Shown: piece after piece, positions 1 to 64,000 of the stretch | Layout: each line of letters opens with the position of its first letter | Position numbering within the stretch: the first letter of the stretch is position 1 | Assembly (NCBI GenBank): GCA_023055425.1 | Contig: JALGPY010000003.1 | Location: forward strand, 71,523,491-71,587,490 | Reading direction: 5' to 3' | DNA length: 64,000 nucleotides | Origin: Linanthus parryae | Taxonomy: Eukaryota; Streptophyta; Magnoliopsida; Ericales; Polemoniaceae | The notes under the pieces: model-generated | The model's input: only the letters and a program-made list of their open reading frames with translations | Databases searched by the model: none | Told to the model about the DNA's origin: nothing | Translations under genes and position numbers: made by a program

Positions 1-1170
1 CTGCAATTGATACGCAGGATCATAAAAATATACCTGGAGATATCTTGGTTTTCTTTCGCCAGGATCAAGATCATTTATATAATGGTATATTTGCCCCTGG
101 ACGCGGAAAGTATAGATACCTTTGCTCCTATTTTTTGTCTCCTCGTCCGCCTTAACGCCCATCGATGTAAACGAAAACACCGAGTTATATCCACGAATAT
201 TTGTTCTGAAATGCTCCCCCACCGCATCATCAGACAATAGCAACGTTAACAATGACTCTGGCAGCTCATGCGGCGCAAGAACAATACGACCTTGACTGCA
301 ACAAAATCCATCCGGTTCATACGAAAATAATTTAGCACCGCAATATCGGCAGGCCCTTGGCGGCGGCAAAATACTTGGCTCGGACGGAGCAGGCGGAGGA
401 TCACGCTCCCATTTCTTCAATCGCCTCCGACCTGTAGCAAAAACTCAAACATGTTACCACCAATTAACCAATGTTGCCGAAGAAATCATAAAAGCAAAGC
501 AATAAAAACAAAGAAGCATACGTGTAGGGGGGACTGATGCAGCCAAACCCTGTACAGAACCACTACATCCACCGACAGAAGACAAAGAAGATGAAGCCAG
601 ATTACTTCCAGATGCACCACCTCCAGAGGTAGACGCTTCAGCAGTCAAACCAAGGGTAACATTATCACTCACAACCGGTGGCACAGATACTTGAATCGGC
701 GGTGGGGGAAGTGGCGACGACATAGCAGGTGCCGAAGAAGAAGCAACCACATCACTATGGGGCACAACCCCCTTAGGAAGCGACGAATCATATTTAGGAG
801 TGGCAACGGCAACATTAGACGGCAGAAATTGCACAGGAAACATAACGGGAGAGTAAGGCATTGCACAAGGAAATGGAACCGGTAACAAAGCAGGCGGATG
901 ATAAACAGGAGCAGTACCCTGTGCAACATTATAAGCATCCAAAGCTGTACTATTGTTACAAATAACACCAATCTGAGGTCGCATCGAAAACACAGACGAA
1001 GGCCTATACACCGGCATGACATGCGGCACAGACGGACGGAACCCACCAGACAATCTTGTGCAAGAGGCTGCTAGGTTCTCTGCCACAAACAGATTCCGAG
1101 GAGCACTTTGCATATTGGACGACGAAGGCGAAGAACATCGTGGACGCTTACCACGATCATGTGAAGACAT
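1..1170 (-). CDS. Helitron Rep/helicase, N-terminal part (two exons, incomplete)
   Basis: This would encode the rolling-circle replication initiator and helicase that moves the Helitron. Exon 1 (1170-522) starts at an ATG giving MSSHDRGKRPRCSS and codes for a Pro/Ser-rich, low-complexity N-terminal segment. A 90-bp intron (521-432) has GTATGC donor and CTACAG acceptor and keeps the frame, joining VPPTR to RRRLKKW. Exon 2 (431 to the left edge) is open throughout and has the signature of the Helitron helicase-like N-terminal domain: CRYCGAKLF near 335, FCCSQGRIVL, ELPESL, then FRTNIRGYNSVFSFTSMGV and YLQVYFYDPAYQLQ at the edge. The Rep HUH motifs and the helicase domain are outside the window. 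No stop or frameshift is seen in the visible part, so the gene may be intact. A longer alternative start (ATG at 1200) exists but adds a residue run unlike the rest. Confidence 0.72.
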
Positions 1171-2622
1171 AGCGAAACTATAAACCACAAACCATACCAT
1201 AATACAATAACATAAACAACATCAACACACAGCACAGGAAGCACATAACAACACTGAAATTCACAAAATACAGGAAAGAAATACTTCACATTCAGAAAAT
1301 GCACCACAAAAATATTTCCACCGGCAGCAATTATAAGGCAACACAAATTATACAGAAAGAGAAGCAGATTAACAAGACATAACCATCAAACCTTGGAACA
1401 CAGAATGAGAACACCAGCAGCAACTGCAACAGTAGAAACCACACCTACATCAAAAACATGGGAAAACAATGCATGAGATATCTTTTGCAGTATTATGAAG
1501 CTGAGATTTTGATCCTTGGGAAAAAAATTGATCTTTGTGAATGAATGTGATGACTTGCTTATTCTGTTCATTCTTGGGTTCTATACCTGGGTTTTATCAA
1601 ATAAAAATCGAAATATTAAGCAAACATTCAGAACAGCAAAAAATCCTGCTATTTTTTAAATTAAGCTCCGGCACCAAAAAATTTCTGATCTCCTATTTCG
1701 CACATTTTACTCCTGAATTCAGAATACCAGCACTTCATATCCCCAACCTAGACCACAATTATACTTCTACGATTCAAAACAGCCATAAATGCAACCTCAA
1801 CAACAGATACAACAACAGAAACAAATCAAATTCACAACACTGGAACCCCAGCCTTCAACCTATAGATGCTACGACCCAAAACTAACACCACTGCACCCTC
1901 AATTGACCAAAACAAACTTGCAACCCATAGAAAACCATTCTGCCAACTGTAATAACATAGACGAAGCAATAGATGCAACATCAACAACACATGCAAGAAC
2001 AGAAACAAATAAATTTCACAACCATCAACAACACATGCAAGTAAACCCAGAAAGAATTAAACCCAAAACAACATGCAAATCGAAATATTTCCAATCTAGA
2101 CTGCGACGAAAGAAGGAAATCGAATCACAAACACAACAACAACAAACCATGGAAGAACAGAACCACTGAAACTCACAGCCAGGAAGACGCACAACCCAGA
2201 GTGACAGAATTCAAAGAAGCTGAAGACACCGGTAGAGAGAGAGAGAGACAAACCTGAACCGGAGCAAACCCACACCATAACCACACCACAACTCAACGGC
2301 TTAATAGATGCAAGCATGCAATAACACGTGGCCGAATCCACAGTAACTCCACTAAGCCGCGGAAGCGAAGCCACAGAAGCTACCAACGCCGTCGCCATAG
2401 AGACACGAGAGACACGGACCTGGAGAAGAAGCTGAAGAGCTGACAGCAAAAAGACAGAATCAACCCCAACTACAGCCAACACACACAACAGAAACAAAAG
2501 GGCAAAAGAGACAATTCGAGAAGCAGATGTGGACGGCAACCAAAGGAACAGCATGGCAAAAAATGGTGAAGTGGCGCCAGGGTGTAACAGCCCTATTCTC
2601 TTTATATATATAGGTAGTAAGA
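1..2622 (-). mobile_element. Helitron, 5' part (3' part beyond left edge)
   Basis: Read on the minus strand, the element starts at 2622 with TCTTACTACCTATATATA, a typical Helitron 5' terminus (TC start, then a TA-rich stretch ending in AAAG). The host base before it is A, as expected for Helitron insertion between A and T, which leaves no target duplication. About 1.4 kb of leader precedes a two-exon reading frame (1-1170) whose second exon matches the start of plant Helitron Rep/helicase proteins. The CTRR-ending 3' hairpin terminus must lie to the left of the window. Leader segments such as 2270-2390 could hold further 5' exons, since a CAG|GTTTGT donor-like site lies near 2252, but I cannot prove them. 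Confidence 0.8.
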
Positions 2623-2623
2623 T

Positions 2624-2866
2624 ACCAGCCCTTTCTTTCCATCTGACTTTTTTTGACTCGTATTTGGGTCATTTTGACCGGGTGATTTGGATAGCAAAAT
2701 AATACGATTTTTTGATAATTTTTTAATCATATTATAGAGCACCGTTTACTCTACAACACCATGAAAAAATTATCAAAAAATTATATGGGTTTACTATTCA
2801 AATCACCGGGTCAAAGTGACCCAGTGAATAGTGACAAAAGTCAAATTTGAAAGAAAAAGAGCTGGG
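2624..2866. repeat. Fold-back (long imperfect palindrome)
   Basis: The left arm (about 2624-2730) and right arm (about 2761-2866) are inverted copies. For example, GGGTCATTTTGACCGGGTGA at 2666 pairs with TCACCGGGTCAAAGTGACCC in the right arm, and TTTTTTGATAATTTTTT pairs with AAAAAATTATCAAAAAA. The spacer is only about 30 bp, so the transcript would form one long hairpin. It could be a fold-back MITE. The Helitron 5' end touches its left arm, so part of the left end may have been displaced. Confidence 0.7.
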
Positions 2867-2971
2867 ACAGACTGGTACATTTCACGGATCCCAGCCATCT
2901 CTCGCTTTGCTCTCTCTGTATTTCACTACACTGTCAGGGGAGGATTAATAAATTTGGCTAGTGGGGTCTAA

Positions 2972-3405
2972 GAGCATGTTTGGTTCCAGCTTAAAATCTC
3001 AATAATCTGATGAAAATAATCTGGGGTGAATAAGCTGGCTGAAATTATAATCGGAAAATTGTTTGGCATGCACTGAAAAATCTTGAATTAAAATTTAATT
3101 GCGTTTGGCAACACTTGCAGCTTTTACTATCAAATTTACAAAAAATGTCATTATTCGAACTTATGATGCGTCTAAGACGTTATGCGTTTGCACAAATTAA
3201 CAATTCATGCATTAAAGAGATGGTAGAGTATGGTATTTCAGACACTAGACCTAAAAAATCTCCAAAATCGGAGATTGTATAATCTGCAGATTATTAGCCA
3301 ACTTAAATTAAAATCTGACTCAAAAAATCTACGAAACAAACGAGATTAAATTTTTTGGCAGATTTTAATCTCAAATGAGATTAAAATCTCGAACCAAACA
3401 AGCAC
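2972..3405. mobile_element. Harbinger-type MITE (Tourist-like)
   Basis: The ends are inverted repeats: GAGCATGTTTGGTTC at the left and GAACCAAACAAGCAC at the right, each followed inward by copies of TTAAAATCTC-like sequence. Both sides carry the three-base duplication TAA (2969-2971 and 3406-3408), the target of PIF/Harbinger elements. At 434 bp with no open frame, it is non-autonomous. Confidence 0.8.
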
Positions 3406-3408
3406 TAA

Positions 3409-4233
3409 AACTCAAAAGCTTAAAAGTAGTGTTTTTTAATAAAATATAAACAAACTAGTGGATTGCCCGTGCCTTCAGGGCACTATCCCATAAAAGACAT
3501 GAAATTTGTATGAACACCAAATTTTATATGCAATGTACTACATACAAAATGTTTGTGTTACAAAGTTCATATAATGATGTGTTTGAAACCCATTGTTTCA
3601 TATATGTAATTAGCGTTGTAGAATATCATGCTTGAAGAATATTTTTATGGAGAGTAAAACTGCTTTCCGAAAAATTAAAATTATAAGTAAAAAAAATTTC
3701 TCAAAAATAAAATAAAATAAAATAATAAGTATAAAAAGAAAAAAATTTATATACAATAAAATGCTATTAACAATGAAATACTTTCTTTTGGATTATTATG
3801 TACAATTCAACTTGACAAATTAGCCAAACTTTCTTTCGTAGCATTTATCTACAAATTCAGATTCAAATTTATAACTAATCTCCTATTTTCTCTCTTGGTT
3901 CTATTTTTCCTCACTCATGTCCTTTTTGTGACTAAAGCAACGAAATTAGTTAGAAAAAATAACAAAAAGAAAATTAAAACTGAAACCTCCGAATGTTTCT
4001 TTAACCTTCTCCCCCATCCTCTCCTTAATTTTCTCTCCCTCAACCCCCTATTTTCTATCCTATTATTTCATGTTTTTTTATGGTGGTGGGTGTGATGTTT
4101 TAATCTAACGGTTGAAAAAAAAAAGTTAATCGTTCTATTTTATAGAATAGATTGGAGTTAAATTGTGATCCCAGTGGGGGCTAATTACATCAAAACTGAA
4201 TGTAAAAGTTAAAATATACAATTTAATAGGATA
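3409..4233. other. AT-rich stretch without a recognisable gene
   Basis: No supported coding region. Near 3459-3480 there is a short hairpin-like motif, GTGCCTTCAGGGCAC, preceded by CTAGTGGATTGCCC, a phrase seen in decayed plant transposons. The rest is A/T-rich with short AAATAAAATA runs around 3705-3725. Open frames here are short and have no protein character. Confidence 0.5.
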
Positions 4234-4269
4234 TGTGATACGGGTCAAACTTATGATCCGGGTCAACAA

Positions 4270-4270
<1 letters not shown>

Positions 4271-4360
<90 letters not shown>

Positions 4361-4361
4361 T
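4271..4361. repeat. (ATT)n microsatellite
   Basis: About 30 uninterrupted ATT units lie inside the LTR of element E, just left of the MULE insertion. Confidence 0.97.
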
Positions 4362-4690
4362 AGATAATTGGTAGTTTATTTATTGGGTAAAAGATAAAAA
4401 CCACCCCTCGAGTATGGGTTATATACAAAAACACCCTTCGTGTTCGGGGATATACAAAATCCACCCCTGTCACTAACGGCAAACTAACGGAGATGTACCA
4501 AGACATATTTACCCTCACTTTGACAAAAAATACCACACTATAAGTACTACTTGCTTCCTCACTTTCCCCACCTCTCTCTCTGCCCTCGACCTTTCTTCCT
4601 CACTTTCCCCTTCCAAACTTCATCGCCAGATTCTCTCTCTCACACAGACCTTCACCACCATCAAACCCACCACCATCAGCTCGTCGTGGA

Positions 4691-5080
4691 CATGGCGCAA
4701 GCCTCAGGGTGGACGGAGGAGTGGAGAAGCTCGGCGATTTGAGCGAGCTGGTACTGAGTCGGATCAGTGGATTCCCAGATCCAATCCCGCCGTCTCCTCG
4801 AAGACCCACCACCAACGAATCTCTCTCTTCCACTCGATATCGGCGACGAAGTTTCTATGGCTCTTTCTTCGAATCGAAGTTTATGTGGATGGCTCGTCGA
4901 TTCCCCTCATCTTCAGTCTCTTCTCGATCTCGCCGTAGACGGATATTGTGCTTTGGCTCCGGGAACGAGTCTTCTCGATCTTGCCGTAGACGGCTGCTGC
5001 TGTTGCAGTTTTTTTCCGGCTGTTGGTCGTCGGTAGAGAGTTCGACGGTGAGAGAGGGGGTCGGTGGTGACGGTGGCTAA
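4691..5080 (+). other. Captured gene-like segment in the Pack-MULE, source unknown
   Basis: The segment is GC-richer than its surroundings and follows a pyrimidine-rich leader (4545-4640). A frame starting at 4709 runs 123 codons and includes KLGDLSELVLSRISGFPDP. I recognise no family. It may be the 5' exon of a captured gene, possibly from a different donor than the flippase fragment. Confidence 0.3.
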
Positions 5081-5310
5081 TTGTGGTGATTGGCGGTGAA
5101 GTTGGGTGCTTGGTGAAAAAGGGGCAGGTTTTGACTCTTTGCAGGTGGGTTTATTATTTTCTTAGACTAAAGAAGAAAGCTGTAAATGAGCCAGCTCTTT
5201 TCATTCAAATGTGGGAAAGACTTTTGAGGAGGATTATGCTCATCAGATTGAACAGAGTTCTCATGGGTGGTTTATTGCAATGAACAATATAGTTTTTTTC
5301 TTTTGTGTGT

Positions 5311-5342
<32 letters not shown>

Positions 5343-5387
5343 AGAATTAAAACAGATAATTTTTCTGTAAAAAAAAGCAGATAATTT

Positions 5388-5502
5388 GATGTTCAGATTT
5401 CTAATTATCCCAATGATTATGTGAGGTGCACCAAGTATACAGCATTGAATTTCTTCCCTAAGTCCTTGTTTGAGCAGTTCAGAGGAGTTGCTAATGTTTG
5501 TT
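5388..5502 (+). pseudogene. P4-type ATPase (flippase) exon fragment captured by the Pack-MULE
   Basis: The plus-strand frame from 5388 reads [18 protein letters not shown] followed by [16 protein letters not shown]. This matches the N-terminal signature of plant aminophospholipid ATPases (ALA family), which has the pattern [19 protein letters not shown] just before the first membrane helix. These enzymes move phospholipids between membrane leaflets. Here only about 38 codons remain. A CAG-ending acceptor-like site precedes the exon (around 5380), and the exon runs into a T/G-rich tract where the first membrane helix should be. The second Arg of the usual FRRVAN is Gly. It is a captured fragment, not a working gene. 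Confidence 0.75.
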
Positions 5503-6112
5503 TTTGTTTTTGTTTTGTTTTTGTTTTTTGGTGGTGGTGGTGGTGGTGGTGGAGGTGGTGGAGGTGGAGGTGGATGTGGTGTTTAAGAACATGAAGAACA
5601 TTAATAAAATAAATAAAAAATACCAATAGGGGCAAAATGGTCATAAAAAAAGTCAGATTGCACCCTCCTCTTAACTGACATTAACAGAAGGGTGGTATTT
5701 GTCCAACGTCCGTTAGTGACATGGGTGGTTTTTGTATATCCCCAAACACGAAGGGTGTTTTTGTATATAACCCATACTCGAGGGGTGGTTTTTGCCTTTT
5801 ACCCTTATTTATTTAATTAGTCTAATTAGATATTTATTTAATTAGTTAGTAGACCAGACCGAGCCCATTAGATCAAGCTTTCTAGTTAGGGTTTGTGTTT
5901 TTCTATTTAGACATTGTAATAGTTCGTTTATTCATCATGTAATAAGAAGTTATTTTTTTTTGAGTTATTCAGTTTATTTTCCTAGTTTTTTTTTTGTTTA
6001 TTTAAGACCGTGGCAATATGTGGGAGATCGAAACTTCTCTGACAGCTTCACAAACGATACTGGTACGTATCAATTGGTGCTTTTATTGTTTTCATCATCC
6101 CACTGGTGAATC

Positions 6113-6322
6113 ATGACGAATATCGAGGCATTGATCAACAACATGATGGCCACGATGATAGAAATGTTCGATCAGGTTAATAGTCGTCTCACGGCTATTC
6201 AAGATCGACTTACGAGCTTTGAGAATCGGCAACAACAACCCAAACCTGCAGCTGAGCCACTACCCGAAGCACAGATTGACGAATTGGAGGAAGAGATTTG
6301 GGACAACAACAACGACGATGAC
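6113..6322 (+). pseudogene. Element E gag, first part (cut by element A)
   Basis: ATG at 6113 opens 70 codons rich in Gln, Glu and Asn (NSRLTAIQDRLTSF, then an acidic EELEEEIWD stretch), like the coiled N-terminus of plant gypsy gag proteins. The frame stops making sense exactly where the LTR of element A begins (6323). The last five bases, ATGAC, are repeated at 32927-32931, and the frame continues from 32932 in phase. The original gag was therefore split by a 26.6-kb insertion. Confidence 0.65.
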
Positions 6323-6956
6323 TGTAGATAGTGCATTACAGACATACTGATCATAGCCACGTGGCAGCCATCCAACACATCTAACTGTGCTCCATATACA
6401 CCAGATCATTGCTCATACTCATCCACGTGGGGGCTGCGAGACATGGCCACCTGCGATGCTCACCACATGGTACTTGTAGGGATTTAGTGGTTTGGAGGCT
6501 AGAGTAAGGTTCGTCGCGCGCGAACAACAACGAAGCTCGCGCACGACCCTTTGTAACTGATTTGAGAGACATAATGACCACGTCCTATAAACCCGATCGA
6601 TCTCATAACGGTCTCCGGTATATGCGGGCAGGTGCGTAACGTTCCCCATATATACGGTGAAACATGCCGTTACGGGTCTATCATTAAGCCGCCATTTATG
6701 GGCGCATTAACCCCTCACAACGGTCACTTCCCTACTATATATAGGATCGTTAGCCCTCCGTTGCAATATCTTGGATGCCCTGTGACTTTCTAGACTTCTG
6801 GATTCACCGAAGCTCTATTATTAAGTTGTCTATCTCTCACGCAGTTACCATTGCTCACTCTCTCCCTATTCACACCGTGCACTTCTCTGTGTTCTTACTC
6901 TAATCCTCTAGTTGAGGTGTACACTTGGATCTCTCCCAAGGATTTCACTGTACACA
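6323..6956 (+). repeat. 5' LTR of element A
   Basis: It is 634 bp, beginning TGTAGATAGTGC and ending CTGTACACA. It shares phrases with the LTR of element B read on the minus strand, such as GTGGGGGCTGCGAGAC. TATA-like stretches at about 6646 and 6734 could position the promoter. The other copy (32359-32926) lacks about 66 bp matching roughly 6732-6797. Confidence 0.9.
6357..6430 (+). promoter_or_regulatory. Two G-box (CCACGTGG) motifs in the LTR of A
   Basis: Perfect palindromic CCACGTGG lies at 6357-6364 and 6423-6430. G-boxes bind plant bZIP and bHLH factors in light and stress responses. Element B's LTRs keep one CCACGTGG each (43021-43028 and 57725-57732), so the site is conserved in the family. 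That it drives LTR transcription is inference. Confidence 0.4.
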
Positions 6957-6959
6957 ATT

Positions 6960-6976
6960 TGGTGAACCCAACGTGA
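6960..6976 (+). other. Primer binding site of element A
   Basis: TGGTGAACCCAACGTGA follows the LTR by three bases. Element B has TGGTGAACCCGACGTGA at the same place. I could not assign the tRNA. Confidence 0.7.
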
Positions 6977-7013
6977 ACTCTCAACCTTCAAAGCCTTGAT
7001 CATTCAAAACAAC

Positions 7014-7601
7014 CATGTCTCTTGGAGCCAACCTTCGTGATGGTGAGCAGTCTCCTTTATAGGAAGAAACCTCGAGAGAGGAGACCCTTGACGCTAACAC
7101 CAATAATAATACCCAAATAGCTACTGGGAGCAATCCCTCTTTGGAGATGTTGTAAGCCACAATCCAAAGCCAAGCCAAGGCTATGCATGCTCAGTCCACC
7201 CATATTAACCAGATCATGGCGATCCTAGGAGGACTCATTCAAAACGTTGCTCAGGGGACTTTAGCTCCACATCTTGCAGCCCAGTTGCCTCCACCAGGGG
7301 TACTCCAACCCCTGGGGTGCGCACATCTGCCCCACTTGGTTCACATTCCTCTCTTCCCAATGGTCCTGTCCCCAAGCCACCAAGGTTGCCATTGGATTCA
7401 TCTCTTGCATCTGCTGGAATTCATACTCGATTGGGGCCCAGGGGAGTTATGCATCTCCGCCTCCCTATGATCCCAAAATGCCTTACATTTCGAGCCTTGC
7501 TGCAACATCATCACCAACCCCAGTGGGAAGCGCACTAGCAAATATGTCAGCCTTGGAACATCGTCTGGACAACTTTCTGACAAACCAGTGTTTCGCGGAC
7601 A
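7014..7601 (+). pseudogene. Element A gag, first part
   Basis: The start context CAACCATGTCT matches the gag start of element B (AACCATGTCTCAGG at 57100 on the minus strand). The segment corresponds to the N-terminal region of B's gag: it includes IQSQAKAMHAQS, then a Pro-rich stretch and the NQCFADT motif (B: HQSFADTI). In-frame stops occur early (TAG at 7059 and again near 7154), and there is a frameshift around 7310. Gag would form the particle shell; this copy cannot. It is interrupted at 7602-7606 by element F and resumes at 15142. Confidence 0.8.
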
Positions 7602-7606
7602 CTATC

Positions 7607-10600
7607 TATAGTGACCCGCATATTTATGCTATATGTTTAACCTTAAAGTGACAAAATGAGTGTATTAAAGGTTGATATTGTGTTAATTGTGCTAGACTTT
7701 TTGTTAAAAAAAAAATTATACAAGCTAAAATAGAAATCAAGTTGTATGTTCGTTTCATGTAAACTATAATGTCTTTTAGATAAAGTTTAAGGTCTTTTGT
7801 GCAAAATTTGTATGACAAATAAAATATAGTATCAGATTTTAGTTGAATGTTTTGGTTACACCAAGTACTTGCATCAATAGGAAATAAATAGTGTTCATCA
7901 TATGATTCGAAACATGCTTGTTCTCACTCATTATGGTGTGACCATCACACTCAATTTCTTGGACATATATATGCCTTGTAGTGCATATTTTTCCTCACTT
8001 TTTCCACATCTCTCTCTCTCTCTAGAAGTGTCTCAAGCTCCCATTTCTCTCATCTTCATCTCCAACCCGGTTTTGTTCTTGATCCTCCACAACATGGTCC
8101 AAAATCAAGTTTCTGAGGTTTTAAGTGTTGGAAACCCATCTTGGGTGTTAGTATATCAATTGGGGAGCAAATTATGAGCATCTTCTTCAAGATTGAAGCA
8201 TCTATGAGCCATTATTCATCTCTTCTCCAAACCCACATCAAGAACACCATGAAAGTGGGAGTAAGTTCTACATCTATGCATCTACATCATGATTTTGTTC
8301 ATTCACTCCTCCTTCTTGTGATTCCATGGCAAATCTTTAGTTTCATGTTAGTGGATCATCATTTTTATGAAAATTTTTAGCATTGACCATCACATTTGTA
8401 TGATAGCATAGTGGATTTGTGGTTGCATGTTCTTGATTCATCATCATCCTCTTGATCTAGACACATGCATCTACAAAAATGAGTTTGTTGGGTATATATA
8501 TGTATATGTTTTAGATCTTTATTGTACAATTTCAGATATTGGAAGAAAATTTCTTGCATGCAACAAGTTTTGAACTATACAAAACCATCAAACTCATGTT
8601 TTGAGCTGATTTTCACAAAATTGATAAAAATACTTAAATTTTTTAGAATATTACGAAAAATTCATGATTTAAGTATTTTCATATGATGTTTCTACAGTAA
8701 ATATTTCAGTGCCATTGGACTTTTCTTTAATTTTTAATCGGCCAAAAACTGGTTTTGTTTTAACAATCTGTCCAACCTTAGACTAGTGAGTTTTTTCATA
8801 CATTTATGTATTTATTATCCTCCAATAATTACCAAATTTGGATATGCTCTTCCCAATGGTGTTATTTACTTCCAGTTAAAATTTCATAATTTTTGGAATT
8901 TCTGTGAATATTTTATGAATCACTCCCAAGACCGCTTTTCAGTCTCTGTTTTACACATAAACAACTCTGAAAGTTAATGTTTAAAAATACTTATAAGTTT
9001 TTATAATTTTTGATATTATTATTATTTTGTACTAGCGATAGTTACACTTTTCTTATAAAGCATGATTTAAAAGTTTATCAAGTTATTAAAGCTAGTTTAT
9101 GAAAGTTACATTTTAGTTCATTATATGTCATATTGCTCTTATGTGCTGCATTTTACATTCCATATGCATCTAATAATATGTTTAAGACTATACAAGCATA
9201 TGGATGTGTGAGAAGTTTGTTTGTCTTGCATTGATTAGACTAGTATCATTTTGCTAAGTGATTTAGGCATGTCTATGTTTGGAGTGATTTCATGCTAAGT
9301 GATTACGTGCTATGTTTGGAATGACTTCATGCTAAGTGATTATGTGCAATGTTTGAAATGATTTTGTGCGGAGTGATCATATGTATGATTTGTAGCGTTC
9401 TTTGCTATTTACGTGACAACGGAGTTGATGATCGTGTGCTTAAATATGAATGAATTTGGAATAAGCAATGTTAAATAAATGGATTAAGCTCGCAAGGTGA
9501 GTTACCCTACCTCCCATAGTTGTACCGAACATCAAGTTTCTCACAAGCTTATGTATGTTCATGTTTACCTATTATGTATGTATGTATGTATGCTTTCGAA
9601 TCAAGTAAAAGTTTTATGCCCCATGGATGCTAAGAAAAATAAAGGATGATTCATAAGATAAAACACGTTTTCAAAAAGGCCAAGATACCGGAGTGAAACC
9701 CCCTGTCGGGTATAGGCAGGCTACAACCCTTTTGCCGGGACAATATAAGCAGGAAACGCGTTGCCTCACGAGCCGTCGCGATGGACATGTCCCTACGTTA
9801 TGTTAAGTCACGAAGGTTACACGGGCCATAAGATAAGAAAATAAGCAAGCAAGTTCAAGTACGTTATGGTCTCTACGTGAGACAAAGAAAGTTTCATGTT
9901 TCGAACAATACGATTTCACACGACTCAAGTTATGCTTTACGTCTGCCTTATTTATGATACAAGTTATGCTTTATGAATTCCATGATCTTTGAAGTTTCAC
10001 AAGTATATGTATGTATGACTATGCCTTATGTTCATGATCATCCATGGAAAGTCAACCTTTTCTAGATTTCCAAACCTACGGAGGGGTGTAGATGTAACTC
10101 ACTGAGCTAGTTGAGCTCACCCTTTTAAATTACCCTTTTTTCAGGTTTTAAGGTCAAATAAGAAGCAAAAAGTAGCAAGGTGTTAAGTTGATGTGTGACA
10201 ACATGCTTGGTGATGCTTATGTGCTTAGGTGTCGAGTATATGCTAAACGACTTGAGCTATTGTGGAATACATGTTGGTTATTTGTATTATAAATGTAAGT
10301 GTTGTGTAAGTATGTATATAAGACCTTGTATGAGCCATTGTATGGTACCTAGATCATTTTCCGAGTCATGCTCTGTTTATGTTATGAGTCGAGAGGGCTA
10401 AATGATTAATATTTCCAAGTTCAAACTTTCTTTTCTTGAGCAACTTTTCATTTATGTTACAAATCAAATTATTCATCATGACGACCCCAAGTAATTATGT
10501 AATTACGCTTTCGCAAAGCTTTTTGAATAATCACGACTTTTAAAATCAACGTGTTTAGCCTCTTGACGAGTCAAGGACTCACCGGCATGTCGCGCCCTCC

Positions 10601-10660
10601 TCCCGTTAATACAAAATTTCTATCATCGCTAATCGGGGTCAGTGGGATGGGGATGGGATA
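7607..10660 (+). repeat. 5' LTR of element F (3054 bp)
   Basis: It begins TATAGTGACCCG (TG changed to TA) and ends GATGGGATA. It aligns along its whole length with 12029-15141, with scattered substitutions and an indel near 9020, where the other copy has about 60 extra bases. It has no coding potential; short frames within it are chance. Confidence 0.92.
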
Positions 10661-12028
10661 TTTGTGGTATCAGAGCCTTAGTTTTAGATACCTAAGATTA
10701 GTAAACTTTAGAAACCCATTATGTGCTTACTTATGTGAAAATTTATGTGTACGTATGTTACGTGCATGATTCTATACTATGTTAGTATGACAGTAATATT
10801 TGAAAGGCCCAAGATCATAATTTAGATCTCATTTTTATATTATTATATGTGACGTATGTGGCTAATATCAATTTATATGCTTTTGTGAATTATGTTTAAG
10901 TAGTCATGTAAGATCATGGTCGAAGTTAACTTGATTTCTTTAAGATACACGAATATTTCTCATGCATGGGGATTGATTTACTTTCTTAAGTCATGGCTAA
11001 GATAAGAAAAATGAATGTAAGTTTCAAGAGAATGGTTAAGCTAGGAGCATGTCTCATATGAACAAGATAAGGTACATGTTTATTCTAAGTGTTCGTCGAT
11101 AAGTATAGTTACATGGTTATCATTTCTTGAATGTTTGCCTAAGTAAAGTGATAAGCTGGATATTTGAAATGTTATGGTATGATAAGTGTGTTATGTGATC
11201 CATATGCTATCATGACGTCTCTTTCATGTATGTAGGGTGTTATATGTGTAAATCTATGGACATGTATGCGAGGATCATGGACACTAAGTATGCCATGTTT
11301 CTAGATTATTCATGATGCTTATAAAAAAATAGAAAAGTGTTACTTGCTTTAAACTATGTTATTGGTTGTTCTAATTGAAGTATGTTTGTTATGATTTGTC
11401 ATGAAACGTTATGTTATGTCTATGTTATGTGCTTGAAGTATGTTTTATTGTACGAATTAAGCATATAAGTTATGTGATGTATTATGTGGAAGTTATGCAT
11501 GTCTTGTATGATTTGTAATGTGATAAGTTCTTTTCATGTAACTTGTATGTTATTAGATAAATTAATTGTAATCTGAGCATGTCGAAGGTTCAGCTGATGT
11601 GCGAATGTCAAGTGTTTAGGCCGCTACATGTGAAAGTTGGACGAGCAGCTATATCATTATGATGGTATAAGTTGTTCCCGCTATGTTGTACGGTCTAACG
11701 GGAACTTCTGACACAATTACGAGCTTGCTAGAGCGGTACAAAGTGTGACAACATGATGTATTGGTTCCCTCTCGTAGGCGTGAAAGACAGGACCTCTAAA
11801 ACAATTACGAGACTGCTGGAGCGGTACAAAGTGTGACGACACTGCGTATTGTTCCCTCTCGTAAGCGTGACAGGTTTGATCCATTTGCTATCCCGAGTTA
11901 AAGGGTAGATGACCTATAAGGGTAAGTTGTACAATAATTTCATATTAGTTAGAATCTTGTATGATTTCATTTATGTTAGAAATGTGTTAAGCGAGTTCGA
12001 GGACGAACTCTTTATAAGGTGGGTAGAA
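10661..12028 (+). other. Interior of element F, non-coding
   Basis: The primer binding site TGGTATCAGAGCC (10665-10677) opens the interior, and the polypurine tract AAGGTGGGTAGAA (12016-12028) closes it. Just before the tract, TTCGAGGACGAACTC keeps the conserved end of gypsy pol (FEDEL). No gag, protease, RT or integrase is seen between them. The interior also holds a diverged tandem duplication at 11713-11872. Confidence 0.85.
11713..11872 (+). repeat. Tandem duplication (two copies, about 85-bp period)
   Basis: Both copies run ACAATTACGAG, then GAGCGGTACAAAGTGTGAC, then TTCCCTCTCGTA and GCGTGA. They differ by several substitutions. Function unknown; it lies in the non-coding interior of F. 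Confidence 0.75.
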
Positions 12029-15000
12029 TGTAGTGACCCGCATATTTATGCTATATGTTTAACCTTAAAGTGCCAAAATGAGTGTGTTAAGGTTGATATA
12101 GTGTTAATTGTGCTAGAGTTTTTGTTTAAAAAAAGTTATACAAGCTAAAATAGAAATCAAGTTGTATGTTTGTTTCATGTAAACTATAATGTCTTTTAGA
12201 TAAAGTTTAAGGTCTTTTGTGCAACATTTGTATGACAAATAAAATATAGTATTAGATTTTAGTTGAATGTTTTGGTTAAACCAAGTGCTTGCTTCAATAG
12301 GAAATAAATAGTGTTCATCATATGATTTGAAACATGCTTGTTCTCACTCATTATGGTGTGACCATCACACTCAATTTCTTGGACATATATATACCTTGTA
12401 GTGCATCTTTTTCCTCACATTTTCCACATCTCTCTCTCTATTTAGAAGTGCCTCAAGCTCTCATTTCTCTCATCTTCATCTTCAACCCGGTTTTGTTCTT
12501 GACCCTCCACAACATGGTCCAAAAATCAAGTTTTTGAGGTTTTAAGTGTTGGAAACCCATCTTGGGTGTTAGTATATAAATTGGGGAGCAAATTTTGAAC
12601 ATCTTCTTCAAGATTGAAGCCTATATGAGCCATTATTCATCTCTTCTCCAAACCCACATCAAGAACACCATGAAACTGAGAGTATGTTCTACATCTATGC
12701 ATCTACATCATGATTTTGTTCATTCACTCCTCCTTCTTGTGATTCCATGAAAAATATTTAGTTGTATTTTCGTGGAACAACATTTTTATGACAAATTTTA
12801 GCATTGACCATCACATTTGTATGATAGCATAGTGGATTTGTGGTTGCATGTTCTTGATTCATCATCATCCTCTTGATCTAGACACATGCATGTACAAAAA
12901 TGAGTTTGTTGCGTATATATAAGTATATGCTTCAGATTTTTTTATTGTCCAATTTCAGATCTTGGAAGAAAATTTCTTGCATGCAACAAGTTTTGAACTA
13001 TACAAAACCATCAAACTCATGTTTTGAGCTGATGTTCACAAAATTGAGAAAAATACTTAAGTACTTCAGAAAATTAGGAAAAGCTCACGGTTGGTGTATT
13101 TTCATATGATGTTTCTATAGTAAAAATTTCAGAGCCATTGGACTTGTATTTAATTTCTAGTCGGCCAAAAATTGGTTTTGTTTTAACAATCTGTCCAACC
13201 CCGGGCTAATGAGGTTTTTCATACATTTATGTACTTATTCTCCTCCAATGGTTACCAAATTTGGATATATTGTTTACAGAGGTTTTATTTACTTCCAAAT
13301 AAAATTTCATATGATGTTTCTGAATATTTTACGAATTTACTCCCAAGACCGCTTTTCAGTCTCTGTTTTACACCTAAGCAGTTCTAAAAGTTAATATTTA
13401 AAAATACTTATAAGTTTTCATAATTTTTGGATATTTTTATATGTTATGTGTAAACTCTTTATCTATGTTATGTCAAAATTTTAGGTCCCAAATAATTTGA
13501 GTCACCTATGAATTTTGTACTAGCGATGGTTACACTTTTCTTATAAGCATGATTTAGAAGTTTATTAAAGCTAGTTTATGCAAGTTAACTTTTAGTTCAT
13601 TATATGTCATATTGCTCTTATGTGCTCCATTTTAGATTCCATATGCATCTAATAATATGTTTAAGACTATACAAGCATATGGATGTGTGAGAAATTTGTT
13701 TATCTTGCATTGATTAGACTAGTATCATTTTGCTAAGTGATTTAGGCATGTCTATGTTTAGAATGATTTCATGCTTAGTTATTATGTGCTATGTTTGGAA
13801 TGACTTCATGCTAAGTGATTATGTGCTATGTTTGGAATGATTTCGTGCTAAGTGATTATATGTATTATTTGTAGCGTTCTTTGCTATTTACGTGACAACG
13901 GAGTAGCTGATCGTGTGCTTAAAGATGAATAAATTTGGAATAAGGAATGTTAAATAAATGGATTAAGCTCGCAAGGAGAGTTACCCTACCTCCAAAAATT
14001 TGTACTGAACCTCAAGTTTCTTACAAGCTTATGTATGTCCATGTTTCCGTATTATGTATGTGTATATGCTTTCGAATCAAGTAAACGTTTTATACCCCCA
14101 TGGATGCTAGGAAAAATAAAGGATGATTCATAAGATAAAGTAAGTTTTCAGAAAGGACACGGTACCGGAGTGAAACCCCCTGTCGGTTATAGGCAGGCTA
14201 CGACCCTTTTCCAGGGCAATATAAGCAGGCAACGCGTCGCCTCACGAGCCGTCGCGATGGACATGTCCCTACGTTATGTTATGTTAAGTTACGAAGGTTG
14301 CACGGGCCGTAAGAAAAGAAAATAAGCAAGCATGTTCATGTACGTTATGGTCTCTACGTGAGACAAAGCAAGGTTCCTATTTGGAACAATACGATTTCAC
14401 ACGACTCAAATTATGCTTTACGTTACGCCTTATTTATGATACAAGTTATGCTTTATGAATGCCATGATATTTCAAGTTTCACAAGTATATGTATGTATGA
14501 CGGTGCCTTATGTTCATGATGCTCCTAGAAAAGTTAGCCCTTTTAAGATTTCCGAACCTACGGGGGTGTGTGGATGTAATTCACTGAGCTAGTTGAGCTC
14601 ACCCTTTTAAATTACCATTTTTTTCAAGCTTAAGGAAACTTAAGAAGCAAGAAGTAGCAAGGTGTCAAGTTGATGTGTGACAATGTGCTTGGTGATGCTT
14701 ATGTGCTTAGGTGTCAAGTATATGCTAAACGACTTGAGCTATTGTGGAATACATGTTGGTTATTTGTATTATAAATGTAAGAGTTGTGTAAGTATGTATA
14801 TAAGACCTTGTATGAGCCATTGTATGGTACCTAGAACATTTCCCGAGTTATGCTTATTTATGTTATGAGTCGAGAGGGCTAAACGATTAATATTTCCAAG
14901 TTCAAACTTTCTTTTCTTGATCAACTTTTCATTTATGTTACAAATCAAATTATTCATTATGACGATCCCCAAGTAATTCTTTAATTACGCTTCCGCAGAG

Positions 15001-15141
15001 CTTTTCGAATAATCACGAGTTTTAAAATCAATGTGTTTAGCCTCTTGACGAGTCAAGGCCTCACCGGCATGTCGCGCCCTCCTGCTGTTAATGCAAATCT
15101 TTTATCATCGCTAATCGGGGTCGGCGGGAGGGGATGCGACA
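12029..15141 (+). repeat. 3' LTR of element F (3113 bp)
   Basis: It begins TGTAGTGACCCGC and ends GGGATGCGACA, followed by the target duplication CTATC. The element's polyadenylation and promoter signals should lie in here, but I cannot place them. Confidence 0.92.
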
Positions 15142-16033
15142 CTATCATCCCCAAAGTCGATAGTGCCCCGCCAGTTCCCAAAGAAGTTTATTTGATGTCC
15201 AATCCTGCTGGGTAGAAGACACCAAAATTGGACAAGTTCGATGATGTTAGCGGATGCGCATGAGCATGTCATGTGTTTCGTTGATTTGATAGGTCCATAT
15301 GGAGCTGATACGCTCCTGCTGATTCGCGAATTCCCCAAATCCTTGGAGAATGTCGCGTACAAATGTTACAGGACGTTGGAGGCTGGTTCGATCAAGACCT
15401 GGGAAGACATGGTGAAGAAGTTCTACACCAAATTCTTCCAAGTTGAGGAGAAAGTCACAACCATACACCTATCTCGGATGCACCAGAAGCATGACGAGGA
15501 AGGAGTCGCATTCATCAAGAAATTTCGGACCAGGTCCCTCGAGTGCGTTGATGAAGTGTGTGAAAGTCTTCTCATGGAAATATGCCTCCAAGGGATGCGC
15601 GATGAATATAAAGTATGCTCATCAATTTGAACATGCCTACCTTTTCAAAATTGATTGACTGCACCAGGAACATCGAGCCACTGGTGGAGAAGCAAAAGAT
15701 GAGGTACGTGAATGATCGCACGTCCATGGGCTCCACTTTCCGTATTGGGAGGTTCAGTTACAAACGCTGACGTGAAGCGGTGGAGGAAAGACGGAATTTT
15801 ACCGGCACTAGAGCATAAACCCAACAGGGAGCAGTTGCGCGATTCCAGATGGTGCGATTGGCATGATCGAGTCTCGCACCCTACCAAAGAATGTAAGAAG
15901 CTGAGATGGCTGGTAGACAAGAAATCAAGGAAGGGCAGTTGATCATCGACGATCAAGCTAAGGATGTACGCAGCAACCCGTTGCCATCTCATCCGGATCA
16001 AGAACCGAAAGGAAAAGAGGTGAACAACGCATG
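15142..16033 (+). pseudogene. Element A gag, second part
   Basis: It continues the gag interrupted by F. It matches B's gag in order: IIPKVD, REFPKSLENVAYKCYRTLEAG, KKFYTKFFQVEEKVT, then a zinc-ligand-like segment WCDWHDRVSHPTKEC (Cys-x2-His, His-x4-Cys as in TAT gags) and finally KGKEV. At least three frameshifts and several stops break it (for example near 15214, 15620 and 15765). Homology to gag stops at about 16020, where element A is deleted for the rest of gag, protease and pol. Confidence 0.8.
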
Positions 16034-16159
16034 ATCTCACGAGACCCTAGGACGACAATAACTTCCAAATCAATCAAAGTGTAACGAACGGAAAAGGTAA
16101 GACTCCTGAAACATTACTTGTATACACTGCGTTTTGTTCATTTTCCTCCAATAAATCCA

Positions 16160-16960
16160 TCAATGATAATGACTCTCCCATATGAGAGATTGCTCGATAT
16201 CTACTTGAATCATGTTGCTCACTTATAACCAGTTGCTTATTGACAAATAACACACCTCTGTTTAGGTAGCATCAATGCGCGAAACTAAGCCAATCTATAT
16301 ACATAGCAGCAAAACGCGAATTCAAGCCCATCTGTCTAGATGACTGCCAAATGCAAACCTTACAGCCTATCTGTTTAGATAGCATAAATATGCGAGCATA
16401 AGCCTATCTTCTTAGATAGAAGCGATACACAGGCTATAAGCCTATCTGTTTACAAAAACCAATCTGTCTAGATAGCAACATTACGTGAAACTAAGTCTAT
16501 CTATTTAGATAGCAGCCAAACGCAAAATAAAAGCCTATATGTCTAGATAGCAGCATTACGCAAAACTAAGCCTACCTGTTTAGATAGCAGCCAAACGCGA
16601 AATAAAAGCCTATCTGTTTAGATAGCAGCATTGCGCAAACTAAGCTATCTGTTCAGATAGCAGCCAAGCGTGAAAATAAAAGCCTATCTGTCTAGATAGA
16701 AGCAATATACAAAAATAAGCCTATCTGTTTAGATAGAAGCATTTTGCAAACTAAGTCTATCTATCTAGATAGCATCCCTACGCGAAGCTAAACCCATCTG
16801 TTTAGATAACAGCAAAATCAAAGCCTATTTATTTAGATAGCAGCAGGACGCGAGAATAAGCCTATCCGTTTAGATAGCAGCTTCCTTAATTAAAGCCCAT
16901 TTATGTATAATGGCAATTGCAAAACAAGCCCATTTATGTATGATGGAAAAACTTAGTCTC
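16160..16960 (+). repeat. Hairpin-bearing tandem array of element A
   Basis: About 18 diverged units of roughly 35-38 bp lie here, most carrying CTATCTGTTTAGATAG, an inverted repeat able to form a small hairpin, separated by phrases such as CAGCATTACGCGAAACTAAG. The array sits between the gag remnant and the 3' end of the antisense gene, the same place as the 54-bp array of element B. CTCTCCCATATGAGAG at 16173-16188 is the counterpart of B's palindromes. Confidence 0.85.
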
Positions 16961-17075
16961 ATCTGCTCTCATGGATCTGATGCGCGGGTCTACATTTATC
17001 TGTTAAGGCAAGAATAAAAAGTCCACGACTGCGATTGAGATGGTGCAAAAACTTATCCAAGGCATTGTTTCAAAA

Positions 17076-20000
17076 TCAATTCGAAACTATTACAGTGCCA
17101 CCCAAATAACCTTCGAAACAGTCTTTCAGAAGTGAGTCTTCAGCTGACAGCTTAATCGAATTGGTAGCCAACTGGTCCAGGCGCTCTTTGTTTTTCTTGT
17201 GATGCATCACAACCTCCTTAAACTCTTTGATGGCTTTGTCAAGTATCTCCTTGTGCGCCTTAAGGACAGCCTTTTCCTTGCTATAGCTGGTGTATTCAAG
17301 CTCGAGTTGCGCATAATTGTTTATCTTGATCAGCCTCTGTATGAGGAAATCCAGGTTTATTCTACCTGCTGCAACTTGTTGGAGGCCATACGCGCACGAA
17401 AGGAGACTTTGAGCACTAGAAACCGAGGTGCTTGATGGAGTCGTTTTGTGTACTCTTTCCAAGAGAGAAACCATCTCTTTGGGAAGATCCCCTCTATATC
17501 TAGGTGCTAGCGTCATAATTCTTGCAAGCGCAGTTGGATACGATATGCGCACCTTCATGAGCCATTCAAGGCAAGCCTGATCTATCCCTATACATACAAA
17601 GAGGGAAGGAAACTGCTTGGTAAAGGCATAAGGTCATGCGGTGTGCAAAAACACCGGCATGGGAATTTTCTTACTAGTTACTTCAGTGATTTGCTGATAG
17701 GAGTCGCTGTTTGACCACTGGAAGAGGCTGCTTCGACTAACCTCTGGTCTGTCGGAGCTACACACGCGAAATATTGCTCAGGAATGGTAAAGTTCCTTTC
17801 GTCAATGACCGGATTAGCAACCTGCGAGCCCTATTTTGCCCATGGATTTTGAGAAAAAAACACGTCCAAGTCAAAGCCAGAAGTATCAACAACTAATCTG
17901 GGAAGTAACAAGCTTTCACTGGGACCATCATAGGACGCAGCACGCCTTGAGATGCTTGGCATCTCGGTCGCAGCTATTGTAGTACTGGTCTTTGAGGTTG
18001 CATCTTAATGGGGCTCAATCATAACTGTGTCTTCATCCCGTTCTCTTCTCTCTTCAACTACACTCGGCGCAGACTCCGGAGCTTCTTGAAAATTTTAATG
18101 CGCGACATCAGGTTGTGTTTCAGGAGTTGCAGCAATATCAGACTCAGGAACGGGTAGTTGAGTATCCGCCATATCTTGATCGAGCGCAGCACCACTCGCG
18201 TCAGGCTCACGATCAGCCCCTCCGCCAATTGGAATATTTTGGGTTGAAGGATTTGGAGTCACTGCTTCTTGAGAAACCTCAGCTTGCTCATTCGAATCAT
18301 GCTCAACTTCCCCTTCATTAACCGACATTACACCCTCGAGAGCGGTGCTGACTTGGGAAGCGAGATTCGAAGTAATTATTCCTTTATTAGATGCAGTTCC
18401 AGGAATTGCAGTCGACAAATTAGCTGTGGGAGTACTTGATGGAATCTCTGAAGTTGCTCCAGATTGTTCAACATCTTCTGGAACCAAAGATGCGCGCACG
18501 GTTGCACCGTAAGGATCAACAGGTTCTTCTGAAGAGGAAATGGCTATTTCTTCGCGGCTCACGCCTTGAGCAGCAGGATCAACACTTGGAAGTTCCCGTT
18601 GGATGTCTTCCTCTTCTCTATCCACGAAGAACTCGAGACGGTCCCCAACAGGGGTCTCTTCCACATTGGCCTCAGAATTTCCTCAGGGATGCGAGTTGTT
18701 GATGGGGGCACTTGTTTTGCTTGATTTTCCTCCGTCGAGTTTGCATCAGCATAGCATTCGCGAACAGATTTAGGGACGTGAGCTGCGGGAGCTTGCCTTG
18801 TTTGATCTTGCTCCGGCGCACCTGCATCAGAAATTTCGCGAGGGGGCTCAAGAACCACTATGGCACTGCGAATACGTCTCCTGAATGGCTGAGGATCAAG
18901 TTCTGCAAAAATAGCATGTTATTCTCGAGCTGGAGAAATTACGACATTATATTACATAAGGATTTTTTGATAAAAAGACCTCCACATGCATATGGGGTGG
19001 TATCTCCCCACTTATATGGGATATCCGTGCGAGGGTCATATTGGAGATTATCGTCAATTCCCTTTAACTTAGCATGACCTGTTCATGATGAGGTATTAAT
19101 CCTTATTTGAAAATGGCATAGTCGGACATCACATTATTCAGGGATTTACTAACCTGAGGTCTCTCCACACTGATCTATTAACCATTTGCGAATATCGTTT
19201 CTAGAAACCCCATGGTATAAAGCTCGCAAGATAAGCTCTTGGTGCGGTAAAGCGAATTGGAAAAGCGTACCTTCTTCACTATCATCACCAATGAGTTCGT
19301 GGAAGTTAATATATTCTTGATGCAGCTCACTCGCAATCTCGAACGTTCCCCTTGGCTCACGGTCGCCCGTGGGCGTCGCCCCTGATTCACAGCCGAACGC
19401 GTTGAACGCGGACGTTGCCTCTGCTTTTTGAGACTTTTCTTTTTCATTATCGCAATTCGCTCCTCTTCTGTTCGTTTTTCCTGCAAGGCTCTCTCTTTAT
19501 CCATATGTCTTGATTCTTTGACTCTTCTTCCTCAGTCATAACTGTCGGCCCTTTGATTGGGCTATCATGATCTGTAGTAAGAGGACGGGTAAAAGAACGG
19601 GAAATGAGTATAGAGACTTTGGCTCATTACGATCTCAGTAAGAGTATAGTTATAGTACCTCCTTCACTTCTTCTCTTGCGATTAAATACACGTCAATTGT
19701 AGCCTTCTTCTTTGGAGTCGCCTTCTTCGCAGGGGCTTTCTTTTCTTGAGTAATGACCTGCTTAGCAGCCGGCTCGCTTCGCGAATGCTTTGATGGTTGA
19801 GCTACCACATTACTGGCTGTGGGTTCGTCTGCAATCCCTTTCTTCCTCCCTTTAGCAAGTGGCGTGAGGAAGGCCTCGAGCGCGTCAGAGACCACCTTCT
19901 GGACCTCTAAAGGCATTGGCAGGCTAGGGGTAATGGGTTCCTCAGGATTGATGGCTTTTTTGGCGCGGCAAAAGTCAAGGAATCCTTGACTACGGTCCCC

Positions 20001-21944
20001 AGATGCGAAGCGTTTCAAACAGCACTATTACAAGACGAGAAGAGCAAGTTAAGAGTTTGCATTATTGATAAAAAGGGAAAAGTGAAGGTGTTTAAAAATA
20101 CTTGCTTGAAGTCTGTTGCATATTGGGTCCTCACATTCGAGGACGCCTGATGGACTATGGCAGTATTCTCGTCAAGGATCAGTGGCGCGCATAAATGATG
20201 GTTCTTATCTAGCAAGGAATAATAGCCATACTGCGTCGCGTCACGAGAGCTAGTATACTTAAGGGGATAATCTTTAATCGAGATCTCGGGAGCTCTGTTG
20301 GCATGGAGCTGAGCTTGAGCCTTCACAAAACGACGAATTTGGGCTTTCCAGAAGGAAACCCAGCTTGGTGTATTTTGCCCTCGCCTTTCCCTGGAGAGTT
20401 GAGTCAACGGCAGTTCAGCAATCAGAAGGGCATTGCTTTTCCCATACAGAAGCCCATCATAGCAGCCCTTAACCACCAAGTCAGACCACAAAGGCGGCAC
20501 AAGGGCGTTGAAACCTAGATGAGGACTAACGCGAACATGATCGTAGTGAACTATTATGCGCTCATAGCTGGAGGATCCGGGGCCAGGTACGTAATCAGAA
20601 AGGGCAGGGAGATACCCTCTCCGGCATCGGTCCACAAATCTCCCACAGGCCCTGGATCTTGTGGTTATGTGCTCGGGCTCGAATTCGGTTTCCTCTGCTG
20701 GATACATGTCATCTAGAAAAATAATGCTATTCAAATGGGTGACATAGGAACTAACCACTAAGTACCTGACATCGTCCCACACCAAGGAGAAGGTGGGACG
20801 GACTCTCCTGATATTGTACCAACGCCACGCCCCGGGACAACGGTGTTTGTGCCTTCCATTAGGGGTGTTCCACACCTCCACTTCTGAGTGGAGCATACGC
20901 AGGCCACCTTTCAAAATCCCACATAGTTAAGAACATGATATTAGCAAAGGAGACGACGTCGACTCTACCTTGCGACTGCTCGACATGGGTCGCGGCCAGG
21001 TCCAGACGGTAGTACAGAGACCCCAAGACCAAGGGGCCTAGAGCTATCTTTTGGCTAAGAGAAAGCTTCACGGCAAGTGCGAGAAAGTGGGTGAAGACAC
21101 CATCGCGAGCATGACCATCTATCAGGTAAAGCAAAACCAGACGAAAAGAAAACCGCACAGAGTCCACTCTGAGCCTTTCCCTTCCACGACACTTGTCGCA
21201 TTCTTGTCTTCCTCCACCAACTTTTGAGAAAGCTTGGGTTTGATAAAGTCCTGGAAGAAGTACATAATCCACTTCGACCACATGTTTTTGGAACCAGAAG
21301 AAACAGACATGTAGGTCTCGCAAGGGGTGGTCGCATCAGGCTTCCATCTCGAAGCCGCTTTCTTCATGTCCGCGATACACCCCTTTATTTTGGCAAAAAG
21401 GTGAGCTCCTATTCAGACTCCAGTTCAGCTAAAGGGTCGAAAGCCCCCATACTGGGAAGCATCAACAAGATCTCTACATCTTCGAGGGTTGGGGCAGCCT
21501 CGAAAGTAGAAAAGTGGAAGGTATGGGTCTTCTTGGAGTACCTGGAGAATAGGACCCTCAGCATATCTTGGTCAACTCTAAGGTTGAGACCCTTTGTCGC
21601 GCGAATAGCATGGAATATTCCAGCTTTCATCAGCAACTTCTCATAATTATCAAGGATGAAGGCGGTCCATTCCTCCATGGCCTGGAAAAGAACGCCGGTG
21701 AAGGGATATAGGCTGGCCTCGATACCAAGTCTCTGCACGTCTTGGGTACTTGCTAAATCCCAGTCTTCTCTATCTGGCTCAGACAATATTTAGAGAAAAT
21801 CTTCTACGGGAGACTCCTCGAGGGTGGTCTCCTGGATAGCAGCCAAAAAGAATCATCACCGCCCAGGTAAGGGGCTTTACACCACAAATCTTTGCTGATT
21901 TCAGCCAAATCGACGGCTTATTTGTTTGACTTCTTGGGAGACAT
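17076..21944 (-). pseudogene. Element A antisense PMD-type gene, decayed
   Basis: This is the counterpart of the intact gene at 43751-48037. On the minus strand it starts at ATG 21944 (MSPKKSNK, then a TAA stop) and continues with KDLWCKAPYLGG, matching ALWRKAPFLGG in B. PMD signatures are visible: KTHTFHFSTFEAAPTLEDVE (21500s) and FERWPAYAP (20890s). Exon 2 begins RFASGDRSQG after a TAG acceptor at about 20028; exon 3 ends at a CAG|GTTAGT donor near 19155; the last exon (17558-17076) is coiled-coil-rich and ends normally. Intron positions match those of B. Stops and frameshifts break the frame in exons 1, 3 and 4. Confidence 0.85.
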
Positions 21945-22289
21945 TTCTATAAAAAAAATAAACATATGAAAAACAATATGTGAAGATCAACACTCTTATT
22001 GGGTACGAAGAACATCAAACTCAAACCCAGATCGGGTTGCATGTCAAAAACAAAAGAAGAACATTTGTCAAAGCCACAAGTAAAGGGGGGAGGATCACAA
22101 ACCTTGCTGACGCTCAAGTATTCGAACTGCTTCGGTGATTTGGTCAAGAATTTGATCAAAGATTTTGACTTCTTCCTGATTCTCTTTCTAGTTCATAAAA
22201 CTCTGGTAGCAACAATGGTGGAAAAAGTTCTATTTGTCGTAGTGAAAGGGTTTATGTAGTCTCTCGAAAGAGGTGTGACCGTTCAGAAT
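21945..22289. other. Upstream region of the A antisense gene
   Basis: Non-coding sequence between the start of the antisense gene and insertion G. With 31323-31420 and 32176-32345 it made up that gene's promoter and leader. I see no further gene. The 86-codon frame at 21999-22259 looks like chance. Confidence 0.5.
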
Positions 22290-22294
22290 CGCTC

Positions 22295-23557
22295 TGAAAG
22301 GGGAGTATGCAGGTAGAAATGTAGCACAAATACTCTAGAAGGGGGGGTTGAATAGAGTATGCCAACGTTTTGCAAAACTTGTAGAAGAGAAGAGTTTCTA
22401 TGAAGATCAATGAAGTTCAAGGCCTTGAAAACAGTTTCAAGCCTTTGGAGTGAAATAAATTTTGAAATAAAACAGACAAGTCTTTTTCAAGGCCTTGAAA
22501 AGAGTTTTAAACCTCTGAAAACAGACTAGTTTAAATGCTGCAAAAAGCTTAGTATGCAAATGAAACTGTAAAAGCAAGAGACACAGGATTTATAGAGTTC
22601 AGTCCACTCGGACCTACGTCTCTACCTCAGGGATCTTCTCCCTGCAGGATTTTCAACACAATTCTTATTAATCAAAATCTAAGCCCTAGATCTCAATCAC
22701 AGAGATATGCCTTACTCTGTTACAGCTTGTGGTTCTCTCTAACGTATCTAGTACATGCTCTAGATAACTGATTAAATAAGAATTCTCTATTGTTCACTTT
22801 GAAAAATCCTTGAGAATGAGAGAAAGAATTAGTATAAGAATGATATAAAATTTAGCACAAGTCAGAAGAACACTGAAGTGTGGAACTGCAGTGAAGAATG
22901 CAGTGATCTTCTGTGAGATGGATTGTGAGAATGATGTGCTTCTTTGATGCTTGACAATCCTGGAATGTGTCTCTTTCTTTTTGCCCGTTGAGTATTGTGT
23001 GTTGTCGCTTCAAAATGAGCTCTATTTATACAGCTCAGAGCTCTGCAAATCTTCCCAGATTTTCAGCAAAAACTTCCTGTTTTGTAGGCAACAACTTTGA
23101 CTCCTTTAACAGCCTTCTCCAACGGATAGTTGATCATAAGCTTATGAGATATTATTCTGATCTTGTCTTTAAACAGATTGGGAAGCTGTTAGGAGTGTCT
23201 GATTGAACACATAATCACATTCTCTCCAAGCTTCCTTTGCTGCAAAATCCAGATTAGGAAACCAATCCTGCAAATTAGGAAATAAAATTTCCCTGCAAAA
23301 CTGAGTCTAACAGATGGATTAAATGGTGATAAATATAACAAAATAGTTTGTCTTTCATCATCTAATAGTTCCAAATCAAGCATAGGGGTGATAAAGATAA
23401 AATCAAATCAAAGAGAGTTAAGAGAAACTCCCCCTGAGAATATGCATACATGTCAGACAGTTTCAAGGCTGTGAAACCTAATTCAAGGCTTTGAAAATTG
23501 GTTCAAGGCCTTGAAATAGCTATGTTATTTCAAGCCTGTGAAACCTGTGAACTTACA
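22295..23557 (-). repeat. 3' LTR of element G
   Basis: On the plus strand it runs TGAAAGGGG to GAACTTACA, so TG...CA in both orientations. It aligns with 30060-31317. It contains several copies of the palindrome TTCAAGGCCTTGAA (22416, 22486, 23502) and close variants. Confidence 0.92.
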
Positions 23558-23853
23558 ATCTCCCCCTTGATGAAAGACAAAACCTCAATCTGAATCTTAG
23601 TTTCTGCAAAAAATACTGATTAGCACACATTTCAAATAGTAGTAACACATTGGTTCCAAAAAGATCCAACTTATTCAATGATAAAAAAACACATATGTCC
23701 AGATAGGTCACCAAATCATAAACAGAAGAACCTAAGATTTCTCCCCCTTTTTTACTTTCATCAAAAAGAATGAGAAGATGTTGGATCAGAGTCTTTGGAA
23801 ACTTTTGAAAATAAGCTTAAAAGAGAAGTGGGAAAGAAAGAGTAGGCAAGAGT

Positions 23854-24521
23854 TTATGGGATTGGGTCTTCCTCTCCATCCTGATCTCCTTCTTCTTCCT
23901 CACTGTCTTCATCATTGTCCTGGTATTCTTGTTGAAACACATCAATTTCTTCAATGATAGAACTAATTTTCTCTATAACACTGTTGAACAAGAAGGTGAG
24001 TCCTCTTAAAGCTTTTCTTCCATGCTTTAGTTTCTTTTTCACATACACCCTCTTCTGTTGTGCAGAAGAAATTTTGTGATGATATTTCCTTCAAGTTTTT
24101 GATAGAGTCTCAGCTTATGGAAGATCTTTCTCATGTCTTCCCTTTGTGACACAGAATATACTCCATAGGAACCTGAAGTAGTATCTGAATCCGAGTCTGG
24201 AATGATGATTTCTTTTCCTTTTCCCTTGATCCATGTTTCTGCCTTTTTCTTGTCCTTCTTAGGGCTTCTAATATGGATTCCCTTTTGCTTCTCTTGTGTA
24301 GTTCCCGTGGTCTTTTTTCTTCTTGCCTGTCACTGGAAACTGATCTTTCTTCATTATCTTCTTAGATGTAGAGACTCCATTTCTTCATCAGTAGAATCCT
24401 TTGATTATGAGTCTTCATTGATTGTCTGAACTTCATCCTCAACTGTATTTCTCTTCTTCTCTGTACTGGGATTTGAACCACCGGCCATCTTGATTCTGTT
24501 AGAGGCTCTTCTAGTGGTCAT
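23854..24521 (-). pseudogene. Element G extra ORF downstream of pol
   Basis: SIRE-type elements carry an additional ORF between pol and the 3' LTR, sometimes called envelope-like. Here ATG 24521 opens MTTRRASNRIKMAGG and stops after 38 codons. Further on there are Ser/Lys/Glu-rich pieces and an acidic C-terminal stretch (DNDEDSEEEEGDQDGEED, stop at 23854). No signal peptide or membrane segment is visible in the pieces. Broken by stops and frameshifts; no function is claimed. Confidence 0.5.
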
Positions 24522-24974
24522 TATGGTTTGGGAGAAGAATAGGGAGAGGTCGAGTTGATACGGAGTGAAGGATAAGAGAAGAAGATAAATACTGAAAGAG
24601 TTTGAGTTTTAAAAGGAGACTGCAATATCTTTCGGATCTCAAAATATTTGTGATGATCATAGAAGATTCAAATCTTTGAATCCGTTGGAAATAAATAATT
24701 TAATACTATTTGGCTGAAAAAGAATTTTGAAAAAGGTAGGGGCAATATAGAGCAAATATCTACAAAGATAGCACCTAATACTGAATGATCCAAGAATTAT
24801 TCACTAACCAGTTATCAGATTTATTTTCAAGGCTTTGTAAATAGTTTCAAGGTCTTGAAACGCTGCTATACTAAAACAAGTAAAATCAAAGCTTTGAAAG
24901 GGTTTTCAAGGCTTTGAAAATCATTTCAAATCCTTGAAGCACATAATAACTTACCTTCCTTACCTGATTCTCCC

Positions 24975-27900
24975 CCTAAACCAATGCATCTTTATTTAGC
25001 GTGCCAAATTCCATCCTTAGAGCTGAAAATCTTTCATCTGGCAATGGTTTAGTGAAGATATCTGGAAGTTGCATGTTAGTAGAAACAAATTAAAGAACAA
25101 TATCACCTTTCTCAGCATGATCTCTGATGAAATGGTGTCTGACATCAATATGCTTGGTTCTTGAATGCTGAACTGGATTCTTTGTAATTTATATTGCACT
25201 AGTGTTGTCACATTTGATAGGTATACTTCTGAAATCAAATCCAAGATCTCTCAATTGTTGAGCAATCCATAACACTTGTGAACAACATGCTCCAGCAGAT
25301 ATATATTCAGCTTTAGCTGTTGATAAAGCAACTGAGTTTTATTTCTTGGAGTGCCAACTGATCAAAGAGGATCCAATGAATTGGCAAGTGTGAAAATCAG
25401 CATCTGAAAATCCATGCAAAGAGAAGTTATAATGTCTTGGATACCAAAGCACTAAGTCTTTGGTACCATTGAGATATCTGAAAATTTTCTTCACATAACT
25501 TAAGTGTGATTCCGTTGGATCAACTTGAAATCTTGCACCCATACATAAACTGAACATGATATCTGGTCTAGTAGCAGTAAGGTATAATGATCCAATCATA
25601 CCTCTATACTCTTTCACATTGACACTCTTACCAGATTCATCCTTATCTAAGGACAGTGTAGAACTCATAGGAGTCTTGATTTCCTTGTATTGAGACATAC
25701 TGTACTTGTTCAACAAGTCGCTAGTGTACTTGCTTTGATGTAGAAATATGCCCTTCTTCAACTGATGTATTTGAAGTCCAAGGAAGAAGTTTAACTCTCC
25801 CATCATGCTCATTTCAAATTCCCTGCTCATAAGACTTGATAATTCTTTGCATAATAGATCATTAGTAGGTCCAAATAATATATCATCAAAATAAATCTGA
25901 ACTACAAGTATATATTTCTCTTGATTCTTTATGAAAAGGTTCTTGTCTACCAATACTCTTTTGAAATCATTTTCAAGCAAAAACTTTGACAATCTTTCAT
26001 ACCAAGCACTTGGTGCTTGTTTCAAACCATAAAGAGCTTTTTCAAGTTTGTAAACATGGTATGGAAACTTATCACTTTCAAAACCAGAAGGTTGTGCAAC
26101 ATAAACTTCCTCTTGCAAGTAACCATTAAAAAATGCACACTTCACATCCATTTGAAATAGTTTCATGTTCTTGTAAGATGCAAAAAAAAGTAAAATTCTA
26201 ATTGCTTCTAACCTGGCAACTGGAGCAAAAGTTTCATCATAATCCATACCTTCTTCTTAGTTGTAACCTTGAGAAACTAACCTTGCTTTATTTTTGATCA
26301 CTTTTCCATTCTCATCTAGTTTGTTTCTTAACACCTATCTGGTACTAATGACGGATTGGTTTGTTGGGGGGGGGGGGGGGGAACTAGGTTCCACACCTAA
26401 TTTGTTTCAAAATCATTAAGTTCACTTTTCATAGCTATAATCTTCTTGTAATGATTCCTTCACAGTTTTGGGTTCTACAAGAGAGATAAAAGCTTTAAAA
26501 GCACAAAGATTCTTCAACTGTGATCTTGTTTGTGTGCCAGTGGTTGGATACGAGATGATGTTGCCAGCTGGATGAGATGAACGATATTTGAATCTCTTTC
26601 TTGGAGACCAGGGTTCAGGCTCTCCATATCGCTTCTCTGGTCTTGAAGTAGTAGCCTGATCACTCATATCTTTCTGATCATCCTTGTCAAGGTATTGATC
26701 TCTATGTTCAAGGCCTTCAGACCTATTTTCAAGGTCTTGAATATGGCTTCTGTTTCCTTCTGAACCTTTCTTGAAACCAAGTGAGTTCTCAGCTTCTTCT
26801 TCTGTTTCATGCTTGTTCAGATTCAAGTCTACAAAACTTTCACTCAAAGAACCATAAAAGCTTTCATCAAAAATAACATGAATACTTTTTTCCACCAGCT
26901 TGGTTCTTTTATTATAAACTCTATAAGATTTGCTAGTAAGAGAGTAACCAAGAAAGATTCCTTCATCACTTCTTGCATCAAACTTACCCAAGTTGTCCTT
27001 ACCATTGTTGTGGACAAAACATGTGCAACCAAAGGGTTTGAAGTATGAAATGTTTGGCTTCCTCCCTTTGAAAAGTTCATTGGGGGTCTTCTTCAAGATA
27101 GGTCTGATCAAGAACCTATTCAAATGTAATTTGCTGTATTCACATCTTCTGCCCAATAATGTTTTGGCAACTTGTTTTCTAGAAGCATTGTTCTTGACAT
27201 GTCTTAAAGAGTCATGTTCTTTCTTTCAACAAATCCATCCTGTTGAGGAGTTCTATCAGCAGAGAAAGTGTGAGAGATACCATGCTTAACACAAAACAAA
27301 TCAAATTATAATTGATCAAATTCTCTACCATGATCACTTTTGATTGAAGCAATAGGTAGGTTTTTCATGGTTTGAAGTTCTCTGCAAAGCTTTGAAAATT
27401 CAGAGAGGGATTCAGAGTTTTCTTTGAGAAACATAACTCAAGTAAATCTAGAATAGCCATCTACAATAACTAGCATATAGCTCTTACCTTTTGGAGTTGG
27501 TGTCCTCATAGAACCAAAGAGATCCATATAAAGTAATTCAATAGGTCTAGTAGTACTTACAAATTTCTTTGGCTTGAATGAGCTTCTGGTCTGCTTACCC
27601 TGAGCACAGGCTTTGAATACTTCATCATCTTTGAACTTGATAGATGGTAATCCTCTTACCAGATCTTTGGAGAACAACTTGGTCAAGGTATGCAAACTAA
27701 TGTGACCAAGCTTTCTGTGCCAAAGCTTTCAATCCTCTCTCAAGGCCTTGAGACACTTCAAGCTTTTACCTGCAACTTTGTTAGTCTGAAAAGTATAAAC
27801 ATTGTTTGATCTAGAGGCTCTGAGAATGAAATTTTCTGATTTCTCATTTTGCACCACATACTTCTCTTTATCAAAGTTAACCTTATTGCCATTGTCACAA

Positions 27901-28149
27901 AGCTGAGATACACTAAGCAAGTTAAATTTCAAGCCATCAACTAGATATACATTAGAAATTGAGTTTTGCAGAATCTGTACCAACTTTACCAATACCAAGA
28001 ATGTTGCACTTTACTTTGTGACCAAGTGTAATAGAACCTTCAGATTGCTCTTTCAATTTTGAGAATAGAGATCTCTTCCGAATCATGTGTCTTGAGCAAC
28101 AACTTTCCATAAGCCACTTCTTTTCTTTGACATTGGTGACAACCTGCAA
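24975..28149 (-). pseudogene. Element G pol (protease, integrase, RT, RNase H)
   Basis: Order on the minus strand: a protease relic WLMESCCSRHM at 28110, where the copia consensus LDSGCSRHM has lost Asp and Gly; integrase pieces 27998-26422, with ELLYMDLFGSMRTPTPKGKS and YSRF; the RT frame 26247-25339, with YDETFAPVARLEAIRILL, MDVKCAFFNGYLQEEVYV and IYFDDILFG (copia YVDD changed to YFDD); then RNase H relics to about 24975, with CDNTSAI and TKHIDIRHHF. Multiple stops and frameshifts, and a run of about 16 G near 26366, show it is not expressed as a polyprotein. Confidence 0.88.
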
Positions 28150-28156
28150 ACACCAA

Positions 28157-30010
28157 TCAATGCCTTACCAAACTGTTAGAGGAAGTGTGGAATTTGGACT
28201 CATACTCAGGATCAACCATGTTGGGTGGTGTGACCCCTTTAGGAACCCAAATCAGTCTGGCTTTTCCTTTGAGTTGAAATGAGAAGGTGTTCCTCATTAT
28301 GTGAGGGTCTCTTCTTCTGAAAGGACAAGTCATCTTAACATGACCAATTTTGTTGCAAAAATGACACTTAGAAGAAGTTTTGTTTACAGCTATCACAAAT
28401 CTGGTATTGTTCTTTCCTGGAAAATTTGGATTGTATCCAATACCAGTTTTGTGAACAGACTTTGAACTTTCTCCAAGAATCAAGTTCAACTTGTGTTCTG
28501 AGCCTGCAAGCTTGAATTTGACTAATTTAGATTCTTGAAGTTTCTCAGTAAGAGTAGTCTTTTGTTTATCTAATTCATCAACTTGATGTCTCAGATTAAC
28601 AAGGCTATCACTCAGTAAAGAGTTATCAGTGATTACTTCATTGACTTGTGTTTTCAAGGCTTTGAAACTGATTTTCAAGGCCTTGAAATCACTGTCAGTT
28701 TTCTTCTGTGAGATTTCAAGATTTTGATTCAGACAAACAAGTTGTAAATTCTCTTTTGCATGCTCATGAACTTTTTCTTTCAAAACTTTAACTTCTTTCA
28801 GATAATCCTCTTTATTTAAAAGCATTGTTCTAAGATAATCTGAGAGAGCTTCTTTTGGTTTTGAAATTCGAACAGTTTACCATTACCTCAATGTTCTTTT
28901 CAAAACTTTCATCATGCTTGACCATGAAGAATAGGTTTGCATGTTCTTCTTCAGATTCAGAATCACTTGAAGTATCTGAATAACTCCATGAAGCTATCAT
29001 AGCTTTCTTTCTCCTTTCACGCTCTTTCTTCTGAAAGTTCTTGCTTTTCTTGTGTGGACAATCTCTTATCAAGTGTCCTGCATCACCACACTCAAAGCAG
29101 TTCTTGACTATTGATTTACTTTGTGAAGACGACTTACCTTGGTAGTCCTTGTTGCTGGATGATCTGTGTCTCTCTCTGTTGAAGTCTTTGTTTCCAAAGT
29201 TTTTCTTCATCTTGAGGATTTTTGTCAAGGATTTGGAAATTAAAGCAAATGGATCTTCATCATCTTCCTTAGTTTTAAGGTTTTGAATTTTCTCATTCTC
29301 TTTGACCTTGAGTGCTAAGTTCTTGACACCTTCTGGTAGTTCTCCATCAGCTTCATTCATGGATATTTCATGTTTCGGAAGCTTCCCTTGTAGGTCATCA
29401 AGTTGTAGTGATGAGAGATCTCGAGCTTCCTCAATTGCAGTAGTCTTTGGTTCCCATTTTGCCTTTGGTAAACTTCTCAGAATCTTCCTCACCTTTTATT
29501 CATTTGAAATATGTTTTCCAAGTGAATCAAGGTTATTGACTATGTCTGTGAACCATTTGAACATTTCTCTGATTGACTCATCTGCATTCATCTTGAATAG
29601 CTCATATTGTCTGAGATAAATGTTGATCTTGGTTGCTTGACTTGACTGGTTCATTCAAATGTCACCACAAGCTTATCCCAGATCTCCTTGGCAGTCTTAC
29701 AGCCTGAAATCTTGTTGAATTAATCTGTACACAAAGCACAATATAAGATGTTAATAGATTTGTAATTCTTAGAGAATTGTTCTAATTCAGATGAGGAAAT
29801 AGAATCTTCAGATTTGGGAGTTTTAATCCCATATTTCTCTGTGTAGAAAGTGTGAGGTCCATTCTGAATGATGTTCCATAGCTCTATGTCTTGATCAATG
29901 ATGAACATTTTCATTAGAGCTTTCCAATGAGCAAAATTATCTCCACAAAATAGAGGAGGTCTGTTAGCAGCTCTTCCATGAGAGAAACCACCATCACCTG
30001 CAGTACTCAT
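28157..30010 (-). pseudogene. Element G gag
   Basis: ATG 30010 opens MSTAGDGGFSHGR with NRPPLFCGDNFAHWKALM, the usual start of SIRE/Maximus gag. Two zinc knuckles follow: CFECGDAGHLIRDC near 29100 and CHFCNKIGHVKMTC near 28345. A coiled-coil-like segment at 28500-28820 includes FKALKISFKALKTQ, where the nucleic acid is the TTCAAGGCCTTGAA palindrome and a variant. Breaks at about 29720, 29640, 28830 and elsewhere. Confidence 0.85.
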
Positions 30011-30045
30011 GATCACCAGATGGTTAAATCTATATAGTGATACAA

Positions 30046-30057
30046 GCTCTGATACCA
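30046..30057 (-). other. Primer binding site of element G
   Basis: On the minus strand TGGTATCAGAGC, complementary to the initiator tRNA-Met 3' end, begins three bases inward of the 5' LTR. Confidence 0.85.
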
Positions 30058-30059
30058 AT

Positions 30060-31317
30060 TGAAAGGGGTGTATGCAGGTAGAAATGCAGCACATATACTC
30101 TAGAAGGGGGGGGGGGTTGAATAGAGTATGCAAAATTTTTGCAAAACTTGTAGAAGAGAAGAGTTTCTATGAAGAGAAATGAAGTTCAAGGCCTTGAAAA
30201 TAGTTTCAAGCCATTGGAATGAAATAAAGTTTGAAATAAAACAGACAAGTCTTTTTCAAGCCCTTGAAAAGAGTTTCAAACCCTTGAAAACAGACTAGTT
30301 TAAATGCTGCAAAAAGCTAAGTATGCAAATGAAACTGTAAAAGCAAGAGACACATGATTTATAAAGTTCAGTCCAATTGGACCTACGTCTCTACCTCAGG
30401 GATCTTCTCCCTGCAGGATTTTCAACACAATTCTTATTAATCAAAAGCTAAGCCCGAGATCTCAAGCACAGAGATATGCCTTACTCTGTTACAGCTTGTG
30501 GTTCTCTCTAACCTATCTAGTACCTGCTCTAGCTAACTGATTAACTAAGAATTCTTTATTGTTCACTTTGAAAAATCCTTGCGAATGCGAGAAAAAAGTA
30601 GTATAAGAATGATATACAAAATTAGCACAAGTCAGAAGAACACTGAAGTGTGGAACTGCAGTGAAGAATGCAGTGATCTTCTGTGAGATGGATTGTGAGA
30701 ATGATGTGCGTCTTTGATGCTTGACAATTCTGGAATGTTTCTCTCCCATTGAGTTTTGCGTGTTTCTTCAAAATGAGCTCTATTTATACTGCTCATAGCT
30801 CTGCAAATCTTCCCAGATTTCCAGCAACAAACTTCCTGTTTTGTAGGCAACAACTTTGACTCTTTTAACTGCCTTCTCCAACGGATAGTTGATCATAATC
30901 TTCTGAGATATTATTCTGATCTTGTATTTAAACAGATTGGGAAGCTGTTAGGAGTGTCTGATTGATCACAGAATCACATTCTCTCCAATTTTCCTTTCCT
31001 TCAAAATCCAAATTAGAAAACCAATCCTGCAAACTAGGAAATAAAATTTCTCTGCAAAACTGAGTCAAACAGATGGATAAAATTGTGATAAATATAACAA
31101 AATAGTTTGTCTTTCATAATCAAATAGTGACAGATCAAGCATAGGGGTGAGAGAGATAGAATCATATCAAAAAGAGTTCAGAGGAACTCCCCTTTGAGAA
31201 TATGCATACAGATCAGACAATTTCAAGGCTGTGAAACCTGATTAAAGGCTTTGAAAACCGGTTCAAGGCCTTGAAATAGCTCTGTTATTTCAAGCCTGTG
31301 AAACCTGTGAACTTACA
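30060..31317 (-). repeat. 5' LTR of element G
   Basis: 1258 bp, ends TG...CA. It shares the palindrome TTCAAGGCCTTGAA (30185, 31262) and the phrase CCTACGTCTCTACCTCAGGG with the other LTR. Differences are spread through its length, so the insertion is not recent. Confidence 0.92.
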
Positions 31318-31420
31318 TGCTCAATCAACGTTATCTTGAAAAGTGGTGAAAATGGTGACCTATCGAATCCGTCGAATCAATTTTGCCTCGAAAATCGACG
31401 GAAATTTGTAGATATCAAGT

Positions 31421-32167
31421 TGAGGTGTAAACGAACCAAGCCGTTCGTGAACAACTCGCGTTCGATTCGGTAAAAGCTCGTTCGTGTTCGATTCGACTTA
31501 TTAATCAAACAATCTCAAACTTGAAAATGTGTTCATTTTCTAAACGAGCCGAACACGAGCCGAACAAGGAGTTCGTTAATTAGTGTTCGCGAACAAATTA
31601 TAGTAGTATTAGTATGTATGTTTATATAGTTAAAAAATCAAATTATTTTTTCTTCTTTACGAGTAATTTCTTAAAATCATGCATAATTAGTGTAGAATCT
31701 CTATAGGAGTTTGACCTCTTAGTTAGGATTTCAAAAGGCTATTCTATAATTTAATTTATAGTAACATATATAATTACTATATAAGAATAAAATCGGATGC
31801 TTTGAGTATATCGTTAGCACAAATAAAGTGTATTTCCATACTAATACATACTAATACATTTATGTTATTTTTTTTCCTCAAAGATTTTATCTTAAGTATT
31901 GACAAATGATATTTTAATTCAATAATTTAATATTATCATATCCATCTAAGAGAAATACAAGTGTCGAAGCGAATTCGACCCCGTAAAGGAGCTAGTTAAA
32001 CGATCCACGAGCCGAACAATGAACAACTCGAGCCCTAAACAAGCCGAACTCAAACAAGCTTTTTCTGTTCGGCTGGAATTCGTGTTCGAATCGTTTAGCA
32101 GCCAAGTTAAACGAGCCAAACTCAAACAAGCGATATTCGGCTCGACTCGACTCGTTTACAACCCTAA
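31421..32167. mobile_element. hAT-type non-autonomous element
   Basis: Its inverted ends are TGTAAACGAACCAAGCCG at the left and the complement of CGACTCGACTCGTTTACAA at the right. The interior is rich in CGAGCCGAAC and CGTTCG repeats in both orientations. Flanks TATCAAGT (31413-31420) and TATCAACT (32168-32175) form an 8-bp target duplication with one change, as in hAT elements. It lies in the antisense-gene promoter region of element A. No transposase. Confidence 0.65.
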
Positions 32168-32175
32168 TATCAACT

Positions 32176-32358
32176 GATTAGCCGCACAACGAACATCTGC
32201 TACCTTTTACAGAGCCCTAGGAAATGATGACGACTTATGGGGACAAGAGTTTCAAGCATTAAATTATTCAAAATTCAAACGACCCACGTGGAGATGCGCA
32301 TGAGTGATTTTGCGCGCCACAGCAAACGCGCGCGTGATATTTTGCAAAACGGAGCTAA
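32176..32358. other. End of the interior of element A with polypurine tract
   Basis: Non-coding. The tract AACGGAGCTAA (about 32348-32358) touches the 3' LTR and corresponds to AAAGGGGGCTAA of element B. An alternating CG/GC stretch (GCGCGCCAC, ACGCGCGCGTG) lies at 32312-32336. Confidence 0.6.
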
Positions 32359-32926
32359 TGTAGTTAATGCATTCCAGACAGACATATCACAGCCACGTGG
32401 CAACCATCCAGCACAACTGACTGTGCTCCATATACACCAGATCACTGCTCATACTCATCCACGTGGGGGCTGCGAGACAGGGCCACCAGCGATGCTTACC
32501 GCACGGGACTTGTAGGGATTTAGTGTTTGGAGGCTAGAGTAAGGTCCGTCGCGCGCGAACGACAACCAAGATCGCGCGCGACCCTTTGTAATTAATTTGA
32601 GAGACTTAATGACCACTTCCGATAAATCCGGTTGATCTCATAACGGTCTCCGTTATATGCGGGCAGGTGCGTAACGTTCCCCATATATACGGTAGAACGT
32701 GCGGTTACGGGTCTATAATTAAGCCGCCATTTATGGCGCATTAACCCCTCAGAACGGTCACTTCCCTTCTGGATTCACCGAAGCTCTGTCATTAAGCTCT
32801 CTCTCTCACGCAGTTACCATTTCTTACTCTCTCCCTACTCACACCCTACACTTCTCTGTGTTTCTTACTCTAATCCCCTTGTTTATGTGTACACTTGGAT
32901 CTCTCCCAAGGATTTCTTTGTACATA
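32359..32926 (+). repeat. 3' LTR of element A
   Basis: 568 bp, starting TGTAGTTAATGC and ending TTTGTACATA (CA changed to TA), followed by the target duplication ATGAC. It lacks about 66 bp present in the 5' copy: CACTTCCC joins directly to TTCTGGATTCACC. Confidence 0.88.
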
Positions 32927-32931
32927 ATGAC

Positions 32932-33529
32932 GAAAAAGAACTAGACAGAATTAAAATCCCAACCAAGCCGTCGACGCCACAAGATCACCCTGCAGATTCT
33001 ACACTTACCGTGGCCAGTCACAAGGTGCAATCACTTTCCATGATTCCCATATCTGAAGCTCCACACGTAGAGGACTCAGGGGAGCCAACGCTGACCCGGC
33101 AACACCCAGCGCAAACCCAACCACAAGTCGCCAATCCGTCAAACCACCAAGCAAATCCACCTCCTGAACCACCAGACACGACGAGCGACATCAATCTGAA
33201 GCCCAGGCCGCCACCGCAGCTCACGAATCCAGTGGATTTGCGGGCCAACTCTCTGCTACGGTCTTCTATTCCATCACAGGCGACGCAGCCGCACCCACCC
33301 AAACCAGCGGACGCGGCAGAAAAGCCAATCCCGCCGCAAAAGTTGCAGGAAGTAACACCACCACCACCACTAGCTGTCCCCTTGACCCCGGTGAATCCAC
33401 AACCACCGGTCGCAAATACCATCTAGGGCATCCTCGCTGCGTCTCCGACACCGCCCAAACCACCAGATTCGCACCAAGCACCGACGAAGTAGTTACCAAT
33501 CACCACCATTTTCACAACCCTAACCGACC
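32932..33529 (+). pseudogene. Element E gag, second part
   Basis: In phase with the part ending at 6322, GAAAAAGAACTAGAC resumes the acidic segment (EKELDRIKIPTKP). A long Pro/Gln-rich region follows. A TAG stops the frame at 33424, but similar Pro-rich sequence continues to 33529, where element C begins. It shows that E was hit at least twice, by A and by C. Confidence 0.6.
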
Positions 33530-34912
33530 TGATACAAATTCACAGCGGAATAAACAAAATAATAATACGTTCAAGACCTCCAAGGATCAGAAGTATAGAA
33601 CTCATAACGATGGTAACGGATGAGAACATGAAGTACCTTGTTTGTCTCATGTGATGACTTCACTCGTGAAATAGTATTCACGTCTCTATGGATAGTACAC
33701 TCCAGGATTGATTACGGATCCTTTACACCTTTTTTCTAGCAAGGGATGAAAGAGGAAGAAGAAGAATCATGCAAACCAGAGCAAAAAACGAGGGCAACAA
33801 CCTCCTTGAGGCCGACAGGTAGAGGGGCGGCACTAGGGGTTCGACCCTCTAGTGTTGTTCTCTCTCCTTCATTTGTTCTCTCCTTGTGTTATAACAATTA
33901 TGACAACAACCTATAAAAACAAGCTAGGAGTGTCCTATATATAGTATAACAACTCCTTGTTAACTAGATATTAGCCCCTCTCCTAATCCTGTCCATACCC
34001 GGATTAGTCCAACATGAAAATTAGTCCTACTAAGTTTGCAAGTAGTTGCTTATTGAATTAATCATATCAATTAATTACCAAGTTTGGTCTAATCCATAAG
34101 GAGTGTGACCCCATAGGTTTCTACTTAGTTGGTAGTAATAATTACTAACGTGGAGCGGTGTCTAGCAACACATCCACACCACCCAACTAATTGAAATAGT
34201 CATTCAACAAACCTTGTGACTAATGTTACGCATTGAATTATCCCTTTGTTACCATATCCGGATTGGACACGAGACATTCAAGTCACACTCGTATATCCAA
34301 TTCATATTTTCGATTCTGGGTATAGTCTTATCCATAAAGATAACATCAATATCCCATACTGGTTTATCTGAGTTTGGCCAGACATTCTATAAGCATTACT
34401 CCTCGAGAGGCCGCTGATATTTGCTCTCGTTATGTGGGAGGGACAAATCCTATCTACATCACTACGAGATCTAAGATTACTTTCTATTGTGTCCGATTAA
34501 CGCCGTTATTGCTACCCTGTCACGTTGTAGTGTTTGACGATATCAAAACACACCACAACTAGAGGATCTAGTGACTTCAAGTCTAAAGACCACAATACCA
34601 TTGTCATTACAAGAAGTACTCGTGACTTTACATAACTTGTATGTAGCCTTCTTGTTGTTGGTCAATCAAGTATGCCATTACCCCTAATGCTACCCATGTG
34701 TTGGATTGTGATATCTCGATATAAATCCAACCCCATACTAGTCTATAGTTGATCGTCCTATTAATCAATATAATGGAATAGGGTTATTTAAGAATGTACC
34801 ATCTATATTCTAAGGAATTCATTCATGTTAACATATCTCCATATCGGCAACATAATGAATAGTAAGTTATTTGTCACGATAAATTGATTGCCACTAGGAC
34901 ACAATTCCAATA
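33530..34912 (-). repeat. 3' LTR of element C
   Basis: 1383 bp. On the minus strand it starts TATTGGAATTGTGTCC (TG changed to TA) and ends TTTGTATCA. The purine tract complement GTCTCCTACTTGC follows at 34913-34925. It matches the LTRs of element D in inverted orientation, for example ATTCCGCTG and TCCTTGG phrases near its end. Confidence 0.85.
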
Positions 34913-34929
34913 GTCTCCTACTTGCACTA

Positions 34930-37810
34930 AAGTCAATCTGGTGCATCATATGTCTGTTGATCTAGCGCGACCCTCATACCTATGCTGTGAAAGGTAAGAG
35001 AGATATCTACCGGTACTTTGCATATGTTCACATTTCCTCCATGGACAATAGAATGAGATAGAATCTTCTGAGTATGTGCATCTGATGTAGCAATATACTC
35101 AGTTCTCTGTGTTAGAATCAGTGACTGAATCTTTCCTGGGACCTTCCCAGCTCACAGTCTCTCCCATTAAGGCAAAACACAAAACTTGACTATAATCTGT
35201 AATCGTATTTATTATATTGGAAGTTCGCATCACTGTAACCCCTTACAGTGACCTCGTCCTATCCTCCATATATCAATAACTAATTCTTTAGTTATTCTCA
35301 AGTACGTAAGGATAATTTTGATAATTATCCTGTGACGCTCACCCAGATTTGACAGGTATCTTGGTGTCATACCATATGACATGTCTGGCCTAGTACAAAA
35401 AATGGCGTATCTCGTGAATCTTATTCATGCGGTCCTTCACAATCTAATTGGAAGGAAAATTAGCCTTCGAAAGACTAATTCCATGTGACATAGGTAGAAT
35501 CCATATTCTTTGCATGTTGAACCATTTCAACACCTTTGCCAATATATGTACTTTGCCTTAAGCTAAACAACTTTCTTGATCTATATCCATAGATCTTTCT
35601 AGGTTGTTTCGCCTAAGTTCTTCATTGAAAGGCAATTCCCCACATAAAAGACCATAAATATAACTGTGCTCCCACTAATCCTCTTGTAAACACAAGCTTT
35701 ATCTTCATTCTTGATGGAATCAAACCCTTTGATTGTATCATTTAATCGAAGATTCCAACTCAAAAAGCTTTCCTCGATTTTTAGATAAATCGTTGTAACA
35801 TACACACCATTTGGGCATACTCTAGATTGAAAAATATTTTATTGGTGTCATACACATCCTCAAGGAGGTTTCTATATCCATCTGCCAAATTCTGCAAGCT
35901 ACAATTTCAAGCAAGATGCGAATGGATTTAAGCATCGCAACTGGGGAAAAAGTTTTGTCGTAGTCTATACTATGAACTTGCAAGAACCTTTAACCACCAA
36001 CATTCCCTTAAAAGTAATAATATTACCATCCATATCAGTTTTCTCAAAACTTCACTTGCACCTATGGGTCTTACCCTTTCAGGTGTTCAACCAAAGTCCA
36101 TACTTTTTTGGTATACATGGATTCCACTTCGAATCTCATGAAACCAAGCCATTTTTAGAGTCTAGCCCACTTGTGGCCACATCATAGGTTGTTACATAAT
36201 CAGTTTATGAGAAATCCATTTTTATCTAGCCCCCTGACGTATCCTACCTTACTTACAAGGTTCTTGAATAACTTGGCAGGCTGCTCCACAACATCTTGTG
36301 ATCCTGCTCATGTTCCATCAAAAGATTAATGTTTTGTTGTGGTTCTTGAACTCTTTCAAGTTCTACTGTCCTCCCACTATTTGTTTCAGAGAAAATCTAT
36401 ACCTAGAAACACCGCAGTTCGAGCAACGAACAATTTTTGTTCTTGATGGATTATAGAAACAATGTCCCTTTCAGGATATCCCACAAAACATTTTTCCAAC
36501 TAGAGTCCAAGTTTATCTGTAAACGCCTTTAAATAAACTCCATAACCCCAAATATTTATGAATGACATACTAGGACACCTCCTAGTCCATATCTCATATG
36601 GTGTTCTTCATAACTGATTTAGATGGAACAAGGTTAAGGGAAAAAAATCGGTAATTAGAACATTTTTCTCCAAAAGGAAACCTGAAGTTCTGTCGACACA
36701 TCATGTACCCAACCGTTTCCAACAAGGTTCGATCTCTCCTCTTAGACGCGCCATACCCATGTGGCTTTCTAGGTGGAGCGAGTTTGGATCTTATCCAACA
36801 GTCCTATAGATACTTTTCAACTCTTGGATTTTAGTACTTTCCTCTACGATCCAATCGTAGAGCCCTAATATTTTTGCCAAGCTGGTTCTCTACTTCATTC
36901 TTGAATTCCTTGAAATCTTCAAAGGATTCTGATTTGTCTCTTCATAAGATAAACAAATCCATATTCACTGAAGCCATTAGTAGATATGATAATGTACTGA
37001 AAACCATATTCAGCACTTGTGCTTAGCGACTTGCATACATCAATATGTATGATTCCCAAAAGATCATATCTTTGCCCAATAAATAAGAGTTCATGTCTCA
37101 TAAAATTCAAAATCAAAATGATTCTTGAAATCCATCCATATGGAGTCTAGATATGTATTTCTTATTCATGTGGCCTAAACTACAATGCCAAGGATAAGTG
37201 AGGTTCATATCATTATATGCAAACCTCTTGGTATTAATGTCATAGATGAAGTTATCATGATCAAGTATATACAATCCATTAGACAAAATTACATTACAAT
37301 AATGCATATCAGAATAAATGGAACAACATTTGTCCTTTATAATGATAGAGAGTCTTTCTTGTCCAAACAAGAAACTAGGATAATGCTCCTACTCATCGCA
37401 GATACATAATCATTTTTTTCTTATTCATGAATAATTTTAAAAAGGTAGAGATAATTTCATACAGCTAATTCAGCAACCCCTTGCTTCATTTCCCTAGGTG
37501 TAGGTTTATTTCTTCCTTTCCAATTGTCTACATCTCTTGAGATCCCCCGCATTTCTATAAAGGTGAGATCCTCATTTAGTATCATATACTCATGATGATA
37601 TGATATACACATTGACTTCTATAAAAAAAATACCTAAATTGGAATTCATAATTCCTTTATTATTTCCTTCCAGGTACCTTAGGCAGTCTCTCTTCCTCTA
37701 CACCACCTATGGGACTTTAAGGGAACTTGGTTTTAGCAACAAGTTTTCTTTATACCAGTGGGTTCGGCGCAAACCTTTTGCCCTTACCCATGCTGTTAAC
37801 CATTAACATG
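34930..37810 (-). pseudogene. Element C pol relic
   Basis: On the minus strand, pieces corresponding to element D appear in reverse order: an RNase H relic at 35090-35170 with EYIAT; the RT frame 35805-35599, with DTIKGFDSIKNEDKACVYK and VFYVGN (catalytic YVDD lost); the N-terminal RT part at 36180-35900 with MYTKKVWTLVE and DYDKTFSPVA; integrase at 37116-36919; and the GAG-pre-integrase segment at 37370-37113, with IKDKCCSIYSDMHYC and SNGLYILDHD. The gag is mostly missing: homology fades near 37800. Dozens of breaks; no expression expected. Confidence 0.78.
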
Positions 37811-40121
37811 TTTTTTCTTAGCCCTTTATGCGTGCTTTGTTTAGCGATTCTCAATCATATTGAGTAATTCACATTTGAACAAAATTATAATTGCATTCAA
37901 TGCAATTATCGGTCCAATTGGGCGAACAACTAATTATTCTTTATCTATCTCATAGATAACTCCAAGTCTCTAAGCTTTCAATCCCATTGAAGCAACTGTT
38001 GTGCTTAACCTCTTGCTTCAGCAGTCACATATTACTAGCTTGTGTCGTCGCGTCATATTTCGATGAATCAAGTCGCCTTGATTTGGCAAGCCCGAACTCA
38101 TTCTATCTTGATCATGACGAGTGCTAAGCAAGAGAGTGCAAAGTGGAGCAACACTTCAAACATTTCATGTCTAGCTTGCTCTTTGAAAGAGCTTCTTTTA
38201 ATGTATGATCATATCGTACACCTCCATGTTTCTCATCTTGCTCCCAAAGCTCAGAGTTTATGGCAGCTAACACGAGGCAAGTGACATCAAAAGAACCATT
38301 CTTTGATGTTCCTTACATTAAGTTTTAGCGTGTTTTGGTAGTCGGTGGGAAGAGAATGTTCGGCGGTGTACATCATTTTTCTTTTAATTTGAGAACAACT
38401 CTCATTTTTATACCAGTCTAGAAAACTGATTCCAGATAACTTGTTCTTCTCAAGGACATAAAGTCGCGTTTTGTTTGTTTAAAGCCATAGGTATTCAACA
38501 TAAAAAGATCATGCAAAATATTGACACGTTGTACTATATTTAATAAGGACTAAAATTTAATATACATAGGTCCCACTATTTTTCTCGGATTAAATAACCC
38601 TCAATATTAATACGAAAATTATCGTATATTTTTTAGTGGGTCAAGATTCATATTTCACTTCTGTTTGAGCTTGATTTGGCAAGTCATCCGAAAATTAGTT
38701 ATTTAAGTAGGAACAATTCCAATAGCATCCCATGCAACTCTTTGTTCAATTGGGCAAATAACTCCTTACTATCTATCCCATATATAATCCCAATTGGTTA
38801 CCTCTAGGCTTTTAATCATATTAAAAATAATCTAGTTGCGTCCAACCTCTTACAGCAACAATTGCACATTACTTTCTTGTGACATCGCATCACATCATGA
38901 TGAACCAAGTCGGCTTGATTTGGCAAGCACGAGCTTAGTGAATCATGATCATGATGAGTGTTTAAGTAACGAGAAGGCAAAACGCAATATTTAAGTTTGA
39001 GGGATTTTTTAATTTAATTTAGGTTTTTTTTTTATCCATATCAACTGATCTACTTATTTGGGTTGGGCAATCCCGAAATAAAATATTTGGGTTGTTTAAT
39101 CTTGTTACCAATTTTCATGGATCATCCATACACCAACAATAAATAACAAGACAATAAATTAAACAACTACAAACAATAAATTAAACGTGATATGGATATG
39201 ACCTCTATACTAAGATATTTCCAAGCCAATGAAAATATCTATGAACCCTAAAATAGCAAGCTCATCTCCATGTGCCTCCATCTTTTAGTTCATGCTCCAT
39301 AGCTTTGTGGAATGTCGCCATCTTGTAGTTTCTTCTATTCATTAGGCTTCTTCATCATGTCTTGACTATCATCTACTCTATCTAATATTAGCAAGCATCT
39401 ATGATAAATAGAGAGATCTCACAACTTGAGAAGAAGACCGGCTCGCAGGCCGTAAAATCTAATTAACTATTATATTAATTATTACAATAAAAACAAACCA
39501 CAAAATAAAACAGTCACAACATCCACACGTAAGGCCATATCTAACCCCCATGCAAATAGCACATAAACAGTTAAAATCCAATTTAACGCGCTTGGTCATT
39601 TTTTAGTTGATTTTTGAATGAACTAGGGTCAAAATGGTCCTAGAGGGCCCACCAACACTTTGGTCGAACCCCTATTGGACCGCCACGGGCAACGGGCCGA
39701 CCGGCCATAGGCCGCACGGTCCAACCCTGTGCCTAGGCGGTGGCTTGCTTGGGGCGCAATGAAGGGGAGGGACTATCCCTAGGGGGCCGAACCTCTTAAG
39801 AGTTGTTTCCAAAACAACTTCTTCCTTTTCTTGTTGCGCAATTTAGTTGTTTGCAAATTTAAAATCCCTTTTACAATTTGTGCTCTAACCCTAGTTTTCA
39901 AGATCTAAAATTACACATCATATGTGATCCAAATTCACTAATCCTTACATCTTATGTAATATTAGATATTATTTGGTTGAATCATATTAAAAGTTTCATC
40001 AATATGCTTAATTATTCACTTTTACGCGATAATCAACAATTAAGGTGTGAAATTAACATAAATGTAACACATATACCACGTTATGCTCTACAACCTGCGG
40101 CTCTGACACACGGTAGGTTTT
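37811..40121 (-). other. Element C leader region with internal duplication
   Basis: Non-coding. Two similar blocks, about 37850-38160 and 38690-38960, both contain AAGTCG/CCTTGATTTGGCAAGC and TCATATTTCGATGAATCAAG-like phrases. Element D has this block once (about 58850-59130). GGCCGTAAAATCTAATTAA at about 39450 matches TTAATTAGGTTTTACGGCC near 58360 in D. Confidence 0.6.
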
Positions 40122-40934
40122 TGATACGGATGCGCAGTGGAAGAAACAAAATAATCATGCGTTCAAGACCCTCCAAGGATCACAAAGTCTAGAACTCATA
40201 ACGGTAAAGGAGAACATCAAGTACCTTGTTTGTCTCCAGTGATGACTTCACTCGTGAAATAGTATTCACGTCTCTATGGATAGTACACTCCTAGGATTGA
40301 TTCCGGATTCTCCACACCTTTGTGCTGGCTAGGGATGAATTAGGAAGAAGAAGAATCACGCAAACCGGAGCAAAAAGAGAGGGGCGACACCCTCCTTGAG
40401 GCCGACAGGTAGAGGGGTGGCACTAGGGGTTCGACCCTCTAGTGTTGTTCTCTCTCCTTCCTTTGTTCTCTCCTTGTGTTATAAAAATTATGAAAACAAC
40501 CTAGAGAAACAAGCTAGGAGTGTCCTATATATAGTCTAACAACTTCTTCTTAACTATATATTACCTCCTCTCCAAATCATGTCCATACACGAATTAGTCC
40601 AACATGAAAATTAGTCATACTAAGTTTGCAAGTAGTTGCGTATTGATCCTTCTATTTAATTAATCATATTAATTAATTCCCAAGTCCGGCCTAATCCATT
40701 AGGTGTGTGACCCCATAGGTTTCTACTAAGTTGGTAGTAACAATTACTAACATGGAGAGGTACCTAGCAACATATCCACGCCACCCAACTAATAGAAATA
40801 GTCATTCGACAAACCTTGTGACTAATGTTACCGCATTGTACTATCCCTTTTTCACCATATACGGATTGAAAATGAGACATAAAAGTCATACTCATATATC
40901 CAATCCATAGTTTATCGATTCTGGGAATAGTCTT
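40122..40934 (-). repeat. 5' LTR of element C, partial
   Basis: 813 bp aligned with the inner part of 33530-34912. It stops at GTCTT (40930-40934), immediately before the LTR of element D. Confidence 0.82.
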
Positions 40935-42355
40935 TGTTGGAATAGATGCCCTAGAGGCAATCTGATATTTAGTATGAACATTGTTATTGGCTAGAATATT
41001 CATTTGTTATATACTGTGATATTTAATATAATTAATCCTTACATAAACTGTGTTGTTTATCTTAAATATCCCTAGTCCACTATATTGATTAATAGGACGA
41101 TCAAATATAGACTAGTATGTGTGTAGATTGATATGGAGGTATCAAGTATAACACATGGGTATGCATTAAGGGTAATGGCATATTGGATTGACCCACAACG
41201 AGAAGGATACATTAGATTATGTTAAGTCACAATCGCTTCTCGTAGTGCTAATATAATTTCAATTCTTAGACTTGAAGTCACTAGATACTCTAGTTGTGAA
41301 ATATCGTGCTTTGATGTTATCAAACGTTACACCGTAACTGGGTAATCATAAAGGTAGTTATCGGGCATGTTAGGAAGCAAGCTTAGAGATTGTAGTGATG
41401 TAGATAGTATTTGTCCCTCCCACATAATGGGTGAAAATATCCACGGCCACTCGAGGGATGAGGCTTATTGAATGTCTGGCCAGACTCAGATAAATACATA
41501 TGGAGATATTGATGTTATCTGCTTGCATAAGCATATTCCCAGGATCGAGAAACTATGGATTGGATATACGAGTGTGACTATTTATGTCTCGTGTCCAATC
41601 CGGATATGGAGACAAATGGATAGTGAAATATGAGATATTGGGCACAAGAGGTTTGTCGGGATCACTGACTAATTCTGTTAGTTGGGTGGCATGGATGTGT
41701 TGCTAGACACTGCTCCATGTTAGTAATAAGTTACTACCAACTAAGTAGAAACCTATGGGGTCACACGTCAAATAGAGTGGAACCAGATTTGGTATTAATT
41801 AATATGATTAATTAATAAGAAGGATCATCGTGCAACACCTTGCAAACTTAATAGGACTAATATGCAAGGAAGGGACTAATCCAAGTTCATGTAGAACTAG
41901 GAAGGACCTTTATGTAGTTAACAAGGAATTGTTGGACTATATAAAGGAGGCTCTAGCTTCCTTCCCACTTAATGTTATTAGACATAACACAAGAGAGTGG
42001 GAGAGATCAAGAGAGAGAAAGAGAGAGCAAGAACAAGCTAGAGGCCGAAGCTCCTAGCCGTCCGCCCCTTCCCGTCGGCACAAGAGATGGTCGAAACCCT
42101 CTCTAATTCCTTTGGTTGTTTGATTCCTTCTTCCCTCTTCCTCCGGGCCAAGCTATCACTTGAGAAGGAAGAATATAGATCTCACCTCTAGACGTGGATA
42201 AACCATAGAGACGAGGACATTATACTTCGTGTGATCGCCCAAACCAAAAGGTACACAATTACTATGTCTCTTATCATGTTATGATGTCTCTTCCTGTGAT
42301 CCTTGGTGGGCTTTGAGTAGGAATTAAATTTTGTTATTCCGCTGCGTTACCTACA
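40935..42355 (+). repeat. 5' LTR of element D
   Basis: 1421 bp, TGTTGGAATAG to TTACCTACA. It differs from the visible 3' LTR at several positions per 100 bp in the first part, so D is considerably older than B. Confidence 0.88.
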
Positions 42356-42369
42356 TCGAAACCAGACAG

Positions 42370-42382
42370 TGGTATCAGAGCC
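42370..42382 (+). other. Primer binding site of element D
   Basis: TGGTATCAGAGCC, complementary to initiator tRNA-Met, lies 14 bases after the LTR. Element C has the same spacing. Confidence 0.85.
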
Positions 42383-42436
42383 AGGTTGTAGTGCATAACA
42401 TGATTTTATGTTTTACAATTTTAGTTTATACACCGT

Positions 42437-43062
42437 TGTGCACAAGAGATTCCGGCAGGGAGACCTCCGTGTACACCGTGTGTAGTGGATCAAGGATCGC
42501 ACAGGAAGAGTGGGGTTGTGTGTAGGGAGAGAGTAAGTCAATAGCAATGTCAGAGAGAGAGACAGAGGTTTGGCAGAGCTTCCGCGTATGGCAGTGTGTC
42601 CTCCTTTGTATGGAAAGGTTGACGATCTATATATACTGGAGAACATGACCGTTGTAGCGTGGTTAATGCGCCCATTAATGGCGGCTTAATTAGCTTAACC
42701 ATAACGGCACGTCCGTCCGAGTATATAGGGATCGTTAGAGCACGTGGTGCGCGAATACCGGAACCGTTACGAGGTTGACCGGGTTTGACCGGATTGACCG
42801 GGTTTATGGAGCTCGTGCCATAAATCTCTCAAAACAGTTACTAAAGGTCGCGTGCGGGCTTGGCTCGCACGCGACAGGGCTTACTCTAGCCTCCAAACCA
42901 CAAGATCCCTACAAGTCCCGTGCAGTGGTATGCGAGGGCTCTGTCTCGCAGCCCCCACATGGATCAGCTCGGCTGGTGATCCAGTGTGTATGGAGCACAA
43001 TATGGTGTGCTGGATGGCTGCCACGTGGCCAAGATTTGTCATGTCAGAAAGCAGTATCTACA
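42437..43062 (-). repeat. 3' LTR of element B
   Basis: On the minus strand it runs TGTAGATACTGC to TTGTGCACA. It differs from the other LTR at about 42632 (T for C), 42732 (T for C) and 43037 (T for C). A TATA-like stretch, AGTATATATAG, lies mid-element on the minus strand. Confidence 0.95.
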
Positions 43063-43750
43063 TTAGCCCCCTTTCTGCGCGTGAAGACTCATAGCCGTAT
43101 AGACTTCCATGCGCGGAAACCAACATACGCGTCTCCGCCACGCACCAATTCAAATACGGGTAGATTCAGCCCCCGTGCGTGTCAATATGACCTAAAACCC
43201 CTAGAGTCGTGTCGTCTGACCTTTAGGGTTTTAGGCGTGACGTCAGCTTGTCCTGTGATTGCGCGATTCGACGGTGACGGTTGCGATTCGACTATCGAAA
43301 GGACGCAACCCTTCATTGTTTTGGATAAATACCTTGTATCCCCCATTATTGCAAAGCATCACTTCTTTCTCTTAAAGTGAATGGTACCCGGAGATCTTCG
43401 AGAGCAGATCCAGATAATCAATCACCAGTTCAGAACTGCAAATCGTATTCTTCAATTGTGCATATCCAAGCAGGCTTCAAGAAAACAAGGTTGGCCTCGT
43501 TTACTTTTGATTTAAGATACCAGTGTTTGCCTTGAACTGCGTTGAATCTGTAAACCCATGAAATTTGTGAAGAGGCTTTGATCTTTGAACCCGCTTCGTT
43601 TTAATCTTTCAATAATATTGGATCTTGCAACTCCCCAATTTCTGAAATCGATACCGGAACTGTTCGTCTTCCTTTGCATAGATCTTGAATTCCAAAATTC
43701 AAACTGAAGTGTGGTATTTCTCCCCCCTTTTTTCTTGCTCTTCCACAGAA
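43063..43750. other. Polypurine tract of B and upstream region of the antisense gene
   Basis: The minus-strand tract AAAGGGGGCTAA (43074-43063) primes plus-strand DNA synthesis. The remaining 670 bp should hold the promoter and leader of the plus-strand PMD-type gene. GATAAATACC at about 43323 is a weak TATA candidate. There is no coding region. Confidence 0.6.
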
Positions 43751-46700
43751 ATGGCCAAGACAAGAGTAACCAGACCCGTCAAGGAAGATGAAGAGATACC
43801 CGACCTTCCGCAGGCCTTGTGGCGAAAAGCCCCCTTTTTAGGCGGCAAAGATTTCTACCATGCGAGGGTAAAGGCGAAGAGGATGCCTGATCCTGTTCCA
43901 GTTGAGCGATTGCTGACGCTGACTCGCCCAGTTAACTCAGCCCTGCTCGAGTTGGTTGGTTCCGAGGATGTAGTTCGATTGGGGATCGAGAATGGGCACT
44001 TCCCATATACTGCGATTTCTACTCACGCGTTCGTCCAGAAATTGGACTATATGGATGAGTGGATTGACCACGTGTTGGATCATCACGCTGTGACTCTTAA
44101 TGAAGCCGGCGTATACTTTGCTATCCATGCTATGAAGGGTGCTGCCGTGAAGTTGGATCAGTCCATGCTTCTAGACCTTCTGTCCCGTTACTCGCCTGCG
44201 ACTCATACGTTCCATTTTGCTGAGTTCGAGGCTGCCCCGACACTCGAGGACGTTCAAATGCTGTACGAGCTTTCCCCCATGGGCGAGTTGGACCCTCTGA
44301 GTCCCTTGAGGACATCTGCGGAGATTGCCTTGTACACGCAGATGGAGGAATGCCTAGCAGAGGTGAAGAAAATCTCCACTCGGTGGACTACTACGAAGCC
44401 TCTTCCGAACTGGCAGTTGGTCGATACGTCTGCGAAGAATACCTGGAACAAATGGTTGCAGTACTTCTTCCGAGACTATGCGAATAGCAGCATCACTAAG
44501 AAACTTCTGAGTGAGGACCCAGAGGCCGAAAATTACGTAGAGGGCAAAGGCTATCATTTGACCCTTTGTGCTTTTCTCTGTGCCTGGCTGTCGAGGTACT
44601 TGATTGATGGTCACCCCCATGACGGAGTCTTCTACCATGTGTTGCCACTTGCTGTAAGGCTCGCTCTTGGCCAGAGAGTCGCACTCGGACCCTTGGTCTT
44701 GGGCACGCTGTACTATAGGCTTGATCAGCTGGTTCTGGCTATGAGGGAGTCGCGTGGCCGCCTCGATGTACTGACTTTTGTCAATATTTCCTTTTTGACA
44801 ATGTGGGTGTTCGAGCGCTGGCCGTCTTATGCTCCAACTGCTCTCCAACTTGACAAGTGGTGTCCCCCAGGCGAGACAGAAGCACGCAACAGCGGAAGAG
44901 CTGCGAGATGGTTCGGAACAGGCAACACCAAGTGCGTTTGGAGTTTGATATGCGACAAACGGAAGGAGTTTACTGCCGGGCCCTATGCCACGCGCATTGA
45001 GAATGTGCGATGGTTCCCAAAGCTGTACCCCTCTAAAGGCATGGTCTTTTCAGAAGAGCTTCTCTTTGAAGGGAGACCTCATTTTCATGAGCGCTACCGC
45101 GAGTTCTTTTGCTGGTGTCTGCGAGGTTCCCTTCCTGCCCTTGCAGAGCATATTCGTGAGCTCGCGCCGAAGTATGAAAAGCTTACCGTGGACGTTGACC
45201 CCACTCGAGTTTCTCCTCAGTTTGGATTTGATGCGGTGGCCCCATCAATCTGGCCCCAGTCCATTGTCAGAGGATGCTACAAGCGCTTGCTAACAAAGGA
45301 GTGCAAGACGGTTTTCATGAACAACCTTCCTTTTGAGCAACCTGCGGGAACCCGCAAGGGTGGTTGTTCCCAGAACTGGCTCGCATACTGGGTTGCCCAG
45401 CAAACGAGGATTGAGACGGAGTCGGCCGCGCAGCCAGGTAGATCTCCTTTGATTAAAAGGAACTCTTTTCCGTTTCGCCCCACTTGCAGTCTGAGCGAGT
45501 CTGAGTATGGTTGCTACTCACTGTGGGATCGTGAGAACCATTTGTGCCCTGATGTCATTCTGAAGGAGCAAGTCGCCGCAATTAAGAAGGGCGATACGCA
45601 TGTCGTCAGATATAGCAAGGCATTTGCTGAGGTAAGCAATTTCTCCGCGTGCATTTAAGCTTCTTGATTTCCTTATGCTGACATCTTTACTCTGTACGGT
45701 TGTAGTGTCATGTGCGGCGATTCGCATCTGGCGATCGCTCCAAGTCATTGGTCAACGCCATCGTTGCCACCAGGAGAGAAGGGCAGTCGTTCCGGCTATC
45801 GTGGAGGATGGAACCTGAGCTCGAAATGAAGATTCGCGCGGTCATGAATGCTTTTGCTGACTCGCTGATAGACAATCCTCCGGCTCCGTCTCCTCCTGGA
45901 GATGACCCGTCTCCTCCAGTGACTGCGGCGCCAAGAGTGAAGAGACCTAGGCAAAAGGGAATTACGATTTCTTCCCCTAGGAATGCCCCAGCTTCTCCCC
46001 CAGTGAGGTCCCTTTCTATCAAGGACAAAGGCAAAGGTCGCATGCCCAGCAAGGTGCGGAAAGATCTCGCAGTTGAGACCTTTGTTCCGTTCAATCAAGA
46101 GGAAGAGGAAGAGAGGCAGGAGCCCCAAGCGAGTGATGAAGAAGAAGTAACAGTTGTGATGCATGAGGAAGAATCAGGAGGTACCTCCGTCGCATTTCCT
46201 TTCCCGTTATCGTAACTTCTTTGCACTTCTTTTCTTTAAACCAATTGGGTATTCGCAGATGATGATGAAACCATTGGTGGCCTTGTGGCCAAGAGACAAA
46301 AGAGAGATGCCCATTCCGGCATTCCAGATGAGCCCATAAGCGAGGACGTTCTTGCTGAGTCCCGGAAGACAGCCGCGGAGGCTGCTGAAAGAAGAAGGCG
46401 GCGAGAGGAAGAGGAGCTCGAGCGTGTGAAACAGCGGAGCCTCGAAGAGCAGCATGTTGACGACTTAGTGCGTCCAGTTGGCGAGGAAGACGAGCTTCCC
46501 GAAGAAGTGGCTCCTCATGCGGAAGAGGAAGATGAGGTTCCCAGAGAGGATGCAGCGGCCTTGGAGCAAGTCCAAGCAGACTTCGAAGAGATCGCAGGTG
46601 GCGATAAAGGTGAGATCTTCAATCTCGCAGTAACTTATAGAGATGTTATTGTGGGTGCGTTAAAGCATGGTGTGTCAAAGGCTGACATTCGCCGTTGGTT

Positions 46701-48037
46701 AGTAGGCAAATGCGGAGAACCCTCAGGTAACTATTTGAGTGATACGCACGTACTAGGCTTTAGCAACTTAAGGGAGAATCATGACTGGTTTATTCGCATC
46801 CCAGGTCACGCTTCTCTTAAAGACCTGCTTAGTGAGGACACACTGATAGGGCATGGTTCCACGTCCTTAGTGTATGATGAGGATACCTCAATCCCACCTT
46901 CGCGTGGAGGTGCTTTCTCTTAGCTTTAGCAAAGATAGCAAAATAACTTATAACGCAAGTTACCTCATGTCATCGCATTCTAATGTCGCAGGTTATGCTG
47001 AGGAACCTGAGCTGGAGCGGAGAAGTCAGCCTTCTGCGTCCTATGTTCCAATTCCGAGCTCCCATACCGAGAAGCCCGTCGCAACTGCTGACCACGCGGG
47101 TGAGCCTCTTGAGGACATCATCGAGCTTTCCGACGATGCTGGAGCTGATGCTGTGCTGATGGACGAAGATGTCCATGCTAGTGCTGAGGAAGTAAGGACG
47201 AGTGCTGCTAATGTTCTCGCATCTGAGAGCGTCCTTCGTCAAGCGACTTCGGCCGTCCCTTCGCCCCCGGCGATGACTGAGCCAGAGGCACCTATTCCTG
47301 CGTGGAGCATTTGGGGCTCGCAGGTTGGGAATGCAGTCGCAGCTGGTGCGGCCTACATTCTTCCTCCCGACTACGAGAGATTGGAGCTCGTAGCTGATAG
47401 GAGAGCTATGGAGCGAGGGCAATCTTCGAACGACCCGGCAGCCCGCATTCCTTCCCTTCATGGGATTCTGGAAGGAACTGGTAAGTAGAGCTTTGCTGTT
47501 CGCACGTTGCATTATTCGTTTGCGAGTTTTGATATCATAACTTATTTTGACGTCTCCTCAGGTTTGAAGCAAACCGATGTAGACTGGGTGGTTCGAATGC
47601 GTCTCAGGTACCCCCGATCGTTTGTGAGATCTCTGGAGATCGGGCCTTTTGACAGGAGGCTGTTCCTTACTGAAGCCATTTGGATTTTGGAGCAGCTATC
47701 TGCGGCTACGCCCGCGACCATTTCGGTCCAGAGTGCTGAATTGCTATGTGGCATGTGCCAAAATCTCGTGACCAAAGTCCAAGGTAGAATGGGCTTCAAG
47801 TTTCTCAAGGACAGAGTCACGCTGATTCGCGCAGCCATAACTTTGAAACTCGGTCACCAGAATCTCGCAGTTGAGATGCAGAAGGTGGAGCAGCAGAAGC
47901 AAAAGGTTGATGAAGCTCTGAAGCTGTATCATGAGATGAATACTAGGTGCGAGCTACTGAAGCAAGAAGTGAAACAAGTGGAGAAGCTGAGCGAGCAGTT
48001 CGAGCCCCAAGACTCCTTAATCAAGAATCTGCTTTGA
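43751..48037 (+). CDS. Antisense PMD-type protein of element B (five exons, 1262 aa, intact)
   Basis: Exons 43751-45631, 45706-46180, 46259-46726, 46992-47480 and 47562-48037 sum to 3789 bases with no stop. All four introns (74, 78, 265 and 81 bp) are GT-AG and phase-consistent. The start CACAGAAATGGCC (MAKTRV) matches the start in element A. Residues about 20-400 are a plant mobile domain: KAPFLGG near 26-32, LNEAGVYFAIHAMKG 116-130, ATHTFHF 150-156, APTLEDVQMLYEL 162-174, FERWPSYAP further on. The middle is Pro/Ser-rich with basic KRPRQKG, then acidic; the last exon looks like a coiled coil. PMD proteins include Arabidopsis MAIN and MAIL1 and many transposon-borne copies; their biochemical role is unclear. 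The gene runs against gag-pol and converges with pol. Confidence 0.85.
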
Positions 48038-49190
48038 TTTTCGAATCTTGCAAAAATAGCAAGAAAAATAGCTAAAACATTAATGTAATGTCTTGAACAT
48101 TAATGTAATGTTGCTAGGGTTTCTCCCCCTTTTTTTTAACAACAATGAAATTTCCCGTTTTGCCCTTTTCCGGGATTTGATTGGATATTTCTGTGCATAT
48201 CCAATTATGACATCAGCAATTGATACTCTGCTTGATTTTCGCGCTAATTTCTCGGCAGATAAGCACGCCTTCGTTGGGAAGTCCATCCGAATCATGACCA
48301 TCCGTCATTTATTAGGATACGCAACTGAATCGTCGTAGCCTTTAGTAGGGTAATTGATTGTTACCGCTTTTCAAGGCGTAAGTGATTGAACTTACCCTCT
48401 TTTTGAATTTTGCTGACTCATCTTAGGCAACCGAAGAGTCTGTACAGGGTCTATATAAACCCTGTCTTTGCTATTTGGGTTCTTCATCCCAAACATGTGC
48501 TTTGCCGTGAGTCCTTACGACTGCTGGCTTCAACGCTTATTTTTCGTTGATTCATGGCAACTTCAAGTTTTGAATCCTGAGTTTGCGCTTTGTGCTATAG
48601 AAATAGTTTCCAAGATCCACTTTATGAGGCTTATTGCTCTTTATAACCATCATAAAGAAGATGCAGATAATATCTCATGTGTGTTCGAAGAAATTTCTTC
48701 GTGTATTATGTGTGCAGGTCATGTTTCCGGCCGCCTCGTGGTGAGGTGCAGCGCCGAAGTGACCGTGCTACCGTCTCGTAATGAACGGCGGAATTCTTCT
48801 TCAGCATCCCTGGAGAAGAATCCGTCACCTTCATGTTTGTGAGCTCGGGGTGACGAACCGTCGCGTTCATCCCCGTCTACAAGGAGCCCTTGCCCTTTGG
48901 AGCTTCTGCTTTCCTGTGGATCGCCGGAACCGGTGGTTCCTTGGGCAAATGTTATGGGGCGCAGATCTGACAACGGTCTTGTCGAATACCGGGATCTTGA
49001 GCGTATGGCTTCATGTGGCTCTTTTAGAGCAGGATCCCCCCTGCTACAGATGTTCACCCGCAGATCTGTGTGTTGCGTAGCCGGTGTCGAAACCGGTGGG
49101 TTCATCCTTTTCTAGTCGGAATTCCCGTAGTGTGTTTCTGGCTTGTCAGCCATTTTTCGAATGTATTGTAAGCCATGTTGGCTGCGTAGT
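48038..49190. other. Spacer between the antisense gene and the tandem array
   Basis: Probably the 3' untranslated part of the antisense gene: ACATTAATGTAATGTC is repeated twice at about 48077-48113, and AACAATGAAA follows. Near 48444-48465 the inverted pair ACAGGGT/ACCCTGT encloses CTATATAA, a possible promoter or hairpin. The GC-richer part (48720-49100) has short frames on both strands with no recognisable protein. Confidence 0.45.
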
Positions 49191-50540
49191 TAGATTCGAG
49201 TTCTTCGCTTGTAAGCTGCTATCTAGACAGATAAATTGTAAATCATTTGACTCGTAATGATAAATAGCTTTTTGTATTATCTGCTGTCTCTTTACAACAA
49301 AATACAATTTCGCATGCGTTTCGGCATATTTCGCCTTGCATAGTGCTGTGTAATTCTTTCGCATCTGCGATATATTGATTCGTGGGTGTTTCACTAGATC
49401 GTTCGAGATCGTATCTTCGCAGCTGTGCCATCCCGGCAGATGGGCTTGTGGTTGGCCATTGTGGATCATTTAAGATCATTTCCACAAGGTTGTTATCGTA
49501 GTAGATAGTCTTTAGCAGATCAATTAAGATCGTTAAGTAGTGCGAATTGCTATCATGGCAGATAGGCTTTATTAGAGAATCAATTGAGATCATTTCTCAC
49601 ATAAACTGCTATCGCAACGGATAGACTTTTAGAAGATCTAATAAGATCATTTTGCGCATGCGTTGCCATCGTAACAGATAGGCTTGGGCGATCAAGTAAA
49701 ATCGCTTTGCATATAAGTTGCTATCGTAACAGATAGGCTTAGATAATTAACTAAAATCACTTTGCATATAAGTTGCTATCGTAGCAGATAGGCTTGGGTG
49801 ATCAATTAAGATCGCATTTAGACAGGCCGCTATCGTAAGAGATAGGCTTATATGATCGATTAAGATCGCATTTGTACAGGCTACTATCGTAAGAGATAGG
49901 CTTATATGATCGACTAAGATCGCATTTGTATAGGCTGCTATCGTAAGAGATAGGCTTAAAGGATCAATTATGATCGCATGGGTTGCTATCATAACAGATA
50001 GGCTTTTATGATCAATTAAGATCGCATTTGTATAGGCTGCTATCGTAACAGATAGGCTTCTATGATCGATTAAGATCGCACTTGTATAGGCTGCTATCGT
50101 GAGAGATAGGCTTTTATGATCAATTAAGATCGCATTCGCATTGGCTGCTATCGTGAGAGATAGGCTTAGATGATCACTTAAGATCGCATTTGCATTGGCT
50201 GCTATCGTGAGAGATAGGCTTAGATGATCACTTAAGATCGCATTTGCATTGGCTGCTATCGTGAGAGATAGGCTTCGATGATCGCTTAAGATCGCATTTG
50301 CATTGGCTGCTATCGTGAGAGATAGGCTTAGATGATCACTTAAGATCGCATTTGCATTGGCTGCTATCGTGAGAGATAGGCTTCGATGATCACTTAAGAT
50401 CGCATTTGCATTGGCTGCTATCGTGAGAGATAGGCTTAGATGATCACTTAAGATCGCATTTGCATTGGCTGCTATCGTGAGAGATAGGCTTCGATGATCG
50501 CTTAAGATCGCATTTGCATTGATTGCTATTGTGGCGAATA
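49191..50540. repeat. Hairpin-bearing tandem array of element B (54-bp unit)
   Basis: The units contain GCTATCGTGAGAGATAGGC, whose arms CTATC/GATAG can pair, followed by ATGATCACTTAAGATCGC with GATC twice. The left part is diverged (about 45-54 bp spacing); the right part (about 50100-50530) is near-identical with an exact 54-bp period. It sits beyond the pol stop, between pol and the antisense gene, as in element A. Confidence 0.9.
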
Positions 50541-50633
50541 AACCATTGTTAAAAGTAATAACAAACTGAATAGAGCAACATAAACAGCTAGAAATGTGAA
50601 TTTCTCATTTGGGAGAATTCCTCTATTATAACG

Positions 50634-50679
50634 CTCTCATATGGGAGAGATGAGATTACAATCCTCTCATATGGGAGAG
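50634..50679. repeat. Paired palindromes CTCTCATATGGGAGAG
   Basis: Two identical copies (50634-50649 and 50664-50679), each nearly self-complementary, lie 70 bases beyond the pol stop, with a weaker third (TTCTCATTTGGGAGAA, about 50602). One copy is kept in element A (16173-16188, inverted as expected). Possibly a 3'-end or processing signal of the gag-pol transcript; unproven. Confidence 0.6.
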
Positions 50680-50749
50680 GAGATTGCGTAAATCGTAGCC
50701 ACATGAGACATTAAACAACGTTATCATAAAACGTATGAAACGAGAGAAG

Positions 50750-53700
50750 TCAGGGATAGTACTTCTTGATCCAGCGCATGTTGATTGAACTCGGAGTTGA
50801 GGTTCTTCCGTGCAACCTTCGTATGCTGCAGTAGCCACTATCGAAGACTTCTGTGACTTCGAAGGGTCCTTCCCAATTAGCTGCAAACTTTGGGTGAGTT
50901 TCTTCTCGCATACAGTGGTCAGATGCGCGCAAGACCAAGTCTCCGACCGCAAAATCTCTTCGCTGGACCGTCTTGTTGTAGGCGCGAGCGATTCTTTCCT
51001 GGTACCGCTTGTTGGTCTTTTTGGCTTGTTCTCGCTTTTCTTCGAGCAAGACTAAGTCATGATCGCGTTGATTTTCATAGAGTGCATGGAAGGCCAGCCT
51101 TGCCGAATTGACTCTAACCTCCGCAGGTACTACAGCTTCGGCCCCATAACATAGCAGAAATGGCGAGGCCCCTGTGGGTGTCCTTGGAGAAGTTCTGTAG
51201 GCCCACAGAGCTATGCTTAGAGAGTCGGCCCACTTCTTGTGGTCATCCGCGACTATCTTGCTCAATATTCTCAACAGCGTCTTGTTAGTTGCTTCGGCTT
51301 GTCCGTTTCCCTTTGGGTAGTAAGGGGTAGAACATATCTGCCTGATATTGTACTCCGCTAATTTCGCAGATACCTGGCGATTAACAAAAGGAGTACCGTT
51401 ATCTGAAAGAATGGTGTTTGGGATTCCGAACCTGCATACGACGCTTTCCTGGATAAAGTTGACCACAGCCAGCGCATTTGCCGTCTTTAGTGGTATTGCT
51501 TCCACCCACTTGGTGAACAGCTCGGTTGCGGTGAGAATGAAATGGTTCCCGTGCGACGTCGGTCGGATGGGACCGATGAAGTCCAAAGCCCATGTGTGAA
51601 ATGGCCATGGCGTCCCTAGTGCATGTAGATCCACAGCGGGAGCGTGCACTAGGTTCCCTTTGAATTGACATTCCTGGCAGCGTCGTACTTTGGTGCAGCA
51701 ATCGACCTCCATCGTGGGCCAGAAATACCCGATTGAGAGGAGCTGCCTGCATAATTTTGCACCTCCTTGGTGTTCCACCTGATGAGAAAGGTCCATGACT
51801 TCTTGCGCTTCTCTGTCGTCTAGACATCGCAGCAAGTTGCCCTCGTGACCTCTTCGCCAAAGTAGGTTTTCCTGTACCACATATCGAGACGCTTTCCTTT
51901 TCAATTTTTCGGCTTCCTTTCTCGATTCGGGCACGGTGCCCTGGGTGAGGAAATCGAACAGTGGCTTCCTCCAGTCCGTGTCGTCATCGATTAGGGCGAC
52001 GAGTAGAGAATCTTTGATTAGTGCGCAACTTTCGCACTTCCCTTGCATCAGGGCTGCAGCTGTTGACATGTCTGGCCAATGAATGCCATATCTCTGAGCC
52101 TTTCTGTAGATTGACACCTCGCTTTCTCCACAAGCGTGTTGGTGAATCTTTTCTAACAGCTGTTGTCCCTCTTGCTCGGAGACACATCGCATGAGTATTC
52201 CCCCAGGACCCTTGTAGTAAAGGGTGTTGTCGTGGATGCAGTATCCTTTTGTGAGTGCCCAGCTTTCGTTGCTGGTGCCCTTCGCAATAGCTTGCAAGAT
52301 TGGTTTTCGCCAGTCTGCGTCATCCATGTGTTCGTCGTCGCACGCATCTTCTGTCAATGCCGACGATGTTCGCACTTCGATGGAAATCTTTGCGGGGCAC
52401 TTGTCTGTGCTGACCTTAGATCCCAGAGTTGCTAAGGCGTCTGCGTGCCTGTTGTCTGCTCGGGGCTTGTGCTCATACTTCACATCGCAGAATTGTTGCA
52501 TCAGCTTCTGTACTACGGTGCGATAAGACAGGAGGTTGATCTCCTTCAAACCATATTCGCCCGAGGCTTGCTTAACAATCAGCTTGGAATCTCCCATGAC
52601 TGTTAAGTTGCTCACTTCCAAAGCTTTCGCCGCACGGAGCCCCACAATGAGAGCCTCGTATTCCGCTTCGTTGTTTGTGACTGCGAAGTTGAGCTTTGCG
52701 AACATCTGTATGACTTCCCCATCTGGCTTTGTCAAGACTATCCCAATGCCTCCGCCTTTCCGGGTTGACGAACCGTCGAAGTGGAGAGTCCAATAGGACA
52801 CGTCGATTGCGTAGATCTCAGGGCCTTCGAGCTCTTCTTCGATCACGGGCTCATGGCTGTTATCGGGGAACTGTGCCAACAGATCTGCTACCGCCTGCGA
52901 CTTGATCGCTCGTGGTCGCACACATCTGATATCGTATTGGGAAATGGTCATGTACCACTTCGCCAGTCTCCCTCCCGGAGTAGTGTGAGTTAGCAAGTAT
53001 CTTATGGGGTCGCTCTTGGTGACCACTACTACTTTGTGTGATGCAAAATAGTGTTTCAACTTCTCTATCACAAAGAATAAGGCAAGGCAATGACGTTCAA
53101 TGTCCGTGTACCTCGACTCAGCAGGCTGCACGATGCGAGAGATGTAGAAGATAGGCCTCTCTTGGCCTTCATACTCTTGAGCCAAGAGCGCTCCTATAGA
53201 TCTCCTTGTAGATGTCAGGTATAGCAGAAGCGGTGACCCCAGTTGAGGCGCGATCATTATCTTTGAGGACGTGAGTAAATCCTTCAGCTTTCCGAATGCG
53301 GCTTCGTGCTCCGGAGCCCAGTTGTACGCGGCGTCCTTCTTGAGAAGAGTGCTGAAACAGCATGTGATTTCGGCAATTGCTGGAATGAATCTCCGCAGAT
53401 AGGATAGCTTTCCTAAAAATGTCTTCAATGCACTCTGATTATGGGGCGGCGTCATGCCAGTGATAGCTGATACTTTCGCGGGGTCGGGCTCTATCCCTTG
53501 GCGATGAACCACGCATCCCAAGAATTTCCCTGATGTCACCCCGAACGCGCATTTCATGGGATTCATCTTCAGTTGAAAGCGCCTGCATCTATTGAACACC
53601 TTTCGCAGATCTGCGAGGTGGTCTGCTTCGTGTTTGGATTTAACCACCAGGTCATCCACGTAGAATTCAACCTCTTTGTGCATCATGTCGTGAAATAGAG

Positions 53701-54475
53701 CCATCATGGCTCGCTGATAGGTCGCGCCCGCGTTCTTAAGGCCGAACGGCATCACCGTGTAGTTGAATACCCCTACAGGAGTGATGAATGCAGTTTTCCG
53801 CGCATCTTCGGGATCCATCTTGATTTGATTGTACCCGCTGAAACCGTCCATGAAACTGAACATGCGATGGCCTGCTGTTGAATCGATGAGCAAATCGATG
53901 TTGGGCAGTGGGAAATCGTCCTTGGGGCAGAAGCGGTTGAGATCTCGGAAGTCCACGCAGATGCGGAGCTGTCCGTTCTTCTTCACCACTGGCACGATGT
54001 TGGCCAGCCATGTGGGATGATGATTCGGCTCTATGAACTTGGCATCTAGGAGTTTGACAATCTCTTGCTTGATCTTGACGTTAAGCTCCGGCCTGAAGCT
54101 CCTCGTGCTTTGCTTAACCGGTTTAGACCCGGGGACGATGTCTAAACGGTGCATGGTGATGCTTGTATCCAGACCTGGCATTTCATCATACTCCCATGCG
54201 AACACATCCTTGTATTCAGTTAGGAGTTGTAGCAGCCCTTGTTCTTCTTCGCTTGTGAGACCCGCGCTCAGGAAGACTGGCCTTTTCTTTTCCTCGTTCG
54301 GGCTGAGGAACACTTCCTTTAGCTCTTGCTTTTGCGGTCTTGGCCTGTCTTCCATGCATTCAGGCGCTTCTTTGAGTTTCTCGTCTGGAGTGCCTTGTGT
54401 TGGCTCTTCTGTCAGCGCAATTTGCTCGATTTGATTGATTTGCCCAGGGATATCCTCATGCCCGCGTGAGGACAT
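50750..54475 (-). CDS. pol: Element B pol: RT, RNase H, archaeal-type RNase H, integrase (1241 aa, open)
   Basis: Makes the DNA copy and inserts it. RT about residues 110-290 with FYVDDLVV (YVDD 272-275); first RNase H about 415-535, lacking the usual first catalytic Asp (LYLTSTRRSIGALL); second, archaeal-type RNase H about 561-680 with Asp567, Glu605, Asp629 and Asp679, typical of the TAT lineage. The integrase zinc-binding region appears twice: residues 720-823 (HQHACGE, CESC) and 833-945 (HQVEH, CQEC), each opening with DWRKP. The catalytic triad is Asp965, Asp1025, Glu1061 (D-59-D-35-E). ATG 54475 lies 15 bases after the gag TGA in the same frame, so pol may be made by stop readthrough or re-initiation. 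No break seen. Confidence 0.93.
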   Translation of the reverse strand: MSSRGHEDIPGQINQIEQIALTEEPTQGTPDEKLKEAPECMEDRPRPQKQELKEVFLSPNEEKKRPVFLSAGLTSEEEQGLLQLLTEYKDVFAWEYDEMPGLDTSITMHRLDIVPGSKPVKQSTRSFRPELNVKIKQEIVKLLDAKFIEPNHHPTWLANIVPVVKKNGQLRICVDFRDLNRFCPKDDFPLPNIDLLIDSTAGHRMFSFMDGFSGYNQIKMDPEDARKTAFITPVGVFNYTVMPFGLKNAGATYQRAMMALFHDMMHKEVEFYVDDLVVKSKHEADHLADLRKVFNRCRRFQLKMNPMKCAFGVTSGKFLGCVVHRQGIEPDPAKVSAITGMTPPHNQSALKTFLGKLSYLRRFIPAIAEITCCFSTLLKKDAAYNWAPEHEAAFGKLKDLLTSSKIMIAPQLGSPLLLYLTSTRRSIGALLAQEYEGQERPIFYISRIVQPAESRYTDIERHCLALFFVIEKLKHYFASHKVVVVTKSDPIRYLLTHTTPGGRLAKWYMTISQYDIRCVRPRAIKSQAVADLLAQFPDNSHEPVIEEELEGPEIYAIDVSYWTLHFDGSSTRKGGGIGIVLTKPDGEVIQMFAKLNFAVTNNEAEYEALIVGLRAAKALEVSNLTVMGDSKLIVKQASGEYGLKEINLLSYRTVVQKLMQQFCDVKYEHKPRADNRHADALATLGSKVSTDKCPAKISIEVRTSSALTEDACDDEHMDDADWRKPILQAIAKGTSNESWALTKGYCIHDNTLYYKGPGGILMRCVSEQEGQQLLEKIHQHACGESEVSIYRKAQRYGIHWPDMSTAAALMQGKCESCALIKDSLLVALIDDDTDWRKPLFDFLTQGTVPESRKEAEKLKRKASRYVVQENLLWRRGHEGNLLRCLDDREAQEVMDLSHQVEHQGGAKLCRQLLSIGYFWPTMEVDCCTKVRRCQECQFKGNLVHAPAVDLHALGTPWPFHTWALDFIGPIRPTSHGNHFILTATELFTKWVEAIPLKTANALAVVNFIQESVVCRFGIPNTILSDNGTPFVNRQVSAKLAEYNIRQICSTPYYPKGNGQAEATNKTLLRILSKIVADDHKKWADSLSIALWAYRTSPRTPTGASPFLLCYGAEAVVPAEVRVNSARLAFHALYENQRDHDLVLLEEKREQAKKTNKRYQERIARAYNKTVQRRDFAVGDLVLRASDHCMREETHPKFAANWEGPFEVTEVFDSGYCSIRRLHGRTSTPSSINMRWIKKYYP

Positions 54476-54487
54476 CCCCGCGCACCT

Positions 54488-57100
54488 TCATATGCGGTAG
54501 CACTTCTTCCCATTGGCGTAGAAGCTCTCTATCTCCTTGCCCTCGGGGTCATGCTTTGCGATCCTCTTCAGAGTGTACACGTTCTTCCGATGATATGCGA
54601 TGCGCGGCGCCTCTTCGCGTGTAGGCGGCTTTTCCTCGGCATCTTCCGTCGTCACCATTACCCCTGCAGGCGATTGGTCCTTGATGTCCTCCCAGAGAGG
54701 CAAAGTAGTAGGGTTGAATGGTCCGGGTGTTTGCTCATCTGCCATCTCGGTGAACCACACCGCCTCGCTGAGATGTGCTTCGTCCAAATTGAACGGGTTT
54801 GTCGAAGCCGGTATCTCGACTATTCTGTCGTTCCAGATAGCTTTCATAACCTGGTGAGCCGTCGAAGGGACTGCGTCGAAGCGATGAATCCAGGCTCGAC
54901 CTATAATCATGTGGTATGTGGTGTTCGCATCTATGACATAGAACTTTGCTGAGCACTTGATTTTGCCAATCTGAACGCCCAGGCGGATCCATCCGATCGT
55001 CATTCTAGAGTCGCTGCCGAATCCCACCAGCGGAGATGGACGCCTGACTACCTTATGTTCGGGGATCCCTGCTAGCCTCAGTGTGTGGAGCGGAACGACG
55101 TTGACCGCTGCTCCTCCATCGACGAACGCTCGTTTGAACTCGACGCCATTGACGATGGCGGTCACGTACAGAGGTCTCTGGTGGCTCGCATCCGTCTTCT
55201 TGTCGCTGGCAGAAAAGGTCATAATCTTTTCCATAGAGCGGGATGCCCTGATGACTTTCCCGTTGGAGACTGCAAGGTCCTCCTCGTAGTCCTCTGCTAT
55301 TCTCAAAATTGCTTTCGTCATATCAGTCCGGCACTTCTCGGAGAAGTTCATCTCGTCGAAGAATTTATTGAAGCCATGCGACCCTTTCATGCGGTCGGCA
55401 CGTTCATCCTCTGTGTCCATGCTATAGTCTTCGTCTTCATGGACCTCGGCGACGATGGGCAGACCATCATCTGCGACTTCTTCCAAGTCGACGATTGAGA
55501 TCATGGAGACTTCTTTGCCCTTCGAGCCCGATTCCGCATGCGCGGGAAGCGGGTTGTTGCGCACGTCCTTCTGGTGATCGCTGACGATGAGTTCGCCGTT
55601 CTTCATCTTCTGATCGAACGCGAACCTGAGTTTCTTACACTCGGCGGTGGGATGCATGACCTTGCCGTGGTACTCGCACCACTTAGGGTCCCTCACCATC
55701 TCCTTGGAGGGTGTTTTCTCGAGTGGTGGCAGGACGCCGTCCTTGCGCCACTGTTTGCAGAGGTCACTTGCTTCCTCTACCGAGCATGGCAGAGGCGGTA
55801 CATCGAAATTCGCAACCTTCGCTTGTTTCTGGGGTGAAACTGTATTGACCTCAGCTTCGCGTCCCCGCTTGTAGCTAAACCTTCCGATCTTGTAAGTGGG
55901 GCCGCTCGCAGGTCGCTCTGGAGCGCTCTTCTTTTTCTGTCTCTCGACTATGGGCTCGATGTTCTTCGTGCATTCGATTAGCTTTGAAAACGTAGGTGTT
56001 TGCAGATTGATGAGCATACCTTTGTATTCATCTCGCATGCATTGCAGGCATATCTCTACGAGACGGCTTTCGGGCATTGGATCTTTGCACTCCAAGGATT
56101 TCGCCCTGAATTTCTTGATAAAGGTGATTCCTTCCTCTTCGCGCTTCTGGTACATCCGCGAGAGATGGATCATCGTCACCTTTTCTTCCATCTGGAAGAA
56201 CTTGGTATAGAACTTCTGGACCATGTCGTCCCAAGTCTTCACAGATCCGGCCTCCAATGTTCGGTACCATTTGTATGCTACGTTCCCAAGAGACTTTGGG
56301 AACTCTCGCATCAGCAGTTTGGGATCAGCTCCGTATGGACCCATGACATCAATGAAACGCATGACATGCTCATGAGCGTTTCCGTTGACGTCCTCGAACT
56401 TATCCCATTTAGGGGCCTTGTACCCCACCGGGTTAGGCATGAGATAGATCTCTCGTGGAATGGGTGGATCGTTGTCTAACTTCGGGATAATGGTATCCGC
56501 GAATGACTGATGAGCCAGAATAGTGTCCACACGCTTCTGCAAAGACGTCATGCATTCTGGAATGCTCCCCTCGGTAGTTGACGGAGGGGTTGCCGTGGGC
56601 GGTGGCGACACATACGCCGCTGGAGGATTGGGAGCATACTGACTGCCCGCATTTCCCCAGATCATCGTTGGGGGAGGTAAAGGGTATTGCAGAGTTGGGT
56701 TGGACGCCAAAGCCGATGGCTGAGGAGCGTGAGCAGCAGGAGGCAGCATCTGTGCCGTTGATCCCTGAACCGAAGGCAGCTGTGTAGCTGACGGTGGAAT
56801 CTGCAGATGAGGGTTGGGAGGTGTGGCTGACACTCCCAATCCTGGAGCGGTAGGGGTTCCTCCTCCCTGAGGGATAGCGGTGGCTGGTGGAGGATTCGGC
56901 GCAAGGGTGCCCAGAACGGCCAAGATTTGTTCTAATTGCGCAGATTGAGACTTGAGAGCTTTCGCCTGACTTTGAACAGTAGCGTCCAAAGACTCTAACG
57001 TCGGTGCTTCGCCGGGAGTCGTTGGAGTACGGCGGGTCTCGTCTCCTGAGGGAGTTTCGGTGGAAGGCGATCGGTTACTGACATCATCCTCCTGAGACAT
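54488..57100 (-). CDS. gag: Element B gag-protease (870 aa, open)
   Basis: Gag forms the particle; the C-terminal aspartic protease cuts the products. The start at 57100 (MSQEDDVSNRS) has context AACCATGTCT, shared with element A. Order: a Ser/Thr-rich start, a Pro-rich region, the retrotransposon gag domain (REFPKSLGNVAYKWYRTLEA, KKFYTKFFQMEEKV-like), a Cys-x2-His...His-x4-Cys segment (WCEYHGKVMHPTAEC), then protease with FVDGGAAVNVV (TAT elements use DGG instead of the usual DSG/DTG) and the flap-like HMIIGRAWIHRFDAVPS. It ends at TGA 54490-54488, in frame with pol. No break seen. Confidence 0.92.
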   Translation of the reverse strand: MSQEDDVSNRSPSTETPSGDETRRTPTTPGEAPTLESLDATVQSQAKALKSQSAQLEQILAVLGTLAPNPPPATAIPQGGGTPTAPGLGVSATPPNPHLQIPPSATQLPSVQGSTAQMLPPAAHAPQPSALASNPTLQYPLPPPTMIWGNAGSQYAPNPPAAYVSPPPTATPPSTTEGSIPECMTSLQKRVDTILAHQSFADTIIPKLDNDPPIPREIYLMPNPVGYKAPKWDKFEDVNGNAHEHVMRFIDVMGPYGADPKLLMREFPKSLGNVAYKWYRTLEAGSVKTWDDMVQKFYTKFFQMEEKVTMIHLSRMYQKREEEGITFIKKFRAKSLECKDPMPESRLVEICLQCMRDEYKGMLINLQTPTFSKLIECTKNIEPIVERQKKKSAPERPASGPTYKIGRFSYKRGREAEVNTVSPQKQAKVANFDVPPLPCSVEEASDLCKQWRKDGVLPPLEKTPSKEMVRDPKWCEYHGKVMHPTAECKKLRFAFDQKMKNGELIVSDHQKDVRNNPLPAHAESGSKGKEVSMISIVDLEEVADDGLPIVAEVHEDEDYSMDTEDERADRMKGSHGFNKFFDEMNFSEKCRTDMTKAILRIAEDYEEDLAVSNGKVIRASRSMEKIMTFSASDKKTDASHQRPLYVTAIVNGVEFKRAFVDGGAAVNVVPLHTLRLAGIPEHKVVRRPSPLVGFGSDSRMTIGWIRLGVQIGKIKCSAKFYVIDANTTYHMIIGRAWIHRFDAVPSTAHQVMKAIWNDRIVEIPASTNPFNLDEAHLSEAVWFTEMADEQTPGPFNPTTLPLWEDIKDQSPAGVMVTTEDAEEKPPTREEAPRIAYHRKNVYTLKRIAKHDPEGKEIESFYANGKKCYRI

Positions 57101-57120
57101 GGTTGCTTTTGTTGGTAAGT

Positions 57121-57137
57121 TCACGTCGGGTTCACCA
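57121..57137 (-). other. Primer binding site of element B
   Basis: TGGTGAACCCGACGTGA on the minus strand, three bases inside the 5' LTR. Same as in element A apart from one base. tRNA not assigned. Confidence 0.75.
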
Positions 57138-57140
57138 AAA

Positions 57141-57766
57141 TGTGCACAAGAGATTCCGGCAGGGAGACCTCCGTGTACACCGTGTGTAGTGGATCAAGGA
57201 TCGCACAGGAAGAGTGGGGTTGTGTGTAGGGAGAGAGTAAGTCAATAGCAATGTCAGAGAGAGAGACAGAGGTTTGGCAGAGCTTCCGCGTATGGCAGTG
57301 TGTCCTCCTTTGTATGGAAAGGTTGACGATCCATATATACTGGAGAACATGACCGTTGTAGCGTGGTTAATGCGCCCATTAATGGCGGCTTAATTAGCTT
57401 AACCATAACGGCACGTCCGTCCGAGTATATAGGGACCGTTAGAGCACGTGGTGCGCGAATACCGGAACCGTTACGAGGTTGACCGGGTTTGACCGGATTG
57501 ACCGGGTTTATGGAGCTCGTGCCATAAATCTCTCAAAACAGTTACTAAAGGTCGCGTGCGGGCTTGGCTCGCACGCGACAGGGCTTACTCTAGCCTCCAA
57601 ACCACAAGATCCCTACAAGTCCCGTGCAGTGGTATGCGAGGGCTCTGTCTCGCAGCCCCCACATGGATCAGCTCGGCTGGTGATCCAGTGTGTATGGAGC
57701 ACAATATGGTGTGCTGGATGGCTGCCACGTGGCCAAGATCTGTCATGTCAGAAAGCAGTATCTACA
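57141..57766 (-). repeat. 5' LTR of element B
   Basis: 626 bp, TGTAGATACTGC to TTGTGCACA on the minus strand. It carries one CCACGTGG (57725-57732). Near-identical to 42437-43062. Confidence 0.95.
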
Positions 57767-57771
57767 ACCGT

Positions 57772-59329
57772 ATTATTGTTATTACGCAAAAACTGAAAAT
57801 AATTGGCATAGTAGATGCAAATTGAATTTGATTCAACATACAAAATATCTCATTTAACATTGGATGTTAGAATTTGTGAGTTTAATCACATAGGATGTGA
57901 ATTATTGGGTTCTTGAAAAATTAGGGTTCGCGGGCACATAGTTAAAAAGGAGTTTTCAATTATGGAAACAAATTTATGGAAACATCCATAAAGGAAACAA
58001 CCAAACTTGGGCAACAAGGAAGAAGGGAAGGAGGCTAGGGCCGAAACCCTAGCCGTCCGCCCCCCTCCCTTGCGCGCCAAGCAAGGCCGCGGGTAACATA
58101 GGGCGGCCGGCCTTGGGCCGGGCCCAAGTGGCAGGCGGCGGTCCTTGGGGTTCGGCCTAGGCTTAGGTTGGACCCCTTGGACCGTTGTAACCCTAGTTAC
58201 CCAATTCAATTAAAATTGAACAAGCGCGTTAAAAATTGGTTTTAACTGTATTATGTGCTTTGTTGCATGGTGGATGGATATGGCCTAGGTTGTGGATGTT
58301 TATTCATTTGTGGTTTGGTCTACAGCTTGCGAGCTGATCAAATTAATGTAATAATTAATTAGGTTTTACGGCCTGAGAGTCGTCTTTTCTCCTCGACATG
58401 TGAGGCTTTTATTATTTATTTATTCTATATATTATGCTAGAATTAGAAATATTTAGATGATAGCCAAGAGCATGGAGAAGAAGACCGGAGAACCGAAGAA
58501 GCCAAAAGACAAAGAAGACACCCCTAGGTGCGCGACTATGGTGGAGTACATGGAGATGAGCTTGTCACTTTAGGGCAATTGGATATTATCATTGGCTTGA
58601 TAATATCTTAGTCTAGGGGCCATATCCATGTCACATTTTCTTTATTTTGTGGATGTTTATTATTTATTTTTGTGTGTATGGCGATACTAGCAAAACTTTA
58701 ACAAGATAATAATAAACAAGGATGGTCTTTTATTGTGGATAGCCCAATCCAAATAAGTAGATCTTGTTAATTAGATCAACCAAACAAATTAAGAAAATTA
58801 AATCCCTCAATTAAATATTGCGTTTTTCCTTCTCTTGCCAAAACACCCTTCATGATCAAGTGTTATTAAAATTCGGGCATGCCAAAGCAAGGCGATTTTA
58901 ATTTACCATAATGTGTTGAGGACGACACAAGCTAGTAATGTGTGTATGTTGAAGCAAGAGGTTGGACGCAACTGGGTAGGACTCAATAGGATTGATGAAC
59001 CTCGAGGCATGACAATTAGGTGTTATCCATGGGATAAAGAATAAAGAGTTATTCACCTAATTGGACCAAGATTTGCATTAGAATTCAATTGGAATGGTTC
59101 CTACCTAAATAACCTATTCTTGGGTGACTTGCCAAAGCAAGCTCAAGAAGAAGTGAAAAAGGGATCTTGGACCTACTAGAAAATATAATGATATTTTCCG
59201 CATTAATGGTGAGGGCTATTAATCCGAGAAAAATTGTGGGAGCTATATTTGATGATCTAGCCATTGTTGAATATAGTTAAATTGTTCAAAATACTAAAAT
59301 TGCACATTTCTCGTTTTGTAGAATTCTAA
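57772..59329 (+). other. Leader of element D
   Basis: Non-coding sequence between primer site and gag. 58030-58200 is C/G-rich (GGGCGGCCGGCC) and resembles the C-rich part of element C near 39680-39780. No supported ORF: the minus-strand frame 57886-58209 is a composition effect. Confidence 0.6.
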
Positions 59330-62300
59330 ATGGCGAACAACAACGCATCGAATTCATCCTTACGATCTGTCCTTGAGAAGGATAAACTGTCTGGAACGAA
59401 TTTCCTGGACTGGTACAGAAACTTAAGGATTGTCCTTAAGCAAGAAAAGAAGTTGTACGTCTTGGACACTCCAATTCCAGCCCAACCACAAGATGAGTCT
59501 AGTCTAGCGGATGTGAGGGCACGTCAGAAACATATTCTTGATTCTAATGACGTGACTTGATTCATGCTTTGAACCATGACTCCTGAGCTTCAGAAGCAGC
59601 ACGATAATATGGAAGCCTATGATATGATCATACACTTAAAACAATTGTTTCAGGAACATGCAAGGCATGAACTCTATGAGGTGTCTAAAGCATTATTCAA
59701 GAGTAGTCTTGCAGAGGGGAATCCAGTAGGGCCTCATGTGCTCCGAATGATTGGGTACATAGAGAACCTTGAGAGACTGGGATTCCCACTAGGCCAAGAT
59801 TTGGCAACTGATCTTGTCTTGCAATCGTTTCCTGACAGTTATAGTCAGTTCATCATGAACTATAATATGAGCGAGATCAGTAAGACTCTGCCAGACTTGT
59901 TGAACATGCTAAAGATAGCAAAACAGAGCGTCAACAAAGGCAAAGGCAAGGCCATAATGATGGTGCATAGGAAGAAGGGCAAAGGAGTTGCCTCTACTTC
60001 CAAAGGAAAGAGCAAGAAAGTTGCGAAATCCAAGGAAGCCCTAAAGCTTAGTGGAGGCCTGGCTAAAGGTGAATGTCACTACTGCATCCAGTCTGGTCAC
60101 TGGAGGAGGAATTTCCCTAAATATCTGGAGGATAAGAAGCTTGTAATAGTGATTCCACCACCAGCAGGTATTTATGTTATAGACGTCAATCTTTCTATAT
60201 CTTCATCTTGGGTATTGGATTCTGGATGTGGTTCTCACATTGTCGAAATGTGCAGGATTTGAAAAGAAGTAGAAGATTGGCTAAAGGGGAGATAGATCTG
60301 CGCGTCGGGAATGGAGCAAAAGTTGCTGCATTAGCTATAGGCGTTTATGAGCTATCTTTACCTTCAGGACTTATTTTAGAATTACACAATTGCTTTTATG
60401 TGCCTGCTATGAGCAGAAACATTATTTCCGTTTCTTGTTTGGACGAGGAGGGTTTTTCAATTTCAATAAAGGACAAGTGTTGCTCCATTTATTTTGATAG
60501 TATGCACTATTGTAATGCGCATTTGTCTAATGGATTATATATCCTTGATCTAAATAGTCCAATCTATAACATAAATACTAAAAGGATTAAAACTAATGAT
60601 TTGAATCCTACATATCTATGGCATTGTCGTTTAGGCTATATAAATGAGAAACGCATATCTAGACTCCATAAGGATGGACTTCTAGACTCATTTGATTTAG
60701 AATCATATGAGACACGTGAATCTTGTTTATTAGGAAAAATGACGAAGTCCCATTTCAATAAGAAAGGTGAGAGGACTAGTGAGTTATTGGCACTCATACA
60801 TACTGATGTATGCGGGCCGTTCCTCACGCCTGCCAGAGGTGGTTACACCTACTTCATTATGCTTACTGATGATTTCAGTAGATATGGATTTGTATACCTT
60901 ATGAAGGCCAAATCTAAATCCTTTTAATTATTCATGGAATTCAAGAATGAAGTAGATAAGCAACTTGGTAAAAGTATTAAGGCTCTGCGCTCGGATCATG
61001 GAGGAGAATACTTGAGCCACGATTTTGATGAGTATCTTAGAGAGTGTGAGATAATATCCAACCTCACTCCACCCGGAACGCCACAATGAAATGGCGTGTC
61101 CGAGAGGAGAAATCGCACACTATTAGATATGGTGCGATCTATGATGTCTCAAACAGATCTTCCGATATCATTCTGGGGACATGCTCTAATGACGGCAGCT
61201 TTTACCATTAACCGTGTTCCATCCAAATCAGTCATGAAGACACCATATGAGATATGGAATGGGAAGCGTCCCATAGTGTCATTTATGAAGATTTGGGGCT
61301 GCGACGTTTATGTAAAACGTTTACAAACAGACAAGCTCGGGCCCAAGGCGGATAAGTGTAAATTTGTGGGATATCCTAAGGAAAGTACAGGATATTATTT
61401 CTACAATCCTACCGAGAACAAAGTGTTTGTTGCTCGGACCTGCGTGTTTCTAGAAAGAGAGTTTGTCTCTAAAGAAGCAAGTGGGAGGGCTGTAGAACTT
61501 GAATAAATTCAAGAACCACAAATCGCTGAACCGAAGATGGAACATGAACAGGAACCGCAAGCTGTTGTGGAAGAACCTGTTCAGGTAACACAGGAACTCC
61601 GTAGATCAGGAAGAGTGCGTCATGAGCCAGAGAGGTATGGACTTCTCGTGACTGAGCCCGATGACGTACCACTCATGGATGATGAGCCTGCAACCTACGG
61701 AGACGCCATGAAAGGCCCAGACTCTAATAAGTGGATAGAAGCCATGAGATCCGAAATGGATTCCATGTACACCAACAAAGTATGGACTTTGGTGGAACCA
61801 CCCGAAGGGGCTCGACCCACAGGGTGCAAGTGGGTCTTCAAGAAGAAGACCGACATAGATGGCAAGGTAGTTGCCTATAAGGGGATATTGGTAGCCAAAG
61901 GGTATAGACAGATTCATGGTATTGACTATGATGAGACCTTTTCACCAATTTCCATGACTAAATCCATTCGAATCCTACTCGCTATTGCAGCATACTAAGA
62001 CTATGAGATTTGGCAGATGGATGTCAAGACATGGTTCCTTTATGGGAACCTACTCGAGGATGTGTACATGACACAACCGGAGGGTTTTGAGGATCCAGAA
62101 AATGACAATAAAGTCAGTAAGCTGCAAATATCCATTTATGGATTAAAGCAAGCTTCTAGGAGTTGGAATCGACATTTTGATGACAAGTCAAAGAGTTTGG
62201 CTTCATCAAGAATGAAGATGAGCCTTGTGTTTACAAGAAGGTTAGTGGGAGCTCTGTAGTATTTCTGGTCTTGTATGTGGATGACATACTAATCATTGGC

Positions 62301-63261
62301 AACGACATTCCTACCTTGCGATCTGTTAAAGATTGGCTAGGAAGGTGTTTTGCAATGAAGGACTTAGGAGACGCATCATATATATTTGGTATAAAGATCT
62401 ATAGGGATAGATCTACAAAGCTGCTCGGCCTAAGTCAAAGTACATATATATAAGGTGTTGAAGAGGTTCAACATGCAAGATTTCAATAAGGGATTCTTGC
62501 CTATGTCGCATGGAGTCACTCTTTCCAAGAATGACTATCCCTCCAATGAGATTGAGAAGAACCGCATGAGTAGGATACCCTATGCTTTGGCCATAGGATC
62601 CATCATGTGCGCCATGTTCTGTACTAGACCAGACGTATCATACGCGTTGAGTATGGTGAGCAGATATTAGTCCAATCCGGGTGAGAGTCACTAGATTGTT
62701 GTCAAGAACATCCTAAAGTACTTAAGAAGAACTAAGGATGCGTTCTTGATATTTGGAGGTAAGGAAGAGCTAAGTGTAATCGGTTACACTGATGCGAGCT
62801 TCCAAACCGACAAAGATGACTACAGATCGCAGTTTGGATACGTGTTGTGCCTAAATGGAGGAGTTGTAAGCTGTAAGAGTTCCAAGCAAGGGACAGTTTC
62901 TGATTCTACAACAGAAGCTGAGTACATTGCTGCTGCGGAAGAAGCAAAAGAGGCAGTTTGGATAAAGAAGTTTATCACTGAGCTCGGTGTGGTCCCTAGC
63001 ATCGTGGATCCCATAGAGTTGTACTGTGACAACTCCGGGGCGATCGCACAAGCCAAGGAACCAAGATCACACCAGAAATCAAAGCATGTACTCAGGAGAT
63101 TCCATCTTATTCGTGATATGATCGATCGAGGAGATGTGAAGATGTGCAATATTTCGACGGATGACAATCTTTCAGATCCGCTCATAAAACCTCTTGCGCA
63201 GCGAAAGCATGAAGGGAACGCCATATCTATAGGCATACGAGATGCGCCAGATTGGCTCTAG
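59330..63261 (+). pseudogene. Element D gag-pol relic (copia order)
   Basis: ATG 59330 (MANNNASNSSLRSVLEKDKL) starts gag. The zinc knuckle CHYCIQSGHWRRNF lies near 60075 (final Cys changed to Phe). Protease LDSGCGSHI near 60215 keeps Asp-Ser-Gly. GAG-pre-integrase and integrase: WHCRLGYINEKRI, HTDVCGPF, RSDHGGEYL, NGVSERRNRTLLDMVRSMM. RT: KWVFKKKTDIDGK, IHGIDYDETFSPI, LYVDDILIIGN. RNase H: YTDASFQTDKDD, STTEAEYIAAAEEA, YCDNSGAI, ending at 63261. In-frame stops near 59558, 60925, 61504, 61996, 62451 and 62668 and frameshifts near 60240 and 62230 make it inactive. Confidence 0.9.
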
Positions 63262-63264
63262 TGC

Positions 63265-63275
63265 AAGTGGGAGAC
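63265..63275 (+). other. Polypurine tract of element D
   Basis: AAGTGGGAGAC directly precedes the 3' LTR. Confidence 0.8.
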
Positions 63276-64000
63276 TGTTGGAATAGATGCCCTAGAGGCA
63301 ATCTGATATTTAGTATGAACATTGTTATTGGCTATAATATTCATTTATTGTATATTGCGATATTTAATATAATGAAGTCCTTAGATAAAATGTGTTGTTT
63401 ATCTTGAATATCCCTAGTCCACTATATTGATTAATAGGACGATCAAATATAGACTAATATGTGTGTAGATTGATATGGAGATATCAAGTCTAACACATGG
63501 TTATGCATTAGGGGTAATGGCATACTAAATTGACCCACAACAAGAAGGATATATTAGATTATGTTAAGTCACAACTGCTTCTCGTAGTGCTAATATAATT
63601 GCAATACTTAGACTTGAAGTCACTAGATACTCTAGTTGTGAAATATCGTGCTTTGATGTTATCAAACATTACACCGTAACTGGGTAATCATAAAGGTAGT
63701 TATCGGGCATGATAGGAAGCAAGCTTAGAGATTGTATAATAGGAGCAAATATCCACGGCCACTCGAGGGATGAGGCTTATTGAATGTCTGGCCAGACTCA
63801 GATAAATTAATATGGAGATATTGATGTTATCTGCTTGCACAAGCATATTCCCAGGATCGAGGAATTGTTTATTGGATATACGAGTGTGACTATTTATGTC
63901 TCGTGTCCAATCCGGATATGGAGACAAAGGAATAGTGCAATATAAGATATTGGGCACAAGAGGTTTGTCGGGATCACTGACTATTTCTATTAGTTGGGTG
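63276..64000 (+). repeat. 3' LTR of element D, first 725 bases
   Basis: TGTTGGAATAGATGCCC, aligned with the 5' LTR from 40935; about half of the LTR before the window ends. Confidence 0.9.

Follow-up and report, generated by a model that had tools for sequence, protein, structure and literature searches.

Element B, a young Ty3/gypsy LTR retrotransposon of the Tat clade, lies on the minus strand of the window (the whole 64,000-nucleotide stretch of Linanthus parryae DNA that was analysed), and an open, intron-bearing gene for a Plant Mobile Domain (PMD) protein (43751-48037) is located on its plus strand between pol and the 3' LTR. It is highly probable from the sequence comparisons that this gene is real, built for splicing and selected. 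In our main reading, with a probability of about 0.5, a promoter of the gene's own would drive transcription and splicing would join seven predicted exons, giving a nuclear protein that weakens host silencing. The features are listed in Table 1.

Table 1. Positions of element B, its coding regions and the antisense PMD gene in the window
Feature	Position	Strand	Basis or remark
Element B, Tat-clade Ty3/gypsy LTR retrotransposon	42437-57766	-	LTR pair, target duplication, gag and pol domains
3' LTR, element B	42437-43062	-	LTR comparison
TATA-like box GGATAAATAC, predicted promoter of PMD gene	43323-43332	+	Aligned with boxes of relatives; present in 20/20 B copies
Predicted leader exon	43355-43489	+	Start guessed about 30 bases behind TATA-like box; donor CAAG/GTTGG in 20/20 copies
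Predicted leader intron	43490-43748	+	Acceptor two bases before ATG; alignments of copies and relatives
Coding exon 1, Plant Mobile Domain	43751-45631	+	PF10536, E=3.9e-26
Coding exon 2, basic clusters	45706-46180	+	Revised model
Coding exon 3	46259-46726	+	Revised model and relatives
Coding exon 4, absent from earlier model	46805-46909	+	Conserved in element A and relatives
Coding exon 5	46992-47480	+	Revised model
Coding exon 6 with stop	47562-48037	+	26% identity to element A
54-bp tandem array, 16.2 copies, between pol and antisense gene	49664-50533		
pol ORF: RT, RNase H, second RNase H, integrase	50750-54475	-	
gag ORF, ending with one TGA in frame with pol	54488-57124	-	
5' LTR, element B	57141-57766	-	LTR comparison

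The two LTRs of element B are 626 bp each and identical at 623 of 626 positions, and the 5-bp target duplication ACCGT flanks the element on both sides. The three LTR differences and the gag and pol domains agree with the original prediction of a young gypsy element on the minus strand. Gag and pol share one frame and are parted by a single TGA, with the next ATG 12 bases on. The primer site is TTTTGGTGAACCCGACGTGAAC; in Ogre elements this site matches tRNA-Arg. Pfam domains in pol, given in pol positions, are RT_RNaseH (414-514), RVT_3 (566-683), H2C2 (887-937) and rve (958-1054). Neumann 2019 (PMC6317226), in the part concerned, gives as the rule for the Tat clade that integrase is preceded by two RNase H domains, and because the domain order fits this rule, element B is assigned to the Ogre/Retand part of the clade. 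The Ogre arrangement, in which the gag-prot and RT ORFs are about 274 bp apart and the region is partly spliced, is not found, the frame of element B being continuous over its one TGA. The sizes given for Retand (PMC11963269, in the part concerned) are 315-1,194 bp for the LTR, 7,380-12,869 bp for the internal region and 2,933-6,566 bp from pol to the 3' LTR; the LTR of element B is within this range while its internal region (14,078 bp) and its pol-3' LTR region (7,687 bp) exceed it. This last region of about 7.7 kb contains the 54-bp tandem array and the PMD gene on the opposite strand, and an antisense coding region in this place corresponds to the definition of an antisense additional ORF (aORF-3R). 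The antisense TRP28 (Transposase_28) ORF of Retand gave no match in Pfam scans of exons 1, 2, 3, 5 and 6 of the PMD gene.

The original prediction of five exons and 1262 codons translates without a stop. Its description of the gene as open, antisense and intron-bearing holds, but the exon count was too low, the third intron of that model (46727-46991) containing a further exon. This exon 4 was added because the diverged element A, aligned to B, shows a counterpart, 'GHASLK...GG' in B and 'GHAKLK...GG' in element A (alignment by eye). With exon 4 included, six coding exons encode a product of 1297 aa, every junction being predicted from sequence. The four predicted introns, correctly described as GT-AG, are amended to five in the coding region, all GT-AG, with phases 0, 1, 1, 1, 1 and lengths of 74-82 nt, together with a probable leader intron. 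GC content is 38-42% in the introns versus 49-58% in the exons. The first exon is a 627-codon stretch within an open stretch of 658 codons, against a maximum of 201 codons in 200 base-shuffled pol-3' LTR regions, and a chance open frame was therefore rejected.

A promoter of its own in antisense orientation, a leader exon and a total of six introns are probable for the PMD gene, because the TATA-like box, the leader donor and the acceptor align in relatives. The alignment comprises nine of 20 relatives, including element A, which were chosen by a strict acceptor-ATG motif, the other 11 being omitted. The position of the TATA-like box matches across all nine, with an exact TATAAA in four, and the donor GT of the leader exon is in register in six. 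Three copies of element B (L005, L010 and L013) have a changed leader acceptor. The promoter near the 3' LTR that had been presumed for the gene is thus matched by promoter-like and leader signals at corresponding sites in relatives.

Exon 1 matches the PMD profile PF10536 with 92.5 bits, well above the curated cut-off of 34.9, over profile positions 4-294 of 347, with the final part of the profile unmatched. The profile search proposed with the original prediction thus agrees with its assignment to the PMD family, and its location within a Gypsy element is shared with the gypsy-encoded PMD-A1/A2 proteins. Basic clusters are found in the part of the protein encoded by exons 2-3, and these presumably resemble nuclear signals. 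No homologue of the spliced protein (queried as a 1223-residue model that omitted exon 4 and shortened exon 3) or of exon 1 was found in the protein collection, with 7995 and 7996 scored candidates respectively, and exon 1 had no match in viral contigs or PDB. These blanks are uninformative on novelty because the collections may include few plants. Structure prediction for exon 1 from a 13-row alignment gave a mean pLDDT of 33 and a pTM of 0.22.

The introns of a gene in sense orientation would be lost on reverse transcription of the spliced RNA. The packaged RNA of element B is the strand opposite to the PMD gene, and intron signals are therefore absent from it; carrying only the intron complements, which the spliceosome would ignore, it would pass the introns intact through reverse transcription. 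The retention of these introns in diverged relatives supports the view that antisense placement protects introns. If true, this would show how a retroelement can keep a gene with all its introns, although copying of the spliced RNA into DNA ought to remove them.

Processed copies were searched for with a 24-base pattern over the predicted exon 1/exon 2 junction, which was found at 58 places, all with three mismatches, versus one for the control. Of the 56 matches with letters, 55 were identical except for one base; a pattern joining their sequence to the expected next codons had no match in the genome, and they were taken for an unrelated repeat. In the remaining lettered match exon 2 is directly preceded by CAG, which resembles the end of an ordinary intron. 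This genome pattern search, a weak test covering one junction, turned up no credible copy without intron 1, the outcome to be expected where the antisense mRNA is not itself copied.

Element A is a diverged relative within the window, with LTR pieces near 6323-6958 and 32344-32928 that are about 88-90% alike, and it contains a degraded version of the same PMD gene antisense to its gag. With the PMD piece of element A as query at least 146 matches, 49-100% identical, were obtained in the genome (1.51 Gb, 121 contigs). The donor GT of intron 1 is positioned alike, as judged by eye, in 16 of 20 diverged relatives found with this piece; it is changed in L060 and L065, and L059 and L064 carry other sequence. 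The junction motif of intron 3 is found in nine of the 20, with the donor GT in eight and the CAGGT acceptor in eight. Codon positions 1, 2 and 3 differ at 0.27, 0.21 and 0.41 among the relatives, in the sequence outside the query. As judged from these alignments, the introns are retained across diverged element families. Since diverged elements share the gene layout, any capture of a host gene is old.

The search with exon 1 gave at least 17,320 first-look candidates; scoring was limited to the top 70, which are 98-100% identical, and 60 of these are without stop. The genome search with PF10536 gave at least 127 matches, the best ones clustering on contigs C57 (126.3-127.7 Mb) and C46 (154.9-155.9 Mb). 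The best PF10536 loci are here called host-like, their position outside elements being assumed. A stop inside the domain is found in one (L025) of the best 30. The many host-like genes provide a possible source for a host PMD gene that was captured recently and is carried as passive cargo with no function. This origin is extremely unlikely: the domain is intact in a single open frame in the other 29 of the 30 fetched loci, the six host-like PMD proteins that were aligned are only 22-25% identical to the element protein, the same layout in diverged elements makes the capture old, and dN/dS is far below 1. Recent capture was rejected on the low identity to these six proteins, and by this comparison the element gene is not a recent acquisition from the host-like genes. 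The element protein shares the PMD domain with host proteins of the MAIN/MAIL1 type, but it differs from them in a long C-terminal extension encoded by exons of its own.

Selection was analysed in 20 copies aligned over 42251-47131, with the window's own copy as L001. The copies were ranked by exon 1 only, and exons 2-4 had no influence on the choice; exon 5, truncated by the locus ends, and exon 6, outside the loci, were not counted. Pooled over the 190 pairs, dN/dS is 0.30, 0.20 and 0.25 for exons 2, 3 and 4, far from the value near 1 that was named with the original prediction as evidence against it. The dN/dS of exon 1, 0.052, is biased low because exon 1 ranked the copies. Variants were scored relative to the window's copy and counted as shared when the rarer base was found in at least two copies. 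The shared variants of exons 2-4 are 24 nonsynonymous and 40 synonymous, with 43.2 nonsynonymous expected (sd 3.7; none of 5000 simulations that low), and the single-copy variants are 79 and 52, with 93.9 expected (sd 5.0; 16 of 5000 that low). In exon 1 six shared variants are nonsynonymous and 91 synonymous (65.3 nonsynonymous expected). The deficit does not reach significance for exon 4 by itself (607 of 5000 simulations), nor for the exon 2 variants that are private (1038 of 5000). The constraint appears stronger on shared than on private variants, a pattern expected of a gene that is under selection in active elements and left to decay once they have inserted.

The copies also bear on the view that the antisense RNA rather than the protein acts, by pairing with the sense RNA and feeding small-RNA control. 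Antisense transcripts of such elements have been discussed in this role (PMC7264820, in part), and PMD genes of tea yield phased small RNAs (PMC10673657, in part). The constraint on element B copies nevertheless tracks the reading frame, with codon positions 1, 2 and 3 differing at 0.0145, 0.0100 and 0.0552 and the nonsynonymous deficit absent when the bases of exons 2-4 are read in shifted frames. A function of the RNA only was rejected on this frame dependence and is very unlikely.

Synonymous sites diverge by 0.062-0.095, depending on the exon. This is more than in the LTR (0.030), the leader intron (0.028) and introns 2-4 (0.037-0.041), and dN/dS may therefore read too low; divergence in intron 1 is 0.079. 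Scaled to introns 2-4, the dN of exon 1 (0.005) gives a ratio of about 0.13 and that of exons 2-4 (0.015-0.023) about 0.4-0.6, so that the nonsynonymous deficit persists but is milder. As a guess, the third codon positions, which are GC-rich, could have lost methylated C by decay, and this could have raised the synonymous divergence.

Within exons 1-4, one of the 20 copies, L016, has an indel that breaks the frame; 201 bases of exon 3 are also missing from it. Intron lengths, in contrast, vary among the copies. Exon 2 has one stop variant common to at least two copies and exon 3 has one in a single copy. Changes at splice sites are a GC donor of intron 1 in L010 and L013 and a GCAT acceptor of intron 4 in L014. 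The best match other than the window itself, L071, was chosen by noncoding similarity and has a 4-base gap that breaks the frame in exon 1; its whole-gene dN/dS is 0.27 (20 nonsynonymous, 22 synonymous), with 1.04 and 1.44 in the shifted frames. Together the copies support purifying selection on the predicted PMD protein, including exons 2-4 that were not used in choosing copies, in line with the selected function first proposed. Purifying selection has preserved the protein sequence in the sampled copies, together with the places of the introns, and the gene therefore likely works for the element. If true, an intron-bearing gene is selected as a protein within the element.

Interference with silencing is the most attractive role because of the kinship with MAIN/MAIL1 PMD proteins, which act in the silencing of transposable elements (PMC5418596, in the part concerned). 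The domain kinship is the evidence for this role, which has about an even chance; the identity of only 22-25% between the element protein and the six host-like PMD proteins speaks against it. Counter-silencing has been published as an idea for element PMD proteins (PMC8616336, in part) and proposed for PMD captured by MULEs (PMC5418596, in part), and this speculation becomes testable on defined genes. In the least certain step of the mechanism, the protein would be nuclear and compete with, or act as a decoy for, host PMD machinery of the MAIN/MAIL1 type. The narrower proposal, doubtful at present, is that the antisense strand is an intron-safe harbour in which Tat-type retrotransposons have taken a complete seven-exon gene with its promoter through many cycles of reverse transcription, and that their own PMD protein poisons the host's MAIN/MAIL1/PP7L silencing complex or acts as a decoy for it. 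The same selected, spliced antisense gene may instead serve replication, in nuclear entry of the integration complex, target choice or control of sense transcription. We rate this role at somewhat under an even chance. The sequence evidence fits it almost as closely as it fits the silencing role, and accessory roles have been proposed for antisense ORF proteins in reviews, the one from Grande being nuclear (PMC7264820), and for other antisense ORFs in the replication cycle (PMC11963269), as stated in parts of these sources. It leaves unexplained, however, the choice of a domain whose host members are active in silencing (PMC5418596).

PMD proteins in gypsy elements, antisense ORFs in Tat elements and the counter-silencing idea are already known. 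The element B gene resembles the PMD-bearing extra ORFs of Tat-lineage elements, which are found in 57% of Ogre elements and include the gypsy-encoded PMD-A1/A2 clades, in placing a PMD protein inside a Tat-type Ty3/gypsy element (PMC6317226, PMC5418596). In the parts of these sources concerned, such ORFs are described as open reading frames and no intron structure is given, whereas seven exons, conserved splice sites and a promoter of its own are predicted here. With the aORF-3R of Retand, Grande and RIRE2 the gene has in common the antisense position between pol and the 3' LTR, conservation within the family and nearby tandem repeats, and gene23 of Grande is driven by a promoter of its own and encodes a nuclear protein; unlike here, these ORFs carry Transposase_28/TRP28 or no known domain in the portions of PMC7264820 and PMC11963269 that describe them. 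A word search of PMC11963269 gave no mention of PMD, and that study looked for its ORFs as single open frames. Vicient 2020 (PMC7264820) ends with a call to examine antisense and spliced transcripts. In the open-access literature searched, which includes few subscription journals, no PMD gene was found that combines antisense placement, several conserved exons and a leader intron. Surveys for single open frames would miss or fragment such spliced antisense genes.

HBZ of HTLV is a deltaretroviral spliced antisense gene with a protein product. The PMD gene would be similar to genes of this type in its predicted spliced antisense transcript, its protein product and its predicted promoter on the LTR side (PMC8622228, in the part concerned). 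It differs from HBZ in its unrelated protein and its larger number of exons.

Twenty aligned genomic copies of the element-B PMD gene (L001-L020) differ more from one another at the synonymous sites of the gene than they do in the LTR, in the leader region or in most of the introns. The host-like PMD genes (L021-L050, the best 30 of at least 127 matches) are mostly single long open frames and concentrate on two contigs, at 126.3-127.7 Mb of C57 and 154.9-155.9 Mb of C46. Some are near-identical to one another, a pattern as in recent tandem growth.

The LTR pieces of element A, the diverged relative of element B, show a mutual likeness of 88-90%, and further repeats are nested within the element. 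No match to pol was found in it at E<=1e-3, and it may be a pol-less element retaining gag and PMD.

Features of elements A and B in the window
Feature	Position	Details
Element A	6323-32928	LTR pieces, gag fragments, antisense PMD gene
gag fragments, element A	7081-7386 and 15135-16025	
Degraded PMD gene, element A	21944-17121	antisense
54-bp tandem array, element B	49664-50533	16.2 copies
Primer-binding site, element B	57105-57140	TTTTGGTGAACCCGACGTGAAC

In element B, gag and pol share one frame and are separated by a single stop, TGA at 54488-54490, which is either a read-through signal or a simple mutation. A 285-codon open stretch on the sense strand lies roughly at the tandem array, perhaps only because the period of the array is a multiple of three.
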